From Mesorhizobium mediterraneum (GTDB taxonomy: Bacteria; Pseudomonadota; Alphaproteobacteria; Rhizobiales; Rhizobiaceae): a DNA stretch of 64,000 nucleotides. Below the pieces are notes generated by a model. That model was not told the origin of the DNA and made no database searches. It saw nothing but the letters and a program-made list of their open reading frames with translations. Each line of letters opens with the position of its first letter. Positions within the stretch are counted from its first letter, which is position 1. Position numbers and translations under genes: made by a program. Where the stretch lies: assembly GCF_002284565.1 (NCBI RefSeq), contig NZ_NPKI01000020.1, forward strand, positions 430-64,429, given 5' to 3'. Positions 1-64,000 of this stretch are shown here, one piece after another.

Positions 1-1824
1 AATGGTGAGTGTATCGTTGGCGCTCTGCCCGTCCTGGTCGGTCAGCACCACTGCAAAGTTCTCGAACAGGCTGTTCTCACCGAGGGCGGTGGGATGCGCC
101 TCATTGTCGAGGAGCGTGTAGGTGTAGCTCACCTGACCTGTCGCGGCATCGTAGGCAGTCACAGCCAGCGTGTTGCCCTCCGGCGTCGTGAACGAGCCCG
201 CCGTGAACACGCCGTTGGTGATGAAGGCCTGACCACTGATCGTCAGCGAGGCAATGCCGTCGGGCGAAGAGATGGTGAAGGTGCCCGTACCGGTCTCGGC
301 CGTGCTTGACGGGTTCGACCCAGGCCCGCCCGGCGTACCGACATTTAACGCCTCTTCATTCACCGTCACGTCGCCGCCACGGGCCTCGGGCGTCAGGTCG
401 GTGATCACCGGCGGTGCATCGCCGATCGAGATTGTCAGTGTCGTGTGCGACAGGTCGCCGTCGCCATCCTTGATGGTGTAGGTGAACACGTCGTCGACGC
501 CGCCGGGCGTGCCGGCATCGCGCGCATAGCTGTAGGTGCCGTCGGCGTTCAGCGTCAGCTTGCCGTAAGTCCCCTGGATCTGCACGCCAAGCGTGCCGCC
601 GTCGTCCAGATCGGAATTCGTCGTGCCGCTCGTGACCCCGACCACCGTCGCACCATCGGCGCCCTGCGTGTCGGCCGCCCCATCAGTCAGGTTGACGTCA
701 ACGCCGTCTGTCCCGCCAGCAAGCACATTACCCGTCGCGGGGCCGAACTGACCCGCCGTGATGCTGTCCGTGTCGGCAATCGCCGTCGGCGCGTCGTCGA
801 CGATGTTGATGGCCAGGTTGCCTGGCGCTGCCGGATCGCCATCGGCGTCCGTCACCGCGACGGGGAGGTTTACGCTGGTGGTGTCGCCGGAGGTGTTGTC
901 GATGAGCGTATAGGAATAGCTGATCGTGCCCAAGCCGGTCGCGGGATCATAGACATAGCTCGCTGTCAGCGAGCCGGTCGCGTCGGTGAAGGTCTGGGGC
1001 ACGCCGGTCAGCACATGGCCGCCCAGCGAGACTTCCGACACGCCGTCCGGCGAGCTGAAGCCGATCGTGCCAGAGGTCGTCTCCGAGGCCGCAGGCTCAT
1101 TCGAGCCATGTGACTCGCCGCTGCGTGCCGGCAGGCCAGCCTCATAGACCGTGGTCGAGGCTACAGGATCAATCGAAGGGGTAGAGTCTTTCTCCCTGAC
1201 GCCAATCGTCAGTTCGCGCGGCTCCAAACGGCCAAACTGCAAGGCCGTCGGCGGCAGCAATGCCGATAGATCGAACCCATTGCCGATCCCACCGACTGGA
1301 ACCGCGAAGTTTCCGCCGGCGCTGCCCGGCGTCCCGTTTCCCGGCCCCGCCGAGATCGAGCCGTCGGCACCGAAGGCAATGTCGACATGGCTTGCTTCAA
1401 GCGCCGCCAGCAAGGCGACGCGCGGCACCTCAATGTCGCCGAGAATAAAGGTCGGCACGTTCAGGGCACCGTCCTTGATGACGACCACCGAGCCGTCTGG
1501 TTGTTCGAGCAGAAGGTGGCGGCCGTCGACTCGGATATTGTCGATAGCGACGTTGGCCGGAAATCTCACGGTGTTGCTGGCGTCGGCCACATATTCATGC
1601 GGCGCCGCAGCCGCTGGTGCATTGGCCGCTGCCGGCGCTTCCGTTTGCACTGCTGCGCCGTTGCCCACATCCGCCGGCACCGGCTCGGCTGCTGCCGGTT
1701 GCTCGGTCGAGGCTGCTTGCGCGACCTGGATACCTGCCGCCGATGCTAGGCCGCTGTGTTCATTGGAAGCAGAATGTTCGTCCGAGGAACCTGAAACACT
1801 GTCCAATTCGATAATGGTTGCCAT
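1..1824 (-). CDS. Large VCBS/cadherin-like repeat protein, probable type I-secreted adhesin (5' part only)
   Basis: The minus strand is open from an ATG at 1824 to the window edge, giving 608 visible residues; the C-terminus lies outside. A GGAGGGG ribosome site precedes the start. The first 80 residues are Ala-rich and low complexity. Residues of about 85-145 form a compact conserved-looking head (NIRVDGRHLLLEQPDG, FILGDIEVPRVALLAALE). After that come Asp/Gly/Thr-rich repeats with VCBS and cadherin-like signatures, including LTLNADGTYSYARDAGTPGG and DVFTYTIKDGDGDLSHTTLT. No Sec signal peptide is seen, as expected for a type I substrate with a C-terminal signal. The neighbours (LapG-like protease, ABC/HlyD/TolC exporter) support a surface adhesin of the LapA type. 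The C-terminal RTX and secretion signal cannot be seen, so the exact class is inferred. Confidence 0.85.
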   Translation of the reverse strand, partial: MATIIELDSVSGSSDEHSASNEHSGLASAAGIQVAQAASTEQPAAAEPVPADVGNGAAVQTEAPAAANAPAAAAPHEYVADASNTVRFPANVAIDNIRVDGRHLLLEQPDGSVVVIKDGALNVPTFILGDIEVPRVALLAALEASHVDIAFGADGSISAGPGNGTPGSAGGNFAVPVGGIGNGFDLSALLPPTALQFGRLEPRELTIGVREKDSTPSIDPVASTTVYEAGLPARSGESHGSNEPAASETTSGTIGFSSPDGVSEVSLGGHVLTGVPQTFTDATGSLTASYVYDPATGLGTISYSYTLIDNTSGDTTSVNLPVAVTDADGDPAAPGNLAINIVDDAPTAIADTDSITAGQFGPATGNVLAGGTDGVDVNLTDGAADTQGADGATVVGVTSGTTNSDLDDGGTLGVQIQGTYGKLTLNADGTYSYARDAGTPGGVDDVFTYTIKDGDGDLSHTTLTISIGDAPPVITDLTPEARGGDVTVNEEALNVGTPGGPGSNPSSTAETGTGTFTISSPDGIASLTISGQAFITNGVFTAGSFTTPEGNTLAVTAYDAATGQVSYTYTLLDNEAHPTALGENSLFENFAVVLTDQDGQSANDTLTI

Positions 1825-2146
1825 AGCTGAAACCCCTCCGGTATTTCTCTGGAAGAGACAGCGGTAACCTCGGCTTTGCAACAGTCTGGTAATCTATTCC
1901 ATATATCCTAATATGCATTTGCCACTATTTTTTACGCATGGTAAATCATATTTATATAACCCTATATATGTTGCCGCAGCAGAGCAATTTGCTGGCAATC
2001 CTTACGACAATGACGCGGAAAAATAAGTATAAATGTATATAAAAGTTTATACAAAATAGACGTAGCCCTTTGCGATAAAGTTATCCACCTTCCTTTCCAA
2101 TAATTTGAGACAAGATTGGTAGCGTCCACAGTCAAAGGTGGGCGTT
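1825..2146. promoter_or_regulatory. AT-rich divergent regulatory region between adhesin and protease genes
   Basis: This 322-bp gap separates two divergent genes and must hold both promoters. It is far more AT-rich than its surroundings. It contains an inverted repeat, GTATAAA at 2027-2033 and TTTATAC at 2046-2052, with nested TGTATA/TATACA arms. I could not fix -35/-10 boxes with confidence. No ORF is convincing here. Confidence 0.45.
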
Positions 2147-3100
2147 ATGAAAAAAGAAAAGGCTGGCCTGGCAACCGGGCTCAAAATGCTCCTGCTAGCG
2201 GTCGGCCTTGTCGGCCTGTCGCAGCCAGCACTCGCGAATGCCATTGTGGCGGATGTCGCTGCGGCCGGTGAGCAGCTGGAAAAGGTGCAGGCGCCGCCAT
2301 GCCTCGGCGGCGTTTCGCTGGCGAGATTTCAGCCTTGGCGGCCTGCTGAAGCTTACCGCACAGATATGTTTCCCGGCAGCTACGGGCTAGCCGTTGCTGA
2401 TTACGGGGAGGCTCATCCGACGTCGCGAGGCGATGCCGGCATAGATCCTGTGCAGACGGCGGCGATAATCCCCGGTGTGTTCGGATCGGTTGCCTTGTCG
2501 ATGCGCAACTCTCCCGTCTCGGCGCGCTGGGCACCTGTCTACAGGGCCATCGCCGGCTGCTTCGCGAGCAGTGCGTGCGAGCGCAAGAGCGCTGCTTTTG
2601 CCGAGATCGTTAACGCGGTCAAAGACCGGGGGTTCAGCGACAAGCTGTCCTTCGTCAACAGCAGCATAAACCGCGCGATTGCCTACAAGAAAGACAGTGC
2701 AGTTTACAGCAGGCTCGACTATTGGGCGAAGCCTTCGGAAATCCTCGAGCGGCGGGCTGGCGACTGTGAGGATTTTGCCATCCTCAAGATGGCGGCTCTG
2801 CTGCGGGCCGGTATCCCGGCGCAGAGCATGTCGCTTGTTGTTCTCCAGGATCGCCGCAGAAAATTCTTTCATGCCGTGCTGTCGGTGAGTACGGACAGCG
2901 GCACATTCATCCTCGACAGTCTCAACAACACTGTTTTGAAAGACAGCGAACTCCCTGATTATCTGCCGCTGTATTCCTTCAGCACTGACCGGGCGTGGAT
3001 CCATGGCGCAAAACCAGGGGGCGCGCAAATAGCCGACATCAAGGGCGCTTTCGCAACGGTTGCTCCTGGCGAAGGTTCGGAGCCGGATATGTCCCTGTGA
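2147..3100 (+). CDS. Bacterial transglutaminase-like cysteine protease (BTLCP, LapG-like)
   Basis: A 317-residue periplasmic protease of the PF06035 BTLCP family. ATG 2147 is preferred over an in-frame GTG at 2138 because AGGTGGG lies just upstream. A signal peptide (KMLLLAVGLVGLSQPALANA) directs export. The catalytic triad is visible: Cys207 in RAGDCEDFAILKMA, His242 in FFHAVL and Asp257 in FILDSL. In LapG of Pseudomonas, the homologous protease cleaves the N-terminus of a surface adhesin to release cells when c-di-GMP is low. Divergent placement next to a large adhesin gene supports the same job here. No LapD/GcbC-type receptor is found in the window. Confidence 0.9.
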   Translation: MKKEKAGLATGLKMLLLAVGLVGLSQPALANAIVADVAAAGEQLEKVQAPPCLGGVSLARFQPWRPAEAYRTDMFPGSYGLAVADYGEAHPTSRGDAGIDPVQTAAIIPGVFGSVALSMRNSPVSARWAPVYRAIAGCFASSACERKSAAFAEIVNAVKDRGFSDKLSFVNSSINRAIAYKKDSAVYSRLDYWAKPSEILERRAGDCEDFAILKMAALLRAGIPAQSMSLVVLQDRRRKFFHAVLSVSTDSGTFILDSLNNTVLKDSELPDYLPLYSFSTDRAWIHGAKPGGAQIADIKGAFATVAPGEGSEPDMSL

Positions 3101-3153
3101 AAATGACGCGAAGCATCGTCAGGATTGAGCTGCACTTGCCCGGAGCGGCAGCT

Positions 3154-3280
3154 CTAAAGCGCGTTGCATTTGAACGGATTCATACGACGCGCTTTAAGTT
3201 CTTGTTTTTATCCATATAGCAAAACTGCTGCGCACCCTCGGGTCAAGCCCGAGGGCAAGCTTTTGCGCGACATGCATTAG
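3154..3280. repeat. Interspersed palindromic repeat, family A copy 1 (with extra hairpin)
   Basis: It begins CTAAAGCGCGTTGCATTTG and ends GCGCGACATGCATTAG. The same element occurs at 9695-9801 (inverted) and 59396-59502. The first half is an inverted repeat (TAAAGCGCGT with ACGCGCTTTA). This copy carries an extra perfect hairpin, CCCTCGGG/CCCGAGGG at about 3235-3255, that the other two lack. Its right end contains the TAA stop of the minus-strand gene at 3277. Confidence 0.8.
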
Positions 3281-3915
3281 CCGTTGACGAACGCCATCAG
3301 CAGCTCCGGTTCGGGTACGGGCGCCCGCACTGCATTCAATTGACCCCGATACCGACGTTCGCCGGCGCCGATGACGAAGCCGCTGGCGATCGGAACTTCG
3401 CCATTGGCATCGAGTCGGGCAAAAATGTCGGCGACATTGAGATCCAGCGCCAGCTTGAGATCTTGTCGTGCATCGTTGTTCGGTCCGGTCGGCAACTGAC
3501 GCTTGACCAGTTGCTGGAACGGAGCATTGAAAGTCAGGATCTTCTTCGATGACGCCAAGGCAAAAGCGGGCGAGGGGCAGGCAACCAATATGGCATTGAT
3601 CGTTCTGATCGATGCAAGCTTTCGCAGGATCAGGTTTTCATCCGCCAGCCCGAGTATGCAGGCCACCCGTATCGCCGACGTCAGATTACCAGTCTTGGTT
3701 TGATTTTTGGCGATCTCGTCGATCAGCATGCCGATCGTGCATTTCCTGTTTTCAGCCATCTGCTTCAGCGACATCCAGAAAGCCTTTTCCAGACGAATGC
3801 CGCGGCGTATGCCGCCACGCGCGACAACCCGGAACTCCAGCCCGAAATCCTCTCTGGTGATCGGCAGAAGCAACCGATCATGGGTGCTGGGAGGAGAGTT
3901 GGCGCTAGCGCTCAC
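3277..3915 (-). CDS. Ribbon-helix-helix domain protein in the type I secretion operon
   Basis: A 212-residue protein. Residues of about 30-70 (RRGIRLEKAFWMSLKQMAE, then IGMLIDEIAK) match the RHH_4-type ribbon-helix-helix DNA-binding fold common in Rhizobiales. The C-terminal 140 residues have no family I recognise; they contain SGFVIGAGERRYRGQLNAVR and may sense a ligand or form a PAS-like fold (inference). The gene overlaps the 3' end of the HlyD gene by 11 bp, so it is the last gene of that operon and translation is probably coupled. A role as a local regulator of adhesin or exporter expression is plausible but not shown. The stop codon lies within a family A repeat. Confidence 0.75.
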   Translation of the reverse strand: MSASANSPPSTHDRLLLPITREDFGLEFRVVARGGIRRGIRLEKAFWMSLKQMAENRKCTIGMLIDEIAKNQTKTGNLTSAIRVACILGLADENLILRKLASIRTINAILVACPSPAFALASSKKILTFNAPFQQLVKRQLPTGPNNDARQDLKLALDLNVADIFARLDANGEVPIASGFVIGAGERRYRGQLNAVRAPVPEPELLMAFVNG

Positions 3916-5209
3916 TCATCGCCTCCTGACGCACCTTGTTGATCGGCTTCAAAAGGTAACTGAGGATCGTCTTGCGTCCTGTCTTGATGTCGACTGAACA
4001 GATCATGCCGGGGATGATCGAATAGGCCTTGCCGTCCCGTTCGAGGGTGGACTTGTCCGTCGCGACACGCACCTGGTAAAAGGGCTCACCCGTTTTCTCG
4101 TCGACCAGGCTGTCGGCGGTGATGTTGGAGACCTTGCCTTCGATGCCGCCGAAGATCGAGAAGTCGTAAGCGGTGACTTTTATCAGCGCCTCCTGGTCGG
4201 GACGAATGAAAGCGACATCGCGTGGCGAGACGCGCGCTTCGACCAGCAAGGTTTCGGAGGTGGGCACGATGCCTGCCACGACCGAGCCAGGCTGGACGAA
4301 GGCGCCAACCGTGTTTAGCTCCAGTGTATTGACGATGCCGTCCACCGGCGAACGGATATCGGTGCGCGCTACCTTGTCAGTGGCCCCACGAATGGTTTCG
4401 TCCACGACCGAAAGCTCGGCCAGCGCCTGCGTCAGTTCATCCAGTGCTTCCTGCTGCAGCTGGAGGCCGAGTTCATCAACCTGGAGTTGAGCTTCAGTGA
4501 TCGTTGACCTGATCTTCTTGACTGTCTCGCCGGACAGGTTCAGCTGACCGTTGAGTTCAGTCTGCTCCCGTTCAACCCGGATTTGCTCTGTCCTGGCCAT
4601 CAGCCCCTTTTTGACCATTGATCCAACCAGTTTTGCCTCTTGGTCACTAACGGCTAGGTTCCTTGTCAGGCGGTCGGAATTGGCGGCTGCTTCGTCCAGT
4701 TCCTTCTCGCGCTGGTCGAGGCGCGATTTGAGAACGGACAATTTATTGTCGAAGTTTTCGCGCCGGGCTGTGAGAAGCTTTTGTTCATTCTCGCAGATTT
4801 GCGGAGCGATCGACTGAATGTCAGTCGGGCACAGAAAAGGCCCTGTGAGATTGCCGCTTTGTTCGTATTTGAGCCTTGCGATCCGCACTTCAAGCGCGCG
4901 TGACTTGGCCTGCTGCTCGCCAAGGCTGGACGTATTCAGCGTGTTGTCGAGCCGAATGATCAGGTCGTTTTTCCTGACGACCTGCCCAATCTTGACGGCG
5001 ATTTCCTGGACGACGCCGGCTTCGCTGGCCTGGATGATTTGGGTCTTGGACGCCGGGATGACCTTGCCGTCGCCGCGTGCGATTTCATCGACTTCGGCAA
5101 AAGACGCCCAAGCAACAAAAACGACGAAGAGCGCTCCGATAATGAATATGGATGCCGACGCGAAAAGCGGCGGACGGTCTTCTCTGGCAAGCATTTCCCC
5201 ATGCCCCAT
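3905..5209 (-). CDS. Type I secretion periplasmic adaptor (HlyD/LapC family)
   Basis: A 434-residue membrane fusion protein that would link the inner membrane ABC exporter to the TolC-like channel. One N-terminal membrane helix (SIFIIGALFVVFVAWASFAEV) is followed by a lipoyl half-motif (VIPASKTQIIQASEAGVVQEI). A long coiled coil comes next (about residues 130-270), then the second half-motif (VRTDIRSPVDGIVNTL-like) and a beta-barrel. The ATG at 5209 is chosen; a TTG six codons upstream is the alternative. The start codon sits at one edge of a 26-bp palindrome (5208-5233) and no clear ribosome site is visible. It lies 33 bp downstream of the ABC gene. Confidence 0.92.
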   Translation of the reverse strand: MGHGEMLAREDRPPLFASASIFIIGALFVVFVAWASFAEVDEIARGDGKVIPASKTQIIQASEAGVVQEIAVKIGQVVRKNDLIIRLDNTLNTSSLGEQQAKSRALEVRIARLKYEQSGNLTGPFLCPTDIQSIAPQICENEQKLLTARRENFDNKLSVLKSRLDQREKELDEAAANSDRLTRNLAVSDQEAKLVGSMVKKGLMARTEQIRVEREQTELNGQLNLSGETVKKIRSTITEAQLQVDELGLQLQQEALDELTQALAELSVVDETIRGATDKVARTDIRSPVDGIVNTLELNTVGAFVQPGSVVAGIVPTSETLLVEARVSPRDVAFIRPDQEALIKVTAYDFSIFGGIEGKVSNITADSLVDEKTGEPFYQVRVATDKSTLERDGKAYSIIPGMICSVDIKTGRKTILSYLLKPINKVRQEAMSER

Positions 5210-5233
5210 TATATTGAACTCGTTCAATATAAT
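5208..5233. promoter_or_regulatory. Perfect 26-bp palindrome overlapping the HlyD start
   Basis: Two perfect 12-bp arms (ATTATATTGAAC and GTTCAATATAAT) are separated by TC. The element lies between the ABC and HlyD genes and overlaps the HlyD start codon. It could be a regulator's operator or an RNA hairpin that hides the start. It has no U-tract, so it is not a typical terminator. Confidence 0.7.
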
Positions 5234-5242
5234 CTATTTTGA

Positions 5243-7372
5243 TCAGCCACTTTTCTGCAGTGCCTTTACGACTTGTTCCTTTGGTCCGTCTGCAACTATC
5301 CTGCCTTGTTCGACAACGATAAGCCGATCCGCCAGCTCAAGCATGCTGTAGCGGTGGGTTGACACGATCAGCGTCGTGTTTCCATCGAAGGCCACTTTGA
5401 GCTGTTTGATCAACTGTCTTTCCGAAGCGAGATCCATTGAGCCTGACGGCTCGTCCAGGAAGACGATTTTCGGCTTGGTCAGCAGCAGGCGCGCAATTGC
5501 CACCGTCTGTCGCTGCCCCCCCGAGAGATTGGTACCCCGCTCGCCGACATTCATGTCATAGCCGCGCGGGTGGCGAGAGACGAACTCGTCGACACCGGCG
5601 GCCTTTGCGGCGTCGATGATTTCCTCATCGGTCGCTTCGGGGCACGCCATCAGGAGATTTTCCTTGATGGTGCCTGAAAACAGATCGCCGGCCTGGGCGA
5701 CGATTCCTACCGCAGCGCGAACCTCCGACGGGTGGTATTGGCGGATGTCGATGCCGTCGAGCAAAAGCTCTCCCGAGGTCGGAAGGAAAAGCCTGCCGAT
5801 CAGGCGACCCATCGTTGTCTTGCCGGACCCTATACGGCCGATGATGCCGATCCGTTCTCCCGGTTTCACCGAAAAATTGAGGCCGGTCAGAACCTCGTTT
5901 TCCGATCCGGGATAGACGAACCCGACATTCCTGAACACCATCGCACCGTTGCGGATGGGGCGATTGACGAAGCCCACCGTGTCCGGCCGGTCTTCTGGTT
6001 GAGCCATGATCGAATTGATGATTCTCAACGAGAGCATGGCTTGCCGCAGTCTCGAAAGCGTGATGGCGATCTGGCCAAGCGGAGCAACCGCGCGGCTTGC
6101 CAGCATGACCGTGCCTATTATTGCTCCCGTAGAAATATGGCCTTCCGAGAAGGCATAGGCACCAGCTACGACCAGGGCGACGGTCACAAGCTGCTGTATG
6201 GCCTGGGTGATGTTGCCGGCGGCAGCCGAAAGCTGCTTGATCTTTTCCGACGTGTTGGCAGCGTTCTTGGAGTGCTCGCCCCATCTCCGCAGCAGATACG
6301 CTTCGGCCCGCAGCGATTTGATCGTCTCCAGCGTCGAAATGGATTCGACCAGCAAGGCCTGGCGCTGAGAAGCCTCGTTCATCGAGGCGGCGACTCGCTT
6401 GCCGATACGTCGCTGCGTGATCAGCCCGACGATGACCGACGCCACGAAGGCCAATGCCGGTATGACCACCAGCCAGCCGCCGATCGCATAGATGACCAGA
6501 AGAAAGACGAACACAAAAGCCGTATCGATGAAGACGCTGATGGTGTTGGAGGTGAAGAACTCCCTCACGAATTCGTATTGGGTCACGCGATTTGCATATT
6601 CACCGGTCGAGCCTGGGCGCGCTGACAGAGACGAGTTGAGGACTTTTTCGAACAGAAGATATGATATTCGCAGATCTGCTTTGCGTCCGGCATAGTCGAT
6701 GAGAGACGCCCTGGCGGTCTTCAAAAGCAGATCGAACAAAATGACGGCGCCGATGCCGATTGCCAGAACCCACAGCGTTGAAGTTGCCTTGTTCGGCAGG
6801 ATTCTGTCGTAGACGTTCATGGTGAAGATCGGCGAGGCGATCGCCAGCAGATTGATGAATATCGCCGACAGGACCACTTTCGAATAGGTGCGCCAGAAGG
6901 CGCCCATCGTTCCCGTCAGCCAGTGACGCCTTTCTATCTTCGCCGCGGAACCGACCTTCATTCCTTCGGTGGCATTGGCATAGGTTATCGAAAAGGAAAC
7001 GCCGCCACTGATGACACTGGCGGCAAGCTCGGATTTGGCGATGATCGTGCGGCCATCTTCCTGCGGGGCGGTCGTATATGCGCCGTCTTGCATCTCCGCC
7101 AGCAGGGCAACAGGCAACTGGCTGACGCGAAAGAGAATGGCAGGAAGATCGACACGACCGCGCAGAAAATCCCGGTGGCTGAATTCCTGGACCTCTAGAC
7201 CGATGCGTTCGGCAAGATGCCTGATGTCATCCACCTCTATTCGCGTCTCTGAAAGCGGAACCCCGGCGAACAGGACCGTTTCGGCGCTCGGCCTGCCGAG
7301 ATATCCGGCAACAGCCGAAAAGCAGGCCTTGAATGCCTCTTTAGGGGAGAGGATGTTGGGTTGCTGATTCAC
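5243..7372 (-). CDS. Type I secretion ABC exporter with degenerate C39-like domain (LapB/PrtD/HlyB type)
   Basis: A 709-residue fused permease/ATPase. Residues of about 1-135 form a peptidase C39-like domain. The catalytic Cys context is not evident (KACFSAVAGYLGRPS holds the only nearby Cys), so it probably binds substrate rather than cleaving it, as in other RTX exporters. Membrane helices occupy about 160-430. The ATPase shows Walker A GRIGSGKTT at about 510-518, the signature LSGGQRQ at about 614-620 and Walker B IVFLDEPSG near 636. It should energise export of the adjacent giant repeat protein. Its start lies 40 bp downstream of the TolC stop. Confidence 0.93.
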   Translation of the reverse strand: MNQQPNILSPKEAFKACFSAVAGYLGRPSAETVLFAGVPLSETRIEVDDIRHLAERIGLEVQEFSHRDFLRGRVDLPAILFRVSQLPVALLAEMQDGAYTTAPQEDGRTIIAKSELAASVISGGVSFSITYANATEGMKVGSAAKIERRHWLTGTMGAFWRTYSKVVLSAIFINLLAIASPIFTMNVYDRILPNKATSTLWVLAIGIGAVILFDLLLKTARASLIDYAGRKADLRISYLLFEKVLNSSLSARPGSTGEYANRVTQYEFVREFFTSNTISVFIDTAFVFVFLLVIYAIGGWLVVIPALAFVASVIVGLITQRRIGKRVAASMNEASQRQALLVESISTLETIKSLRAEAYLLRRWGEHSKNAANTSEKIKQLSAAAGNITQAIQQLVTVALVVAGAYAFSEGHISTGAIIGTVMLASRAVAPLGQIAITLSRLRQAMLSLRIINSIMAQPEDRPDTVGFVNRPIRNGAMVFRNVGFVYPGSENEVLTGLNFSVKPGERIGIIGRIGSGKTTMGRLIGRLFLPTSGELLLDGIDIRQYHPSEVRAAVGIVAQAGDLFSGTIKENLLMACPEATDEEIIDAAKAAGVDEFVSRHPRGYDMNVGERGTNLSGGQRQTVAIARLLLTKPKIVFLDEPSGSMDLASERQLIKQLKVAFDGNTTLIVSTHRYSMLELADRLIVVEQGRIVADGPKEQVVKALQKSG

Positions 7373-7412
7373 GATCTGCCCGCAAGGACTCTCGATCGAT
7401 CCTTAAACCGAG

Positions 7413-8861
7413 CTATTTCTTCCTGACCGGGGCGAGGATGTCGAAAGGCAGATCATTTTTCTGTTCCGACGGGGTGCGCGCATAGGTTTCGGTGTCAGCA
7501 GTCTCTGGCGTTGCAAACTCGCTCCTGGCATAAGCCGTCGCCTGTTTTGCCGGCTGAAGGTTCATCGTTTTCAGCAACTGCCCGGTCGCCGCCAGCAGCC
7601 GATACTCGGCGAACAGCGATGCGTAGGAGGCGGTATCCGCCAGCGTTGCTGTATTGAACCGCGTATTTTGCGCATCAAGCACGTCGAGCAGCGAGCGCTG
7701 TCCGACCTTGAATTGTTCGCGATAGGAGACGACGAGTTTTGCGCTCTCGGAAGCCTGCAGCCGCAGAGTTTTTGCGAGGTCGGCTTGCCGGAAGCGGCGA
7801 TCCCACGAGGTGCGGACGGCTTCCTCGATCTCCCGCAAGACCTGATGCAATCCGAGTCGCTGTTCGCTGGTGCGGCGGATCTGTTCTTGTTCGTTGGCCT
7901 TGTCGATACCTCCGCGATAGAGGTTCCATCGCAGCACGAGCCGAGCTTGCAGGTCGCTGGCGTCGCCGTCATCGCCATCAACGTCATATCCGGCCCGGGC
8001 ACGGCCTTCAGCGACGATGGCGGGCCCGAATTTAGCCCGGGCTGCGTCCACCAGTGAAGCAGCAGCGTCGATATCGCTGTTGGCCATGTGAACGCGCGGA
8101 TTGTTCTCGCGCGCCAGTCCCAGCGCCTCATCAAGCGACCTTGGCAGCGCGCCGCCAACACTCCCTGGCCTTGAGGCGTTCGTCAGCGGCTTGCCGACGG
8201 TCTTGAAGAATCGTATTTTGGCCTGTTCCAGCTCTTCGGAAGCTTCCTGCAAGCGTGCCTTGGCTGCTAAAAGCCGCTCCTGGGCTTGTTGGCCGTCGGC
8301 ATCGTTCAGCGCACCACCCGCGATGCCTTGCCGGATATCGCCGAGAATCCCCTGATGGAAGCCCAGGTTCTTTTTCGCCTCTGAAACGATCGAGGCCTGC
8401 AGCATGTATTCAAGATAATCCTGGACGACGGAGAGCCCGATGAATTCAGATCGCTCCAGTACCCTGAAAGAAGCCCCATCGACCCGCGACGCCTGATGGT
8501 TCAGTTCGGCCCGTCGTGCTCCACTGTCATAGAGCGTTTGCGATATCACGACACCCGCTTCCGCCGGATAGAGCGCGTCATCCTCTGTGGAGAGCGCTCG
8601 TCGGGACGAATTGTCGAGGCGACGGGCTCCCGCAGATGCCTCGAGATCGATGCTGGGAAGATAGAGCCCTTTCGCTTGACGCAGTTCGAATTCGATTGCT
8701 TCGCGGTTTTCGATCGCTTGGCCGATCTCCGGATTGGACTCGACGGCTACGGCCATCGCTTCCTTGAGCGTGAGGGCACTAGCGCTCCCGCAAGCCAGCA
8801 TCGAAAATGTGAAGAGCAGGCCAAGGCGCTTGCCAATGGCCACTTTGATTGTCGTATTCAT
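7413..8861 (-). CDS. TolC-family outer membrane efflux/secretion protein
   Basis: 482 residues with a signal peptide (LGLLFTFSMLACGSASA) and two TolC/OEP repeats. The first holds LTLKEAMAVAVESNPEIGQA and the second SLDEALGLARENNPRVHMA. The VLDAQNTRFN motif is typical of the type I secretion TolC subgroup. It is the first gene of the minus-strand exporter operon and supplies the outer membrane channel. The C-terminal 50 residues (after MNLQPAKQ) are a disordered tail. Confidence 0.92.
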   Translation of the reverse strand: MNTTIKVAIGKRLGLLFTFSMLACGSASALTLKEAMAVAVESNPEIGQAIENREAIEFELRQAKGLYLPSIDLEASAGARRLDNSSRRALSTEDDALYPAEAGVVISQTLYDSGARRAELNHQASRVDGASFRVLERSEFIGLSVVQDYLEYMLQASIVSEAKKNLGFHQGILGDIRQGIAGGALNDADGQQAQERLLAAKARLQEASEELEQAKIRFFKTVGKPLTNASRPGSVGGALPRSLDEALGLARENNPRVHMANSDIDAAASLVDAARAKFGPAIVAEGRARAGYDVDGDDGDASDLQARLVLRWNLYRGGIDKANEQEQIRRTSEQRLGLHQVLREIEEAVRTSWDRRFRQADLAKTLRLQASESAKLVVSYREQFKVGQRSLLDVLDAQNTRFNTATLADTASYASLFAEYRLLAATGQLLKTMNLQPAKQATAYARSEFATPETADTETYARTPSEQKNDLPFDILAPVRKK

Positions 8862-9158
8862 GGTCTACCCCACCCACGCTTCTTGCCTGGTGCTTTTTGT
8901 ACGGCCAAGCCTTCTCACCGAAGCTTTGACAAGTTATCCGATAAATTCTTCGAATACGTGAGTGTTTATTGATTTAGCACCGGCTTTAAATAGGGTCTGG
9001 GCCATAAAGTTTCGGGGATGTAGCAAAAATGGCACATAAACGGGCGGCTCGCCACGGTTGTGGGCTGCGCCTGCGCCTGTGATCAATGCTGTTCGCCGCC
9101 TTCCTTAAGCTTCGCGCAATCTTTGCAGCCTATTCTGCTTATCGATTGGCGAGGGAAC
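8862..9158. promoter_or_regulatory. Divergent intergenic region upstream of the TolC gene
   Basis: This 297-bp gap lies between the minus-strand exporter operon and a plus-strand membrane protein, so it should contain both promoters. A TTGACA hexamer at 8926-8931 on the plus strand lacks a good -10 box at normal spacing. Nothing else is supported. Confidence 0.3.
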
Positions 9159-9698
9159 ATGACGCGCAAGTCGCTACTGCTTTTTGCCTTTCCGGCTCTC
9201 ATTCTTCTCATTCTGGCAGGGGAGCGGGCAGCGACGTTCCTGCTCGGAAGCTATCCGGCCAGCCCCGCCCTGTGGCGGATCTGGCTTGAACTGCGCCCTT
9301 TGGCGACGATGTTCTGGCAGCAGGTCGACCTTTATCTGGGCGGTTCAATGGTCCTTGATGCCGCCATCCTGACCGCCGCATCGATCCTCTGCTGGATGGC
9401 TTGCCGGACGCGAAAATCGGCCGCGTTCTTCTTCCTTGCCAACCACGCCGCTTTGCTTTTCGCCGGGTTGATGATGGCTTCCAGCAGCCATTCTGAAACA
9501 GCGAGCACGATCGCGGCATTCACCGCGCCGAGCGGCCATCCATTCTCGCTGATGCTCGACTTCACCTGGCAGAACAGCCTGGTGCTGCTTCTGGGCACTG
9601 CGGCCTGCGCCTACTGTCATGTTGCGTTTCTCAGCGAAGCGCGACAGCGTTCCCGGGCGGTCGCCGTACGGCTTATTGCTCTGCAGCGGGATTTCTAA
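9159..9698 (+). CDS. Hypothetical integral membrane protein
   Basis: 179 residues from ATG 9159, preceded by GAGGG; in-frame starts further upstream would add a hydrophilic stretch without support. About four membrane helices are visible (LLLFAFPALILLILAGE, MVLDAAILTAASILCWMAC, FFFLANHAALLFAGLMMA, SLVLLLGTAACAYCHVAFL). I do not recognise the family. It lies between the adhesin export operon and the pilus locus and may belong to neither. Its TAA stop is contributed by the family A repeat that begins at 9695. Confidence 0.65.
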   Translation: MTRKSLLLFAFPALILLILAGERAATFLLGSYPASPALWRIWLELRPLATMFWQQVDLYLGGSMVLDAAILTAASILCWMACRTRKSAAFFFLANHAALLFAGLMMASSSHSETASTIAAFTAPSGHPFSLMLDFTWQNSLVLLLGTAACAYCHVAFLSEARQRSRAVAVRLIALQRDF

Positions 9699-9801
9699 TG
9701 CATGTCGCGCAAAAGTGCGCAGCGGTTTGCGATAACGACATGCATGAGAACAAGAACTTAAAGCGCGTCGCATGAATCCATTCAAACGCGACGCGCTTTA
9801 G
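9695..9801. repeat. Interspersed palindromic repeat, family A copy 2 (inverted)
   Basis: This is the reverse complement of the elements at 3154 and 59396. It fills the whole gap between two convergent genes. Its left end supplies the TAA of the plus-strand gene (9696-9698) and its right end the TAA of the minus-strand gene (9798-9800). Confidence 0.8.
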
Positions 9802-10124
9802 GACCCGGGACACGCCGTGGTTTTCACGAAATGGGCTTTCACGTAGCCGTCCAGACTCACTGACGGCAACGGATAGTAGGTGACCGGGCACCATTGCCGC
9901 TTTCGGTCCGCCCCGGCCGGCCGGCATGGGCCTGTGGCCACGATGATGCCGTTGTGATCGCTAGCGATTGCGCCCGTAGCCTTGGAGAGGTGGCTTGGCT
10001 GCGATCGGATATAGAGAACATCCCAAAAGTCGACATTGACTACATGGTAGCAGGTCGTAGCCGTCGCGCTCCCGATCGGCATTGCCAACAAGACGACGGC
10101 AGCTCTGCACGCAGCTGAACGCAA
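9798..10124 (-). CDS. Small secreted SH3-like protein
   Basis: 108 residues with a signal peptide (AAVVLLAMPIGSATA) and about 85 mature residues. The mature part contains DVLYIRSQPSHLSKATGAI and GYVKAHFV, which resemble the start and end of a bacterial SH3 domain (DxLNxRxxPs ... GWVxxxYL). Cysteines in TCYHV, GPCRP, QWCPV and ACPGS may form disulfides. Bacterial SH3 domains often bind peptidoglycan, which would suit the L,D-transpeptidase nearby, but the match is by eye. It is 28 bp downstream of the coiled-coil gene and may be the last gene of the minus pilus arm. Confidence 0.65.
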   Translation of the reverse strand: MRSAACRAAVVLLAMPIGSATATTCYHVVNVDFWDVLYIRSQPSHLSKATGAIASDHNGIIVATGPCRPAGADRKRQWCPVTYYPLPSVSLDGYVKAHFVKTTACPGS

Positions 10125-10152
10125 AAAACCCGTCTCTCGATGTCTGTCGCTT

Positions 10153-10740
10153 CTAGTTGATTTTCTTGTAGTGGACCTTGCCGTCAGGCTGCACTATGCG
10201 CTGGTAGGACGAGTTTGGGGGAGGGGGCGGCGCCGCGATCCTCTTTTTGGGCGGGCGCGGCGCTTCGACGATACTGGGTTCGGTCGCTTCTTCGAGATCG
10301 GTGGCTGCTTCCGCCATGGTGCTGGTCGTGATCACGGAAGGCTCCGCGATGCTCGACATGTTGTCGTCACTGTCCAGGGGCAGCTCCTGTTCAAGCCGGG
10401 CAATGCTGCCTTTGACTTCGTTGAAGCTGCCCTGCAGTTGACTGTCCAGTTTTTCAAACCGGCTTTGGAAGCCGTTGTTGACCGTATCGAGCCGGGCCGC
10501 GATCCGTTGCTCGAACGATCCGAGCTGTTCCAGCCGCCGTTCGACAAGGCGCAGATCGTTGATGCCGCGGTAGAAATAGACCGCGGCCGCTATGTTCACC
10601 GCCGTGATCAGCAAGGCGCCGACGGCGACAACGCCGAGCATCCTTGCATTGCTCGGTTTCCCAACTGCAGCTTGCTCTTCCGTGTGGGTTGCCGGCCCAA
10701 TGTCGATTGCCGGCATATCCGGGTCGCTGATCATCGTCAT
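10153..10740 (-). CDS. Membrane-anchored coiled-coil protein, last or next-to-last gene of the Tad minus operon
   Basis: 195 residues from ATG 10740, whose ATGA overlaps the stop of the L,D-transpeptidase gene. The longer reading frame upstream is only a shadow of that gene. One membrane helix (MLGVVAVGALLITAVNIAAAVYF) is followed by a periplasmic coiled coil at about residues 70-120 (LVERRLEQLGSFEQRIAARL). A Pro-rich linker (IAAPPPPPNSS) and a short tail (YQRIVQPDGKVHYKKIN) complete it. The tail resembles a short DUF4124-like strand motif. I do not recognise a named family. Translational coupling to the transpeptidase suggests the two act together, perhaps at the envelope-crossing site of the pilus. 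Confidence 0.7.
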   Translation of the reverse strand: MTMISDPDMPAIDIGPATHTEEQAAVGKPSNARMLGVVAVGALLITAVNIAAAVYFYRGINDLRLVERRLEQLGSFEQRIAARLDTVNNGFQSRFEKLDSQLQGSFNEVKGSIARLEQELPLDSDDNMSSIAEPSVITTSTMAEAATDLEEATEPSIVEAPRPPKKRIAAPPPPPNSSYQRIVQPDGKVHYKKIN

Positions 10741-11327
10741 TGGACCACCACCTTTGCGCCGACCGAGACGCGCTTGAAGAGATCGATCACATCGGTGTTG
10801 GTAAGACGGAAACATCCCGATGTTCCGTCGAAGCCGATGCCCTTGGGATCGTTGGTGCCGTGGATGCGGTAGAGCGTGTCGCGCCCGTCCCGCAGCAGAT
10901 AGAGTGCCCTGGCGCCGAGTGGATTGTAGGGACCGGCGGGCACCATTTCCGGCAGCTCCGGCTGGCGGGCGCGCATTTCCCTGGGCGGGCGCCATTCCGG
11001 CCATTCCGTTTTCGCCCCGACCTTGACGATGCCGGTCCAGCCAAAGCCGTCTCGTCCGACGCTGATCTGGTAGCGCAGCGCGTGGCCCTGCCGGGTGACT
11101 AGATAAAGCGCCTTCTCGTCCTTGCGGATGATGATCGTGCCGGCCCGTTCCGCGGTTTGGAGAGCAACCGCCTTGCGCAGGCTGGGGCCCATTGCCGGCA
11201 GCGGCGGCCGGTCCGACAGCGCGGATCGGGCATGGGCGAATTCCCAGGCCGGCATCCCCAAGGCCAGGCCGATGATGCAGGCGCCGGCAAGCCTCGGGAC
11301 GATGCGGTATCTACCGGGCTGGGTCAT
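10737..11327 (-). CDS. L,D-transpeptidase (YkuD domain)
   Basis: 196 residues with an N-terminal signal or anchor (LAGACIIGLALGMPAWEFAHA) and a YkuD fold from about residue 62. The catalytic signature is HGTND near residue 155, followed by GTSGCFRL with Cys about 172, where most family members have SHGCIRM. Such enzymes make 3-3 cross-links or attach proteins to peptidoglycan. Its position inside the Tad operon, overlapping cpaE by 17 bp and the coiled-coil gene by 4 bp, suggests local wall remodelling for pilus passage (inference). Confidence 0.88.
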   Translation of the reverse strand: MTQPGRYRIVPRLAGACIIGLALGMPAWEFAHARSALSDRPPLPAMGPSLRKAVALQTAERAGTIIIRKDEKALYLVTRQGHALRYQISVGRDGFGWTGIVKVGAKTEWPEWRPPREMRARQPELPEMVPAGPYNPLGARALYLLRDGRDTLYRIHGTNDPKGIGFDGTSGCFRLTNTDVIDLFKRVSVGAKVVVQ

Positions 11328-12474
11328 CGAGCCGCTCTTTGAACATCCGCTTCAGGTCCTTGTTGAAGCGCGCCCGCCCATCCACTTCGGAAGGCAGGAT
11401 GGCCCGGTTCAGCGCGTCGGTCAGCAGCGCATTGTCCAGGCCGACCGACTTGATGTGCGGCGCCTTGAAGATCTTCTCGAGTTCGCTGCGCGAAAAGTGG
11501 TTGCCGAACCATTTGCGCTTATGCTTGTTGGCGACCAGCGTGATGCTCACCGAATTGCCGCGCAGCTCGCGGATCTTCGTGTAGAGCCGTTTGCCCTGCC
11601 GCAGCGAGGCGACGTTGAGCTCGAAGACGATGAAGATCTCGTCGCTCGTCGAAAGCACGGAATTCTGCCAGGGGGTTTCGATATTCGGCAGGTCGATGAC
11701 GATGTCGTCGAACCGGTAGGCGACGAGGTCCAGCAGCCGGAACACGAAATCGCCGCCCTGCGGCTCAAACGGCAGTTGCGGCCTCTCGAAGGAATAGAGT
11801 GTCAGGCCGGACGGGCGCGAGAGCTTGATGACGTCCATCAATTCGACGTCGAGCCTTTCCGGCTGGCCGATGATGCCGGCCAGGTCGAACTGGTTGAACA
11901 GGTTGAGATAAGCGCCACAATTGGCGCTCTGGAAATCGAGGTCGACGAGGCAGGTCGAAGCCGCGCGTTCGGTGGATTTCGACGCCAGGAACTCTGCCGC
12001 CGACAGAGCGAGCGTCGTGGCGCCGGCGCCGCCGCTGGCGCTGATGAAAGTGATGATGCGGCTCTTGGTGCCCTGGTTGCCGGTGTCGTGGAAGGTGACC
12101 GCGTTCAGCAGCTCCTTAGCGTCGAGAGGCTTGTGCAGCCAGTCAGAAGCGTTCATGCGAACCAGGATGCGCGTCTTTTCTGAGGTCAATTCGTCGGAGA
12201 TCGCGATCAGCGGCACGGCCGCCCACAAGGCGCGCGCCGCGACTATTCCAGGCTCGCCGAGCAACTCGCCATTGGCCAGGTCGAGGATGACGATGCCCGG
12301 GCGCGTCTCAGCGGGCGGGCCCTTGAGGAAGTCAGCCGTGTCTGAAATCCTGACATCGTAGATCGCCAGCGCGTCGAGCCGCGTCGCCACCTCGCGCTTG
12401 AACTGTGGATCCGACGAGAATAGGGCCACTTGCTTTCGTTTGGTCGGCAGAACCTTGGTGTTGATGGCATTCAT
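11311..12474 (-). CDS. cpaE: CpaE/TadZ pilus localisation ATPase
   Basis: 387 residues from ATG 12474, whose ATGA overlaps the stop of the upstream TadE-like gene. An N-terminal receiver-like domain (about residues 15-125, VALFSSDPQF ... GIVILDLANGE) is followed by a MinD/ParA-type ATPase. Its deviant Walker A, SASGGAGATTLA, lies near residues 140-151, with IVIDLPNIETPWQN further on. In Tad systems this protein positions the secretion complex at the pole. The canonical second Lys of the deviant Walker A is absent (GGAGATT), as is usual in the CpaE group. Confidence 0.9.
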   Translation of the reverse strand: MNAINTKVLPTKRKQVALFSSDPQFKREVATRLDALAIYDVRISDTADFLKGPPAETRPGIVILDLANGELLGEPGIVAARALWAAVPLIAISDELTSEKTRILVRMNASDWLHKPLDAKELLNAVTFHDTGNQGTKSRIITFISASGGAGATTLALSAAEFLASKSTERAASTCLVDLDFQSANCGAYLNLFNQFDLAGIIGQPERLDVELMDVIKLSRPSGLTLYSFERPQLPFEPQGGDFVFRLLDLVAYRFDDIVIDLPNIETPWQNSVLSTSDEIFIVFELNVASLRQGKRLYTKIRELRGNSVSITLVANKHKRKWFGNHFSRSELEKIFKAPHIKSVGLDNALLTDALNRAILPSEVDGRARFNKDLKRMFKERLDDPAR

Positions 12475-13106
12475 GACGCGGTACTCTTCAGGTCTTCGCC
12501 CGTGACCGTGCTCAGCATGGAGGGCATGGTGATGTTCGCAAACCCCATCAGCCCTTGCAAAAAGAAGAACTGGAAGGTCCGGTTCTGAAGGCTGACGGTG
12601 ATTGTCGGCACCGGTCCGCCGAACCGAGTCTGGTAGCCCAGGCCGGTGGCGGAATAGGCGATGACGACATTGTCGCGCCGCAGGCCAGGAAAGAAATGAC
12701 ACATACCCGGCCGCTGGTCTGTCGCCAACGCGGGACAGGCGTCGTCATTAGTGACTGCCGTATCGCCGCGGAAGATGCGACTGAAATTGGCAGCATTGAA
12801 TGTGCCGCCATTGCTGCAAGCCCCTGTGCCGGCGGTATATGCGCAGACGAAGGGTCCATAAGCGGCGGCCACCACCGGCGCGCCCGGTGTCGTCGTCGGT
12901 GCGGCTGTAGCTAGCGCGGTGGCAACCGGATCGGAAATAGACGCCAGGCGCGCGCCTAACTGGACGGCCTTGGTGGCGGCGTTCCATTGATAGAAGGCAT
13001 GGCCGAAATCGACGAAACCGAGAACAAGGGCAAACAGCAGCGTCGCCACGATGGTCATTTCTACCATCGCCGCGCCGTCTTCCGATTTCGCAAAACGCTT
13101 GATCAT
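12471..13106 (-). CDS. TadE-like pseudopilin (second copy)
   Basis: 211 residues. The N-terminal stretch SEDGAAMVEMTIVATLLFALVL has the Glu at +5 and hydrophobic helix typical of TadE-like pseudopilins (prepilin cleavage before the hydrophobic segment). The rest is periplasmic, with several Cys and a C-terminal FFFLQGLMGFANITM. It is likely processed by the prepilin peptidase at 22765. It lies 2 bp after the other TadE-like gene and overlaps cpaE by 4 bp. Confidence 0.85.
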   Translation of the reverse strand: MIKRFAKSEDGAAMVEMTIVATLLFALVLGFVDFGHAFYQWNAATKAVQLGARLASISDPVATALATAAPTTTPGAPVVAAAYGPFVCAYTAGTGACSNGGTFNAANFSRIFRGDTAVTNDDACPALATDQRPGMCHFFPGLRRDNVVIAYSATGLGYQTRFGGPVPTITVSLQNRTFQFFFLQGLMGFANITMPSMLSTVTGEDLKSTAS

Positions 13107-13108
13107 GA

Positions 13109-13660
13109 TCAGAATCGGATCAACCGCTCCTCGTGAGAGCCGGTCAGCGTGATCGGACCGATTCCGATGAACGACAGCATGCCGACGCCGGTATATGGAT
13201 AGTTGCCGGCCGCTCGGACGATGCAGACTTGTGCCGTGGTGGAGCGATATTGGGTGACGCCATTGACGACGGCGGGGCGACAGGAAGCGGGGGCGGCGAT
13301 GGTCACCGTCGCATTGGATGTCACACCCGATTTCTCCCAGTCGCTGATGCGTGGAGTGCCTGACCCTGCCGCATTGCCGAACACCGCGATGTTTGCTGCG
13401 ATATCGGCGCAGTCGATCGCAGTGAACCCAGGGTAGCTAGTATATAGTTGGCTGTTGCAGCGCGCGGCAAAGCGTGCCGCGTCCGACAGGCCGGCCTCCA
13501 TCAGCAGCTTGTTGTGGATCAGATTGCCGAACTCGAACACGCCCGCCGACAGGATCAGCATCAGCGGCGTGATCAGCGTCATTTCGACGAGCACCGCACC
13601 ACGGCTGTCGCGTCGAAATCTGTCGAGGTGGCGGCATAGCGTTCCGATCATCGCCATCAC
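13109..13660 (-). CDS. TadE-like pseudopilin (first copy)
   Basis: 183 residues. RDSRGAVLVEMTLITPLMLIL is the TadE-type prepilin signal (Gly-Ala, Glu+5, hydrophobic helix). The periplasmic part contains NKLLMEAGLSDAARFAARC. Start and stop both touch neighbours: the start overlaps the TadG-like gene by ATGA, and the stop lies 2 bp before the next TadE-like gene. The product should be a minor pilus component. Confidence 0.87.
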   Translation of the reverse strand: MMAMIGTLCRHLDRFRRDSRGAVLVEMTLITPLMLILSAGVFEFGNLIHNKLLMEAGLSDAARFAARCNSQLYTSYPGFTAIDCADIAANIAVFGNAAGSGTPRISDWEKSGVTSNATVTIAAPASCRPAVVNGVTQYRSTTAQVCIVRAAGNYPYTGVGMLSFIGIGPITLTGSHEERLIRF

Positions 13661-15228
13661 CGGTAAAGCTGGACTTCGTCGCGAAGGAAATTGTCGAGCG
13701 TGCCCTGGCCGCCGCGTCCGGTGATGTCGACAAGTTCAACCATCACCGACGCATCATCCGATGGTGACGCAACCGGTTCAGTGAGGAAGAAGCTGCCGAA
13801 GGCTTCGACCGGCAGATTGGTGCTGTGGCCGGACAGGCCGTTGCCCGCAGCTTCGAGTGCAGCGCAGTTCAGGATCGCGCCATAAAGCAACCGACGATCA
13901 ACTGAGGTGACGGGCGGTTGGCAAGCTGCCGACGGGGTTCCAATCTCTCCACCTGTCGACGCGGTGCCCACCAACCCGGCCGATATCTCGTAACGGTAGA
14001 CCTCATAGCGCGTCGGCTTGGTTGTATCCCATGACGATGGATAGGAGGCGGAACCGAAGTTGGTGCTCCAATAGCCGGAAAAATTCCAATCTCCGTCGCC
14101 CATCCTGCCGCCCTGATACGGCGTTGTCGCATCGCGCGGAAGGCCCATTGTTCCAGCTTCGGTGAACGAAAGCTGGTTCATGGCGGCGCATTGATTGACG
14201 CTACCTGTGGTCTGTATAGCCCCTTTTCGGACATTGGCGGCCGGACCGTATTCAGCACTATCGAAGTGGTTACCGTTGGCTCCAATTCCGAAACGAACGT
14301 TGAAGGCGTCCTGCACCGGGCCGGCGTTCTGACCGGTCTTGGTGGTAACGTTCGCGGAGTTGTAACAGCCAATCGGCCTGGATGTCGCGATCGTCTGGGC
14401 GAGGGCTTGAGCGCCGTTCCCCACATCAGCTGGGGGCTCGAGGAAGCCGAAATTACCTGGACCAGCAGCAGCCCCATTTCCAACTTTCCGCAGTTCGATC
14501 AACCGACGATGGACAGCCGGATTGGAAACAGCCTGCTCAAGTGTGTACCCGCCAGCCGCATTGGTCCCGTTCACCATCTCATAGGGGTTGCACATGAAGA
14601 CCGGCGTAAAATCGCAGACGCCGGAGGTGAAGCCCGCCACGGCGACTGCCCCGACATTGAAACTGTTGCTGGCGCCGGATGACAGGAAGGAAGCCGGAAA
14701 GATCGCGGCAAATCCGACCGGGGTTACCGTGACTTCCACAAAACGGGCAAGCCTGGCGTCGTTCAGTTCGTCGGTGATCACATTGGCCGCCACGATCGGG
14801 AGATTGTCGGTGGCCGGCAACGAGCGAAGATAGCGACGCGTTACTCCGCCGGCAGCTAGCGTTTGAGGCGGGCCGGAGGTCGAGAAGGTGTATCGATTGC
14901 GTACCAGCGTAGCGATCGCCCTGTCAGCACGGGTGATAGCGCTCGACGTCCCATCCAGTTCAGCCGCGCCTGCTAGGGCAAACGCATCAGCTCCCTTCTG
15001 AAGATCATTGTGCAGGTTGTTGACCCGGCTCATGTCAATCGCCAGCAGGGAAAAACCGATGATTGCCGGCAGCATGATGCTGACCAGTATCAGCGCTATT
15101 CCTCTCTGATCGTGCCAGAACGCGCGAACAATCCGCAGCATGGCCTTACTCTTAGCTCCCCTGACGCCAGTCGCTTTGCCTGGCGCTGAACCCGCATCCT
15201 TTTGTTTAATCCGCGGTGTCGCCGACAT
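13657..15228 (-). CDS. TadG-like pilus assembly protein
   Basis: 523 residues. The N-terminal HDQRGIALILVSIMLPAIIG followed by FSLLAIDMSRV matches the Flp-pilus TadG N-terminal domain (DUF2134-type, DxxRGxxAV...AIDxG). A long periplasmic region of unknown fold follows. It contains no complete VWA MIDAS motif that I can see, unlike many TadG proteins. It overlaps the small lipoprotein gene by 23 bp. An internal ATG at residue 30 (MLRIVRAFW) is an alternative start. Confidence 0.83.
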   Translation of the reverse strand: MSATPRIKQKDAGSAPGKATGVRGAKSKAMLRIVRAFWHDQRGIALILVSIMLPAIIGFSLLAIDMSRVNNLHNDLQKGADAFALAGAAELDGTSSAITRADRAIATLVRNRYTFSTSGPPQTLAAGGVTRRYLRSLPATDNLPIVAANVITDELNDARLARFVEVTVTPVGFAAIFPASFLSSGASNSFNVGAVAVAGFTSGVCDFTPVFMCNPYEMVNGTNAAGGYTLEQAVSNPAVHRRLIELRKVGNGAAAGPGNFGFLEPPADVGNGAQALAQTIATSRPIGCYNSANVTTKTGQNAGPVQDAFNVRFGIGANGNHFDSAEYGPAANVRKGAIQTTGSVNQCAAMNQLSFTEAGTMGLPRDATTPYQGGRMGDGDWNFSGYWSTNFGSASYPSSWDTTKPTRYEVYRYEISAGLVGTASTGGEIGTPSAACQPPVTSVDRRLLYGAILNCAALEAAGNGLSGHSTNLPVEAFGSFFLTEPVASPSDDASVMVELVDITGRGGQGTLDNFLRDEVQLYR

Positions 15229-15490
15229 TGACCGTTATGGCCGGTGGTGGCGGTGGTGGTGGTGGAAATTTGTAATTCTGGGCAACAGCGGCAGCGCGCG
15301 CGCCATCGCCTTCGATCGTCGTGTTCCTGGACGCCGGATTGAGCGGGTCGACCGTCTGCAACAGCGAATTGTATTTCTGCGTGTCGCCGGCAGCCAGTGT
15401 CACCGTTTCGTAATTGTTCAGGTAGTCGGCGGCGCAGCCCGTCAGCCCGCCGGCGCACAAAAACAGGATCAAGGCGCTATTTCTTGACAT
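15206..15490 (-). CDS. Small lipoprotein in the CpaD position of the Tad operon
   Basis: 94 residues with a type II signal peptide (ALILFLCAGGLTGCAADY; lipid-modified Cys about 19). The mature part is short and contains a proline run (FPPPPPPPPAITVNV). It sits between the secretin and TadG genes, where Caulobacter-type loci carry cpaD (over 200 residues). It could be a miniature CpaD/pilotin or an unrelated lipoprotein. It overlaps the secretin gene by 14 bp. Confidence 0.75.
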   Translation of the reverse strand: MSRNSALILFLCAGGLTGCAADYLNNYETVTLAAGDTQKYNSLLQTVDPLNPASRNTTIEGDGARAAAVAQNYKFPPPPPPPPAITVNVGDTAD

Positions 15491-16922
15491 AAATCATCTT
15501 GTCCTTGGATTTCAGATCGAGCATGTGGCCATAGGGGCCGACCACGCCTTCGCCGAGTTCATATTTGCGAACCATGTCCTTGGTCACTTCGAGCTGACCG
15601 AGAATGAAGAGCTCCGGGTCGTTGGCGGGCCGTGTCTTGTCGAACGGCGTCGCCAGCTGCTCGCCAGGCTTTACCGGCCGCACGATACGCGGCGTCACGA
15701 TGACGACCAGTTCGGTTTCTTCCTTCTGGTTGCTCGAATTCCGGAACAGCGTCCCGACGATCGGCACCTGGCCGAGCCACGGCACCTGCCTCTGGATCTT
15801 GGTGTTCTTGCTGGACAAAAGTCCGCCGACAGCGAAGCTCTGGCCGTCGCGCAGTTCGACAACGGTCGACAGCTTGCGGTTGGTGAAGATCGGGTCGCCG
15901 GCGGTGGTGAAACCGGTCAGGTCGCTGACTTCCGGCGCCAGCCTGATGTTGATCTTGTCGTCTTCGAGCACGACCGGCGTGAACAGCAGATTGACGCCGA
16001 ACTGCTTGTACTCGATGCTGATCTCGCCATCACCGTCGTCGACGCGGATAGGCACTTCGCCGCCGGCATTGAAGCTGGCAACCTCACCGGAAAGAGTGGT
16101 GAGATTGGGTTCGGCAAGGGTGCGCACCACGCCCTTGGCCTCGAGAGCCTCGATGATCACGTCGACCTTGATGTTGCTGTCGATGACGCGAGTGATCAGC
16201 GCCGCGAACGGGGTGGTGTTCGAAAGAAGGCCGGTAAGCAGATTGCCCGGCCCCAGCACCACATTGTCCTCGTCGACGGCGGCTATACCCGTTCCTGTGC
16301 GGGTCGTGCCGCTGCCGTTGGTGCTCCTGATTGAGACGCCAAGATCGCGGCCGGCATTGCGCTTGGCCTCCAGCACGCGCACTTCGAGGTTTACTTGCTG
16401 GCTGTCGTCGACCGTCACCGCGTTTATGATCGCGTCGGGGCCATATTGCTGGGCGACCTGCATGATCGCCGCCAGCGTGGCGCCGTCCTTGACATGGCCG
16501 CCAAGCCTGATCTTGCCGTTGATCGAGCCGATATCGATGCGCGACCTGGGCGCCACCTGCCGGATCGCCTGCGCCATGTCGCTGACGTCGACGCCGACCT
16601 CGATCTGGATCACGCCAAGCGAGCGCTTGTCTTCTGAAAAGAGGTTGACTGTGGTGGTGCCGGCGCTCTTGCCGATGACATAGAGCGTCCGGTCGGTCAT
16701 TGGCTGGGCGTCGGCGATCTTCTCGTCGCCGACGACGATGTCACCGAGAGTGGCGTTCACCTGGATCGTCACCGACTGCGACATGGGCAGGAAAACACGG
16801 TGGACGCTCGGGTTCGATACATCGATCCGGCGGTCGGCCGCCTGAGCAGCAAGGTCGATCGGAAGTAACATGACCGAGCAGGCCAGCGCGGCAGCCGCCA
16901 GTGGTCCCCGGAACATACGCAT
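15477..16922 (-). CDS. cpaC: Flp pilus outer membrane secretin CpaC/RcpA
   Basis: 481 residues with a signal peptide (AAAALACSVMLLPIDLAAQA). The N-terminal BON/secretin-N region (VHRVFLPMSQSVTIQVNATL ... KSAGTTTVNLF) is typical of T2SS/T4SS pilus secretins. The C-terminal secretin core contains VRTLAEPNLTTLSGEVASF and VPWLGQVPIVGTLFR. It forms the outer membrane pore of the pilus. It lies 42 bp downstream of cpaB. Confidence 0.94.
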   Translation of the reverse strand: MRMFRGPLAAAALACSVMLLPIDLAAQAADRRIDVSNPSVHRVFLPMSQSVTIQVNATLGDIVVGDEKIADAQPMTDRTLYVIGKSAGTTTVNLFSEDKRSLGVIQIEVGVDVSDMAQAIRQVAPRSRIDIGSINGKIRLGGHVKDGATLAAIMQVAQQYGPDAIINAVTVDDSQQVNLEVRVLEAKRNAGRDLGVSIRSTNGSGTTRTGTGIAAVDEDNVVLGPGNLLTGLLSNTTPFAALITRVIDSNIKVDVIIEALEAKGVVRTLAEPNLTTLSGEVASFNAGGEVPIRVDDGDGEISIEYKQFGVNLLFTPVVLEDDKINIRLAPEVSDLTGFTTAGDPIFTNRKLSTVVELRDGQSFAVGGLLSSKNTKIQRQVPWLGQVPIVGTLFRNSSNQKEETELVVIVTPRIVRPVKPGEQLATPFDKTRPANDPELFILGQLEVTKDMVRKYELGEGVVGPYGHMLDLKSKDKMIYVKK

Positions 16923-16964
16923 TCAGACTACCCCCTTGCCGATTCGTTCGGCAATACCCTAGCG

Positions 16965-18005
16965 TTATTTTTGTCGCGGCACGTCGTAAGATTCAAGCTT
17001 CACACCCCTGAAGACGCCGATCGTCGCACGCGCCGGCGGCTCTGGCTGCACATATTTGATCACTTCCTTAACCACTTCTTGCACCTGGGGTGCTGAGGCC
17101 ACTGCAGGAACAGGTTTTGCGTTGCTCAACAGGTCGAGCCTGCTTCCCACCCGTTCCACGGCCTGGGTCAGCCCATTGATCTTGTCGTCCGCGCGCTTGC
17201 GCTCGGCTGCGGCCTCAGCCTCGGCTATTGCCTGCTTGGCGAGCTCGGCCTGCCTGGCGGCGACATCGTCCGGCGTATCACCGGTCAAATCTGAAAGCGT
17301 AATGCGTTCGGTCGTCTCGCCCTTGCTGGCGGCAGCCTGGCGAAGGGCTAGGGACAGCTGGCCGGCATCGGCAGCCAAGGTAAGCTTCTGGGCGTCTTTG
17401 GTGCTGACCTCGAGCGTTACCGCCTTCACGACCGTCGGGTTCTCGGTGCTTTCATCGGCGACCTGGTCGACGGCGAGCACCTTCATGCTCTGTAGAAGCA
17501 CGTCGACGAAACTCTGGTCCGTCCCCTGGGTGGTGCGCACCTTGCGCGTCAGCAGCACATCGACCCGGTCGCCGGGGAAAACAAACCCGGCGACGCCAAG
17601 CACGTCGTTGACCCTGATAGAAACTGCTTTCATGCCTTCGCCGAGCACCGCCGAAAGTGTGGCGCGTTGGCCCGGGCCAGTGATCTTGGTGGCGAGAACA
17701 GGCTCGTTGACACCGATCGCCTGCAGCGCCTGCTTGGTGCCTTCGCCGTCCAGCATTTCTTTCGTTGTCTTGAAAGCTCCGGCCGGGACCGCGCCTGAGG
17801 GCCAGGCAACTTCGCGGAGTTTGTCAACGGTCAGCGTATCGCCGAACTTTAGAGCTACAGCCGCCACCACGACGGTATTGCGCTCGACTTCATTTGATTG
17901 CGCTAGGGCGCTGCGCTGGTTGGCGAGCCAGACATTGGCGAGCACAACAGCCAGCACGCCGAACACGCCGGCAAGAACGATCATGATGACGGTGTTTGCA
18001 CGCAT
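16965..18005 (-). CDS. cpaB: Flp pilus assembly protein CpaB/RcpC
   Basis: 346 residues from ATG 18005; the longer frame adds 19 residues with no signal. An N-terminal membrane anchor (VIMIVLAGVFGVLAVVLANVW) precedes a SAF domain (VVVAAVALKFGDTLTVDKLR). The RcpC domain follows, with GMKAVSIRVNDVLGVAGFVFPG and DRVDVLLTRK. A coiled stretch at about 245-300 is rich in Ala, Glu and Lys. It works with the secretin in the periplasm. It lies about 100 bp after the pilin gene. Confidence 0.93.
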   Translation of the reverse strand: MRANTVIMIVLAGVFGVLAVVLANVWLANQRSALAQSNEVERNTVVVAAVALKFGDTLTVDKLREVAWPSGAVPAGAFKTTKEMLDGEGTKQALQAIGVNEPVLATKITGPGQRATLSAVLGEGMKAVSIRVNDVLGVAGFVFPGDRVDVLLTRKVRTTQGTDQSFVDVLLQSMKVLAVDQVADESTENPTVVKAVTLEVSTKDAQKLTLAADAGQLSLALRQAAASKGETTERITLSDLTGDTPDDVAARQAELAKQAIAEAEAAAERKRADDKINGLTQAVERVGSRLDLLSNAKPVPAVASAPQVQEVVKEVIKYVQPEPPARATIGVFRGVKLESYDVPRQK

Positions 18006-18107
18006 AACCCCAACCCGCTCAATTGACTGCGTGCCCCCCAAGGGTCGCCGGTCTCTGGCCAAAAAAGAGGTGGCCCAAGCCTTAGAGGCCTGGGCCAGCC
18101 TAGCGTG

Positions 18108-18296
18108 TCAGGGCGCAGGTGCAGCCTGAAGCGCTGTATTAAGCGTGGTCCACCTGCCGCTGACCCAGGTACCGACAAGAATGATGGTGGCGATCACTGC
18201 CACCGTGATGATGCCGAGCAGGATGGTATATTCGACCATGGCAGCGCCGTTTTCGTCGTCGCGGAACTGCCGGGTCATCGTCATGAGCTTCTTCAT
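18108..18296 (-). CDS. Flp/PilA-type pilin
   Basis: 62 residues from ATG 18296, preceded by AGGGAGA at good spacing. The leader MKKLMTMTRQFRDDENGAA is followed by MVEYTILLGIITVAVIATII, a Flp prepilin core with Glu-Tyr near +5/+6. The short C-terminus (WVSGRWTTLNTALQAAPAP) is typical of Flp pilins. It is the first gene of the minus arm and probably the major pilin. A perfect CtrA-type box lies about 120 bp upstream. Confidence 0.93.
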   Translation of the reverse strand: MKKLMTMTRQFRDDENGAAMVEYTILLGIITVAVIATIILVGTWVSGRWTTLNTALQAAPAP

Positions 18297-18825
18297 GCCA
18301 ATTTCTCCCTTTGGAGGTTTGAACCCGACGAGACGAGCCAAGGATGAAATCCATACCCAAGCATCCCCCGTCATCTCGATCTAAGTCCCGACGAAAACCA
18401 GAGTCAAACGGGATTAAGGGTTCCTTAACTTTCCTATACATGATTTGGCAAGAATATTGCCGATCTCAGGCGGACCAAAACATTGATTCGGCTTATTTTT
18501 CAACCCATCTTAACCATTCGTTCATAATTTGGCCGTGGGTATGGCGGAAATGGGGCGGTATTAGCGATAGTGCATATTCCTTTATATCTAAGGCCTTAGG
18601 TGGGCTCCATGACGCCTTTGTGGCAAAAAAAGCACTTGGCATTGAAAGCGAGTCCTCGTGTTCCATTAGGACAGCGCCGCTGACCAAATAAACATCGCGT
18701 TTTCTGATCCTTGATCTTAACTATGTCTGAAGTATTAAATCGCATGGTGCGGGGCTGGCGCTTGTGCCATGCGTGGTTAATGTTTAGTTTCGTGGCGACG
18801 GATTCTACGGGGAGTATAACGCGAT
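18297..18825. other. Regulatory gap between the two divergent pilus arms
   Basis: This 529-bp stretch separates the pilin operon from the cpaF operon. It has lower GC than its flanks and no convincing gene. It contains a perfect CtrA-type site at 18414-18429 and a near-match (TTAA-N7-TTCA) at 18510-18524. The pilin and cpaF promoters are expected here. Confidence 0.6.
18414..18429 (+). promoter_or_regulatory. CtrA-type binding site upstream of the pilin gene
   Basis: TTAAGGGTTCCTTAAC fits the alphaproteobacterial CtrA consensus TTAA-N7-TTAAC exactly. It lies about 120 bp upstream of the pilin start. In Caulobacter, pilA transcription depends on CtrA, so cell-cycle control of this locus is a reasonable inference. 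Confidence 0.65.
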
Positions 18826-20214
18826 ATGCTGGGGCGGTTCACCAAAGGGCCAAGCGAGTTGCGAGTCGAGCCAAAGCTCGAGCCGATGGCGGTTTTGCCC
18901 GCTGCCCCGGCCCTTTCTCCCGTAGCTGACTTTGAACCGCATGGTGACGATTTCCTGTCGCTCAAGGTCGAGCTCCACCGCCACCTCATTGACCGCTTCA
19001 ACCTGACCGCCCTTGAAAACGCGTCCAAGGATGAAATCCTGAATGAGATCCGGCCGATCGTGCGGGAATTTGTCCGCGCTCGCAATGTGCCGCTGAATGC
19101 TCGCGAACTCGATCAATTGACCAGCGACACCGCCGACGAGATGCTCGGCCTGGGGCCGATCGAACCGCTGCTGAAAGACGATTCAATTTCCGACATACTG
19201 ATCAACACGCACAATCGCGTTTTCATCGAGCGGCGCGGCGTGATCGAGGAGACCTCGATCCGTTTCCGCGACGAGGCGCATCTGCTGCGTGTTATCAACA
19301 AGATCGTCTCGGCGATCGGCCGACGCGTCGATGAATCGGCGCCGATGGTGGATGCGCGGCTGGAAGATGGGTCGCGCGTCAACATCGCGGTGCGGCCGAT
19401 TTCGGTGGATGGCCCGCTGGTGTCTATCCGCAAATTCTCCAAAAACCCCTATTCGCTCGAACGTCTGATGGCGTTCAATTCGATCCGCCAGCCAATGATC
19501 GACCTGCTGCGCATTGCCGTGCAGGCACGCAAGTCGATCCTGGTTTCAGGCGGCACCGGCAGCGGCAAGACGACCTTGCTCAACGCGCTGTCGAGCTACA
19601 TTCCAGCCAGGGAGCGCCTGATCACCATCGAAGACGCGGCGGAACTGCAATTGCAGCAGCCGCATGTCGGCCGCCTCGAAACCCGTCCGCCCAATGTCGA
19701 GGGCAAGGGCGAGGTCCGCCAGCGCGAGTTGCTCAAGAACGCGTTGCGCATGCGGCCGGACCGCATCATCGTCGGCGAGGTCCGCGGCGAGGAGGCCTTC
19801 GATATGCTGCAGGCGATGAACACCGGCCACGAAGGTTCGATGACCACCATCCACGCCAACACGCCGCGCGATGCGATCTCACGGCTCGAGCAAATGGTCG
19901 GCATGGCGGGCATGCCGATGAGCCATGATTCAATCCGGGCGCAAATCGCGTCGGCGATCGACATCATCGTGCAGACGCAACGCCTCTCCGACGGGGGAAG
20001 GCGGGTCGTTTCGATATCGGAGCTGACCGGCATGGAAGGCAATGTCGTCCAGCTTCAGGAACTTTACCATTTCGTTCGCCGCGATGTGAGTGCGGAGGGT
20101 CAGATCGTCGGTGAATTTCGTGCCACCGGCATCCGTCCGCGCTTTGCCCAGGAAGCGGCGACGCTCGGCCACCACTTCGCCAAGGACGCCTTCAATCCGC
20201 AGGTTCCGCTTTGA
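18826..20214 (+). CDS. cpaF: Tad pilus ATPase CpaF/TadA
   Basis: 462 residues, a GspE-family hexameric ATPase that powers pilus extension and retraction. The N-terminal region holds LIDRFNLTALENASKDEILN. The CpaF hallmark GLGPIEPLLKDDSISDILIN comes next. Walker A SGGTGSGKTT is at about 241-250. The Asp/Walker B region is RPDRIIVGEVRGEEAFDMLQ near 310-325, and the His box includes HEGSMTTIHANTPRD. ATG 18826 follows GGGGAG at slightly long spacing. It is the first gene of the plus arm. Confidence 0.95.
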   Translation: MLGRFTKGPSELRVEPKLEPMAVLPAAPALSPVADFEPHGDDFLSLKVELHRHLIDRFNLTALENASKDEILNEIRPIVREFVRARNVPLNARELDQLTSDTADEMLGLGPIEPLLKDDSISDILINTHNRVFIERRGVIEETSIRFRDEAHLLRVINKIVSAIGRRVDESAPMVDARLEDGSRVNIAVRPISVDGPLVSIRKFSKNPYSLERLMAFNSIRQPMIDLLRIAVQARKSILVSGGTGSGKTTLLNALSSYIPARERLITIEDAAELQLQQPHVGRLETRPPNVEGKGEVRQRELLKNALRMRPDRIIVGEVRGEEAFDMLQAMNTGHEGSMTTIHANTPRDAISRLEQMVGMAGMPMSHDSIRAQIASAIDIIVQTQRLSDGGRRVVSISELTGMEGNVVQLQELYHFVRRDVSAEGQIVGEFRATGIRPRFAQEAATLGHHFAKDAFNPQVPL

Positions 20215-21185
20215 TGCCGTCGGGCCAGACATTACTTTACCTCATCTATGTGATGGCGGCGGCGTCGGTCATTCTCGCGGCCGAGGCTCTGTACGTGAGC
20301 TACTCCAAACGCCGCTCAACGGTCAGCACGATCAACCGTCGGCTGAAGCGGCTCGCTGACGAGGTGCCGGCCGAACAGACCTTGCAGGGATTGCTGCGAG
20401 AACGTGGGCTTACCGGCTCGGGCGATTTTCTTTTCAATGCGGTCGGGCTGAACAGGCTATACACCCAATCCGGCATTACCGGGAATCCGCTGTCGTTTGT
20501 CGCAATATTTATTCTCGCTGGGCTGGTACTGGCACTGGTACTTGCGTACCTGCTGCACTTCTCAGCGGTGGTTTCGTGTGTCATCTTTCTTCTCATCGGA
20601 TTCGCCCTGCCGTTTCTGGTTCTCCGCCGCGCGCGTGCCAAGCGAATCCAGAAATTCGCGAAGCAATTGCCGGATGCACTTGACATGATCGTGCGTTCGC
20701 TGCGCGCCGGTCATCCGACCTCCGTAGCGATAGGTCTTGTCGCCCGTGAAATGCCTGATCCACTCGGCACCGAATTCGGCATCGTTTCCGACGAAATCAC
20801 CTTTGGCCTTAGCCTTGAAAACGCGGTGCGGAAACTCTCGCAACGCGTCGGTTTCGAGGGCCTTCAACTGCTGTCTGTGTCGTTATCGATCCAGGCCAAG
20901 ACCGGTGGCAATTTGACCGAGATTTTGTCGAACCTCTCATCGGTGTTGCGCGAACGGCAGAAACTGCGGTTGAAAATCAGGGCGCTCTCGGCTGAGGGCC
21001 GAATGTCCGCGTGGATCATTTCCCTGTTTCCGCTCTTGATGTTCGGCATCCTCACAGGCCTCGCCCCGAGCTACTACGGTGATGTATGGGACAATCCGCT
21101 GATAATGCCTGTGTTCCTGATTTTCGGGCTGTGGGCGCTGCTGGGTGACTTCATCATGTATCGCATGGTCAATTTCGATTTCTGA
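20214..21185 (+). CDS. tadB: Tad pilus inner membrane protein TadB
   Basis: 323 residues from ATG 20214, which shares a base with the cpaF stop (TGATG). It has an N-terminal helix, paired helices near 85-130, the T2SSF domain (FAKQLPDALDMIVRSLRAGH; LSVSLSIQAKTGGNLTEIL) and two C-terminal helices (WIISLFPLLMFGILTGL, PVFLIFGLWALLGDFIMYRM). With TadC it forms the inner membrane platform on which the ATPase acts. Confidence 0.94.
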   Translation: MPSGQTLLYLIYVMAAASVILAAEALYVSYSKRRSTVSTINRRLKRLADEVPAEQTLQGLLRERGLTGSGDFLFNAVGLNRLYTQSGITGNPLSFVAIFILAGLVLALVLAYLLHFSAVVSCVIFLLIGFALPFLVLRRARAKRIQKFAKQLPDALDMIVRSLRAGHPTSVAIGLVAREMPDPLGTEFGIVSDEITFGLSLENAVRKLSQRVGFEGLQLLSVSLSIQAKTGGNLTEILSNLSSVLRERQKLRLKIRALSAEGRMSAWIISLFPLLMFGILTGLAPSYYGDVWDNPLIMPVFLIFGLWALLGDFIMYRMVNFDF

Positions 21186-21197
21186 CGGAGGCGAGCC

Positions 21198-22154
21198 ATA
21201 AACCTGCTTTCGAATACCCAGGATCTTAGCCTTCTGGTCTCCATTGCCGTCTTCCTGGCGGCCGTAGCGCTATTCCTCTTAGGCGCGCTACTCTTCTTGC
21301 CGGCGCTGCAGACGCGGAAACTGGTTTCGCAAAGCCTGATGGCAGAGGGCATTCCCAACCGGCGTTCGCTTGTCGGACAGGAAGAACTGGCAAGGATCTC
21401 AGCGCAGCGGCCGGTCGAGGCCTATTTTCGGTCGATCGAAAAAGAGCGGGACGAGCCCAGCGCCCTGGACGCGAAGCTCTTTCGCGCAGGCTTCTACCAG
21501 TCAGGTGCGCCGCTCATTTATACTCTGTCGCGGCTCGGCGCAGTCTGCATCGGCTTTGTTGCGACCTATGCACTCCTGTCCCGGATTTTACCGCCCCAAC
21601 TGCCCAGTCTTGTCGCTTTTGGAGGTTCAGCCTTGCTTGGGCTGGCATGCATTGTCATACCAAGCATCGCGCTCGACCGGTTCGAGAATGGGCAAAAGCA
21701 GATCTATCGTCGCGGCTTTCCGGATTTCATGGATATGATGATCACCTGCGCCGACGCGGGCATGAGCCTCGAGGCGGCAGTCGAGCGCGTCAGCAACGAA
21801 CTGGCCGGCACCCATAAATGGCTTGGCATCCAGCTTTCGATCATGACTCTGCAGTTGCGCGCCGGCAAGCCGCTGCGCGAGGCGCTGCGCGAACTGTCTG
21901 ACCGTATCGGGCTTGAGGAGGCGCGGGCGCTGGCGGTTCTGTTCCGGCAATCCGAGGAGCTCGGTACAAGTTTGACAGAGGCCTTGCGCGTATACAGCGA
22001 CGAAATGCGTGGACAGAGAATCCTTCGGGCCGAGGAACGCGCCAATGCCTTGCCGGTGAAGATGATGATTCCATTGGGACTGTGCATCTTTCCGGTGGTG
22101 ATGATGGTCGTCATGCTGCCTGTTATTATTCGAATGAAGGGCATTTTCTTCTAG
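21198..22154 (+). CDS. tadC: Tad pilus inner membrane protein TadC with probable AUA start codon
   Basis: The reading frame matching TadC extends upstream to 21198 and encodes a membrane helix (LSLLVSIAVFLAAVALFLLG). The codon with correct spacing from a GGAGG site (21187-21191, 6-nt spacer) is ATA, not ATG. The tadB stop at 21183 lies in the same frame just upstream, and the first canonical start (TTG 21297) would delete the first helix. From 21198 the protein has 318 residues, normal for TadC. It has T2SSF features (FPDFMDMMITCADAGMSLEA; LREALRELSDRIG) and a C-terminal helix pair. It pairs with TadB. Confidence 0.85.
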   Translation: MNLLSNTQDLSLLVSIAVFLAAVALFLLGALLFLPALQTRKLVSQSLMAEGIPNRRSLVGQEELARISAQRPVEAYFRSIEKERDEPSALDAKLFRAGFYQSGAPLIYTLSRLGAVCIGFVATYALLSRILPPQLPSLVAFGGSALLGLACIVIPSIALDRFENGQKQIYRRGFPDFMDMMITCADAGMSLEAAVERVSNELAGTHKWLGIQLSIMTLQLRAGKPLREALRELSDRIGLEEARALAVLFRQSEELGTSLTEALRVYSDEMRGQRILRAEERANALPVKMMIPLGLCIFPVVMMVVMLPVIIRMKGIFF

Positions 22155-22209
22155 GCAGGTATATGCTTGGGTCGAGATGCAGAGTCGGAGAACTCTTTTG
22201 GGGGACGAT

Positions 22210-22755
22210 ATGACAGGGCCAATGCGCCTCGCGGCCGTAGCCAGTCTGCTGCTCATCGTGCTTTCCGGCTGTCAGACAGCTGATACCAGCGGCGTCGTCC
22301 GCACCAACGAGCCCTCAAAAGGTGATGTGACAGCCTTTGGCGATGCCTTCGACGGGCTGAAGACGGTGAGCGACGTCGAATATTATGCCTCGGACCAGGC
22401 TGTTGCCGAAGCCAAGAACCAGTTCCGTGCGGAAAACTACGGCAATGCCGGTGCTCTGTTCTACAAGGCGACGCAACTGGCGCCCAATGATGGTGGTGCC
22501 TGGATGGGTCTGGCCGCCTCTAGCGATCGCATCCGCCGCTTCGACCTCTCCGACCTGGCCTATCGCCAGGCCTTCCGGCTGGTCGGCGGGACGCCCGAAT
22601 ATTACAACAATGTCGGCTATTCCTATCTGCTGCGCGGCAAGCTGCAGGACGCGCGCAGCAATTTCCTCAAGGCTTATGAACTGGCGCCCAACGATCCGAC
22701 CGTGGCCAACAATCTGCAGCTCCTGTCGTCCAGCGTGAAGAATCTAGAGCGGTAA
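22210..22755 (+). CDS. tadD: TadD-like TPR lipoprotein
   Basis: 181 residues from ATG 22210, preceded by GGGGGA. A lipobox (LLLIVLSGCQTAD) precedes TPR repeats at about residues 65-165 (EAKNQFRAENYGNAGALFYK; AYRQAFRLVGGTPEYYNNVG; KLQDARSNFLKAYELAPNDP). TadD-type lipoproteins are thought to help assemble or stabilise the pilus secretin. It sits between tadC and the prepilin peptidase gene. Confidence 0.88.
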   Translation: MTGPMRLAAVASLLLIVLSGCQTADTSGVVRTNEPSKGDVTAFGDAFDGLKTVSDVEYYASDQAVAEAKNQFRAENYGNAGALFYKATQLAPNDGGAWMGLAASSDRIRRFDLSDLAYRQAFRLVGGTPEYYNNVGYSYLLRGKLQDARSNFLKAYELAPNDPTVANNLQLLSSSVKNLER

Positions 22756-22764
22756 GGCGACAGC

Positions 22765-23289
22765 ATGTTGCTCGCCGCATCGGTGCTGCTGAAGGGGCTA
22801 GCCATTCCTTTGCTGGCGAGGATCGCCTGGCTCGACTTCACCACCCAAAAGATATCCAACCAGAATGTGCTGCTGCTGCTTTGCCTGGGTTTGGGCTCGC
22901 TGCAGCTCCTGTCGGTGCAATCCGGTTCGTGGTGGGACATGGGCCTGAGCGCGCTTGCCGGGCTTTTGCTGTTTGTTGCGCTCTTTCCGTTCTGGGCCTT
23001 GCGCAAGGTCGGGGCCGGCGATGTCAAGCTGATGGCGGTGGTGCCGTTTCTGATCGGCGGCAGCGGCCTCCTGGTGTTTTCCGTGCTGCTGCTCCTTTTC
23101 GCCCTCGCCACGGCGCTGATCGTGAAAAATCCGTTCATGCTGCCCGCGGGCGCTTTCCGCCTGTACGTCCAGCACCTGGACCGCAAAGGCGTTGTGCCGT
23201 TTGGCGTGCCGATCGCAGTCGCGGCGATCTGCACGATAGCATTTCAGGTCTACGTCACCTTGATGTCCCATGCCGGTCCGGCAACCTGA
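22765..23289 (+). CDS. cpaA: Prepilin peptidase CpaA/TadV (A24 family)
   Basis: 174 residues with about six membrane helices. The two aspartates of the A24 family are visible: Asp24 in IAWLDFTTQKISN and Asp86 in the KVGAGDVKL motif. It would process the Flp prepilin and the TadE-like pseudopilins. It starts 9 bp after tadD and is the last gene of the plus arm. Confidence 0.92.
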   Translation: MLLAASVLLKGLAIPLLARIAWLDFTTQKISNQNVLLLLCLGLGSLQLLSVQSGSWWDMGLSALAGLLLFVALFPFWALRKVGAGDVKLMAVVPFLIGGSGLLVFSVLLLLFALATALIVKNPFMLPAGAFRLYVQHLDRKGVVPFGVPIAVAAICTIAFQVYVTLMSHAGPAT

Positions 23290-23413
23290 CCAGACCGGAA
23301 TTGTCGCAGCAGCTCGACGAGCAGCTAGGTTCCACAATGAATGACGCCCAGACACCGTTCACGCGAGCTGTTCGAAAATGATGATCTTGGCGAGAGACCA
23401 GGTCGGTGGTTAA

Positions 23414-24550
23414 ATGAGTCTTTCAGCAGATGCTCCGGCTCCCGTAGCGGCGGCACCACGAAAGTATCTTTTTGGCCCGTTCACCGACTTTCTCATGCTT
23501 GGCGGGAGTGCGCTTCTGATCTTGCCGGTCTTGTTCTTTGTGCCGCTTGAGTACGAAGGTCTTGTGGCGGCGGCAATGCTCTTGCTGGCCAATCTGATAA
23601 ACCATCCGCACTTTGCCCACTCGTATCAACTTTTCTATCGTAATTTTGGGCGGAAGGTGCGCGGAGACGGATATGATAAGAACCTCCAGGTCCGTTACAT
23701 CTTCGCGGGCATTGTCGTCCCGCTGATCATGGGCGGTTTTTTTGCTTACGCTTCAACAGCGGGGAATGCCCGCCTGCTCGGATATGCAAGCAATGCGATG
23801 GCCTTTTTTGTGGGCTGGCACTATGTCAAGCAAGGCTACGGCATGCTGATGGTGGACGCCGTATTGAAGCGCAAGTTCTTCAACGAGCAAGACAAGAAAG
23901 TGCTGCTGTTCAACGGCTATGCTGTATGGCTGTTTGCTTGGCTTCAGACAAACGCGGTGATCACCGAAAGGCAATTCTGGGACTTGGACTACTACACATT
24001 TGCCGCCCCCTCATGGGTCACCAATATTGCTGCATTGGCCGCCGTTGCTTCCACGGCGGCCACGGTCGTGATGTTGATCAATCGCTGGCGCAAGCATGGC
24101 GGCACGCTACCGTACAACGGCGTTGTCGCTTACGTCGTGTCTCTATACGCTTGGATTCTATTTGTGAGGATAAACCCACTCTGGTTGCTTGTGGTGCCGG
24201 CGCTCCATTCGTTGCAGTACCTGGCGGTGGTCTGGCGTTATCAGACCAATGTAGAGCGCGACCGTTCAGATGCTGTTATAGAACCCGAATTCAAGGTCCT
24301 GTCCATTATTGGCCCGATGTATAGGCTGCGAGTGCTGGGCTTTATCATCATTGGTAGTATTCTTGGGATTCTCGGTTTCTGGCTAGTCCCGATCGCTTTG
24401 TCTGCTTTGGTTCCTTATAATAAAGAGGTGCTCGGCTCGTCGCTGTTCCTCTTCATAGCGTGGATATTTATCAACGTGCACCACTACTTTCTGGATAATG
24501 TCATGTGGCGACGAGGCAATCCAGAGGTATCAAAATATCTGTTCCGGTAG
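23414..24550 (+). CDS. Histidine-rich polytopic membrane protein of unknown function
   Basis: 378 residues with about eight membrane helices. Histidines recur at helix ends: NHPHFAHSYQLFYRN near 65-79, GWHYVKQGYG, ALHSLQY and NVHHYFLDNVMWRR near the C-terminus. This pattern resembles membrane metal-dependent oxidases or desaturases, but I recognise no named family. GC is lower than in the pilus genes before it. The region encoding its last 60 residues is present again as a truncated copy at 27796-27962. It stands alone at the left edge of an accessory patch. Confidence 0.75.
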   Translation: MSLSADAPAPVAAAPRKYLFGPFTDFLMLGGSALLILPVLFFVPLEYEGLVAAAMLLLANLINHPHFAHSYQLFYRNFGRKVRGDGYDKNLQVRYIFAGIVVPLIMGGFFAYASTAGNARLLGYASNAMAFFVGWHYVKQGYGMLMVDAVLKRKFFNEQDKKVLLFNGYAVWLFAWLQTNAVITERQFWDLDYYTFAAPSWVTNIAALAAVASTAATVVMLINRWRKHGGTLPYNGVVAYVVSLYAWILFVRINPLWLLVVPALHSLQYLAVVWRYQTNVERDRSDAVIEPEFKVLSIIGPMYRLRVLGFIIIGSILGILGFWLVPIALSALVPYNKEVLGSSLFLFIAWIFINVHHYFLDNVMWRRGNPEVSKYLFR

Positions 24551-24840
24551 TTACTTGCCGCGGCATCTTGTGATGGCCACAAGATGGCCGGCCGGACCGC
24601 TCGCCACACGGAGGCCAGCGTCGGAAAACGGTTCGGCCATACCTGCGTGAGCCGCTTGGCCGAATAGCGCAGGTTTTCCTCGACGCTGCGAAAGCCGCCG
24701 CTTTCGACAAGCATCTGTGCCATGAAGTGGCAGAGGCGCGAAGTCGTGTTGATCCCGGCGCGATCGAGATCGGCCGCGGCGATCGCCTTCAGCAGCGCCG
24801 TGCTGCCGCCCTGAGCAAAGGCTTTTAGCTGAACGAGCAT
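24551..24840 (-). pseudogene. Truncated GH19 chitinase/endolysin-like gene
   Basis: The N-terminal part of a GH19-type lysozyme is readable from ATG 24840: LKAFAQGGSTALLKAIAAAD, then FMAQMLVESGGFRSVEENL with the family's helper Glu, then RYSAKRLTQVWPNRFPTLAS. Similarity ends after that. Full proteins are about 200 residues, so the C-terminal half of the catalytic domain is missing. The frame runs on into the 3' end of the membrane protein gene at 24484 before stopping. It looks like a phage-derived remnant. Confidence 0.65.
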
Positions 24841-24968
24841 GGCCTTCCGCCCTCGCGGGCAGGTTGCGGATTAAATGCGAGACGACCGTTAACCGTTCGG
24901 AAACCATCGGCTTGCCGGGCAGATCGGTTGATGGTTGAATGCAGAGCAGGTGGTGGTGGGCTTCAATA

Positions 24969-25790
24969 ATGTTCGAGATAATCGATCTGAAAGCGATTCT
25001 GATCGTTTTTATGATCTTCGTTCCGCTGGAGCATCTGGTGCCGCTGCATGAGGGGCGACGGTACCTGCGACGGGCGTTCGTAACCGACCTCCTTCACCTG
25101 CTGGTGACCGGACTGCTGTTCAAGATCGGATTTCTGATCTTTGTCGGCGCCTGCATGATGGCCATCGATTCAGCCGTGCCGAGTATCATCGGGGAGACGG
25201 TGCGGGCGCAGCCCATATGGCTCCAGACGATCGAGGTGATCGTTATCTCGGACGTGGGTTTCTACGTCGCCCACAGGACGCTCCACTCTGTGCCGTTCCT
25301 TTGGCGTTTTCACGCGATCCACCACAGCATCGAAGAACTGGACGCCCTGGCTGCCCACCGTGTTCATCCCCTCGACCAGCTCTTCGTCAAGGCGACGTCG
25401 CTCTTGCCGATCTACGCTCTCGGCTTCTCGGTCTGGCCAATCATCATCGCTGGGCTGATCTACCAATGGCAGGCACTACTGATTCACTCGAACATCAGGA
25501 TCGGGTTTGGGCCGTTCAAGTGGGTGGTCGCCTCACCGCTATTTCATCATTGGCACCATGCTAACGAGCCAGCGGCCATCGACAAGAATTTCGCCGGCCA
25601 GCTTTCTATCATCGATGCGATATTCGGCACGATGTACATGCCCGAAGCGATGCCGACGAAATACGGGACCGACGAGCCGGTGCCAGATGCCTATTTTCGA
25701 CAACTCGCCTATCCGTTCACCAGGCCTAAAAGGCCGCCCATCGCATCAGACTTGCAAATGGCGGAGCTGAATCATGACCAGTCGAATTGA
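24969..25790 (+). CDS. Sterol desaturase/fatty acid hydroxylase superfamily protein
   Basis: 273 residues from ATG 24969 (a second ATG at 24939 is possible). Four membrane helices are likely. The family's histidine clusters are intact: HRTLH, HAIHHS, HRVHP and HHWHH. These bind a di-iron centre that hydroxylates or desaturates a lipid. It overlaps the next gene by 17 bp, so the two likely work on the same lipid. Confidence 0.88.
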   Translation: MFEIIDLKAILIVFMIFVPLEHLVPLHEGRRYLRRAFVTDLLHLLVTGLLFKIGFLIFVGACMMAIDSAVPSIIGETVRAQPIWLQTIEVIVISDVGFYVAHRTLHSVPFLWRFHAIHHSIEELDALAAHRVHPLDQLFVKATSLLPIYALGFSVWPIIIAGLIYQWQALLIHSNIRIGFGPFKWVVASPLFHHWHHANEPAAIDKNFAGQLSIIDAIFGTMYMPEAMPTKYGTDEPVPDAYFRQLAYPFTRPKRPPIASDLQMAELNHDQSN

Positions 25791-26439
25791 AGACTTCGCC
25801 GGCCGGGCCGCCATCCTGGCTATTTTCTCGGCGCTGATGGTGCTGGAAACAGGTACAATTGGCGGCATATTCAATGCACGCGAGAGTCTCGAAGGATGGT
25901 CGCTAATATTGATCTCTCGGATCGCTGCCTTGATCTTCATGGCTATGTCGCTCTTTTTCACGCTGGTGAGGCTACCGGCCAAGGCCAGCGCGCCGGGCCT
26001 TGCACCGCGCATAGTCTCGATCGCGGGAACCTTTGTGATGTCCTTGCTGATCGTACTCCCGGTCGGAACCGTTCCAACAGAAGTTCGACTGTTTGGAACC
26101 GCGATGATCGTGGTAGGCACGATCCTTTCAGCCTACTGCCTGCTTTGGCTTGGACGGTCATTTTCTGTGATGGCGACAGCTCGAAAGCTCGTGATCGCCG
26201 GCCCCTATAGCATCGTCAGACACCCGCTTTATGTTGCGGAGGCGATCACAATGAGCGGTGTTATGATCGCCAACTGGTCGATCTCGTCGGTTGCGGTCGG
26301 TGCCTGCTGGTTTATGCTTCAGTTCCGGCGGGCCGTGAACGAAGAGCGCGTGCTGCGCGCCGCGTTCCCCGAATACCAGGAATACGAACGGCGAGTGCCA
26401 ATGCTGCTACCATTTCGAGTGGTCAAGGCAGCCCGCTGA
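25774..26439 (+). CDS. Isoprenylcysteine/phospholipid methyltransferase-family membrane protein
   Basis: 221 residues with five or six membrane helices and the ICMT/PEMT-type C-terminal motif: VIAGPYSIVRHPLYVAEAI, then NEERVLRAAFPEYQEYERRV. In this family the RHPxY and E-E segments bind S-adenosylmethionine. The start ATG lies inside the end of the hydroxylase gene, so translation is probably coupled. The substrate is unknown. Confidence 0.85.
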   Translation: MTSRIEDFAGRAAILAIFSALMVLETGTIGGIFNARESLEGWSLILISRIAALIFMAMSLFFTLVRLPAKASAPGLAPRIVSIAGTFVMSLLIVLPVGTVPTEVRLFGTAMIVVGTILSAYCLLWLGRSFSVMATARKLVIAGPYSIVRHPLYVAEAITMSGVMIANWSISSVAVGACWFMLQFRRAVNEERVLRAAFPEYQEYERRVPMLLPFRVVKAAR

Positions 26440-26480
26440 TCGTTTCCGGCGCCACCTAGTCAGGATCGAGATAGAGCATC

Positions 26481-26951
26481 TTGTCGGGCAACGGCGTCAG
26501 GCCAATATGTCGTGCGGAACTTTCAGGCCGCGGCTGGACGCCCTGGGCGGAAGGCACCGGCGAGAGCGCCATCGATAAGATCTGGTGGGCGGCAAGGGTC
26601 TTGCACTTTCCCAAGCTGAACGTTTCATGCTGGTTCGACGGTTCCGATCTCGTCGGCATCGAGCACTGGGGATATCGCCAGCCTCAATGGTGTATGCGGA
26701 AGAAGCCGGCCGACTGGCAGCCTTTGCTCGACGTCTACCGATTGGCGCGCGAGGAGGAAAAGCTGGCGGCGATAGAGCGATTCCAGGCCGGAGCTCAGGC
26801 TAGGGCTTTGCAGCGCCTCATTCAGGCCAGCGAGAAGCGCCGGCGTGCGCGAGGCGCTGAGAGCGGCCAGCCGGAACGCGCGCTGGTGGGGCTCCTAAGG
26901 GCTAATCCAAGGGGCACTGGCACGCGAGCTTCCACTCTTCAGCCTGTATGA
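26481..26951 (+). pseudogene. Fragment of an unrecognised protein family, copy 1
   Basis: The frame starts only at TTG 26481 and encodes KIWWAARVLHFPKLN and CWFDGSDLVGIEHWGYR, a segment closely paralogous to the one at 29169. No ribosome site or ATG is seen, and similarity between the copies begins at WAEG, well after the first possible start. The Arg/Ala-rich tail (residues of about 85-140) is absent from the second copy. It may be an N-terminally truncated gene. Function unknown. Confidence 0.4.
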
Positions 26952-27475
26952 TTCAGTAGTCTGGTGGAGGTGTCACGACGATGTTCGGTATTGGCGCGAT
27001 CGATGCCTTCTACGGTAATCGCGAACATCCCGTTTTCGACCCTTCCTATCCAGCCTTTTGCTTTTAGATACCAGAGATGAAACTCCAGATGTTCACGCGG
27101 ACAGCCCGACATGCGTTCGAGTTCTTCATCGCCAATGCCAGGATTGTTGACGTCTTGTCGGCGTTTGACATAAAGTAGCGAGAGCAGTTTGGCTTGAATG
27201 ACGCCGTCCCGTTCGATTCCTTTAGTGTTGCTGACTTCCTCAATCAACTCGCGGCGAAGTTTCAAATTGTCTTTATACTGAATGTCGTACTGCACGCGCT
27301 TGAGAGGTTCTTTGAGAGTATTATGGGCCTCCGCGATTTCACTGAAGCGTGATGCATCGCCGGTATCCTGATTGTCGGGATGGTAGCGCATAGCAAAATA
27401 ACGAAATACCCGTTCTATCGTTTCCGAGTTGGCGTTCGGGCTGATTTCCAGGAGTTCGTAGTAGTCAATGAACAA
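26939..27475 (-). CDS. J-domain protein with C-terminal winged-helix-like region
   Basis: 178 residues. The J-domain spans about 3-65 with the HPD motif at 32-34 (RYHPDNQDTGDASRFSEI), so it should stimulate an Hsp70 ATPase. Residues of about 85-165 are unlike normal DnaJ: QAKLLSLLYVKRRQDV, then EFHLWYLKAKGWIGRVENG and MFAITVEGIDRAN. This resembles a winged helix with a wing ending in IT.EGID. The Gly/Phe and zinc-finger domains are missing. It lies alone in the accessory patch. Confidence 0.75.
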   Translation of the reverse strand: MFIDYYELLEISPNANSETIERVFRYFAMRYHPDNQDTGDASRFSEIAEAHNTLKEPLKRVQYDIQYKDNLKLRRELIEEVSNTKGIERDGVIQAKLLSLLYVKRRQDVNNPGIGDEELERMSGCPREHLEFHLWYLKAKGWIGRVENGMFAITVEGIDRANTEHRRDTSTRLLNHTG

Positions 27476-27547
27476 AGTGGTGCTCCCACAACATCGCTAT
27501 TGCGCACACAGTCGAGAGAACGTCGCCGGAGCGTCTTGCAGTCATAG

Positions 27548-27637
27548 CTAGTCGATGGTGCGCTCGATGATGCCCATCAACACGTTGAAGGCCAGAAATC
27601 CGCGCTTGCGGGTCTCTACTCGCTCAATTCGTGGCAT
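27548..27637 (-). CDS. Tiny ORF, probable remnant of a small membrane protein
   Basis: 29 residues (MPRIERVETRKRGFLAFNVL...) from ATG 27637, preceded by a strong GGAGGGGG site. The start resembles short rhizobial membrane proteins that carry a longer hydrophobic stretch after KRG, so an internal deletion is likely. Low confidence that it is functional. Confidence 0.3.
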   Translation of the reverse strand: MPRIERVETRKRGFLAFNVLMGIIERTID

Positions 27638-27795
27638 TAGTCCCCCTCCCGTTTCGCAGATACTAGCGCGCAAGCTTCGCCCCTGCAAAGGGCTGCCCTC
27701 ATTCCGGTCATCCGCCGATATACGTCGGCTCGCGTCAGACGCCAGTGTTGAGGTCGATGGACAGTAGGTTCCGTTCAATGACGCCCAAGACCGTT

Positions 27796-27962
27796 TTCGG
27801 GTGCTGGGATTTATCATCATTGGCGGAATTCTGGGGATTCTCGGTTTCTGGCTAGTCCCGATCGCGTTGTCCGTTTTGGTTCCTTACAACAAAGAGGTGT
27901 TCGGCTCGTCGCTGTTCCTCCTCATAGCGTGGATATTCGTCAACGCGCATCACACTTTCCAA
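27796..27962 (+). pseudogene. Truncated second copy of the histidine-rich membrane protein gene
   Basis: The DNA is highly similar to 24328-24490 and encodes VLGFIIIGGILGILGFWLVP and SVLVPYNKEVFGSSLFLLIA, ending at NAHH. The 5' two-thirds of the gene is missing and the 3' end is replaced after the HH pair. About 20 bp just before it (AATGACGCCCA, 27778-27788) also resembles sequence before the intact gene at 23339-23349. Confidence 0.7.
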
Positions 27963-28638
27963 GGCGATCGGCCCGCGCCTGGCGGCAACGCGGATCTTAG
28001 CGTCACCGATCGAAGCGGCTTCATCACAATGAACGGCGACAATCTCAATGAGTCAGGGCATGACCGGGGCATCGGAATTCTACTGGATCGAATAGATGTG
28101 TTGGCTGGGAAATAGCACAGTTAGGCGCTCCGCGAAGGTGATGGCTGAGGCTGAGCGCGCCGAACGCGCCGCGAAGACAGCAAGATTGAGGTCGCTTCGT
28201 ATGGCGACTCAGAGTGACTTAAATGTTTCGTTTCCGGAGGAGCTCGATTGCTCGCTCCTCATCGCGGCACTGATTCAAGGCGAATCATCGGGCCAGCCTT
28301 TCAACCGTCTCAATGATGGCTTTGGCAAGGGCTTCGCCTTCGTGGACAGACTCGCGGCCTTAGGGCAGTAGCACGGCTTCCGCGCTCGGCAGCACGCCGG
28401 CCGGCAGGTCTGTTCAATAGCCATGCGAACCAGCTTGAGGAGGCCCAGGTGTTGTAGATGTTCTCCTGGGCTTCCATGCTAGTCCGCCATGTCGCGCAAG
28501 GGCGTCCTGCGCTTCTGCGGCCGGCATTTCTCCACTCGTACTTGGGGCATGCGCGCCCAAAGTCTGAAAGCCTATGAAATTCGTCGCACTTAATTAGCAA
28601 AAAAGTACGGCGATTGGTCGCAAAGTAGTTGAAAACTA
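27963..28638. other. Gene-poor stretch with remnants
   Basis: No convincing gene lies here. A frame at 28141-28371 (76 residues, MAEAERAERAAKTARLRSLR...) has a plausible GAAGGTG site, but its latter half is not recognisable. The other open frames are short and lack starts. The stretch ends at the tRNA-derived repeat at 28639. Confidence 0.4.
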
Positions 28639-28683
28639 TGGTGATCCCGACAGGAATCGAACCTGTGACCTACAGATTAGGAA
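28639..28683 (-). repeat. Attachment-site-like copy of the tRNA-Arg 3' half
   Basis: 45 bp identical to 31462-31506, the 3' half of tRNA-Arg(CCU) from the anticodon loop through CCA. Identity stops abruptly at both ends. It has the form of an att site left by an element that integrated into the tRNA 3' end; with the tRNA it bounds about 2.8 kb. Confidence 0.8.
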
Positions 28684-28833
28684 ACTTCCTGCAAGCCTTG
28701 TAGCGAAAGGCTTTGCTCGGCCCATGTCGCGTCTATGTCGCATTCACTGCAGTGACGATCGTTTCGTACAAGCACCGGCAAATATACGGATTGACGTTCC
28801 TTAGTTGCCATGGTCCCTTTTTGCGGGGGGAAC

Positions 28834-29178
28834 ATGCCGACGCTGAGAGATCCACAGTACCGAGCTTTTGTGCGACGCGAGCTTGACAGACGTCAGGGCG
28901 GGAAATGCTGCTACTGCAGGCGCGATTTCACCAAGACCGGACCAACTCGTATGACCATCGAACACAAGAAGGCCAAGATGAAAGGCGGTACGGACGATCT
29001 CAAAAACCTCGCCGCCGCCTGCTACCACTGCAATCAGCATCGCGGGCAGCAAATGAACTCCACCAAACAGCGAAACGCTACAGGGGTCGAGCGCTCGAAA
29101 GTGCCGGAGTCTGAATGCGAGACAGCGAGCTTACCGAACGCCCAGGCCGAGGCTGAACTCGATGGGCCGAGGGCGTAG
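28834..29178 (+). CDS. HNH endonuclease (small)
   Basis: 114 residues from ATG 28834 behind GGGGGG. The HNH fold is complete: KCCYCRRDF (zinc Cys pair), TRMTIEHKKAKMKGGTDDLK with the catalytic His44, Asn58 in KNLAAAC, and CYHCNQHRG. The C-terminal 40 residues are hydrophilic. It lies just inside the tRNA-bounded island and is probably island cargo. Confidence 0.85.
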   Translation: MPTLRDPQYRAFVRRELDRRQGGKCCYCRRDFTKTGPTRMTIEHKKAKMKGGTDDLKNLAAACYHCNQHRGQQMNSTKQRNATGVERSKVPESECETASLPNAQAEAELDGPRA

Positions 29179-29460
29179 GCGAATACGAGATCGAACGCGT
29201 GTGGTGGCAAGCGAAGATCCTGCATTTCGCGAAGCTGAACACCAGCGCTTGGTTCGACGGATCCGAGCTCGTCGGGATCGAGCATTGGGGTTACAGGCCG
29301 GCTCAATGGTGCATGAGGAAGGCGCCGGCGGATTGGCAGACTATGCCTCCTGGCTACAGGGCTGCCGCAGAGCGCGCCTGGCTGGAATGGCGGGCTTCGC
29401 GAAACCATTCGAACATTGATCGACCTGCGTTGGCCAGCGTGTACGGGAGCCGCAGGATAT
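29169..29460 (+). pseudogene. Fragment of an unrecognised protein family, copy 2
   Basis: This frame encodes WAEGVGEYEIERVWWQAKIL, LHFAKLNTSAWFDGSELVGI and EHWGYRPAQWCMRKAPADW, paralogous to 26535-26720. A stop codon lies just upstream at 29154; the first possible start is GTG 29199, inside the conserved block. It overlaps the end of the HNH gene by 10 bp. Both copies look 5'-truncated. Function unknown. Confidence 0.4.
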
Positions 29461-29463
29461 CGC

Positions 29464-29892
29464 CTAAGCACTGTCCTTTGCGTAGATTCCGGTGGGGCCG
29501 TAGTTCGCTTTGCAGCTTGGACAGACGTAAGGAATACCAGGGAGCGCACGGTTCTGGGCAAGCTTAAGAAAAATGCCTTTCGCCTCGCAGACGGGGCAGT
29601 ATGGCGGTCCGAATGCCTTGCCGTCTTTCGCTTCGTAGCGGAACCCATTCTGGTCCACGAGGTTCTCCGCCCTGTATTTGACCAGCGCAGTCAGCTTGGT
29701 GATCTGAGCGGCTTTCTCATGGAGCAACTGGGCCACATCGACCAGGCCCAGTTTGGCGTCGGCCAGGGCTGACGTCAGTTCGGCAATCTTCAGCTTCAGC
29801 GTCGCTTGGTCGATCTGCGTATCGATCGCGCGAATTTCCTTGACGATTGAAAGCGCAGATCCCACCGCTGCAATTGTGCCGGGTATGTCCAT
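29464..29892 (-). CDS. Hypothetical coiled-coil protein with zinc ribbon
   Basis: 142 residues from ATG 29892, preceded by GAGGGA. A helical region (about 20-80, with QATLKLKIAELTSALADAKL) is followed by a zinc ribbon made of CPVCEAKG and CPSCKANYG. Such proteins are common in prophage and island DNA; function unknown. It is part of the tRNA-bounded island. Confidence 0.7.
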   Translation of the reverse strand: MDIPGTIAAVGSALSIVKEIRAIDTQIDQATLKLKIAELTSALADAKLGLVDVAQLLHEKAAQITKLTALVKYRAENLVDQNGFRYEAKDGKAFGPPYCPVCEAKGIFLKLAQNRALPGIPYVCPSCKANYGPTGIYAKDSA

Positions 29893-29935
29893 CTTTTCCC
29901 TCGCGCAGTCAGCCAAAATCGATCGACTCGCACTG

Positions 29936-30199
29936 TCAACGTGTACGCGCCCGGTGGTCCAACTCGTTTTGCATCAAATCCACAAGACAGTCAGCGAGCG
30001 CGCGATGCTGCTTAAACTCGTAGAGCATGGTGCTGAGCGACGCATCGTCGATGTCGGCAATAGGTCTGAAAAGGCTTGGCCCGTACTGGTCAATGAATGC
30101 GCCAGGCTTTACCGATGAAACGTCGCCGCCGTCGCCATCGTCGCCGCCGACCTTCCTTCCAGGAAACTGAAAGATGTTGTTAGGGGTGTCTTCGCCCAT
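29936..30199 (-). CDS. Hypothetical small acidic protein
   Basis: 87 residues from ATG 30199, behind an excellent AGGGAGG site. An N-terminal Asp/Gly-rich stretch (GGDDGDGGDV) precedes a helical part (LSTMLYEFKQHRALADCLVD). I recognise no family. It lies 43 bp upstream of the zinc-ribbon gene in the same orientation, so the two may be co-transcribed. Confidence 0.6.
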   Translation of the reverse strand: MGEDTPNNIFQFPGRKVGGDDGDGGDVSSVKPGAFIDQYGPSLFRPIADIDDASLSTMLYEFKQHRALADCLVDLMQNELDHRARTR

Positions 30200-30528
30200 T
30201 ATGTGCCCTCCCTGTTTAGCGGCAGCAAATCACCATCGCAGCGCAGGCACAAGCGCGCGCCAGGACGCGGGGCCGCTTCGGCGGCGTAGGACTGCGGCCA
30301 GCCGAAACGCGCGCTGGCGGGGCTCTGTTCACTTGTACGCCTTAAGCGCAATCAGACCACAGAGAATGACTATCGCCGTCAGGATCAGTGCCCACGACAC
30401 GACGTTATACGATAGGCGCCTGCTTCAACAAGATTGCCGGCCGAGCAGCAGGAGCAAGTGTGGAGGGTGGCGCTGGTGCCAACGAGCCCCAGAATGGTGT
30501 CATGGCGCCCGCTACCTAGCGCGTCTAT
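30200..30528. other. Gap within the tRNA-bounded island
   Basis: No firm gene. A minus-strand GTG frame ending at 30328-30330 would encode a 24-residue single membrane segment (SWALILTAIVILCGLIALKA), too weak to call. Around 30293-30323 the DNA resembles 26867-26895, next to the copy 1 fragment, so it may be a displaced piece of that family. Confidence 0.35.
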
Positions 30529-31245
30529 TCAAGCTGTCTCCCCGGTTGACCAAATCCGCCCTCTGACATCAGCTTTAATCTGGTCGAGCAATTCCTTACC
30601 GCGGGTATCTAGCTTGGTCTGTGCGTCACGAACCCGCAACTCGTGCTCATGGTTCATTTGGCCCTCGACCAGGGCGCGACGCATCAAGCCTTCGATCTCG
30701 TCAAACTTTGCATGTAGCTCGGGCTGCAGAAATATTCCTTTCGTTGCCGAATACAGAGAAAATTCCCTTAGCGCTTCGTTCGTCTGATTGTAGCGATGCC
30801 AGAATATGTGACTCTGATAGACCTTGTTCTTCTCGTCTGCACGGCGAACCTCCTCCTTTTGCCATTTGAGGAGAGGGCTTTCAGCGAGGAATTCGTCCAG
30901 ATGCGCCGCATTCATTCTCTGGACGTCTGGGTACGATTGGATAGGTGAAACAAGCACGACCACAAAATTGTGGGCGATAACTAGCAGCTTCCAGAGCTCG
31001 GGCACCGCCTCAAATTCGCTCTGATGTAGCTTCGTGGCTCGGTCGAAGAGCCGGCTTATTCGATACCGGAGACGTTCCATCTCGCGCTCTTGCTCGCCCT
31101 TGAACGCCTCCAGTTGCCTTGAGAACCTCGCCGCCATCCATTGCTCGCCGAAAAGCTTAAAGAAGCCATAGATGCCACCTGCGACACCAGCGCCGTAGGC
31201 CGTTAGCAGTCCAATGAAACCCAGTATGGAATCTGGCAGCGTCAT
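30529..31245 (-). CDS. Hypothetical membrane-anchored coiled-coil protein
   Basis: 238 residues from ATG 31245 behind AGGAG. One N-terminal helix (ILGFIGLLTAYGAGVAGGIY) is followed by a long cytoplasmic coiled coil (SRQLEAFKGEQEREMERLRY) and a helical C-terminal domain (HAKFDEIEGLMRRALVEGQ). I do not recognise the family. It is the gene nearest the tRNA in the island, where an integrase would be expected, but it has no recombinase motifs. Confidence 0.65.
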   Translation of the reverse strand: MTLPDSILGFIGLLTAYGAGVAGGIYGFFKLFGEQWMAARFSRQLEAFKGEQEREMERLRYRISRLFDRATKLHQSEFEAVPELWKLLVIAHNFVVVLVSPIQSYPDVQRMNAAHLDEFLAESPLLKWQKEEVRRADEKNKVYQSHIFWHRYNQTNEALREFSLYSATKGIFLQPELHAKFDEIEGLMRRALVEGQMNHEHELRVRDAQTKLDTRGKELLDQIKADVRGRIWSTGETA

Positions 31246-31461
31246 CCTCTCCTCAGCCTCGGACCAGCTCGCCGGCCTGGCATGCCTGCAACTGCTTCAC
31301 TACGAAGTTTTGACTAATCGGCATTTGGACCCCCCATGTCGCATCCATGTCGCACGGACTTGCCGATAGTCGCACGAAACCCTTGGAAATCAACGGTAGC
31401 CAGTTGCAACATGATGCGACATGACCACCAGCAAAATCGATAAGTAAGCACTTGATTTTAT

Positions 31462-31538
31462 TGGTGATCCCGACAGGAATCGAACCTGTGACCTACAGAT
31501 TAGGAATCTGCCGCTCTATCCTACTGAGCTACGGGACC
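31462..31538 (-). tRNA. tRNA-Arg (anticodon CCU)
   Basis: On the minus strand the cloverleaf folds fully. The acceptor is GGTCCCG paired with CGGGATC, the D arm GCTCAGTAGGATAGAGC, the anticodon arm GCAGA-TTCCTAA-TCTGT with anticodon CCT, and the T arm contains GGTTCGATTCC. CCA is encoded at 31462-31464. Its 3' half is duplicated at 28639-28683. Confidence 0.97.
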
Positions 31539-31687
31539 ACGCGGCCCGACACATAACCGCTTCGGACCGTTTCGCCAAGAGGCGGGCTCGATGCAATCGG
31601 CCGGTTGCGAGTGGATCGCAAAGATAACCTGGGGATGGCGGAACTTCGGACCACCGCTGCGATTTAGTGTGCCGAAGGAGATACCGC

Positions 31688-31987
31688 ATGAGCGCCACAA
31701 AAGAGTTCTTTGAAACCTGGCTCCGGGAGAACGTCGGCGATCTGCCCGCCGAGAGCGAAGTGAGCGTGGCCGTCCTGGTGCAGCAATTCGAGCAAGATGC
31801 CGACGCGGCCGGCTATGGTCACGAGGTACGCGAAGACGAGATCGGCGACATCGAAGAGGCCATTGAGAAAGCTCTGCACAAGGCCCGGACAGGCGAACAG
31901 CCGCAGGCTACAGACCCAGTCGAAGAGAGTGATCTGGCGCCCGTCATGGAGGCGCTGAAGGTCGACGACTCGAAGAGCGGCCCGTAG
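31688..31987 (+). CDS. DUF768-like small protein
   Basis: 99 residues from ATG 31688, behind AAGGAG at 7-nt spacing. The start (MSATKEFFETWLRENVG) and the segment VAVLVQQFEQDADAAGYGHE followed by IGDIEEAIEKAL resemble DUF768, a family of short proteins abundant in Mesorhizobium and of unknown function. The assignment is by eye. Confidence 0.65.
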   Translation: MSATKEFFETWLRENVGDLPAESEVSVAVLVQQFEQDADAAGYGHEVREDEIGDIEEAIEKALHKARTGEQPQATDPVEESDLAPVMEALKVDDSKSGP

Positions 31988-32065
31988 TGATCCAGGCAAC
32001 ACCGGTTGGTAGCCGACGGATGGCCTGCGGTTGCGGCTCTCCCCTTCCACTCTACATGACCCGGC

Positions 32066-32212
32066 ATGATAGATGCCAAACACATCACACTCGGTGTTGT
32101 GATCGGCGTGGCAATCGGCGTCGCGTTGGACAACATCATTGCAGGCATCGGGATCGGCATTGCGCTAGGCATTGCCTTCGGTCTTGCGCGGAAGCCGTCC
32201 GGTCGGAAGTGA
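32066..32212 (+). CDS. Glycine-zipper small membrane protein
   Basis: 48 residues from ATG 32066 to TGA 32210. After a short head (MIDAKHITLG) it alternates Gly with Ile/Val/Ala (GVVIGVAIGVAL, GIGIGIALGIAFGLA), a glycine-zipper hydrophobic hairpin, and ends RKPSGRK. Such proteins insert in membranes. It lacks a strong ribosome site, so expression is uncertain. Confidence 0.45.
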   Translation: MIDAKHITLGVVIGVAIGVALDNIIAGIGIGIALGIAFGLARKPSGRK

Positions 32213-32313
32213 CGATCGGAGCATCGCCACGTCCTGAGCTCGATGGCCTTGTCGCCATCTCAAAATCGCAGCGCACCCTCAGGTCAAGCCGAGGACGGGC
32301 TCAGGCACATTCA

Positions 32314-33477
32314 TCAGGCGGCCAGCGCCGTCTCCGCCAGCTTCACCCAATAGCTCATGCCGTGCGGGATGACCTCGTCGTTGAAGTCGTAGGCCGGGTT
32401 GTGCAGACCCGCGGTGTCGCCATTGCCGATGAAGATGAAGGCGCCCGGCCGCGCCTCCAGCATATAAGAGAAATCCTCGCCGCCCATCACCGGCTGGATG
32501 GCTCGGTGCACATGGGCGTCGCCGGCGATATCAGCCGCGACGTCACTGGCAAAGACCGTCTCTTCAGCATGGTTGAAGGTGACCGGATAATTGGCTTTGT
32601 AATCGACCTCGATCGTTGCGCCGAAGGCCGCGCCTACTCCCTCGCAGATGGCGCGCACGCGCTCTTCCGCCTTCCTGGCGACCTCCTTCTTCAGCGTGCG
32701 CACGGTGCCGGCGATCTCGGCGCTCTCGGGAATGATGTTGTAGGCGTCGCCGGCGTGGAATTTCGTTACCGATACCACGACAGCTTCGACCGGATCGGTG
32801 CTGCGCGAGGCGATCGTCTGCAGAGCACCGACGAGCTGGCTGGTGATGACGATCGGGTCGATCGTGCCGTGCGGCATCGCCGCATGCCCGCCCCGGCCCT
32901 TGACGGTGATGGTGAATTCGGCGGTGGCCGCCATGATCGGGCCCGGCTTGATGGCGAACTGGCCGACCGGTAGGCCCGGCATGTTGTGCATGCCGAACAC
33001 CTTGGAGATGTCGAAGCGCTCCATCATCCCATCCTTGACCATCTCGTTGCCGCCGCCACCGCCTTCTTCGGCCGGCTGGAAGATCACCGCGACGGAGCCA
33101 GCGAAATTGCGCGTCTCGGCAAGATATTTGGCAGCACCCAACAGCATCGCGGTGTGGCCGTCATGGCCGCAGGCGTGCATCTTGCCCGGAACGGTCGAGG
33201 CATAGGGTTTTCCGGTGATCTCATTGAGCGGCAGCGCGTCCATGTCGGCGCGCAGGCCGATGGTCGTGCCTTCGCCCAGGCGGCCGCGGATAATGCCGAC
33301 GACGCCTGTCTTGCCGAGCCCGGTCACCACGTCGTCGCAACCGAAGGCCTTCAGCTTCTCGGTGACGAAAGCGGCGGTCTTGAAGACGTCGAAATTCAGC
33401 TCTGGCGTCTGGTGCAGATGGCGGCGCCAGCCGGCGACCTCGTCTTGCATTTCGGCGGCGCGGTTCAGGATCGGCAT
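32314..33477 (-). CDS. M20-family amidohydrolase (hippurate hydrolase/N-acyl amino acid hydrolase type)
   Basis: 387 residues from ATG 33477; the upstream in-frame extension is not supported. Metal-binding segments are present: HACGHDGHTAMLLGAAKYL, VIFQPAEEGGGGG, FGMHNMPGLPVG and VMGGEDFSYML. The dimerisation domain contains VKGRGGHAAMPHGTIDPI. It hydrolyses an N-acyl or amide bond of an amino acid derivative; substrate unknown. It is monocistronic. Confidence 0.92.
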   Translation of the reverse strand: MPILNRAAEMQDEVAGWRRHLHQTPELNFDVFKTAAFVTEKLKAFGCDDVVTGLGKTGVVGIIRGRLGEGTTIGLRADMDALPLNEITGKPYASTVPGKMHACGHDGHTAMLLGAAKYLAETRNFAGSVAVIFQPAEEGGGGGNEMVKDGMMERFDISKVFGMHNMPGLPVGQFAIKPGPIMAATAEFTITVKGRGGHAAMPHGTIDPIVITSQLVGALQTIASRSTDPVEAVVVSVTKFHAGDAYNIIPESAEIAGTVRTLKKEVARKAEERVRAICEGVGAAFGATIEVDYKANYPVTFNHAEETVFASDVAADIAGDAHVHRAIQPVMGGEDFSYMLEARPGAFIFIGNGDTAGLHNPAYDFNDEVIPHGMSYWVKLAETALAA

Positions 33478-33707
33478 GATGGTTCCATCTCGCTGTTGGA
33501 GCAGACGGGTTCTGCCTGCTGCTTTTGCAATTGTGCCTACTGTTTTACAATTGTCATTCAGGCACTTTGCCATCTTGACGTCACATAGGGTAAATAGCAC
33601 CGCAAGATCGGGATCCGGATAGAGGGCCGGATCACTATGCTGGCGATCGCGTAACAAATCTTACGGAGCCAGAGGCGACTGCGGCAAGAGGCGATTTCGG
33701 ATTTCAC

Positions 33708-34880
33708 ATGCGGTACAGGCATTTCCCTAGACTATTGCTGGCGGGCGCGGTGGCGCTTCCGCTGCTGGCCGGGCCGGCTCTCGCCAATCCGACGATCGTG
33801 TTCGACCTGGAGAATGGCAAGATCCTCCAGCATCAGGAGGCTTTCAAGCGCTGGTATCCTGCCTCGCTGACCAAGCTGATGACCGCCTATGTGGCATTTC
33901 GTGCGATTGCCGCGGGCGAGGTCCGGCTCGATTCGCCGATCAAGGTCACGAAGCGTTCCGCTGGCGAGCCGCCAAGCAAGATGGGCTTCAAGCCGGGCTC
34001 GGTCATGCGGCTCGACAATGCGCTGAAGATGATGCTGGTCAAATCGGCCAATGACGTCGCCATGGCCGTCGGCGAGAACATCGGCGGTTCGCAAGCCGCT
34101 TTTGCCGAACGCATGAACACCGAGGCACGCCGGCTCGGCATGACCGGATCGCATTTCGTCAATCCGAACGGGCTCTTTTCGCCGGACCAGTATACGACGG
34201 CGCGCGACCTCGGTTTGCTGGTGATGGCGATCCGCACGGAATTCCCGCAATATGCCCCATGGTTCTCGATCGAGGGCCTCGCCGTCGGCAAGAAGCAGAT
34301 CTCGAACTACAATCTTCTGATCGGCCGCTATCCGGGCGCCGACGGCATGAAGACGGGCTTCGTCTGCCCCTCGGGCTTCAACATGATTGGCTCGGCAACG
34401 CGAAACGGCCGCACGCTGGTCGCCGTCGTGCTTGGCGAACAGTCGACCATCACCCGCGCCGAGACCACGGCGAGACTGCTCGACCAGGGCTTCACGGCGC
34501 AAGAGCCGAACTGGGTCACGGTCGCGGCGCTGCCTGCCTATGGCGACACGACATCGGTCAATGACCTGCGTGACGAGCTTTGCAAGAAGAAGCCGGCTAA
34601 GGAGCAGTCGGAAGCTGCCGTCCCCGTCGGCGATAAGGATGCGCCAAAATCGCCCTATCGGGAAAAGCTCGACCATGTGCCGACATTGGTCGCCGTCGGC
34701 CTTGGCGGCGCCACCGGGCCGAAGCCGAAGGCGATGCTCGATACATCGGGCCGGGAATATGCCGACGTGCCGTTGCCGAGCTGGCGCCCCGACCTGCCGA
34801 CGCCGCCCGGTGCCGAGCCCACAGTTATCGGTTCCGCCACGGCGGCCAAAGGCGGCCAGCCCGCCAAGGCCTTGAACTAG
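33708..34880 (+). CDS. D-alanyl-D-alanine carboxypeptidase (PBP5/6 family, DacF-like)
   Basis: 390 residues with a signal peptide (LLLAGAVALPLLAGPALA). The penicillin-binding motifs are intact: SLTK at 53-56, SAN at 113-115 and KTG at 215-217. It trims the terminal D-Ala of peptidoglycan stem peptides in the periplasm. The last 100 residues are a Pro-rich tail instead of the usual PBP5 C-terminal domain plus amphipathic anchor. It lies 4 bp upstream of the GTPase gene. Confidence 0.92.
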   Translation: MRYRHFPRLLLAGAVALPLLAGPALANPTIVFDLENGKILQHQEAFKRWYPASLTKLMTAYVAFRAIAAGEVRLDSPIKVTKRSAGEPPSKMGFKPGSVMRLDNALKMMLVKSANDVAMAVGENIGGSQAAFAERMNTEARRLGMTGSHFVNPNGLFSPDQYTTARDLGLLVMAIRTEFPQYAPWFSIEGLAVGKKQISNYNLLIGRYPGADGMKTGFVCPSGFNMIGSATRNGRTLVAVVLGEQSTITRAETTARLLDQGFTAQEPNWVTVAALPAYGDTTSVNDLRDELCKKKPAKEQSEAAVPVGDKDAPKSPYREKLDHVPTLVAVGLGGATGPKPKAMLDTSGREYADVPLPSWRPDLPTPPGAEPTVIGSATAAKGGQPAKALN

Positions 34881-34884
34881 CCTG

Positions 34885-36000
34885 ATGAGCAGCGGCTTCC
34901 CAATCCCTGTCTCGGTGCTGACCGGCTTTCTCGGCGCCGGCAAGACGACGCTGCTCAACCGGCTGCTCAGGGATCCAGCACTCGCCGATACCGCCGTCAT
35001 CATCAACGAGTTCGGCGAGGTGGCAATCGACCATCTCCTGGTCGAACAGGCCTCCGACGGCATCATCCAGCTCTCCGACGGCTGTCTCTGCTGCACGGTG
35101 CGCGGTGAGCTGGTCGACACGCTGGCTGATCTCGTCGACCGGCTGCAGACCGGCCGTATCGCCCGGCTTGCCCGCGTCGTCATCGAAACCACCGGCCTCG
35201 CCGATCCGGCGCCGGTGCTGCAGTCGATCATGGCGCATCCGGCGCTGGTCCAGGCCTTTCGGCTCGACGGCGTCATCACGCTGGTCGACGCGGTCAACGC
35301 CAATGCGACGCTGGACGCCCATGTCGAGGCGGTGAAGCAGGTGGCCGTCGCCGACCGCATCGTGCTGACGAAAGCCGATCTGGTCACCGATCCGCGCGAC
35401 GTCGAGACCTTGCGGGCCCGGCTGCGGCAGATCAATCCGGGTGCCGAACTGCTCGAGGCCGGTGACAAAAGGACCGATGTAGCGGCGCTGTTCGATTGCG
35501 GCCTCTACAACCCAGCCACCAAGTCCGCCGAGGTGCAACGCTGGCTCGGCGAGGAAGCCGCCCATGATCACCACCATGGCGACCATGACCACGACGACCA
35601 TGGCCATGACCACGATAGCGACCATCGGCACGATTCCCGCGTGCGCTCCTACTCGCTCGTTCATGACGGGCCGGTGCCGTTTTCGGCGATCGAGATGTTC
35701 CTCGACCTGTTGCGATCGGCGCATGGCGAGCGCCTGCTGCGCATGAAGGGCGTCATCGAGTTGCTGGAAGACCCGGCGCGGCCGCTGGTCGTCCACGGCG
35801 TGCAGAAGATCCTGCATCCGCCGGCGCGGCTGCCGTCCTGGCCGGACGGCCAACGCGGCACAAGGCTGGTGCTGATCACGCTCGACATGCCGGAGGACTA
35901 TGTCCGCCGGCTGTTTGCCGCCTTCACCAACCGGCCGTCGATAGACACACCCGACCGCGCAGCGCTGGAAAACAACCCGCTGGCCATCGCCGGGCGTTGA
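34885..36000 (+). CDS. COG0523/CobW-family GTPase (metal chaperone type)
   Basis: 371 residues. Walker A GFLGAGKTT lies at 14-22, the metal-binding CLCC motif at 67-70 and the nucleotide motif TKAD near 167-170. A His/Asp-rich loop (about 226-250, AHDHHHGDHDHDDHGHD) precedes the CobW C-terminal domain. COG0523 GTPases deliver zinc, cobalt or other metals. CobS/CobT are about 9 kb away, but a CobW role is not proved by that distance. It follows the carboxypeptidase gene by 4 bp. Confidence 0.9.
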   Translation: MSSGFPIPVSVLTGFLGAGKTTLLNRLLRDPALADTAVIINEFGEVAIDHLLVEQASDGIIQLSDGCLCCTVRGELVDTLADLVDRLQTGRIARLARVVIETTGLADPAPVLQSIMAHPALVQAFRLDGVITLVDAVNANATLDAHVEAVKQVAVADRIVLTKADLVTDPRDVETLRARLRQINPGAELLEAGDKRTDVAALFDCGLYNPATKSAEVQRWLGEEAAHDHHHGDHDHDDHGHDHDSDHRHDSRVRSYSLVHDGPVPFSAIEMFLDLLRSAHGERLLRMKGVIELLEDPARPLVVHGVQKILHPPARLPSWPDGQRGTRLVLITLDMPEDYVRRLFAAFTNRPSIDTPDRAALENNPLAIAGR

Positions 36001-36014
36001 TTTTAACCTATTGG

Positions 36015-36305
36015 TTAACCACGATCTTTTCCGAAAACCGGATTCCACTTTTCGGGATCATGGTCTAGCGACTGCTCGCCGCGCTCGACTAGAAAGCGAT
36101 GGGCGCCCGAAACCGCTGCCGTTTCGACCAAGCGATGGCCGGCATCGGTGCAGAAAGCAGGAATATCGATGACGGCCAGCGGGTCAGTGGTTTCCAGCCA
36201 GAGCCTGCTGCCCGGCCGCATCGCAGCCAGCCGCTTTTTTGCTTTCAGCACAGGCAGGGGGCAGTTCAGGCCCTTGAGGTCATAGACGGAAGTAGGCTTG
36301 GCCAA
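36015..36305 (-). CDS. TusA/SirA-family sulfur carrier protein
   Basis: 96 residues. Cys15 in KGLNCPLPVLKAKKRL is the sulfur-carrying Cys and matches the TusA CPxP motif. The normal domain ends near residue 80. The last 16 residues (DHDPEKWNPVFGKDRG) are encoded by an interspersed repeat that has extended or replaced the original 3' end. It lies 11 bp downstream of the YafK-like gene and probably shares its transcript. Confidence 0.85.
   Translation of the reverse strand: MAKPTSVYDLKGLNCPLPVLKAKKRLAAMRPGSRLWLETTDPLAVIDIPAFCTDAGHRLVETAAVSGAHRFLVERGEQSLDHDPEKWNPVFGKDRG
36021..36066. repeat. Interspersed repeat, family C copy
   Basis: An imperfect palindrome with CCGAAAACCGG and CCACTTTTCGGGATCATGG. 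Related sequence occurs as a tandem pair at 63003-63110 and weakly at 44029-44050. It encodes the last residues of the TusA-like protein. Confidence 0.65.
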
Positions 36306-36316
36306 GCGCGAGAACC

Positions 36317-37645
36317 TCAGCCGCCGAACATGCCGAGCAGTTTGTTCTTCAGCTTTGTCACCCTGCTTTGATCGGCATTGGCCGCCTGCGTTTCGGCCGG
36401 GGCGGCAGCTTGGGGCGACGCGATTGTCGCGGTGGCGACAGGCGCTTCGGCCGCGGCCACGGCATCCCCCTCTTCGGCCAGCGAATTAATCTTGGCCGCT
36501 TCCGTTTCGGCCAGAGCCTGAGCCTTGGCCGCCTCTTTCTCGGCTTTGGCCGCCTCTATGGCGGCAAGCCTTTGCTCTTCGGCCTTCTGCTTGGCGGCTT
36601 TCTCCGCATCCAGCGCGGCCATCTTCCGGCCGGCCGGCGAATCGATGCGGCCCATGCGCGCCGTCTCTGTCACCGAGCCGTCGGCGTTGAACGACGGCGG
36701 CTCGATCGGCACGCGTTCGCCACGGGCGCGCTTTTTCGACCACTCGGAAACGATGCTGGCTTCCTTGATGCCGGCGATGGTTGGCTTGGGGGCCGGCACG
36801 CTGGCTTTGACCGCGCCGTTGAAAGCCGCTTCGTAGGTGCTCTGGTAGGCATTGAAGGCGCTCTTCAACGAATCCGGCTGCGTCGTCGTGGGGCAGGCGC
36901 CGGCCGGATCGAATGTCGCGCCGTCGGCCGCGACCTGGTTGAAGACGTAGCGCTTCTCGCAGACGTCGACCTTCGGCGGCACCTTGGTGATCTCGAAATT
37001 GTCGTAGCCGACCTTCAGCATCTTCCAGAATTCGTAGTTCGGATCCTTGCGATAACGCGCCATGTTGGCGGCGGTCATGCGGAACGGAAAGGCCTGGATC
37101 TGGAATTCGGTCTGCCCGCCCTGGAACGCATCGCGGCCGAAGGCGTAGATTTGCTCGATCTGCGCGTCGGTCATCGAATAGCAGCCCGACGACGAGCAGG
37201 CGCCATGGACCATCAGATGAGAACCGGTGCGGCCATTGGCGCGGTCGTAGGCGTTGGGATAGCCGATGTTGAAGGCAAGGTGGTAGCTCGACCGCGGATT
37301 CATCTGCGCCGGACGGACCGTATAGAAGCCTTCCGGCGCCTGGCGGTCGCCTTCGGTGAATTTGGGACCCAGCTTGCCCGACCATTTGCATATGTCGTAG
37401 CTGGCGACCAAGTCGTAGCGGCCGTTGGTCTTGGCCTTCCAGATTTCGAGCTTGCCCTCTTCCTTGAAGATGCGGGCCATCACCGGCGAGGTGCGGGTCA
37501 TGCCCTTGGCCTTCATGCCGGCCAGGATCTTGTCGGGCAGCGGCTTGTTGGCCTGGGGGGCAAAATCCTTCATCGAAGAATCATTGCAGCCGGCGACCCC
37601 TATCGCGGCAATCAGAAGTCCGGTGCGGGCGAGCTTGGCAAACAT
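36317..37645 (-). CDS. YafK-type L,D-transpeptidase-family lipoprotein
   Basis: 442 residues. The signal peptide ends in a lipobox (IAAIGVAGC, Cys20). The YkuD-like core (about 45-215) has HGACSSSGCYSM with His147 and Cys155, the YafK/DpaA type of catalytic site. DpaA of E. coli cuts the link between Lpp and peptidoglycan, so a wall-protein hydrolase or transferase role is likely. The C-terminal 170 residues are Ala/Glu/Lys-rich and coiled (EAAKAQALAETEAAKINSL). Confidence 0.87.
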   Translation of the reverse strand: MFAKLARTGLLIAAIGVAGCNDSSMKDFAPQANKPLPDKILAGMKAKGMTRTSPVMARIFKEEGKLEIWKAKTNGRYDLVASYDICKWSGKLGPKFTEGDRQAPEGFYTVRPAQMNPRSSYHLAFNIGYPNAYDRANGRTGSHLMVHGACSSSGCYSMTDAQIEQIYAFGRDAFQGGQTEFQIQAFPFRMTAANMARYRKDPNYEFWKMLKVGYDNFEITKVPPKVDVCEKRYVFNQVAADGATFDPAGACPTTTQPDSLKSAFNAYQSTYEAAFNGAVKASVPAPKPTIAGIKEASIVSEWSKKRARGERVPIEPPSFNADGSVTETARMGRIDSPAGRKMAALDAEKAAKQKAEEQRLAAIEAAKAEKEAAKAQALAETEAAKINSLAEEGDAVAAAEAPVATATIASPQAAAPAETQAANADQSRVTKLKNKLLGMFGG

Positions 37646-37843
37646 GGGTATGGCTATGTCTTTTCTTTCGGACCGCAGGCATCAGCGCCGCCAGGCCCAA
37701 CCCTAAGCCCGTTAACCTTGAAAATTCCTTACCGCAAGCGCCGGGCGCATCCCCTTACGGCAATTTGATTGAACCGAATGCCGCGGCATTTTTGTGGCGG
37801 ACGTGCTCAATCTCGCCACATTGCGGCGCCGAACCTCGTCTTG

Positions 37844-38794
37844 CTAAAGGTTTCGCCCCATAGCCAGGTATTTCTCGCGGCGCTGCTCACGAAAATCGGT
37901 GTTGGCGCCGGAGAATTCCTTCATCGTCTTGGCGATGAGGTCGCCGGTGGCGGCGATGACCGCTTCCGGGCCACGATGGGCGCCGCCCAGCGGTTCGGGA
38001 ATGATGGCGTCGATGATCTTCAGCTCCAGCAGATCCTGGGCGGTGATCTTCATGTTGGTCGCTGCATCCTTCGAGCGGGTGGTGTCGCGCCACAGGATCG
38101 ATGCGGCGCCTTCCGGCGAGATCACCGAATAGATGGCGTGCTCGAGCATGTAGACGCGGTTGGCGGTGGCGATCGCGATGGCACCGCCTGAGCCGCCTTC
38201 GCCGATGACCACCGAGATCGACGGCACCTTCAGGCCGAGACAGGCCGATGTCGAGCGGGCAATGGCTTCCGCTTGGCCACGCTCCTCGGCGTTGACGCCG
38301 GGATAGGCGCCGGCCGTGTCGACCAGCGTCAGCAACGGGATGTTGAAACGGTCGGCGAGTTCCATCAGCCGCACCGCCTTGCGGTAGCCTTCCGGTCGCA
38401 CCGAGCCGAAATTGTGCTTCAGCCGGCTGGCCGTGTCCGAACCTTTTTCCTGGCCGATGATCGCCACCGGCTCGCCACGAAAGCGGGCAAAGCCGCCGAC
38501 GATCGCCTGATCCTCGCCGAAATTGCGGTCGCCGGCAAGCGGCGTGAAATCGTTGAACAGGCCTTTGATGTAGTCGATGCAATGCGGCCTGTCCGGATGG
38601 CGCGCCACCTGCACCTTCTGCCACGGGGTCAGCGCCTTGTAGGCGTCGCGCAGGGCGTCGCGCGAACGCTTCTCAAGACGGCTGATCTCATCGCCGACAT
38701 CGACCGCCTCGCCATTCTCGGCGAGTTTCTTCAGCTCGAGGATCTTGCCCTCGAGATCGGCGACCGGCTTTTCGAAATCGAGGTAATTGTACAT
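37844..38794 (-). CDS. accA: Acetyl-CoA carboxylase carboxyltransferase subunit alpha
   Basis: 316 residues from ATG 38794 ([18 protein letters not shown]); the longer frame lacks support. The crotonase-fold features are present: [40 protein letters not shown] and [13 protein letters not shown]. With AccD it transfers the carboxyl group to acetyl-CoA in the first step of fatty acid synthesis. Length matches the family. Confidence 0.97.
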
Positions 38795-38893
38795 TCTTGA
38801 GCGGACCGATAGACCGGGAGGCAATGACTGGCGGAACCCAGGAAACAGAGGCTCCGGGCGATGGAACGTGGTCCTCACATAGCGATATGACGC

Positions 38894-39811
38894 CTAGTCG
38901 GCAAGCGGATGATGATCGTTGACCAGCCGCACCAGCCGCTCCTCCAGCACATGCGTGTAAATCTGCGTCGTTGAAATATCGGCATGGCCAAGCAACTGCT
39001 GCACGGCCCTGAGGTCGGCGCCGTTCTGCAGGAGATGGCTGGCGAAAGCATGGCGCAGCACATGCGGCGATATTTTCGCCGAGGCGATGCCGGCCCGCGC
39101 TGCAAGGCCCTTCAGGTCGCGGGCGAAGACCTGCCTGGAGAGATAGCCGCTGTCGCTTGCTGCCGGAAACAGGAACGGGCTATCTGCGAAAGCCGGCACC
39201 TTGGTCCGGGCAGAGAGCCAGGTCCGCATCGCCATGCGCGCCTTTGCCGACAGCGGCACCATTCGTTCCTTGTCGCCCTTGCCACGCACCATGAAGAAAC
39301 GATCGTCGCGCAGCGCCACCGTCACCGGCAGGCCGACCAGTTCGGAAACGCGCAGGCCGGTGGCGTAGAGCACCTCGACCAGTGCATGCAGACGCAGCGC
39401 CGCCAGGCTGTCGCCGTCGTTCAGCGAGGCGTCAGCTGCCTCTTGCGCCGCACGGTCGATCAGCCGGCCGGTATCGGCCTCGCTCATCGTCTTCGGCAGC
39501 GGCCGGCCTTTCTTCGGGCTGTCCAGGGTTCCGGTCGGGTCGTCGCCGCGCAGGCCTTCAGCGTAAAGGAATTTAAAGAACTGGCGGATCGCCGACAGTT
39601 TGCGTGCCTGCGAGGTGGCGGCAAAACCGCGTGCGGCGATATCGTCGAGATAGGCGCGAATATCGGCGGCTGCGGCGCCCGCAAGCCCGCCGCCGATCTC
39701 GGCCGAAGCGTCTTCGAGGTCGCGGCGATAGCTGGAAAGCGTGTTTTCGGCTGCGCCCCGCTCGGCGCTCATCATTTCCAGAAAGGCTTCGATGCGGGCC
39801 GCGCTGTTCAT
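38894..39811 (-). CDS. xerD: Tyrosine recombinase XerD
   Basis: 305 residues. An N-terminal SAM-like core-binding domain precedes the catalytic domain. Catalytic residues are visible: Arg in [13 protein letters not shown], Lys in [33 protein letters not shown] and the nucleophilic Tyr in TQIYTHV. Length and the position between accA and aroK fit chromosomal XerD, which resolves chromosome dimers at dif, rather than a mobile-element integrase. Confidence 0.93.
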
Positions 39812-39835
39812 TTCTTTGGGTCAGTTTTCCTAGGA

Positions 39836-39988
39836 TCAGTTTTTCTTGGGATTGAGCTTTTCCGGAGGAATGCGCACGCTCATTTCGGCCTTTCTCGGCT
39901 CGACGAACATCGCCAGAGCGAACATCGCGCCATAGACAATGCCGGCCAGAATCGTGAGCGTCACGACAAAGCGGAACAGTGTCGGCAT
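39836..39988 (-). CDS. Small single-pass membrane protein
   Basis: 50 residues from ATG 39988 (MPTLFRFVVTLTILAGIVYG...), with one helix followed by EPRKAEMSVRIPPEKLNPKK. The longer frame upstream has no support. It sits between xerD and aroK. Function unknown; a weak ribosome site makes the start uncertain. Confidence 0.6.
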   Translation of the reverse strand: MPTLFRFVVTLTILAGIVYGAMFALAMFVEPRKAEMSVRIPPEKLNPKKN

Positions 39989-40135
39989 CAATTTTCGCCC
40001 GTCTTCTTGTTCTGCGTTTCCAAACCCTGTGCCCTTATGAGACGCCAATCCGGCCAATTCAAGGACGAAGCTCGGCGCGCGCCACGCTTGACGCAAACAG
40101 GCTTTTGATGTCGATACGCCGGCAACGAGGTCCGT

Positions 40136-40741
40136 ATGAGCGCGCTACCAGCAAATCCTCCTGATGAGAGCCATGCCGAGCTGCTCAGCCGGCTGGGCAA
40201 CCGTTCCATCGTCTTTGTCGGCCTCATGGGCGCCGGCAAGACGGCGATCGGCCGCAAGGTGGCGGGGACCCTGGGACTGCCTTTCATCGACAGCGATCAG
40301 GAGATCGAAAGCGTGTCGCGCATGAGTGTCCCGGAATTGTTCGAACGCTATGGCGAGACCGAGTTCCGGGCGCTGGAGCAGCGCGTCATCCTGCGCGTGC
40401 TGGAGCACGGCCCGCAGGTGCTGTCGACGGGCGGCGGCGCCTTCATGAGCGCGCAGACGCGGGAGGCGATCGCCGGCCATGGCGTGTCGGTATGGCTGAA
40501 GGCTGAGATCGACCTCTTGATGGACCGCGTTTCCAAGAAGCAGAACCGGCCGCTCTTGAAAAGCGCCGATCCCCGCGCCGTGATCGAGCGGTTGATGGCC
40601 GAGCGCTATCCGGTCTACGCAGGCGCCGATGTCACCGTGCCGACCCGCGACGATCGCAAGGAGGTCATTGCGGCCGAGGTGGTGAGCGCGCTTTGCGGGT
40701 ATTTCGGCGTTGCGGCTGCGACAGGCGAGGTGCGGTCGTGA
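40136..40741 (+). CDS. aroK: Shikimate kinase
   Basis: 201 residues. Walker [12 protein letters not shown] lies at about 29-39, the substrate-binding Asp/Arg segment is FIDSDQEIE ... [10 protein letters not shown], and STGGGAFM follows. It phosphorylates shikimate in the chorismate pathway. GAGGT precedes the start. The TGA overlaps the GTG start of aroB, so the two are coupled. Confidence 0.96.
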
Positions 40742-41919
40742 GCGTCAATGCGACAGTCACCGTCGAAGTCGGGCTTGGCGATCGCGCCTATGACATTTTA
40801 ATCGGCTCCGGCCTGCTTTTGCGCGCGGGCACCGAGATTTCGCGTCGCCTTCCAGGCACGCGCGCCGCGGTGGTCACCGACGACAATGTCGCCGCAGCAC
40901 ACCTCGAAACGTTGAAGGCCGGCCTCGAAAAGGGCGGCATTCAGCCTGCCGTCATCACGTTGCCGGCTGGGGAAAAGACCAAGAGTTTCGCGCATCTCGA
41001 GGAGGTGGTGGACGGCGTGCTGGCAGCCAGGCTTGAGCGCGGCGATGTCGTCATCGCGCTCGGCGGCGGTGTCATCGGCGACCTGGCCGGATTTGCCGCC
41101 GGCATCGTGCGCCGCGGCATGAATTTCGTGCAGATACCGACTTCGCTGCTCGCGCAGGTCGACTCTTCGGTCGGCGGCAAGACCGGCATCAACAGCGCGC
41201 GCGGCAAGAACCTCGTCGGCGTCTTCCATCAGCCGAAACTGGTGCTGGCCGATACCGAAGTGCTTGACACGCTGCCGATCCGGGAATTCAGGGCCGGTTA
41301 TGCCGAACTCGCCAAATACGGGCTCATCGATCGCCCCGGCTTCTTCGCCTGGCTGGAGGAAAACTGGGGCAAAGTGTTTGCCGGCGGCCCGGAGCGGGCC
41401 GAAGCGATCGCCGAAGCCTGCCGCGCCAAGGCCGATGTCGTCGCCCGCGACGAGTTCGAGACCGGCGACCGCGCGCTGCTCAATCTCGGCCACACGTTCG
41501 GTCACGCGCTGGAGGCCGCCACCCGCTATGACAGCGCCCGTCTCGTCCACGGTGAGGGGGTCGCCATCGGCATGGCGCTGGCTTGTCGCTTTTCGTCACG
41601 TCTCAATCTGGCAAGTCCCGACGACGCGGCGCGCGTCGAGACGCATCTTCGCGCCGTCGGCCTGCCTTGGCGCATGGCCGATATTCCGGGCGAATTGCCT
41701 GATGCCGAGGCGCTGCTCGCCTTCATCACCCAGGACAAGAAGGTATCGCGCGGCGCGCTGACCTTCATCCTGACGCGCGGCATCGGCCAGGCCTTCATCG
41801 CCAGGGACGTGCCGGCGTCGGAAGTGCTGTCGTTTCTAAGGGAGAACCATCCGGGTCGGCAAAGCCGCCCGGGTCCGCAAAAAAGCAGCCCGGGTCAGCA
41901 GAAAAGCCGCCCGGGATGA
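40738..41919 (+). CDS. aroB: 3-dehydroquinate synthase
   Basis: 393 residues from GTG 40738, which overlaps the aroK stop (GTGA). NAD-binding and metal-site segments are present: [36 protein letters not shown], the zinc His in [13 protein letters not shown] and HGEGVAIGM. The last 20 or so residues ([17 protein letters not shown]...) are encoded by a short tandem repeat and are not part of the normal fold. Confidence 0.96.
41851..41914 (+). repeat. Short tandem repeat encoding the AroB tail
   Basis: Units beginning CCGGGTC recur at intervals of 18 and 21 bp (41851, 41869, 41890), each followed by a GCA-rich stretch, with a final CCGGGA. They encode repeated PG-x-Q-(K)S-x. Length may vary between strains. 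Confidence 0.6.
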
Positions 41920-42809
41920 ACGAGACCGGCTGGATTGTCGCTGCTGTCCTGGCCGGGCTCGGCTTGCTCGCTTTCGCCTTTCGCGCGCGCCTGCTCGCCG
42001 CCTTCGGCTATGCACTGCAGCGCATCGAGCCGCAGCATTCGAACCATGATGAATCGCGCGGCGCCGTGGATGATGTTCGGCGCAATGGCCAGGCGGTGCG
42101 CGAGGATCGCGCCCGCATCGGCCGCCTGTCCGATCTTGACGAGCTCGAAGTGTCCGATGTCATGGTCCACCGCACCAACATGCGCTCGGTCAACGCCGAC
42201 AATCCGCCGGAAGCGGTGGTGCGCGAGATCCTGCAGAGCCCGCATACCCGCATGCCCTTGTGGAAGGGCTCACTCGACAACATCGTCGGCGTGCTGCATG
42301 CCAAGGACCTGCTGCGCGCGCTGAACGATGTCGGCAACGACTTTTCCCAGATTGACGTGATGAAGATCGCGACAAAACCGTGGTTCGTGCCCGACACCAC
42401 GACGCTGCAGGAACAGCTCAACGCCTTCCTGCGTCGCAAGGCGCATTTCGCCATCGTCGTCGACGAGTATGGCGAGGTCGAGGGGCTGGTGACGCTGGAG
42501 GATATCATCGAGGAGATCGTCGGCGAGATCGCCGACGAGCACGATATCGACATTCAGGGCGTAAAGCAGGAAGCCGACGGCTCCGTCGTCGTCGACGGCA
42601 CTGTGCCGATCCGCGACCTGAACCGGGCGCTCGACTGGGACCTGCCGGACGAGGAAGCCACCACCATTGCCGGTCTCGTCATCCACGAGACGCAATTGAT
42701 CCCGGACGAGAAGCAGGCTTTCACCTTTCACGGCAAGCGCTTCGTCGTCATGAAGCGCGACAAGAACCGGATCGCAAGGCTGAGGATCAGGCCAGCGGGC
42801 GACATTTAG
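41916..42809 (+). CDS. CorC/HlyC-family CBS-domain protein lacking the DUF21 membrane domain
   Basis: 297 residues. One N-terminal helix ([17 protein letters not shown]) is followed by a tandem CBS pair (about 75-205: [40 protein letters not shown]) and a CorC_HlyC transporter-associated domain ([20 protein letters not shown]). Related rhizobial proteins usually carry a roughly 190-residue four-helix DUF21 domain before the CBS pair; here it is missing. The start ATGA overlaps the aroB stop. It may act as a soluble or peripheral regulator of magnesium/cobalt transport. Confidence 0.88.
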
Positions 42810-42884
42810 GTTCTGTCCCGGCTAACCAATCCTTGACTGGACGCTCGCCGCGCCCGCGTGCACTTTCGACTGGGCTGTCTGGAG

Positions 42885-43694
42885 ATGACGGTGATCGATC
42901 GGCGAACCGTGCTTTTGATGTCGATGGCTTTGCTGCCGGCCAGCGCTTCGGCGGCATCGCGCCGGCGCTCGCCGTCTCCGCAAACCTTCGACTACGGACC
43001 GGCCAAGCTCGACATCTACTCGCGCGACGGAGCAAGCGGCCTGCCTGTGGTCATTTTCATCCATGGCGGTGCCTGGCGGGCCGGCAACCGCACCAACGTC
43101 GACGTCAAGCCGGGCTTCCTGCTCGACAATGGCTTCTGCTTCGTCTCCATCGACTACCGGATGCTGCCTAAGGCCGATGTCGCCAGCCAGGCCGACGACG
43201 TCGAGCAGGCATATCGCTACGTGCGCGCCAACATCGCCAGATATGGCGGCGACCCGAACCGGATAGCGGTCATGGGCCATTCGGCCGGCTGCCATCTCGC
43301 TGCGTTGACCGGGCTGCGCGGCGGTCTGCCCGGCGTTGCGGCGCTGGTACTAAACGATACCAGAGCCTATGATTTGGAGGCACTTGCGAGGAGCGGTGGC
43401 ATGACACGGGCCTATGCCCGGGCCTTTCCCGATCCGGCGCAATGGCGTGCGCTGTCGCCAGCCATCCATGTCGGGAGCCGCAAGCATCCGCCGAGCTTCA
43501 TCGCCTATTCGCGCGCATCGGGTCGTGCGACAGCCTCACAGGCCTTTGCCGAGCGCCTGCGGGCGACCGGAGCGGAGGTGACGCTGTTCGACGGCAGCGC
43601 CTATTCGCACATGTCGATCAATCGCGATTTCGGCGACGAGGGCGACGCATTGACCCGTGCGGTGATGATTTTCCTGAAGGCAGCGCTCGGCTGA
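42885..43694 (+). CDS. Alpha/beta hydrolase, secreted esterase (kynurenine formamidase-like)
   Basis: 269 residues from ATG 42885; a GTG at 42858 is the alternative. The signal peptide (RTVLLMSMALLPASASA) suggests a periplasmic enzyme. HGGAWRAG provides the oxyanion hole, GHSAGCHLAAL the nucleophile Ser, and the catalytic His is probably in YSHMSINRDFG. The family hydrolyses small esters or amides. Substrate unknown. Confidence 0.85.
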   Translation: MTVIDRRTVLLMSMALLPASASAASRRRSPSPQTFDYGPAKLDIYSRDGASGLPVVIFIHGGAWRAGNRTNVDVKPGFLLDNGFCFVSIDYRMLPKADVASQADDVEQAYRYVRANIARYGGDPNRIAVMGHSAGCHLAALTGLRGGLPGVAALVLNDTRAYDLEALARSGGMTRAYARAFPDPAQWRALSPAIHVGSRKHPPSFIAYSRASGRATASQAFAERLRATGAEVTLFDGSAYSHMSINRDFGDEGDALTRAVMIFLKAALG

Positions 43695-43697
43695 TGC

Positions 43698-44000
43698 CTA
43701 CCACCTGGTCTTTTCGTCCGGCGCGGCCGGCTCGATCGCCAGCGCATGGACACCGGCCTTCAGCTCGTCGGCCAGCAATTCGTTGACCGCGCGGTGGCGC
43801 TCGATGCGGCTCATGCCGGCAAAGGTCGAGGAGACGATGCGAACGCGGAAATGCGTCTCGCCGGTGCCGTCATAGGTGCCGTGATGGTCGGAGTCCTGAT
43901 GGTGATGGCCGGCATGGAGATGGCTTTCGTTGATGATGATCAGCCGCTCCGGCGAGAACGCCTTCTTCAACTTGCCTTCCATCGTTGACTGTATGGACAT
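43698..44000 (-). CDS. bolA: BolA-family protein
   Basis: 100 residues. The BolA fold is visible: IESTMEGKL-like start, INESHLHAGHH with the Fe-S ligand His residues, THFRVRIVSSTFAGMSRIER and NELLADELKAGVHALAIE. BolA pairs with monothiol glutaredoxins to handle Fe-S clusters. It is convergent with the esterase gene (3-bp gap). Confidence 0.93.
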   Translation of the reverse strand: MSIQSTMEGKLKKAFSPERLIIINESHLHAGHHHQDSDHHGTYDGTGETHFRVRIVSSTFAGMSRIERHRAVNELLADELKAGVHALAIEPAAPDEKTRW

Positions 44001-44193
44001 TCGTACTTCCCTTCACCACATATGGCTGGCGCATGACCCCCGAAAATCGGTGCTCTTTGCGTGTCCAGGAGGACGCGCAATGCCGTCGCCGCGACAAAAT
44101 TCGCCAATCGCCCGCTTTATGCCGCGATTCAGCGGTTAGGGCGATCATCGCGAAAATGTCAATTCTTGTTTCGCACCGGCGAACAGCCCATAA

Positions 44194-44823
44194 ATGGGTG
44201 AGATGAAACCGTACCCCAAATATTTCGAGAAAATCCGCATCCGCCCGGAGAAGGATGCGGAGCTGAAGTCGCGCTCGCCGATCTGCCAGTGGGACGGTTG
44301 CAAGGAGGCCGGCACCCATCGCGCGCCGGTCGGGCGCATGAAGGAGGGCGAGTATTTTCAGTTCTGCTTCGATCATGTGCGCGAGTACAACAAAGGCTTC
44401 AATTATTTCTCCGGTGTCCCCGACACCGAGATCGCCCGCTTCCAGAAGGAAGCGATGACCGGCCACCGGCCGACATGGAAGATGGGCGTCAACGGCGCCT
44501 CGACGCGCTCCTCGCCTGATTTCGCCCAGCAGCGTTCCGGCCGCGCCGGCTACTACAACCGCATGCGCGATCCGTTCGACCTGTTCAAAGGTCCGAAGGA
44601 TCCGCGCGAGGTGCGCGAGCGCAAGGCCAAGCCGCTTGAGGCCAAGGCGCTGGAAACGCTTGGCCTTGATACAAAGGCGACTGGCAAGGATATCAAGGCG
44701 CGCTATAAGGAACTGGTGAAACGCCACCATCCGGATGCGAATGGCGGCGACAGAGGTTCGGAAGACCGGTTCCGCGATGTGCTCCAGGCATATCGCGTGC
44801 TCAAGCAGGCAGGATTGTGCTGA
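44194..44823 (+). CDS. J-domain protein with C-terminal J-domain
   Basis: 209 residues. The N-terminal 140 residues contain paired Cys/His (ICQWDGCKEAGTHRAPVG; FCFDHVREYN) that may bind a metal. The J-domain is at the C-terminus (about 150-205: LETLGLDTKATGKDIKARYK; KRHHPDANGG with HPD). This arrangement next to bolA and cobS is usual in Rhizobiales. ATG 44203 is an alternative start. Confidence 0.88.
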   Translation: MGEMKPYPKYFEKIRIRPEKDAELKSRSPICQWDGCKEAGTHRAPVGRMKEGEYFQFCFDHVREYNKGFNYFSGVPDTEIARFQKEAMTGHRPTWKMGVNGASTRSSPDFAQQRSGRAGYYNRMRDPFDLFKGPKDPREVRERKAKPLEAKALETLGLDTKATGKDIKARYKELVKRHHPDANGGDRGSEDRFRDVLQAYRVLKQAGLC

Positions 44824-44946
44824 GCGACCTTACGGTTCGTGTCGTTTTCCAACTTTCATAAGGTTGGAAAAGGCTCTAAGACCGCCCCCGGACAAAATAG
44901 ATTGCCGGCGAAATCAGGCGTTTCGCCCGTGGAGACGTTGATAGTG

Positions 44947-45933
44947 ATGAACAAGGTCGATCGCGACATCGCCAACCTGCCCGACACCACGGTGTCGGTG
45001 AAGGAGAAATTTGGCTTCGAGTCCAAGATGGTGGTGCCGGCCTACTCGGTGACGAGCGAGCATGTGCCCGACATCGATCCGGACTATCTGTTCGACAAGA
45101 ACACGACGATGGCGATCCTCGCCGGCTTCGCCTACAACCGCCGCGTCATGGTGTCGGGCTATCACGGCACCGGCAAATCGACGCATATCGAGCAGGTCGC
45201 CGCCCGTCTCAACTGGCCGTGTGTGCGCGTCAATCTCGACAGCCATGTCAGCCGTATCGATCTCGTCGGCAAGGATGCGATCGTCGTCAAGGACGGGCTG
45301 CAGATCACCGAGTTTCGCGACGGCATCCTGCCCTGGGCCTACCAGCACAATGTCGCGCTGTGCTTCGACGAATACGATGCCGGCCGTCCGGACGTGATGT
45401 TCGTCATCCAGCGCGTGCTGGAATCGTCCGGCCGGCTGACGCTGCTCGACCAGAGCCGGGTCATCCGCCCGCATCCGGCGTTCCGGCTGTTTTCCACCGC
45501 TAACACGGTCGGCCTCGGCGATACCACCGGCCTCTATCACGGCACCCAGCAGATCAACCAGGCGCAGATGGACCGCTGGTCGATCGTCACCACGCTGAAC
45601 TATCTGCCGCACGACAATGAGGTGAACATCGTGCTGGCCAAGGCCAAGCACTACCGCGACGGCAAGGGCAAGGAGATCGTCAACAAGATGGTGCGTGTCG
45701 CCGACATGACGCGTTCGGCCTTCATCAACGGCGATCTTTCGACTGTCATGAGCCCGCGCACGGTCATCACCTGGGCCGAGAATGCCGAGATCTTCGGCGA
45801 TATCGGCATGGCGTTCAGGCTGACCTTCCTCAACAAGTGCGACGAGCTGGAACGCTCGCTCGTGGCCGAGTTCTACCAGCGTGCCTTCGGCGAAGATCTG
45901 CCGGAATCGGCGGCCAATGTGGTGCTGGGCTAA
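44947..45933 (+). CDS. cobS: Aerobic cobaltochelatase subunit CobS
   Basis: 328 residues from ATG 44947. An AAA+ ATPase with Walker [10 protein letters not shown] at 71-79, Walker [11 protein letters not shown] and [15 protein letters not shown]. With CobT and CobN it inserts cobalt into hydrogenobyrinic acid diamide in the aerobic B12 pathway. Length matches the family. It lies 12 bp upstream of cobT. Confidence 0.96.
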
Positions 45934-45945
45934 ACAGAGTTCTCG

Positions 45946-47844
45946 ATGGCGGGTCCGGGCGACAACACGCGCAACAAGTCGAAGACGGGGTCTGAAGCCG
46001 ACAGCTTCAAGCGTGCCGTCACCGTCTGCATGCGCGCGATTGCCGGCGACAAAGAACTCGAGGTCGGTTTCGCCAAGGACCGGCCGGCGCTCGCCGGCAG
46101 CCGCGCCCGTCTGCCTGAACTGCCGAAGAAGGCGTCGAAGGCCGATATCGCCATCACCCGCGGTCTCGGCGATTCCATGGCGCTGAAGCGCGCCTGCCAC
46201 GACGCGCGCATCCACACCAGGCTGGCGCCGGAAGGCAAGCAGGCCCGCGCCATCTACGATGCGGTCGAGCAGGCCCGCGTCGAGGCGATCGGCTCCCGCG
46301 CCATGCAAGGTGTGGCCGACAATATCGGCTCGATGCTCGAGGACAAATACGCCAGAGCCAACCTCATCGACGTCAAGGACAAGGCGGATGCTCCGATCGA
46401 GGAGGCGTTGGCCCTAATGGTGCGCGAAAAGCTGACCGGCCGCACTGTCCCGAAGAGCGGTGAGCGGCTGGTCGACCTCTGGCGCCCGTGGGTCGAGGAG
46501 AAGGCCAGTGCCGATCTCGACGGGCTGTCGGCAAAGCTCGACGACCAGCAGGCCTTCGCCCGTGTCGTGCGCGAGATGCTGGCTTCCATGGAAATGGCCG
46601 AGGAGCTCGGCGACGACCAGGAGACCGAAGACTCCGAGGACAATGACGACAACCAGCCGCAAGGCGAGGAGCAGAGCGAGGAGGGCGGCGAGGACGATTC
46701 CGGCTCCGAGCAGTCGCAGTCCGACGACACCGAGGCGTCGTCCGACGACGAGCAGTCGGCCGAGACGGAGGCATCCGATGCCACCGCCGACGATCTGTCC
46801 GACGATGACGACGCCGATGCCGAGACGCCCGGCGAGGCGCGCCGCAACGACAATCCCTTCGCCAATCTGTCGAAGGAGATTGACTACAAGGTCTTCACCA
46901 CCGCCTTCGACGAGACGGTGGGTGCGGAAGACCTGTGCGAGGAAGAGGAGCTGGATCGGCTGCGCGCCTTCCTCGACAAGCAGCTCGCCAACCTGTCGGG
47001 CGTTGTCGGCCGGCTGGCCAACCGGCTGCAGCGCCGCCTGATGGCGCAGCAGAACCGGTCCTGGGATTTCGATCTCGAAGAGGGTTATCTCGATCCGGCG
47101 CGGCTGGTGCGCGTCGTCATCGATCCGATGCAGCCGCTGTCCTTCAAGCAGGAACGGGACACCAAATTCCGCGACACGGTGGTGACGCTGGTGCTCGACA
47201 ATTCGGGCTCGATGCGCGGCCGGCCGATCACGGTCGCCGCCACCTGCGCCGACATTCTGGCGCGGACGCTGGAGCGCTGCGGCGTCTCGGTCGAGATCCT
47301 CGGCTTCACCACCCGCGCCTGGAAGGGCGGTCAGGCACGCGAGAAATGGCTGAAGGAAGGCAAGCCGCCGAATCCCGGGCGGCTCAACGATTTGCGCCAC
47401 ATCATCTACAAATCCGCCGACCATCCGTGGCGGCGGGCACGCCGCAATCTGGGCCTGATGATGCGCGAGGGCCTGCTTAAGGAAAACATCGACGGCGAGG
47501 CGTTGCTGTGGGCGCATAACCGCCTGATCGCCCGGCCGGAGCAGCGCAAGATCCTGATGATGATCTCGGACGGCGCGCCGGTCGACGATTCGACACTGTC
47601 GGTCAATCCGGGCAACTATCTCGAACGGCATCTGCGCGCCGTCATCGAACTGATCGAGACGCGCTCGCCGGTCGAGCTCTTGGCCATCGGCATCGGCCAC
47701 GACGTCACCCGCTATTACAGGCGCGCCGTCACCATCGTCGACGCCGAGGAACTGGCCGGCGCCATGACCGAGCAGCTCGCTTCGCTGTTTGGCGAGGAAA
47801 GCGCGCGGGACACGCGACGCGGCGGCATGCGGCGTGCCGGATGA
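45946..47844 (+). CDS. cobT: Aerobic cobaltochelatase subunit CobT
   Basis: 632 residues. The N-terminal CobT domain is followed by a long acidic linker (about 220-305, rich in Asp/Glu/Ser). The C-terminal VWA domain has a MIDAS-type [11 protein letters not shown]. CobT forms the CobST complex that drives cobalt insertion by CobN. cobN is not in the window. Confidence 0.96.
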
Positions 47845-48872
47845 TTTTTTTGCGGGGCGGCTTTCGGCAGACGCTTTTCGCCGCCACAGCGCTGTTCTTT
47901 GCCGGCATCGCCTTGTCGCCTTCCATCGCAGTTGGCCCTGTTTCGGTCGAGCCGATCGAAATCTCGGCACGGCCGATAACCCGGTTTCACATCGGCCGTG
48001 ACGAAAAGCGGTTCGGTCCGCTCGAATTCGTCGGCGGGCTGGAAATGACTTCGCCGTCACGCGATTTCGGCGCGCTGTCGGCGTTTCGCTTCCTCAAGCC
48101 CGGCAGTGATTTCATCGGCGTCGCCGACACCGGTTTCTGGTTCTTCGGCACGGTCACTCATGATGCCGACAAGCGCCCGTCGGGCATCCAGAATTTCCGC
48201 ATGCAGCAGATGATCGACGCATCAGGCCAGCCGATCGACGAGAAATGGGAGGTCGACGCCGAAGGCCTTGCGGTCAAGGACGGCATTGCCACGGTCGGCT
48301 TCGAGCGCAACCACCGTGTCGCCCAGTTCAAATTCGATCCGCACGATATGAAGGCGCCGTTGAAGCAACTGGACTTCCTGATTCCGGCCTGGGAGCTTCG
48401 TCGGAATCGCGGCTTTGAGACAGGCACCCATGCCAATCCTCACGGGCAGCATGAGGGCGGGCTGGTCGTGGTGTCGGAAAAGAGCCTCGACAAATCAGGC
48501 AACATCTATGCGGCTGTCATCGAAGGGCCGCACAAGGGCGTCTTCACCGTCAAGCGCAACGGTGAATTCGACATCACCGACGGTGCGTTCCTGCCGGACG
48601 GCGACCTTCTGCTTTTGGAGCGCAGCTTCTCGATGGCCGGCGGCGTCAAGATGCGGCTGAGGCGCATCTATGGTGAAAGCGTCGAGAAGGGCGCCGTCGC
48701 CGACGGGCCGGTGCTGATGGAAGCCGACATGGCCTACCAGATCGACAATATGGAAGGGCTCGACGTCTGGACCCGCGACGATGGCGCGCTGATGGTGTCG
48801 CTGATCTCGGACGACAACCACTCGATGCTGCAACGCAACCTCTACCTGGAATTCGTCCTGCACGAGGATTGA
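47841..48872 (+). CDS. Phytase-like esterase domain protein (PF13449 type)
   Basis: 343 residues with a signal peptide ([19 protein letters not shown]). A beta-propeller-like phytase-like domain shows [64 protein letters not shown] and [13 protein letters not shown]. The function of this periplasmic family is not settled. The ATGA start overlaps the cobT stop. Confidence 0.87.
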
Positions 48873-48913
48873 GAGGCGGTCGGCGAGGGATGGCCGATAA
48901 GCCGAAAAGAAGT

Positions 48914-49615
48914 CTAAAGCTTCGCGCTGGCTGCCGCAGGCCGGAGTCCGTTGATCGCGACCCAGACGACGTGGCGCGCGCCACGCTTGCCGTTGGCGCG
49001 GACCTTGACTTCCTCGACCGCGAAGCCTGCCTGCTTGAGCCTGCGGGTAAAACCGCTGTCGGGTCCCTGTGACCAGACCGCCAGCACGCCGCCGGGCTTG
49101 AGCGCTGCTCTCGCGCTGTTCAACCCGGCTAGACTGTAAAGAGCATCGTTGGCCTTGTGGACGATTCCTTCCGGCCCGTTGTCGACGTCGAGCAGGATGG
49201 CATCCCAGGCAGCGGCTTCCGATCGCATGAGTTGCCCAACATCCGACTCGCGAACAATCACACGCGGATCGTCGAGACAGCCGCCGAACACCGCGGCCAT
49301 CGGGCCGCGCGCCCACGCCACGACGGCGGGCACCAACTCGGCGACAACGATACCGGCATCGGCGCCAAGCTCGGCAAGGGCAGCGCGCAGCGTGAAGCCC
49401 ATGCCCAGCCCGCCGATCAGGATTTTCGGCTGGCTGCGGCCGGCGATCCTTTGGCAAGTCAGGCTGGCCAGCGCTTCCTCGGAGCCGCTGAGGCGGCTGT
49501 TCATCAGCTCGTTGGAGCCAAGCATGATCGAGAACTCGGCGCCGCGCCGTTTCAGGCGAAGCTCCTGGCCGCCGTCAGGCGTTTTTGCAGTGTCGAGCTG
49601 GACCCATGGGATCAC
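48914..49615 (-). CDS. Spermidine synthase-like methyltransferase
   Basis: 233 residues with a Rossmann core: ILIGGLGMGFTLRAALAELG is the SAM-binding motif, followed by VVAELVPAVVAWARG and AILLDVDNGPEG. It has the spermine/spermidine synthase-like fold, but the aminopropyl-site Asp pattern is not clear, so I leave the substrate open. It lies 3 bp downstream of the VUT gene. Confidence 0.8.
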   Translation of the reverse strand: MIPWVQLDTAKTPDGGQELRLKRRGAEFSIMLGSNELMNSRLSGSEEALASLTCQRIAGRSQPKILIGGLGMGFTLRAALAELGADAGIVVAELVPAVVAWARGPMAAVFGGCLDDPRVIVRESDVGQLMRSEAAAWDAILLDVDNGPEGIVHKANDALYSLAGLNSARAALKPGGVLAVWSQGPDSGFTRRLKQAGFAVEEVKVRANGKRGARHVVWVAINGLRPAAASAKL

Positions 49616-49618
49616 TGC

Positions 49619-50299
49619 CTATGCCGCCAGTGCCGGCTGGCTCCAGCGGGCGGCAAGCAGCCGATAGGGGATCAGCGCCACTACGGCGATGATCAGCTTC
49701 ACGCCGAGGTCGCCGAGCGCCCATGACACCCAGCGCATGGTCTCGACCGGCAGCACGCCCATCAGCGGCGCGGTTTCGAGCGCAAAGCCATCGTTCGGGC
49801 CAGCGAAGGCGAAGGCCGCCGAAAAGGCGACGGTGAAGAACACGGCGGTGTCGAACACCGAGCCGACCAGCGTGCCGACGATCGGCGCGCGCCACCAGCT
49901 CTGCCGGCGCAGCCGGTTGAATACGGTCACGTCGAGCAATTGCGCGATCAGGAACGCGGCGCCGGAAGCCGCCGCAATGCGCACCAGCCGGTCGGCGGCC
50001 GTCTCGAATTCGATCAGGCCGTGGTGGAACAGCAAGGGCGGGATGAGGATCGAGCAGATCACCGCCGCCATGAAGCCGACAAAGACGATCCGGCGCGCCA
50101 CGGCCGGGCCGTAGCGGCGATTGGCAAGGTCGGTGACCAGGAACGAGAAGGGGTAGGTGAAGGCGCCCCAGGTCAGAATGTCGGCCAGCGACAGGCCGCC
50201 GATCGCACCTTGCACCGGGAACTGCACGAGGATGTTCGACGCCACCACGACAAGCGCCATGGCCGCAACAAAGGGCAGATATCGGGAGAAGAAACTCAT
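49619..50299 (-). CDS. VUT/YhhQ-family queuosine precursor transporter
   Basis: 226 residues with about six membrane helices. Family motifs are ILTWGAFTYPFSFLVTDLAN, RRYGPAVARRIVFVGF, the Asp in LLDVTVFNRLR, and WWRAPIVGTLVGSVFDTAVF. YhhQ/VUT imports queuosine precursors (preQ0/preQ1). No queuosine riboswitch is evident upstream. Confidence 0.87.
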   Translation of the reverse strand: MSFFSRYLPFVAAMALVVVASNILVQFPVQGAIGGLSLADILTWGAFTYPFSFLVTDLANRRYGPAVARRIVFVGFMAAVICSILIPPLLFHHGLIEFETAADRLVRIAAASGAAFLIAQLLDVTVFNRLRRQSWWRAPIVGTLVGSVFDTAVFFTVAFSAAFAFAGPNDGFALETAPLMGVLPVETMRWVSWALGDLGVKLIIAVVALIPYRLLAARWSQPALAA

Positions 50300-50380
50300 T
50301 TTTTTATCCTGGGTAATGGAACCAGCGGGGTGTCATGCCGAGTTCGGACGACACTCCTTGGAAGGCGGCCGCCTGAAAAA

Positions 50381-50677
50381 TTAAGCGGCCGGCTGTTCGG
50401 CCAGCTTCTTGGCGATCTGCTTCTTCAGCAGACGGGCGCGCTGCGACAACTCCTTGGCGTCGGCCTTGGCCAGGAACGCATCAAGGCCGCCGCGATGCTC
50501 GACCGAACGCAGCGCGTTCGCCGAAATGCGCAGGCGCACATTCTGGTTCAGCGCTTCCGAGATCAGCGTCACATTGACGAGATTCGGCAGGAAGCGACGC
50601 TTGGTCTTATTGTTGGCGTGGCTCACATTGTTGCCGGACATGACTGCCTTGGCAGTGAGTTCGCAGGTGCGGGACAT
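50381..50677 (-). CDS. rpmB: 50S ribosomal protein L28
   Basis: 98 residues, matching alphaproteobacterial L28 ([20 protein letters not shown], then [15 protein letters not shown] and [20 protein letters not shown]). It is monocistronic and divergent from the DUF3108 gene. A GGCGGCCGCC palindrome lies just downstream (about 50365) but lacks a clear U-tract. Confidence 0.97.
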
Positions 50678-50931
50678 GGTTCTAAACCTTCAGTTCTCGG
50701 TCTGGCCAAACCTTTGAGCCCGCGCCGGGTGGCGCGCGGTTTCGGTCAGGCGGCCTTATGGAAAAGTTGGCGTTCCTTAGTTGCATTTCGCCGATGCGTC
50801 AAGCTCCGGCTTGCGCATGGTGTGACGGCGCCTTTCACATAAAGGCCGGAATTCAGCCTATAAGCGGTCGCACAGGGACATGCCAGGCCGGAGTTGCCAT
50901 CTCCGGTCAAAAATCGAGGACCGATCCCGCC

Positions 50932-51720
50932 ATGCTTCGTTCGTCTCATGCTCTTGCTGCCTTGCTTGCAGTTGCGGCGCCGGCGGCAACGTCCGCCGCC
51001 ACGCCGCAATCCTTCAAGGGCGAGTATACGGTGTCGATCCTCGGCCTCTCTGTGGCGAAGGCAACCTTTTCCAGCAGTTACCAAGGCGACACCTATTCGA
51101 TCGACGGCAGCGTCTCCAGCGCCGGCCTCGCCACAATGTTCGACGACACGCGTGGCACGATCTCGTCAAAGGGCAAGATTTTGGGCAAGCGATTGCAGCC
51201 GCAGGCGTTCCGCGCCGACTACAAGTCGGGCGAGAAGGCGTCGATGATCGATATACAGTTCGCCAATGGCACTGTTACCGCGACAAAGGTCGTGCCGGCG
51301 CCGAAGAAGCGCAATCCGAAGAATTGGATACCGCTGGGCGCCAGCGATCTCGCCTCGGTGCTCGATCCGATGGCCGCCACCGTGATCCATGCCGATAGTC
51401 TCGACGAGGTCTGCGGGCGCACGGTGAAACTCTACGACGGCGAGATGCGCGCCGATCTGACGCTGACCTACGATTCGAAGGGCTCGACCTCGGTGCGCGG
51501 CTACAAGGGCGATACCGTCACTTGCAGGATGGGTTTTGAGCCGGTGGCGGGTTATCGCAAGAACCGCAAGGCATTGAATTACTTGAAGAAGCGCAGCCGC
51601 ATCATGGTGACGTTTGCGCCGCTTGGCCAAACCGGCGTATATGCGCCGATCCACGCCACGGTCACGACGAAAATCGGCACTCTCACCGTCAGCGCGGAGC
51701 GGTTCGAAGCAACAGAATAG
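50932..51720 (+). CDS. DUF3108-domain periplasmic protein
   Basis: 262 residues from ATG 50932, with a signal peptide (LAALLAVAAPAATSAA). The DUF3108 pattern is seen in FKGEYTVSILGLSVAKATF, YSIDGSVSSAGLATMFDDTR, ASDLASVLDPMAATV and YKGDTVTCRMGFEPVAGY. It is probably a soluble beta-rich periplasmic protein of unknown function. It is often next to rpmB in Rhizobiales. Confidence 0.88.
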   Translation: MLRSSHALAALLAVAAPAATSAATPQSFKGEYTVSILGLSVAKATFSSSYQGDTYSIDGSVSSAGLATMFDDTRGTISSKGKILGKRLQPQAFRADYKSGEKASMIDIQFANGTVTATKVVPAPKKRNPKNWIPLGASDLASVLDPMAATVIHADSLDEVCGRTVKLYDGEMRADLTLTYDSKGSTSVRGYKGDTVTCRMGFEPVAGYRKNRKALNYLKKRSRIMVTFAPLGQTGVYAPIHATVTTKIGTLTVSAERFEATE

Positions 51721-51748
51721 GCGCGATCGCGCGCCGCCGGAGACGGAC

Positions 51749-52636
51749 ATGGGGCGCGCAACACTGATCGGCTTCTCGGCGGTCGCCATGTGGGCGCTGC
51801 TGGCGCTGCTTACGGACGCTTCCGGCGCGGTGCCGCCGTTCCTGCTCTCGGCGATCACCTTCACGATCGGCACCGGCGTCGGGCTCGTCGCGCGGCTGTT
51901 CATGCCGGCCGCCGACAGGTGCGAGAAGATACCGCGCCGAGTGTGGATGATCGGCATTGCCGGCCTGTTCGGCTATCATTTCTTCTACTTCACCGCGCTG
52001 CGCAACGCGCCGGCGGTGGAGGCGAGCCTCATCGCCTATCTATGGCCGCTGCTGATAGTGCTCGGATCGGCGCTGATGCCGGGCGAGCGGCTGGCCTGGA
52101 ACCACGTCGTCGGCGCGCTGCTCGGCCTTGCCGGCACTTTCCTGATCGTCACCAAGGGCGGCGGGCTTGCCTTCGACGCACATTATGCCTTCGGCTATGC
52201 GATGGCCGGCATCTGCGCCGTGCTGTGGTCGTCCTATTCGCTGTTGTCGCGGCGCTTCCCGTCGGTGCCTACAAGCATCGTCACCTGGTTCTGTGCGGCT
52301 ACCGCAGCGCTTTCGCTTATCTGCCATCTCATGCTGGAAGAGACGGTGCTGCCCGTCGGCGCCGGCCAGTGGCTGGCCGTGCTCGGCCTCGGGCTGATGC
52401 CGGTGGGCGCGGCCTTCTACGCCTGGGATATCGGCGTCAAGCGCGGCAACATCCAGGTGCTGGGCGCGGCGAGCTATGCCGCGCCGCTGCTGTCGACGCT
52501 GGTGCTGATATCAGCCGGTTTCGCCGAGCCGTCCTTGCGCATCCTCGCTGCCTGCGTACTGATCACCGGCGGGGCAGCCCTTGCGGCGAAATCGCTGTTC
52601 TTACGCAAGCAGACAACGAGCGAGGCCGGGGCGTGA
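51749..52636 (+). CDS. EamA/DMT-family exporter
   Basis: 295 residues with ten helices in two EamA repeats; GGAG precedes ATG 51749. GLFGYHFFYFTALRNAPAVE and GALLGLAGTFLIVTKGGGLA are typical of the YddG-type aromatic amino acid exporters, so that is the likely subfamily. Its TGA overlaps the ATG of the lysoplasmalogenase gene. Confidence 0.87.
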   Translation: MGRATLIGFSAVAMWALLALLTDASGAVPPFLLSAITFTIGTGVGLVARLFMPAADRCEKIPRRVWMIGIAGLFGYHFFYFTALRNAPAVEASLIAYLWPLLIVLGSALMPGERLAWNHVVGALLGLAGTFLIVTKGGGLAFDAHYAFGYAMAGICAVLWSSYSLLSRRFPSVPTSIVTWFCAATAALSLICHLMLEETVLPVGAGQWLAVLGLGLMPVGAAFYAWDIGVKRGNIQVLGAASYAAPLLSTLVLISAGFAEPSLRILAACVLITGGAALAAKSLFLRKQTTSEAGA

Positions 52637-53316
52637 TGCCGTTTCCCGGCGGCATCGACGCCAACGCCAATGCGACGCTGCTGTTTTCGCTGGTGGCGGC
52701 CGTGATCTACGCCTTCACCATCGACATGTCACCAACGCTGGCGCGCTCGGCGGCAAAGACGCTGGCCGTGGCGATGCTTGCCGTGCTGGCATCGCTGCAG
52801 GGCGGTCCCTGGCTGCTCGTCGCGGCGCTGGCGCTCAGCGCCACCGGCGATGCATTCCTGTCGCGCGACGCTGAAAAGGCTTTTCTCGGCGGGTTGGCCA
52901 GTTTTCTCGTTGCGCATGGGCTTTACATCGCGCTGTTCCTGCGTTCCGGCGGTGGGATCGGCCTGCTCTCGGCCGAGCCGTGGCGTGCGGCGATTGCCGT
53001 GGCAATGATCGTGTTCGCGCTCGCCATGCTTTTTGCGCTCTGGCGCCGCGTCGGTCCCGCCTTGCGCCTTCCCGTCAGCGTCTATATCGCGGCAATCCTC
53101 GCCATGGGGATTTCAGCACTCACCCTGAGCAATGTCTGGGTTATCGGCGGCGCCGTGCTGTTCATGGCGTCCGACGCGCTGCTCGCCTCGGAAAAGTTCC
53201 TGCTGTCCGCCATCTCGCCGCACCGCGTCTGGATGCGCTACGCGGTCTGGGCGCTATATTACGCCGCCCAACTGGGGATCACGATGGGCTTCCTGCTGAA
53301 GCACGGCTCAGCCTAG
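52636..53316 (+). CDS. Lysoplasmalogenase (YhhN/TMEM86 family)
   Basis: 226 residues with about eight helices and the YhhN family signatures LLVAALALSATGDAFLSRD and FLVAHGLYIALFL, then GAVLFMASDALLASEKF. Family members cleave the vinyl ether bond of lysoplasmalogens; the bacterial substrate is uncertain. It is coupled to the exporter gene by TGATG. Confidence 0.85.
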   Translation: MPFPGGIDANANATLLFSLVAAVIYAFTIDMSPTLARSAAKTLAVAMLAVLASLQGGPWLLVAALALSATGDAFLSRDAEKAFLGGLASFLVAHGLYIALFLRSGGGIGLLSAEPWRAAIAVAMIVFALAMLFALWRRVGPALRLPVSVYIAAILAMGISALTLSNVWVIGGAVLFMASDALLASEKFLLSAISPHRVWMRYAVWALYYAAQLGITMGFLLKHGSA

Positions 53317-53516
53317 GGTCAAAATTCACTCGGCTGGCTGCCATCAATGGCCGGGATGGGTGGTTTGCGGACTGGCAGCTTGTGGTTCGCCGATGGACTA
53401 AGCTGCCATCGGACGCAAAGGGCACGCTTGCCGACCGTCCAGCCAAGGACGCTGGACTACTTACGAGCAAACCGCCAATCGTGTATTGCCTGCGAGCAAC
53501 ATGGTGGAGTTTCTTG

Positions 53517-54209
53517 ATGGCGGAAAGAAAGGCAATAGCGGCAGCAACACGACTACGGCTGTTCTCTGACTCGGCGGGTCATTGTCAGAAACCGGACTGT
53601 CTCGACCCTCTGTTCCCGGTCGAGTTGGGTGGGGACAAGCATATTGCCGAAATGGCGCATGTCATCCCGCATGGCGAGGCCGGACCGCGTCGTCAAGATC
53701 GGCCAACTGGCGACTTCGACCCGGACACCTTTGAGAACCTAATCTTGCTATGCCCGACGTGCCACACGAAGATTGATAAGGATCCCGAGAGCTTTCCTCG
53801 CCACATCCTTCTGGAATGGAAGCAGAACCACGTTGCCAACTTGGCGGCGAAGCAAGGGATCAGGAGTTATGAAGACCGTGCCCAGGCAAGAGCAGCGGTC
53901 GCCGGCATCATGGCCGAAAACAAGGCAATCTGGGACAAATTCGCTCCTGAGCATGGCTCCGACTTTGAGTATGATCCGGAATCGGAGTCCGCGCAGTCAT
54001 GGACGCAGCGGATGAGGAGCGTCATCTTGCCCAATCACTATCGCGCTCAAGCCATCATCAAGGCGAATTTAGGACTCGCTACTGACGACGAGCGCCGAGC
54101 TTTTGCGGAGTATCAGGAGCATGTGCGTGGTCTTTCGGAGCGCCACGTCTGCGGTGTCGCCGGTCGCGCAATCCGTTTCCCTCAAGCGATGGAAGGCATT
54201 TTCACTTGA
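53517..54209 (+). CDS. HNH endonuclease of a three-gene accessory cassette
   Basis: 230 residues from ATG 53517 behind GGAG. The N-terminal half is an HNH nuclease of the type often found as a defence-system effector: CQKPDC (Cys23, Cys28), IAEMAHVIPHGEAGPR with His48, ENLILLCPTCHTKIDKD (Asn74, Cys79, Cys82, His83) and LLEWKQNH. The C-terminal 120 residues (AQARAAVAGIMAENKAIWDK...) form a separate helical region with no recognised family. GC is lower than in the flanking core genes. The TGA overlaps the TTG start of the next gene. Confidence 0.85.
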   Translation: MAERKAIAAATRLRLFSDSAGHCQKPDCLDPLFPVELGGDKHIAEMAHVIPHGEAGPRRQDRPTGDFDPDTFENLILLCPTCHTKIDKDPESFPRHILLEWKQNHVANLAAKQGIRSYEDRAQARAAVAGIMAENKAIWDKFAPEHGSDFEYDPESESAQSWTQRMRSVILPNHYRAQAIIKANLGLATDDERRAFAEYQEHVRGLSERHVCGVAGRAIRFPQAMEGIFT

Positions 54210-54844
54210 ACTGGCAAGTCAGTTACGCACTCGCCAATTTGCCAAGGCAGACGCGCTCAACCGCGGAGCATGTGGAGGGGGAGCTGATCCGGATTGCGAC
54301 GCCGGATAAACCGGACGTACTGGCTGCGATCTCGGCCGCCCACGAGATCGATCAGGCGACGGCGGTGAGCTACAGGAAACAGTATCCCGCACTGGATTTC
54401 CTGTGTGGCTATCGGTCAACCTGCGTTTGGCACGGAAAGGCCATTCAATATCTCGAAGACGCCGGCGTAGGCTGGGGCAATTTTGGAACGCTGACCTCGG
54501 CCGCGCTCGATGGCGACGCAAATACCGCGTCTCACAAGGTTTACAAATTCTCTGATAGGCTTTTGCGACAATATGGTCGGGTGCAGGAGGTGGTCCGGGA
54601 GTATGATCGCATCCACCGAGTTTCGCTCAAAAGCGGCGCGAGTGTCAGGATTGGCATGATCGCAGACTACGAGCCCACTGCCGACGCTGTTCGCACTCTC
54701 TGGGAGCAGTTTGGTCCCATTGATATCGTCTGGAACATCAATCCAAATGGGAGTCCTTCGCCCGAAGCGATTGACGCAGGGCAAGAACTCGGGTGCGAGG
54801 TGATGAAATGGGACGAGCTGAGAGAATATCTGAGAACAGCTTGA
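54206..54844 (+). CDS. Unknown protein, middle gene of the HNH cassette
   Basis: 212 residues from TTG 54206, which overlaps the HNH stop (TTGA). I recognise no family. It appears two-part. An N-terminal region (about 1-150) holds LDFLCGYRSTCVWHGKAIQY and YKFSDRLLRQYGRVQEVVRE. A C-terminal alpha/beta region (about 150-210) holds SVRIGMIADYEPTADAVRTL, FGPIDIVWNINPNGSPS and LGCEVMKWDELREYL. The latter could be a small Rossmann-like or nucleotide-sensing fold (inference). Both ends overlap neighbouring genes, so it should be made in step with them. Confidence 0.75.
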   Translation: MNWQVSYALANLPRQTRSTAEHVEGELIRIATPDKPDVLAAISAAHEIDQATAVSYRKQYPALDFLCGYRSTCVWHGKAIQYLEDAGVGWGNFGTLTSAALDGDANTASHKVYKFSDRLLRQYGRVQEVVREYDRIHRVSLKSGASVRIGMIADYEPTADAVRTLWEQFGPIDIVWNINPNGSPSPEAIDAGQELGCEVMKWDELREYLRTA

Positions 54845-55137
54845 TGACTGCAGGCGAGATTGCGGCCTATCTTCTGGGCTGCTGCGGCTCCCTGGGCCGG
54901 TTCGAGTCCTACATGTTCGGTTCGACCCTAAACGGTATCGGCGAGGATATTGACATCCTGGTCGTTGGCTCAGTTGGCGATGCGCTGTCACAGCTCAAAC
55001 AGGAGTTGCAGTCTGCGAGCGAATGCCTGCCGCTTCACATTCTCTACATGCAGTCCACTGAAGTGCAACACACTGAGTTTGTGACGCGAGAAAAGTGCGT
55101 ACCGCTCACGCAACTAGCGTCGTCGGTAGCTGTATGA
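54844..55137 (+). CDS. Minimal nucleotidyltransferase
   Basis: 97 residues from ATG 54844, sharing a base with the upstream stop (TGATG). The Pol-beta superfamily signature is clear: MFGSTLNGIGEDIDILVVG with Gly26-Ser27 and Asp35/Asp37. The third acidic residue is less sure, since PLHILYM has His where many MNTs have Asp. No HepT partner is present, so it is not a classic MntA/HepT pair. It may modify a protein or RNA within the cassette. Confidence 0.78.
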   Translation: MTAGEIAAYLLGCCGSLGRFESYMFGSTLNGIGEDIDILVVGSVGDALSQLKQELQSASECLPLHILYMQSTEVQHTEFVTREKCVPLTQLASSVAV

Positions 55138-55257
55138 TGAAGTTCACAGCGTAACTGAATTGAGCGCGGCGAACGACAGGTTTCAGGAGTCCGTCTGCAC
55201 AACTCGAACGTCCTAAATGAGGTCGAATTTCGTCGTTCGAAGCGATTGGGTTTAACC

Positions 55258-55686
55258 CTAGGGGGTGCGCGGCTCCCAGCCTGGTGCGGCCAGTTCGAAG
55301 GCCGCGAAATCGAAGCCCGGCGCCACGGTGCAGCCGACCAGCGTCCATTCGCCCAGGCTATGTGCCGACTGCCACCAGCCTGCCGGCACGACGATCTGCG
55401 GTCGCTCGCCGGCCGCCAGTGCCGTGCCGAGCACCTGCTCGATCACCGGCCCGTCTTTCTCATGCATCGACAGCGCCAGCGGGGCGCCGGCATAGAAGTG
55501 CCAGACCTCGGCCGCGTCCTTGACCCGGTGCCAGGCCGACAATTGATCTTGCTCCAGCAGGAAGTAAATCGCGGTCGAATGGCCGCGCGCGCCTTCTGCG
55601 CCATCGCGGAAGGTCTCGGCATACCAGCCGCCTTCCGGATGCGGTTTCAGGCCGAGCGTTGCGATGATTTCGGCGGAGGTGGTCAC
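55258..55686 (-). CDS. DUF985 cupin protein
   Basis: 142 residues, with LGLKPHPEGGWYAETFRD at the start and the cupin metal site region SAWHRVKDAAEVWHFYAG and VPAGWWQSAHSLGEWTLVGC. DUF985 proteins are single-domain cupins of unknown substrate. It lies 23 bp downstream of gloB. Confidence 0.9.
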   Translation of the reverse strand: MTTSAEIIATLGLKPHPEGGWYAETFRDGAEGARGHSTAIYFLLEQDQLSAWHRVKDAAEVWHFYAGAPLALSMHEKDGPVIEQVLGTALAAGERPQIVVPAGWWQSAHSLGEWTLVGCTVAPGFDFAAFELAAPGWEPRTP

Positions 55687-55709
55687 GGTTTCCAGACCAT
55701 AAATGGCGC

Positions 55710-56477
55710 TCAGAAATTATCCTTGCGCTTGCGGATCTCGGCGAACACTTCGACGTCGGATGCTTTCTCCATGCCGAGATGCTTGCGGATTGCCGGATCA
55801 TGCCAGCGCAGGAACGGATTGGTCGACAGTTCCTCGCCGATCGTGGTTGGCAGCGTCGGCTTGCCATCGGCGCGCAGCGCCTCGATTTTCGCGGCGCGTT
55901 CCTTCAGTGCCGAATTGGTCGGGTCGACGGTCAGCGCGAAGCGGGCGTTGGAAAGCGTGTATTCATGGCCGCAATAGACGACCGTCTCGGCCGGAAGTGC
56001 CGCGAGCTTCTTCAACGAATCGTACATCACCGGCGGCTTGCATTCGAACAGTCGGCCGCAGCCGAGCGCGAACAGCGTGTCGGCGGTGAACGCCACTTTC
56101 GACGCCGGCAGATGATAGGAGACATGGCCCGCCGTGTGGCCGGGCGTGGCGATCACGTCGATCCTCTCCTCGCCGAGGTGGATGACCGAGCCTTGCTCCA
56201 CGGTTTCGTCGATGCCGGGGATCTTGGCCTTTTCCGCCTCCGGCCCGACGATGCGCAGCTTGAAGCGTTCCTTCAGCGCCAGATTGGCTTCGACATGGTC
56301 GACATGGTGATGGGTGGTCAGGATCATCGTCGGCGTCCAGCCGGTACGCTCGATCGCAGCCAGGATCGGCGCCTCCTCCGGCGCGTCGATAATCGCGGTC
56401 TGGCCGCTTTTGGGGTCGTGCACCAGCACACCGAAATTGTCGCTGCGGCACATGAACTGTTCGATTTCGACCGGCAT
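55710..56477 (-). CDS. gloB: Hydroxyacylglutathione hydrolase (glyoxalase II)
   Basis: 255 residues of the metallo-beta-lactamase fold. The zinc motif THHHVDH lies at about 55-61, with further ligands in TPGHTAGHVSYH and FTADTLFALGCG. YCGHEYTLSN and the C-terminal HAGH_C domain (FLRWHDPAIRKHLG) match GloB. It hydrolyses S-lactoylglutathione to lactate and glutathione. Confidence 0.93.
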   Translation of the reverse strand: MPVEIEQFMCRSDNFGVLVHDPKSGQTAIIDAPEEAPILAAIERTGWTPTMILTTHHHVDHVEANLALKERFKLRIVGPEAEKAKIPGIDETVEQGSVIHLGEERIDVIATPGHTAGHVSYHLPASKVAFTADTLFALGCGRLFECKPPVMYDSLKKLAALPAETVVYCGHEYTLSNARFALTVDPTNSALKERAAKIEALRADGKPTLPTTIGEELSTNPFLRWHDPAIRKHLGMEKASDVEVFAEIRKRKDNF

Positions 56478-56574
56478 CGCATCTCTCCTTTATCGCCGCA
56501 GACATAGGGCGCTTGCCCGCGGATGTCATCCGCCTTTGTTGAACTTGGACCGCATCGAAGATACCGTCCCGCGC

Positions 56575-57351
56575 ATGCATTCCGATATCGTCGATCTCCG
56601 CTCTTTCTATTCGACCACGCTCGGGCGATTGGCCGAACGCTCGATCACAATGGCGTTGTCCTCAATATGGGCTGTCGTGCCCAATGAGCGGCTGGTTGGC
56701 CTTGGCTACACCTTGCCGTGGCTGGAGCGATTCGGCGCCGACGCAGAGCGGGTCTTTGCTTTCATGCCGGCGACGCAAGGCGCGGTGGTCTGGCCGGCCA
56801 CGGGGCCGACCGCGACCGCGCTGGTCTTCGATGAGGAATTGCCGCTGGTCGATGCTTCCATCGACCGCATGCTGCTCGTCCATTCACTCGAACATGCCGA
56901 GAACCCGCGCGAGACGCTGAACGAAATCTGGCGGGTGCTGTCGCCCGCCGGCCGCGTCGTCATCGTCGTGCCAAACCGGCGCGGTGTCTGGGCCCGTTTC
57001 GAGCATACGCCGTTCGGCAGCGGCCGGCCTTTCTCGCGCGGCCAACTCACCGAATTGCTGCGCGAAGCAAACTTCACGCCCGCCGCCTGGTCCGATGCCC
57101 TGTTTTTCCCACCATCGCGGCGACGCTTCATGATGCAGCTCCACAACGTGCTGGAACGCGCCGGCCGCAGGCTCTGGCCGATCTTTTCCGGCGTCATCGT
57201 GGTCGAGGCGCAGAAGCGGCTCTATCAGGGCGTGCCGGTCGTCCAGCGCGCCTCTCGCCGCGTCTTCGTGCCGGTTTTCTCGCCGCATGGCGCCACAAGG
57301 CTCGGCCGGATAGCGCGGACCGGGAACGCAACATTGCCAGTCCGTCGATGA
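56575..57351 (+). CDS. SAM-dependent methyltransferase (Methyltransf_11 type)
   Basis: 258 residues from ATG 56575. The usual motif I region is weakly conserved (LVGLGYTLPWLERFG), but the post-motif IRMLLVHSLEHAENP-like segment and LNEIWRVLSPAGRVVIVVPN are characteristic. The C-terminal 70 residues are basic. Rhizobiales carry this gene divergent from gloB. Substrate unknown. Confidence 0.83.
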   Translation: MHSDIVDLRSFYSTTLGRLAERSITMALSSIWAVVPNERLVGLGYTLPWLERFGADAERVFAFMPATQGAVVWPATGPTATALVFDEELPLVDASIDRMLLVHSLEHAENPRETLNEIWRVLSPAGRVVIVVPNRRGVWARFEHTPFGSGRPFSRGQLTELLREANFTPAAWSDALFFPPSRRRFMMQLHNVLERAGRRLWPIFSGVIVVEAQKRLYQGVPVVQRASRRVFVPVFSPHGATRLGRIARTGNATLPVRR

Positions 57352-57471
57352 CATTTTCGTGATCGGAATCGCGCTTTTTCTCGCCTATCTGTCGAGGACG
57401 GGCTCGCTACCCGATTGAGTCGACTTGTTTACCGGTTTCAGCACCGCTTTTCGAATTCAAGGACTTCACCA

Positions 57472-59298
57472 ATGGCTGATCATCCGGATGTCGAGGCCAA
57501 AGCCAAGCCGGTTGCCGCGTCGATCGAGGCCAGCAGCCTGCGCGACCAACTGGCGACAATCAAGCTGGCGCTGGGTACCTCGCCGATCCGCAAGCAACTG
57601 CTCTGGGCCAGCATCGGCATAGTCGCCGTCATTGTGGCAACCTCGATCGGGCAGGTCCTGCTCAATCGTTGGAACGAGCCCTTCTACGACGCGCTGGCGC
57701 GGCGCGACATGCAGGGTTTCCTGCATCAGCTTATGATCTTTGCCGCCATCGCCGGCGGGCTTGTGGTGCTCAATGTCGGCCAGACCTGGCTCGACCAGAT
57801 GATCCGGCTGAAGCTGCGTGAGGCGTTGACCCTCGACCTGATCGGCGAATGGATGCGGCCGGCGCGCGCCTTCCGGCTTGCCAATGCCGGCGCCATCGGC
57901 GTCAATCCTGACCAGCGCCTGCAGCAGGATGCTGGGCATCTCTCCGATCTTTCTACCGGTCTCGGCATAGGGCTATTGCAGTCGTTCATTCTGCTTGTTT
58001 CCTTCGTCGGCGTCTTGTGGTCGCTGTCTTCGGGCTTCGTTTTCCATATCGGCGGCTATTCGCTGGCCATTCCGGGCTACATGGTGTGGGCCGCGATCCT
58101 CTATGCCGGCACCGCCTCCTGGTTGAGCTGGCTGGTCGGACGGCCGCTCATCCGCTTCAATAGCGACCGCTACACGCGTGAAGCGGAGCTGCGCTCCTCG
58201 GTGGTCCGCGTCAACGAGAATGTCGATGCCATAGCGCTTGCGCACGGCGAGGCCGACGCGAGACGACGGCTGGAGTTCGACCTCGGCACGGTGCTGGGCG
58301 CGATGCGGCGCATCTATAGCGCCCAGATCAATCTTTCCTGGGTGACCGACACCTATGGCTGGATCACTGTCGTCGCGCCGATCCTCGTCGCCTCGCCGGT
58401 CTATTTCGCCGGCGATATCAGCTTCGGCGGGCTGATGATGGCTGTCGGCGCCTTCAACCAGGTGCATTCCTCGTTGCGCTGGTTCATCAACAATATCGGC
58501 GGCATCGCCGATTGGCGCGCCACGCTGATGCGCGTCGCCGATTTCCGCATCGCGCTTGTTGAAACGGATGTGCTGCACGACGCCGAAGAACGCATCACAA
58601 TCGGCGAAAATCCGAATGGCAGGCTGACATTCGAGAAACTCGAGATTGCGTCGCGGGATGGATGCACGAAGCTCGCCGAGGCCCATGTCGAAATCCGCGC
58701 CGGCGAGCGCGTCATGATCACCGGAGATCCGCGCGCCGGCAAGACGCTGTTCTTTCGCGCCATTGCCGGTCTGTGGCCGTGGGGAAGCGGGCGGATCGGC
58801 ATGCCGGCCGGAGAGGTGCCCGCCTTCGTTCCCCGCAAGCCCTATTTCCCGCTCGGCACACTGCGCGAGGTGCTCGACCACGCCAATGCCGGGGTCAGCG
58901 ATGCCGAGATCTCGGCGGTGCTTGCCGAGGTCGGTCTCGAGCGTCTGTCGTCCTCGCTCGACCGCTCGGCGCGCTGGGAGCGCGAATTGAGCGATGACGA
59001 GCAGCGCCTGCTTGCCTTTGCCCGGCTGGTCCTGCGGCAGCCGAAATGGGTGATCATCGACGAGGCTTTGGACACGTTCGACGGCGCGACGCTGAGGCGG
59101 GTGCTGTCGATGCTGGAGGCGCGTCTTGCCGACGCCGCGATCCTCAATATCGGCCGTGGCCAACATAACAGTGAATTCTTTCCGCGCTCATTGGCGATCG
59201 TGAGAGATGTCGGCCGACCAGCCCTCAAGCCAGTCCGTGTCAGGGCCGGCGCGATCGAGCCTCCCCCGGCCGTCGCCGCAACCTATCAAGAGACATAG
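57472..59298 (+). CDS. SbmA/BacA-YddA-type ABC transporter (fused permease/ATPase)
   Basis: 608 residues from ATG 57472 behind AAGGA. The membrane domain (about 40-340) matches the ABC_membrane_2 group (LNRWNEPFYDALARRDMQGF; NPDQRLQQDAGHLSDLSTGL; GRPLIRFNSDRYTREAELR). The ATPase has Walker A GDPRAGKTLFF and Walker B WVIIDEALD, but the signature is ELSDDEQRLLAFARL instead of LSGGEQ. It may import peptides or export a lipid or cofactor. Activity is uncertain given the altered signature. Confidence 0.88.
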   Translation: MADHPDVEAKAKPVAASIEASSLRDQLATIKLALGTSPIRKQLLWASIGIVAVIVATSIGQVLLNRWNEPFYDALARRDMQGFLHQLMIFAAIAGGLVVLNVGQTWLDQMIRLKLREALTLDLIGEWMRPARAFRLANAGAIGVNPDQRLQQDAGHLSDLSTGLGIGLLQSFILLVSFVGVLWSLSSGFVFHIGGYSLAIPGYMVWAAILYAGTASWLSWLVGRPLIRFNSDRYTREAELRSSVVRVNENVDAIALAHGEADARRRLEFDLGTVLGAMRRIYSAQINLSWVTDTYGWITVVAPILVASPVYFAGDISFGGLMMAVGAFNQVHSSLRWFINNIGGIADWRATLMRVADFRIALVETDVLHDAEERITIGENPNGRLTFEKLEIASRDGCTKLAEAHVEIRAGERVMITGDPRAGKTLFFRAIAGLWPWGSGRIGMPAGEVPAFVPRKPYFPLGTLREVLDHANAGVSDAEISAVLAEVGLERLSSSLDRSARWERELSDDEQRLLAFARLVLRQPKWVIIDEALDTFDGATLRRVLSMLEARLADAAILNIGRGQHNSEFFPRSLAIVRDVGRPALKPVRVRAGAIEPPPAVAATYQET

Positions 59299-59395
59299 CC
59301 GGCCATCCCAGCCAAGCTTTATTTCGCCGTGATCGCAGCGAAAGATTGCCGGTATCGCTCGGAGGTCTGCGGCGTTGAACCCATGCTTGACGCGC

Positions 59396-59502
59396 TTAAA
59401 GCGCGTCCCGTTGAAGAGATTCATGCGACACGCTTTAAGTCTTTGTTTCTATGCATGTCGTTACCCCAGAACCGCTGCGCACTTTTGGGCGACATGCATT
59501 AG
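59396..59502. repeat. Interspersed palindromic repeat, family A copy 3
   Basis: Same orientation and layout as the copy at 3154, without the extra hairpin: TTAAAGCGCGTCCCG at the left and GGGCGACATGCATTAG at the right. It supplies the only in-frame ATG (59423) for the VWA protein gene that follows. Confidence 0.8.
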
Positions 59503-60310
59503 CCTGCTTGCCTGCCTTGCCTGGGCTCAGGCCGCACCACTGGCCGCGCCTGCCGATACCATTGCCGTGGACGTCGAACTGGTGCTGGCGGTCGACATTT
59601 CACACTCGATGGACGAAAGGGAATTCGCCCTGCAGCGCGCCGGCTATGTCGAGGCGCTGCGCCATCCCGACTTCATCAAGGCGGTACGCTCGGGTGTGAA
59701 GGGCCGCATCGCGCTCGCCTATTTCGAATGGGCAGGCACCGTCCGCGACGATGCGCTCATTGCCTGGCAGGTCATCGACAACGCCGAGAGCGCCAGCGCT
59801 TTTGCCGACAAGATCGAGGCCCGCCCGTTCAGGAGCTTTCGCGGCACCTCGATTTCCGGTGCGCTCGCCTTCGGCGCGAAGCTTCTCGGTGGAACCGCTT
59901 TCGACGCGACACGCAGGGTGATCGACATTTCAGGCGATGGCCCCAACAACATCGGCATGCCCGTCACCACGACACGCGACGCCGCGGTGGCAAACGGCAT
60001 CGTCATCAACGGCCTGCCGATCCTGATCAGCCCATCGCCCAGCTTCAGCCATCTCGACCAATACTATGCCGAGTGCGTTACCGGCGGGCCTGGCTCTTTC
60101 GTGCTGCCGGTCTACGCCGCTTCCGAATTCGTGACCGCCATACGCCGCAAGCTGGTCCTAGAGGTAAGCGGTGTTGCCGACCCTTGGGCTGATCCCAAGG
60201 CCGGTCCCGGAACGATCCGGATCGGCGCGGCAGCACCAGTCGACTGTTTGCAAGGCGAGCGCGGCCGGCGGTTTTTCTCCGATCCGTATTTTCCGGAACT
60301 TAACCGATGA
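59423..60310 (+). CDS. DUF1194/VWA-domain secreted protein
   Basis: 295 residues from ATG 59423. The VWA domain shows a MIDAS-type VLAVDISHSMDEREF, IALAYFEWAGTVRDD, RGTSISGALAFGAKLL and DISGDGPNNIGMPV, matching DUF1194. The signal peptide (CISLLACLAWAQAAPLA) is partly encoded by a family A repeat, which also provides the start codon. The original start was probably displaced. Function unknown. Confidence 0.82.
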   Translation: MRHALSLCFYACRYPRTAAHFWATCISLLACLAWAQAAPLAAPADTIAVDVELVLAVDISHSMDEREFALQRAGYVEALRHPDFIKAVRSGVKGRIALAYFEWAGTVRDDALIAWQVIDNAESASAFADKIEARPFRSFRGTSISGALAFGAKLLGGTAFDATRRVIDISGDGPNNIGMPVTTTRDAAVANGIVINGLPILISPSPSFSHLDQYYAECVTGGPGSFVLPVYAASEFVTAIRRKLVLEVSGVADPWADPKAGPGTIRIGAAAPVDCLQGERGRRFFSDPYFPELNR

Positions 60311-60326
60311 GCTTCTGGTTGGCTCT

Positions 60327-60429
60327 GGAGCAATTCCAGGAAAAGTGCGGAGCGGTTTTCCGTCCGGAATTGCGTAAAAACAAACACTTAGAGCGGTTCG
60401 GCGTTTCCGTGAAACGAGGAAGCGCTCTA
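60327..60429. repeat. Interspersed repeat, family B
   Basis: A second rhizobial-type repeat: GGAGCAATTCCAGGAAAAGTG, paired with CGGAATTGCG, then AGAGCGGTTCGGCG ... GCGCTCTAG. It fills the gap between convergent genes and its CTA end gives the TAG stop of the glycosyltransferase at 60427. Confidence 0.65.
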
Positions 60430-61359
60430 GGCTGGCCGTGCGCCATATTTGGTGCGGAACTCATCGTAGAGATCACGACGCCAGCGCCGGCCGCCGACAT
60501 AGCCGCGCAACAGTTGCGGCAGCGAGTAGCCGAGCGCTTTCGACGACCGGTTGGCCAGATAACCGGCAAATGCCTGCGAAATCCTGCCCTTAATCGTATC
60601 GGCGATGATCTGCCGTGCGATCATGTAAGGCGGAATGTCGGGATAACGGTCGATGATGTAGGGGTGTTTGCAGATCAGGTTTGCGTAGGCTTCGACATAG
60701 CCGTCGCGTTGTCGCGAAATCGAATTCTCCGAATTGTACTTTTTCCAGTCGACCTCTTCGGACAGTTGCGCGCCACTGCGCCCGGCGAAGCGCAACAGCA
60801 ACTCGCGATCCTGCATCCGTGCGATGTCGCTGTCATAGCCGCCGATCGCCAGCAAGGCCTCTCGCCGGGCGGTAATCGCCGATCCGGCTATGAAGATCGT
60901 CTGCGCGACCAACGCCCTTTCCAGCGTGTTCCGTGTCAGGAACGCGCCGCGGTTGATGCATTTGCTGCTGCGGTCGCCCTTCAGGGACACGAACGAACTG
61001 ATGAGCACTTCAAGCGTCGGATTCTCCTCGAACCACGCCAGTGTCCGCTCCAGCCGGTTCGGCAAGTAGACGTCGTCGGAATCCAGGAATGTCACCACAG
61101 GCGCCCGCGCCCGTTCGATGCCGGCATTGCGGGCGGCGTTGGCGCCTCGCCATTTCGCGCCGACATAGATAAGGCGAGGGTCGCGGATGGCAGCCAGCGC
61201 CGCTTCCGTGCCATCGGTCGAGCCGTCGTCGACGACAATGTGCTCGAAGCGGGTAAGGTTCTGCGCAAGCACGCTCTCCACGGCGCGCAAGACCGTGCTG
61301 CGCCGATTGTGGGTCGGCGTGATCACAGTGATGAGTGGAGCAGGGTCCATCTCGGGCAT
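60427..61359 (-). CDS. Family 2 glycosyltransferase
   Basis: 310 residues. The GT2 core has LITVITPTHNRRSTVLRAVE, the nucleotide site VVDDGSTDGTEAAL and the metal-binding FLDSDDVYLPNRL. The C-terminal part (AQTIFIAGSAITARREALLA) continues the GT-A fold, and the last 100 residues are helical. It probably builds a surface polysaccharide. ATG 61350 is an alternative start. Confidence 0.9.
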   Translation of the reverse strand: MPEMDPAPLITVITPTHNRRSTVLRAVESVLAQNLTRFEHIVVDDGSTDGTEAALAAIRDPRLIYVGAKWRGANAARNAGIERARAPVVTFLDSDDVYLPNRLERTLAWFEENPTLEVLISSFVSLKGDRSSKCINRGAFLTRNTLERALVAQTIFIAGSAITARREALLAIGGYDSDIARMQDRELLLRFAGRSGAQLSEEVDWKKYNSENSISRQRDGYVEAYANLICKHPYIIDRYPDIPPYMIARQIIADTIKGRISQAFAGYLANRSSKALGYSLPQLLRGYVGGRRWRRDLYDEFRTKYGARPA

Positions 61360-61470
61360 GTCGCCTCAGCTACGCCCCGCGTTCCACAGCCATCGAATGG
61401 ATTGGATGTTCGTTTCCATGCCCGCCCCAGGATTGCGTTCGATTCGACGCTACAAAAAAGAAGCGATCAT

Positions 61471-61571
61471 GTCATCACAAAGTATTGCGGCGGAACTCGT
61501 CGGGCATTGGCGAATTCTTGATGCCACGCTAGAGCCGCTTGGTGGCCGCTTCCTAACCCATTCAAAGAAAC
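61471..61571 (+). pseudogene. Remnant of a DUF1330 gene
   Basis: From ATG 61471 the frame reads SQSIAAELVGHWRILDATLE and PLGGRFLTH, aligned with VEYLQKIDATLEPFSGRYIVH of the intact DUF1330 protein at 63228. Similarity ends at 61571, where the frame runs on into unrelated sequence. The rest of the gene is missing; the glycosyltransferase gene follows. Confidence 0.55.
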
Positions 61572-61597
61572 GACCGAAACCACGAACGCAGCAGCGC

Positions 61598-62590
61598 CTA
61601 ACTATGTCCGACATAATCAGGCACGACTTCGATTTCGTCGCCAACGAGACCCGCAGCGAAACTGAGTTGGCCCCAAAACGCCAAGCTGTAGAATGCCAGA
61701 CCGACAATCAGAGATAATGGAATTTGCCAAAGCGGCATGCCTGTCTGGCGGGCATGGCCAGTTACGCGTCGCATTGTGCGCCACGACATGGTGAACCATC
61801 GGCTGAACGATTTCACAATCCGCTGCGTGCGACTGGGCGACTTCAGCTCCACAAACTTCCGGTCGGCATCGCGGCCTGTTACCAACGCGCGCCAGAAAAA
61901 GAACCGCCAACCACGTGGCGAGTAATGATAGACGCGTGCGTTGACGTTCAGAATTTTGTGGCCTTCACGTCGAAGCTCATGCGTCAGCAGAGTGCAAGAA
62001 ACCTTGAATCCATTGTGTTTCGCAAAGGGATGGCTGACAATCCAGTCGCGCCGAAAGGCACTGTTATTGGCGTTGATCGCTCGCTTGTTAGCAAATCGTG
62101 CATCTGCCTCAGGCATAGGGAAAAACCAAAGCAGCGCGAACGTCCTGGAAAAGAAATCATCGTACGAAAGATATGTATATCCGTTCACGCAAATAATTTC
62201 AGGATCTTGAAACGGGTCAAGCAGAGTTGGGAGCCAGCCCGATTCTGCCACGGTATCCGAGTCGATGAAGATAACGATATCTCCATTGGTTGACAGGATG
62301 CCGTTGTTCTTGAGGTCGTAATATCGACCGCCTGGGCAAGCGGTGAAGATCAGGTCGGCAACCCGTTCCAACTGCGGCGCTTCAATTGTGATACTGCTAC
62401 GCAGCGAGGCGGCGTCCTCATCTCGCCCGCCGTGGGAGATGACAACCTGCGGTCTTGCAAGACCAGCTGAGGAAACCACGGCGATTTCTCGAGCCAAGGC
62501 AGTCAACGCAACGCCGATCTCGTCCCAGTCGATCGACTTGGCGTTATCCATTTCCACAACGAGGGAATAAGTTGGCTGTTCTTCAACCAT
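61598..62590 (-). CDS. Family 2-like glycosyltransferase with C-terminal membrane segment
   Basis: 330 residues from ATG 62590 (GTG 62620 is possible). The GT-A core shows GRYYDLKNNGILSTNGDIVI and FIDSDTVAESGWLPTLLDPF with a DxD motif. A hydrophobic C-terminus (LWQIPLSLIVGLAFYSLAFW) probably anchors it. GC is lower than in its neighbours, and it sits between two broken gene copies (DUF1330 and metW remnants), which suggests acquisition. Likely surface polysaccharide work. Confidence 0.82.
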   Translation of the reverse strand: MVEEQPTYSLVVEMDNAKSIDWDEIGVALTALAREIAVVSSAGLARPQVVISHGGRDEDAASLRSSITIEAPQLERVADLIFTACPGGRYYDLKNNGILSTNGDIVIFIDSDTVAESGWLPTLLDPFQDPEIICVNGYTYLSYDDFFSRTFALLWFFPMPEADARFANKRAINANNSAFRRDWIVSHPFAKHNGFKVSCTLLTHELRREGHKILNVNARVYHYSPRGWRFFFWRALVTGRDADRKFVELKSPSRTQRIVKSFSRWFTMSWRTMRRVTGHARQTGMPLWQIPLSLIVGLAFYSLAFWGQLSFAAGLVGDEIEVVPDYVGHS

Positions 62591-62712
62591 CTTTACACCG
62601 CAAAATTTATCAGAGGTCACTTTGTTCGACGCGGCTCGCGACGATACCGGTTCAGGTTAGTTATACATAGCAACGCCTGCTGATCAAGAAACACTGCAAT
62701 CCTTGGAGCGAG

Positions 62713-62986
62713 CTACCGTTTCAGCAGGAACACCGCTTGCTGGCCGAAGAAATTCCAGAACCAGCACGGCATCGACAGACCGATTTTCTGGCCATTGGCG
62801 TCGAGCGCGGTTACCTTTTCCACCGTCGCGCCGAGCTCGTCGCAGAGGTTGACGAAGTCGCTTCGTCGCCTGCAGCAATTCGAGCAGTAGGCCATCACCG
62901 GAGCCGACGTCCAGCACCCGTGCCTGCGCCGGGATGAGGTCGGCGACGACTTCGAGGTCGACGCGCTGGGCGTGATTGACACTCAT
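62713..62986 (-). pseudogene. metW: metW pseudogene with internal deletion
   Basis: The start region (LEVVADLIPAQARVLDVGSG, including SAM motif I) is fused near 62861 to the C-terminus (DFVNLCDELGATVEKVTALD; FFGQQAVFLLKR) in another frame. The end matches the intact metW at 63564 almost exactly. The middle is deleted and the junction shifts the frame. Confidence 0.85.
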
Positions 62987-63002
62987 GATCGTGCCTTTGG
63001 CT

Positions 63003-63110
63003 AGCGCATGATGCCGGTCCGAAAAGTCTGCAACTTTTCGGAGTCACGCGCGAATGCCTGGCGCATGATGCCGGTCCGGAAAGCCTACAATCTTCAGGGG
63101 TCATGCGCTG
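63003..63110. repeat. Interspersed repeat, family C tandem pair
   Basis: Two direct units both begin GCGCATGATGCCGGTCCG (63005 and 63062). Each is an imperfect inverted repeat (AAAAGT-CTGCA-ACTTTT in the first). They lie between the metW remnant and the intact DUF1330 gene. Confidence 0.65.
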
Positions 63111-63227
63111 AGTTGGTCCTGTATGCATTCTTATAACTTCAGAGGTAATCGACCACCGTAGGGCGCATAGGCAATTGTCGTTCGTGAAGCCGCCTATTGT
63201 TGGCTTCGATCAGCAAGGATCTCAGCC

Positions 63228-63548
63228 ATGACCGCTTACGCCGTTGCCCATATGCACCAAGTCACGTTAGGGCCGCAGATTGTCGAATATTTGCAGAAAA
63301 TCGATGCAACGCTGGAGCCGTTTAGCGGGCGCTATATTGTGCATGGCAGCGAGGTGGAAGTGGTTGAAAACACCTGGCCGGGGCACCTCGTAATCATCGA
63401 ATTTCCGGACATGCAGCATGCGCGCGGATGGTACCAGTCGCCCGCCTATCAGGAGATATTGCCCCTGCGCACCGAGAATTCCCAGTCCGATGTGGTCCTG
63501 GTCGACGGCGTCCAGCACCCGCACAAGGCCACCGACGTGCTCGGATAG
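63228..63548 (+). CDS. DUF1330-family protein
   Basis: 106 residues of the DUF1330 alpha/beta-barrel dimer fold (ferredoxin-like): TAYAVAHMHQVTLGPQIVEY, IDATLEPFSGRYIVHGSEVE and IIEFPDMQHARGWYQSPAYQ. Function unknown. It is convergent with metW (15-bp gap). A partial relative lies at 61471. Confidence 0.9.
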   Translation: MTAYAVAHMHQVTLGPQIVEYLQKIDATLEPFSGRYIVHGSEVEVVENTWPGHLVIIEFPDMQHARGWYQSPAYQEILPLRTENSQSDVVLVDGVQHPHKATDVLG

Positions 63549-63563
63549 GATGAAATGCGGCCG

Positions 63564-64000
63564 TCATCGTCTCAACAAGAACACCGCTTGCTGGCCGAAG
63601 AAATTCCAGAACCACCACGGCATCGACAGACCGATTTTCTGGCCATTGGCGTCGAGCGCGGTTGCCTTTTCCACCGTTGCGCCGAGCTCATCGCAGAGAT
63701 TGACGAAGTCGCGGATGGTGCAGAAATGGATGTTGGGCGTGTCGTACCAGGAGTATGGCAGGTCCTTGGTCACCGGCATCCGCCCGTCGAGGAACAGCGA
63801 AAGGCGCACCCGCCAGTGGCCGAAATTGGGGAAGGAGACGATGGCGTGCTTGCCGATCCTGAGCAACTCGTCGAGCACCAGCTTCGGGTTGCGGGTCGCC
63901 TGCAAGGTCTGCGACAGGACGACGAAATCAAAACCCTTGTCGGGATAGAATTTGAGGTCCTTGTCGGCGTCGCCCTGGATGACGGACAGGCCGCGCGCCA
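63564..64000 (-). CDS. metW: Methionine biosynthesis protein MetW (3' part)
   Basis: The gene runs off the right edge, leaving about 145 C-terminal residues. ARGLSVIQGDADKDLKFYPD, GFDFVVLSQTLQATRNPKL, HAIVSFPNFGHWRVRLSLFL and DLPYSWYDTPNIHFCTIRDF are characteristic of MetW. It works with MetX in homoserine acylation; metX would lie outside the window. Confidence 0.93.
   Translation of the reverse strand, partial: ARGLSVIQGDADKDLKFYPDKGFDFVVLSQTLQATRNPKLVLDELLRIGKHAIVSFPNFGHWRVRLSLFLDGRMPVTKDLPYSWYDTPNIHFCTIRDFVNLCDELGATVEKATALDANGQKIGLSMPWWFWNFFGQQAVFLLRR

Follow-up and report, generated by a model that had tools for sequence, protein, structure and literature searches.

The window analysed here (64 kb, 64,000 nucleotides, of Mesorhizobium mediterraneum DNA) contains one tRNA gene, a tRNA-Arg(CCT) predicted by ARAGORN, and the 3' part of this gene is repeated 2,823 bp away, measured between the starts of the two core copies. 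Five plausible genes lie inside the repeats (HNH, WFDGSEL-type, 150 aa, 87 aa and 238 aa), and ATGTCGC heptamers are found near both ends. The features are as follows.

28639–28683, plus strand: attL core, a 45-bp exact copy of the tRNA-Arg 3' part (sequence match and relatives' junctions)
28724–28741, plus strand: P' arm, two ATGTCGC sites, 40 bp inside attL
28744–28764, minus strand: possible last six codons and stop of a deleted integrase (KRSSLQ*), read by eye
28810–29178, plus strand: HNH endonuclease ORF, 122 aa (PF01844, E 7.4e-11); its start may be the ATG at 28834
29199–29567, plus strand: ORF with a WFDGSELVGIEHWGY stretch, without family match, overlapping the following gene with its 3' part
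29464–29916, minus strand: 150-aa ORF, two CxxC pairs at its C-terminus; matches phrog_1244 (unknown function, E 5.3e-7)
29936–30199, minus strand: 87-aa ORF, without family match
30529–31245, minus strand: 238-aa ORF, N-terminus hydrophobic by eye, without confident family match
31336–31353, plus strand: P arm, two ATGTCGC sites, conserved in a 63-sequence alignment
31354–31415, plus strand: conserved P-arm spacer in the alignment, consensus start GTGGACCTGCCGATAGTCGCAGGAAACCCTTGGAAATCAACGG
31416–31422, minus strand: fifth arm site, inverted (GCGACAT on the plus strand; sequence and alignment)
31462–31506: attR core, the tRNA 3' part (sequence match)
31462–31538, minus strand: complete tRNA-Arg(CCT) (ARAGORN)

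The 45-mer is present exactly twice in the window (none of 100 shuffles gave two matches). In full the repeat spans 51 bp at 96%, reaching from the CCA end as far as the anticodon loop, and the attL core is identical to the tRNA at 45 of 45 positions. In seven of the 20 relatives' regions retrieved (G033, G143, G014, G054, G051, G073 and G071) the site is empty, the left flank (from 28577–28599, varying with the genome, to 28638) being joined straight to the tRNA. The DNA around the empty site of G033 is 92–97% identical to that of the window, and the same junction (query positions 1–90) is covered by at least 33 matches. When the comparison set of 146 Mesorhizobium genomes was searched with window positions 30400–32400, the matches listed from other genomes begin at 31331 or later, with none over 30400–31330. 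By these comparisons the 2.8-kb insert is foreign DNA and not core. The initial annotation had taken the 45-bp copy of the tRNA 3' half, 2.8 kb from the tRNA, as a mark of integration, and had proposed a look for the empty tRNA site in related genomes; the exact repeat and the empty sites agree with it, and with seven of 20 regions empty the intervening DNA is not core in all relatives.

Between the repeats, HNH models are the sole matches above the Pfam cut-off, and neither the ORFs nor the Pfam search revealed an integrase, relaxase or conjugation gene. The cargo had been described earlier as an HNH nuclease, unknown proteins and a membrane protein with no visible integrase, and this description holds: we find the HNH gene, small unknown ORFs and a 238-aa ORF with a hydrophobic-looking N-terminus, with no integrase among the five genes and no stub by tblastn. 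The HNH gene shares 74% DNA identity over 285 bp with the short island of G036, and elsewhere in its own genome DNA 83% identical to it over ∼307 bp lies ∼6 kb from another P arm (L268). The ORF at 29199–29567 resembles, by eye, an ORF at 26481 outside the island. Relatives of the 238-aa protein, 32–39% identical, occur in four of 393 other genomes of Rhizobiaceae, all of other genera; a search of GTDB contigs that detects close relatives only returned none. One of these relatives lies near a tRNA-Leu (L274). The cargo was also considered as a plasmid gene set, and this was rejected since the 238-aa protein has no match among plasmids and the DNA (28700–31460) matches two plasmid records, both from Mesorhizobium, over ∼80–90 bases each. 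The 238-aa protein has a weak tm_HEPN match (E 0.0068), and PADLOC PtuB models match the HNH protein (best 2e-8) within its HNH part only. We do not claim a defence system, because none of the other six proteins scanned with PADLOC matches a PtuA-like partner.

Within the 64-kb window there are exactly two instances of the pattern ATGTCGC-N4-ATGTCGC, where 0.01 would be expected, and the full 7.19-Mb genome contains five, with a reversed control pattern being absent from it. Another heptamer pair of this genome, at C29:32407, has no P-arm similarity and is unrelated. A pair identical to the right-hand pair of the window lies in the interior of a ∼17-kb tRNA-Asn island on C33; it is not counted as an arm of the integrase at C33:472955 because it is ∼550 bp from the island core. 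The P arm of the window departs from the consensus at one of 52 columns (those conserved at 85% or more in the 63-sequence alignment), and seven integrase-bearing elements deviate at 0, 0, 1, 4, 4, 9 and 10 of the same columns. The P arms of integrase-bearing elements are no cleaner than that of the window. The 40 bp between P' arm and core match the distance in the integrase-bearing G126. The recombination ends of the window island thus look intact and functional, which fits either recent loss of an integrase or use in trans. The P-arm spacer could be where a bending or excision factor binds.

An integrase that could use these arms is found at the same tRNA in other genomes. In G126 a core copy, an arm pair and an integrase lie together 64 kb from tRNA-Arg, and the two core copies of that genome presumably bound one element; the integrase is a 412-aa tyrosine recombinase (PF00589, E 9.6e-14) that ends 2 bp before the arm pair. 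G144 has a core copy (one mismatch) with an adjoining integrase. Relatives of the G126 integrase occur in 34 of the 146 genomes (E≤1e-30). Among the 28 family integrases whose ORF reaches 340 aa or more, one of which had a downstream stretch that ended at a contig end, an arm pair (GCGACAT-N4-GCGACAT, up to two mismatches, within 150 bp) follows the stop codon in 16, and none has one before the start; 15 of these 16 pairs are within ∼10 bp of the stop, and one is at 108 bp. The 12 without a pair by this test are mostly less similar integrases, and include L156 (68% identity), with an arm pair ∼217 bp beyond its stop (arm place L215), and the G087 integrase (L167), with an ATGTTGC version of the arms. 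In this placement the heptamers act like the arm sites of a single integrase family. The window has the layout of the GCGACAT-arm elements (G126, L126), with an arm pair by a stop codon (read by eye) at attL and an arm pair plus an inverted arm at attR in the same positions as in G126, albeit with no integrase gene of the family. Earlier, the ATGTCGC motifs near both ends had been likened to recombinase arm sites, with a further motif near 31418; they recur beyond chance and can be tied to an integrase family, and the further motif is the inverted GCGACAT at 31416–31422. The initial annotation had also advised a search for an integrase using the same tRNA. Such integrases exist in G126 and G144, but the genome of the window gave none: it contains 25 PF00589 matches, some of them fragments, and among the 12 that were scored there is no family integrase at E≤1e-30, so that a cognate integrase elsewhere in this genome was rejected at this threshold, although the genome may contain a weaker or unscored relative.

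The tRNA-Arg site is a hot spot with several element kinds. In other genomes the distance between the tRNA and a second core copy starts at 1.8 kb and reaches tens of kb or more. Sorted by end sequence, with some such as G088 left unclassified, they are:

(a) the kind of the window, its arms reading ATGTCGC: G126, whose core copies are separated by 64 kb, and G144; short islands in G086, G036 and G040
(b) a sister kind that has an integrase and arms reading ATGTTGC: G087 and G080
(c) kinds whose integrases point away from attL: G047, G115 and G070
(d) a short kind that contains ATTCTACGG repeats and in which no integrase was found: G037, G109 and G123

The ∼95-bp P arm is matched, often partially, in 60 of the 146 genomes, and its conserved pattern was found in 10 stretches of GTDB contigs, all from Mesorhizobium. 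We retrieved 59 of at least 106 P-arm places, all of which re-align. A tRNA (His, Phe, Met, Glu, Lys or Arg-TCT) lies within 400 bp of the arm in 28 of them, and therefore similar ends serve different tRNA genes. Some cargo DNA (the HNH and DnaJ regions) is common to elements at different tRNA genes. A direct repeat (E<1e-5, within the retrieved stretch) is present in 15 of the 59 places, and an exact match adds L268 for a total of 16. Seven of the 16 have a full-length integrase, of the family in L215, L225, L249, L251 and L265 and of other kinds in L253 and L268; nine have none (L211, L219, L231, with a repeat that rests on 20 bp, L233, L241, L243, L244, L257 and L258). The remaining 43 places, with no repeat within reach, are larger elements or lone attR scars, taken here together; among them L221 has a 453-aa integrase, L223 a partial integrase, and L218 and L220 stubs.

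Traces of a lost integrase can be sought next to attL. On the minus strand of the window a stop codon at 28744–28746 is followed by 2 bp and then the arm pair, a spacing seen in several family integrases, and the codons before it read KRSSLQ*, to be compared by eye with ERSLLS* at the ends of the G126 and G144 integrases. Similarity of the window to G036 and G040 reaches the region of this stop and then fades. Twelve other short islands were compared, not all of one end kind and excluding both the window and kind (d), and seven of them carry C-terminal integrase stubs beside attL: G086, G036 and G040 at tRNA-Arg, G039 at tRNA-Phe, G089 and G140 at tRNA-His, and G040 at tRNA-Met, the weakest being those of G036 and G039 (E 0.001). 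The end of L241 (G051, tRNA-Phe) reads AERALLA* by eye and was not reported by tblastn, and tblastn found no stub for L233, L243, L211 or L120. The repeat of L211 is just 26 bp, and that of L243 is imperfect and has no detected tRNA. From the retained stop, the arm spacing and the stubs of related islands, we infer that the integrase of the window island was lost by deletion. This accords with the earlier suggestion of a decayed element, the stop and arm layout having been kept at attL and stubs being present in seven of the 12 short islands.

The explanation that we prefer, and that we regard as likely, is that the window island is the integrase-deleted remnant of a tyrosine-recombinase element with functional-looking ends. 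The ancestral element, from a family in which the integrase gene terminates next to attL, would have inserted into the 3' part of tRNA-Arg(CCT), recombining the 45-bp core and leaving an intact tRNA at attR, as the empty sites of relatives support. A later deletion would then have taken out most of the interior and all of the integrase except roughly its last six codons; what stayed would be a small cargo flanked on each side by a complete att end, with five arm sites in all. Since its own integrase is absent the island cannot move by itself, and it is probably a stranded remnant and not a self-moving element, although a matching tRNA-Arg-specific family integrase entering the cell, such as that of G126, should be able to excise it. 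An ancestor with both the integrase and the cargo of the window was not seen, because none of the matches listed covers 30400–31330. Counting against the deletion are the lack of a tblastn stub in the window with ∼25 family integrases as queries, the six-codon match having been made by eye, and the 12 of 28 family integrases without an arm pair, together with integrase-bearing P arms that are no cleaner.

The initial annotation also raised a satellite mobilised by another integrase, and mobilisation of the window island in trans is possible because its ends look intact. The stronger proposal, that it is a non-autonomous satellite regularly moved by integrases of the same family, with use preserving its arm sites, we consider unlikely. 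The core and the full set of five arm sites look intact, but a recent deletion fits this as well. Several tRNA genes have short islands with att ends and no full integrase, the cargo stretch 30400–31330 is in no other genome of the genus among the matches listed, and the microcin H47 island (PMC3191183) offers a precedent; on the other side, the stubs in seven of 12 short islands point to decay, and the genome contains no family helper at E≤1e-30 (12 of 25 candidates scored). Nor do the islands with the same cargo at tRNA-His in G140 and G089 speak for movement, the island block being 95.6% identical and the neighbouring blocks 96.8–97.5%, a pattern that fits vertical inheritance. No short island of the kind of the window is clearly more alike than its flanks among the pairs listed, and we found no sign of recent transfer of the window island. 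It is likewise improbable, in our judgement, that Mesorhizobium has a whole class of trans-mobilised non-autonomous tRNA islands (1–4 kb, complete att ends, no full integrase) that relate to their integrases as MITEs do to transposases; if true, the window island would count among them as an intact case awaiting a helper.

Very unlikely is a third reading, in which old ends stay fixed at the tRNA and the interior is swapped by homologous recombination with elements sharing those ends, the cargo therefore changing without any integrase: the G037 and G109 islands of kind (d), at the same tRNA, have interiors mostly 97–99% identical between ends of 87–89% (right flanks ∼89–94%, left flanks unrelated), which looks like interior replacement with site-specific transfer as the alternative, G123 has other cargo between similar ends, and HNH and DnaJ DNA is common to elements at different tRNA genes, but the end type of G037 and G109 is unlike that of the window and we found no relative of the window island that combines its ends with plainly exchanged cargo at a corresponding divergence.

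The integrase-deleted remnant that we favour can be set beside several described systems. Mesorhizobium ICEs and IMEs integrate at tRNA-Arg and other tRNA genes, are ∼5.8–854 kb long with relaxase or conjugation genes, and have integrase genes in 73 of 79 cases, according to the cited part of PMC8627217. The window island shares the genus and the class of integration sites, but it is 2.8 kb long and has neither relaxase nor conjugation genes nor an integrase of its own. In ICEMlSym-R7A, as described in the cited part of PMC11963761, five arm-type sites surround the attP core and the IntS integrase lies beside attL; the window island resembles it in its five arm sites and, through its integrase family, in the layout with an integrase beside attL. 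Its arm type is nonetheless distinct because the consensus differs (GCGACAT here, TGKTGGTATC there), and the window island sits at tRNA-Arg, whereas the R7A island is placed at tRNA-Phe in the cited part of PMC8627217. Titles of open-licence papers gave no pointer to the GCGACAT arm type or to short integrase-less Mesorhizobium islands.

Integrase-less islands with att ends are already known. In the cited part of PMC3146451 the term CIME (cis-mobilizable element) is used, qualified by "might be", for 15 ssrA islands of Dehalococcoides that lack integration modules. The window island is similar in having att ends of a known integrase type (core repeat, empty sites and arms) and small cargo at an RNA gene, with no integrase, relaxase or conjugation gene inside; it differs in its tyrosine-integrase arms and tRNA-Arg(CCT) site, where those islands involve serine recombinases and ssrA, and in having no integrase-bearing tandem partner at its site. 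The microcin H47 island of E. coli also has direct-repeat flanks and no recombination genes of its own, and the cited part of PMC3191183 describes its excision and integration, by experiment, through functions from elsewhere, whereas the window island is known from sequence alone. Here the arm sites assign an otherwise anonymous short island to an integrase family that can be defined, and the ∼95-bp P arm provides a search handle for such elements even after the integrase is lost. With complete-looking ends and known candidate integrases, the window island offers substrates for asking whether integrase-less elements at tRNA genes are dead remnants or satellites that are mobilised in trans.

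Beyond the left boundary of the tRNA-Arg island, outside attL, lies a second ORF of the WFDGSE type found inside the island, together with a DnaJ-domain gene.

Window 26481-27729: second WFDGSE-type ORF and DnaJ-domain gene (PF00226), left of attL

The interior of the short island that genome G036 carries at this tRNA matches 26524-27729 at 92-100% identity, so these genes seem to be remnants that an older, related element left behind outside the present island. The DnaJ region was found again, at 86-90% identity, in G040 (locus L261) and G044 (L240), in both cases within a few kb or less of a P arm, the right-hand end with its arm sites. The stretch between this region and attL (27730-28598) is a mosaic: the G033 counterpart of 27795-27959 sits beyond the neighbouring genes, on their far side, and ~28285-28480 has matches in DNA close to further P-arm elements (L260, L266, L268).

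The window's own genome, G000, contains two further partial P arms.

G000 C33:372578-372642 (L260): partial P arm
G000 C33:458083-458124 (L268): partial P arm

One adjoins tRNA-Glu, and the other (C33:458083-458124) lies within a ~17-kb tRNA-Asn island that encodes an integrase of its own and also contains relatives of the window's HNH-region DNA. At many loci (e.g., L212, L213, L214, L219), P-arm modules ~89-94% identical occur in genomes where the search at E≤1e-30 detected no integrase of the family (e.g., G021, G017, G119, G039); these may be lone attR scars or parts of large elements.

Further short islands were also observed: three genomes have another kind at this tRNA-Arg, and two have islands of 1.3 kb at tRNA-His.

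L121 1436-4186: short island, tRNA-Arg
L122 1648-4290: short island, tRNA-Arg
L123 2019-3830: short island, tRNA-Arg
L257 15758-17101: 1.3-kb island, tRNA-His
L258 15666-16990: 1.3-kb island, tRNA-His

No integrase was found in the three tRNA-Arg islands, which have ATTCTACGG repeats and conserved ends, the ends being less alike than the interior. Their cargo in G037 and G109 is an ATPase of ~560 aa (AAA_15/AAA_21), whereas G123 has a different cargo. Both tRNA-His islands retain the two ends and an integrase stub, and their main cargo is a Sulfotransfer_2 gene (domain tested on L257).
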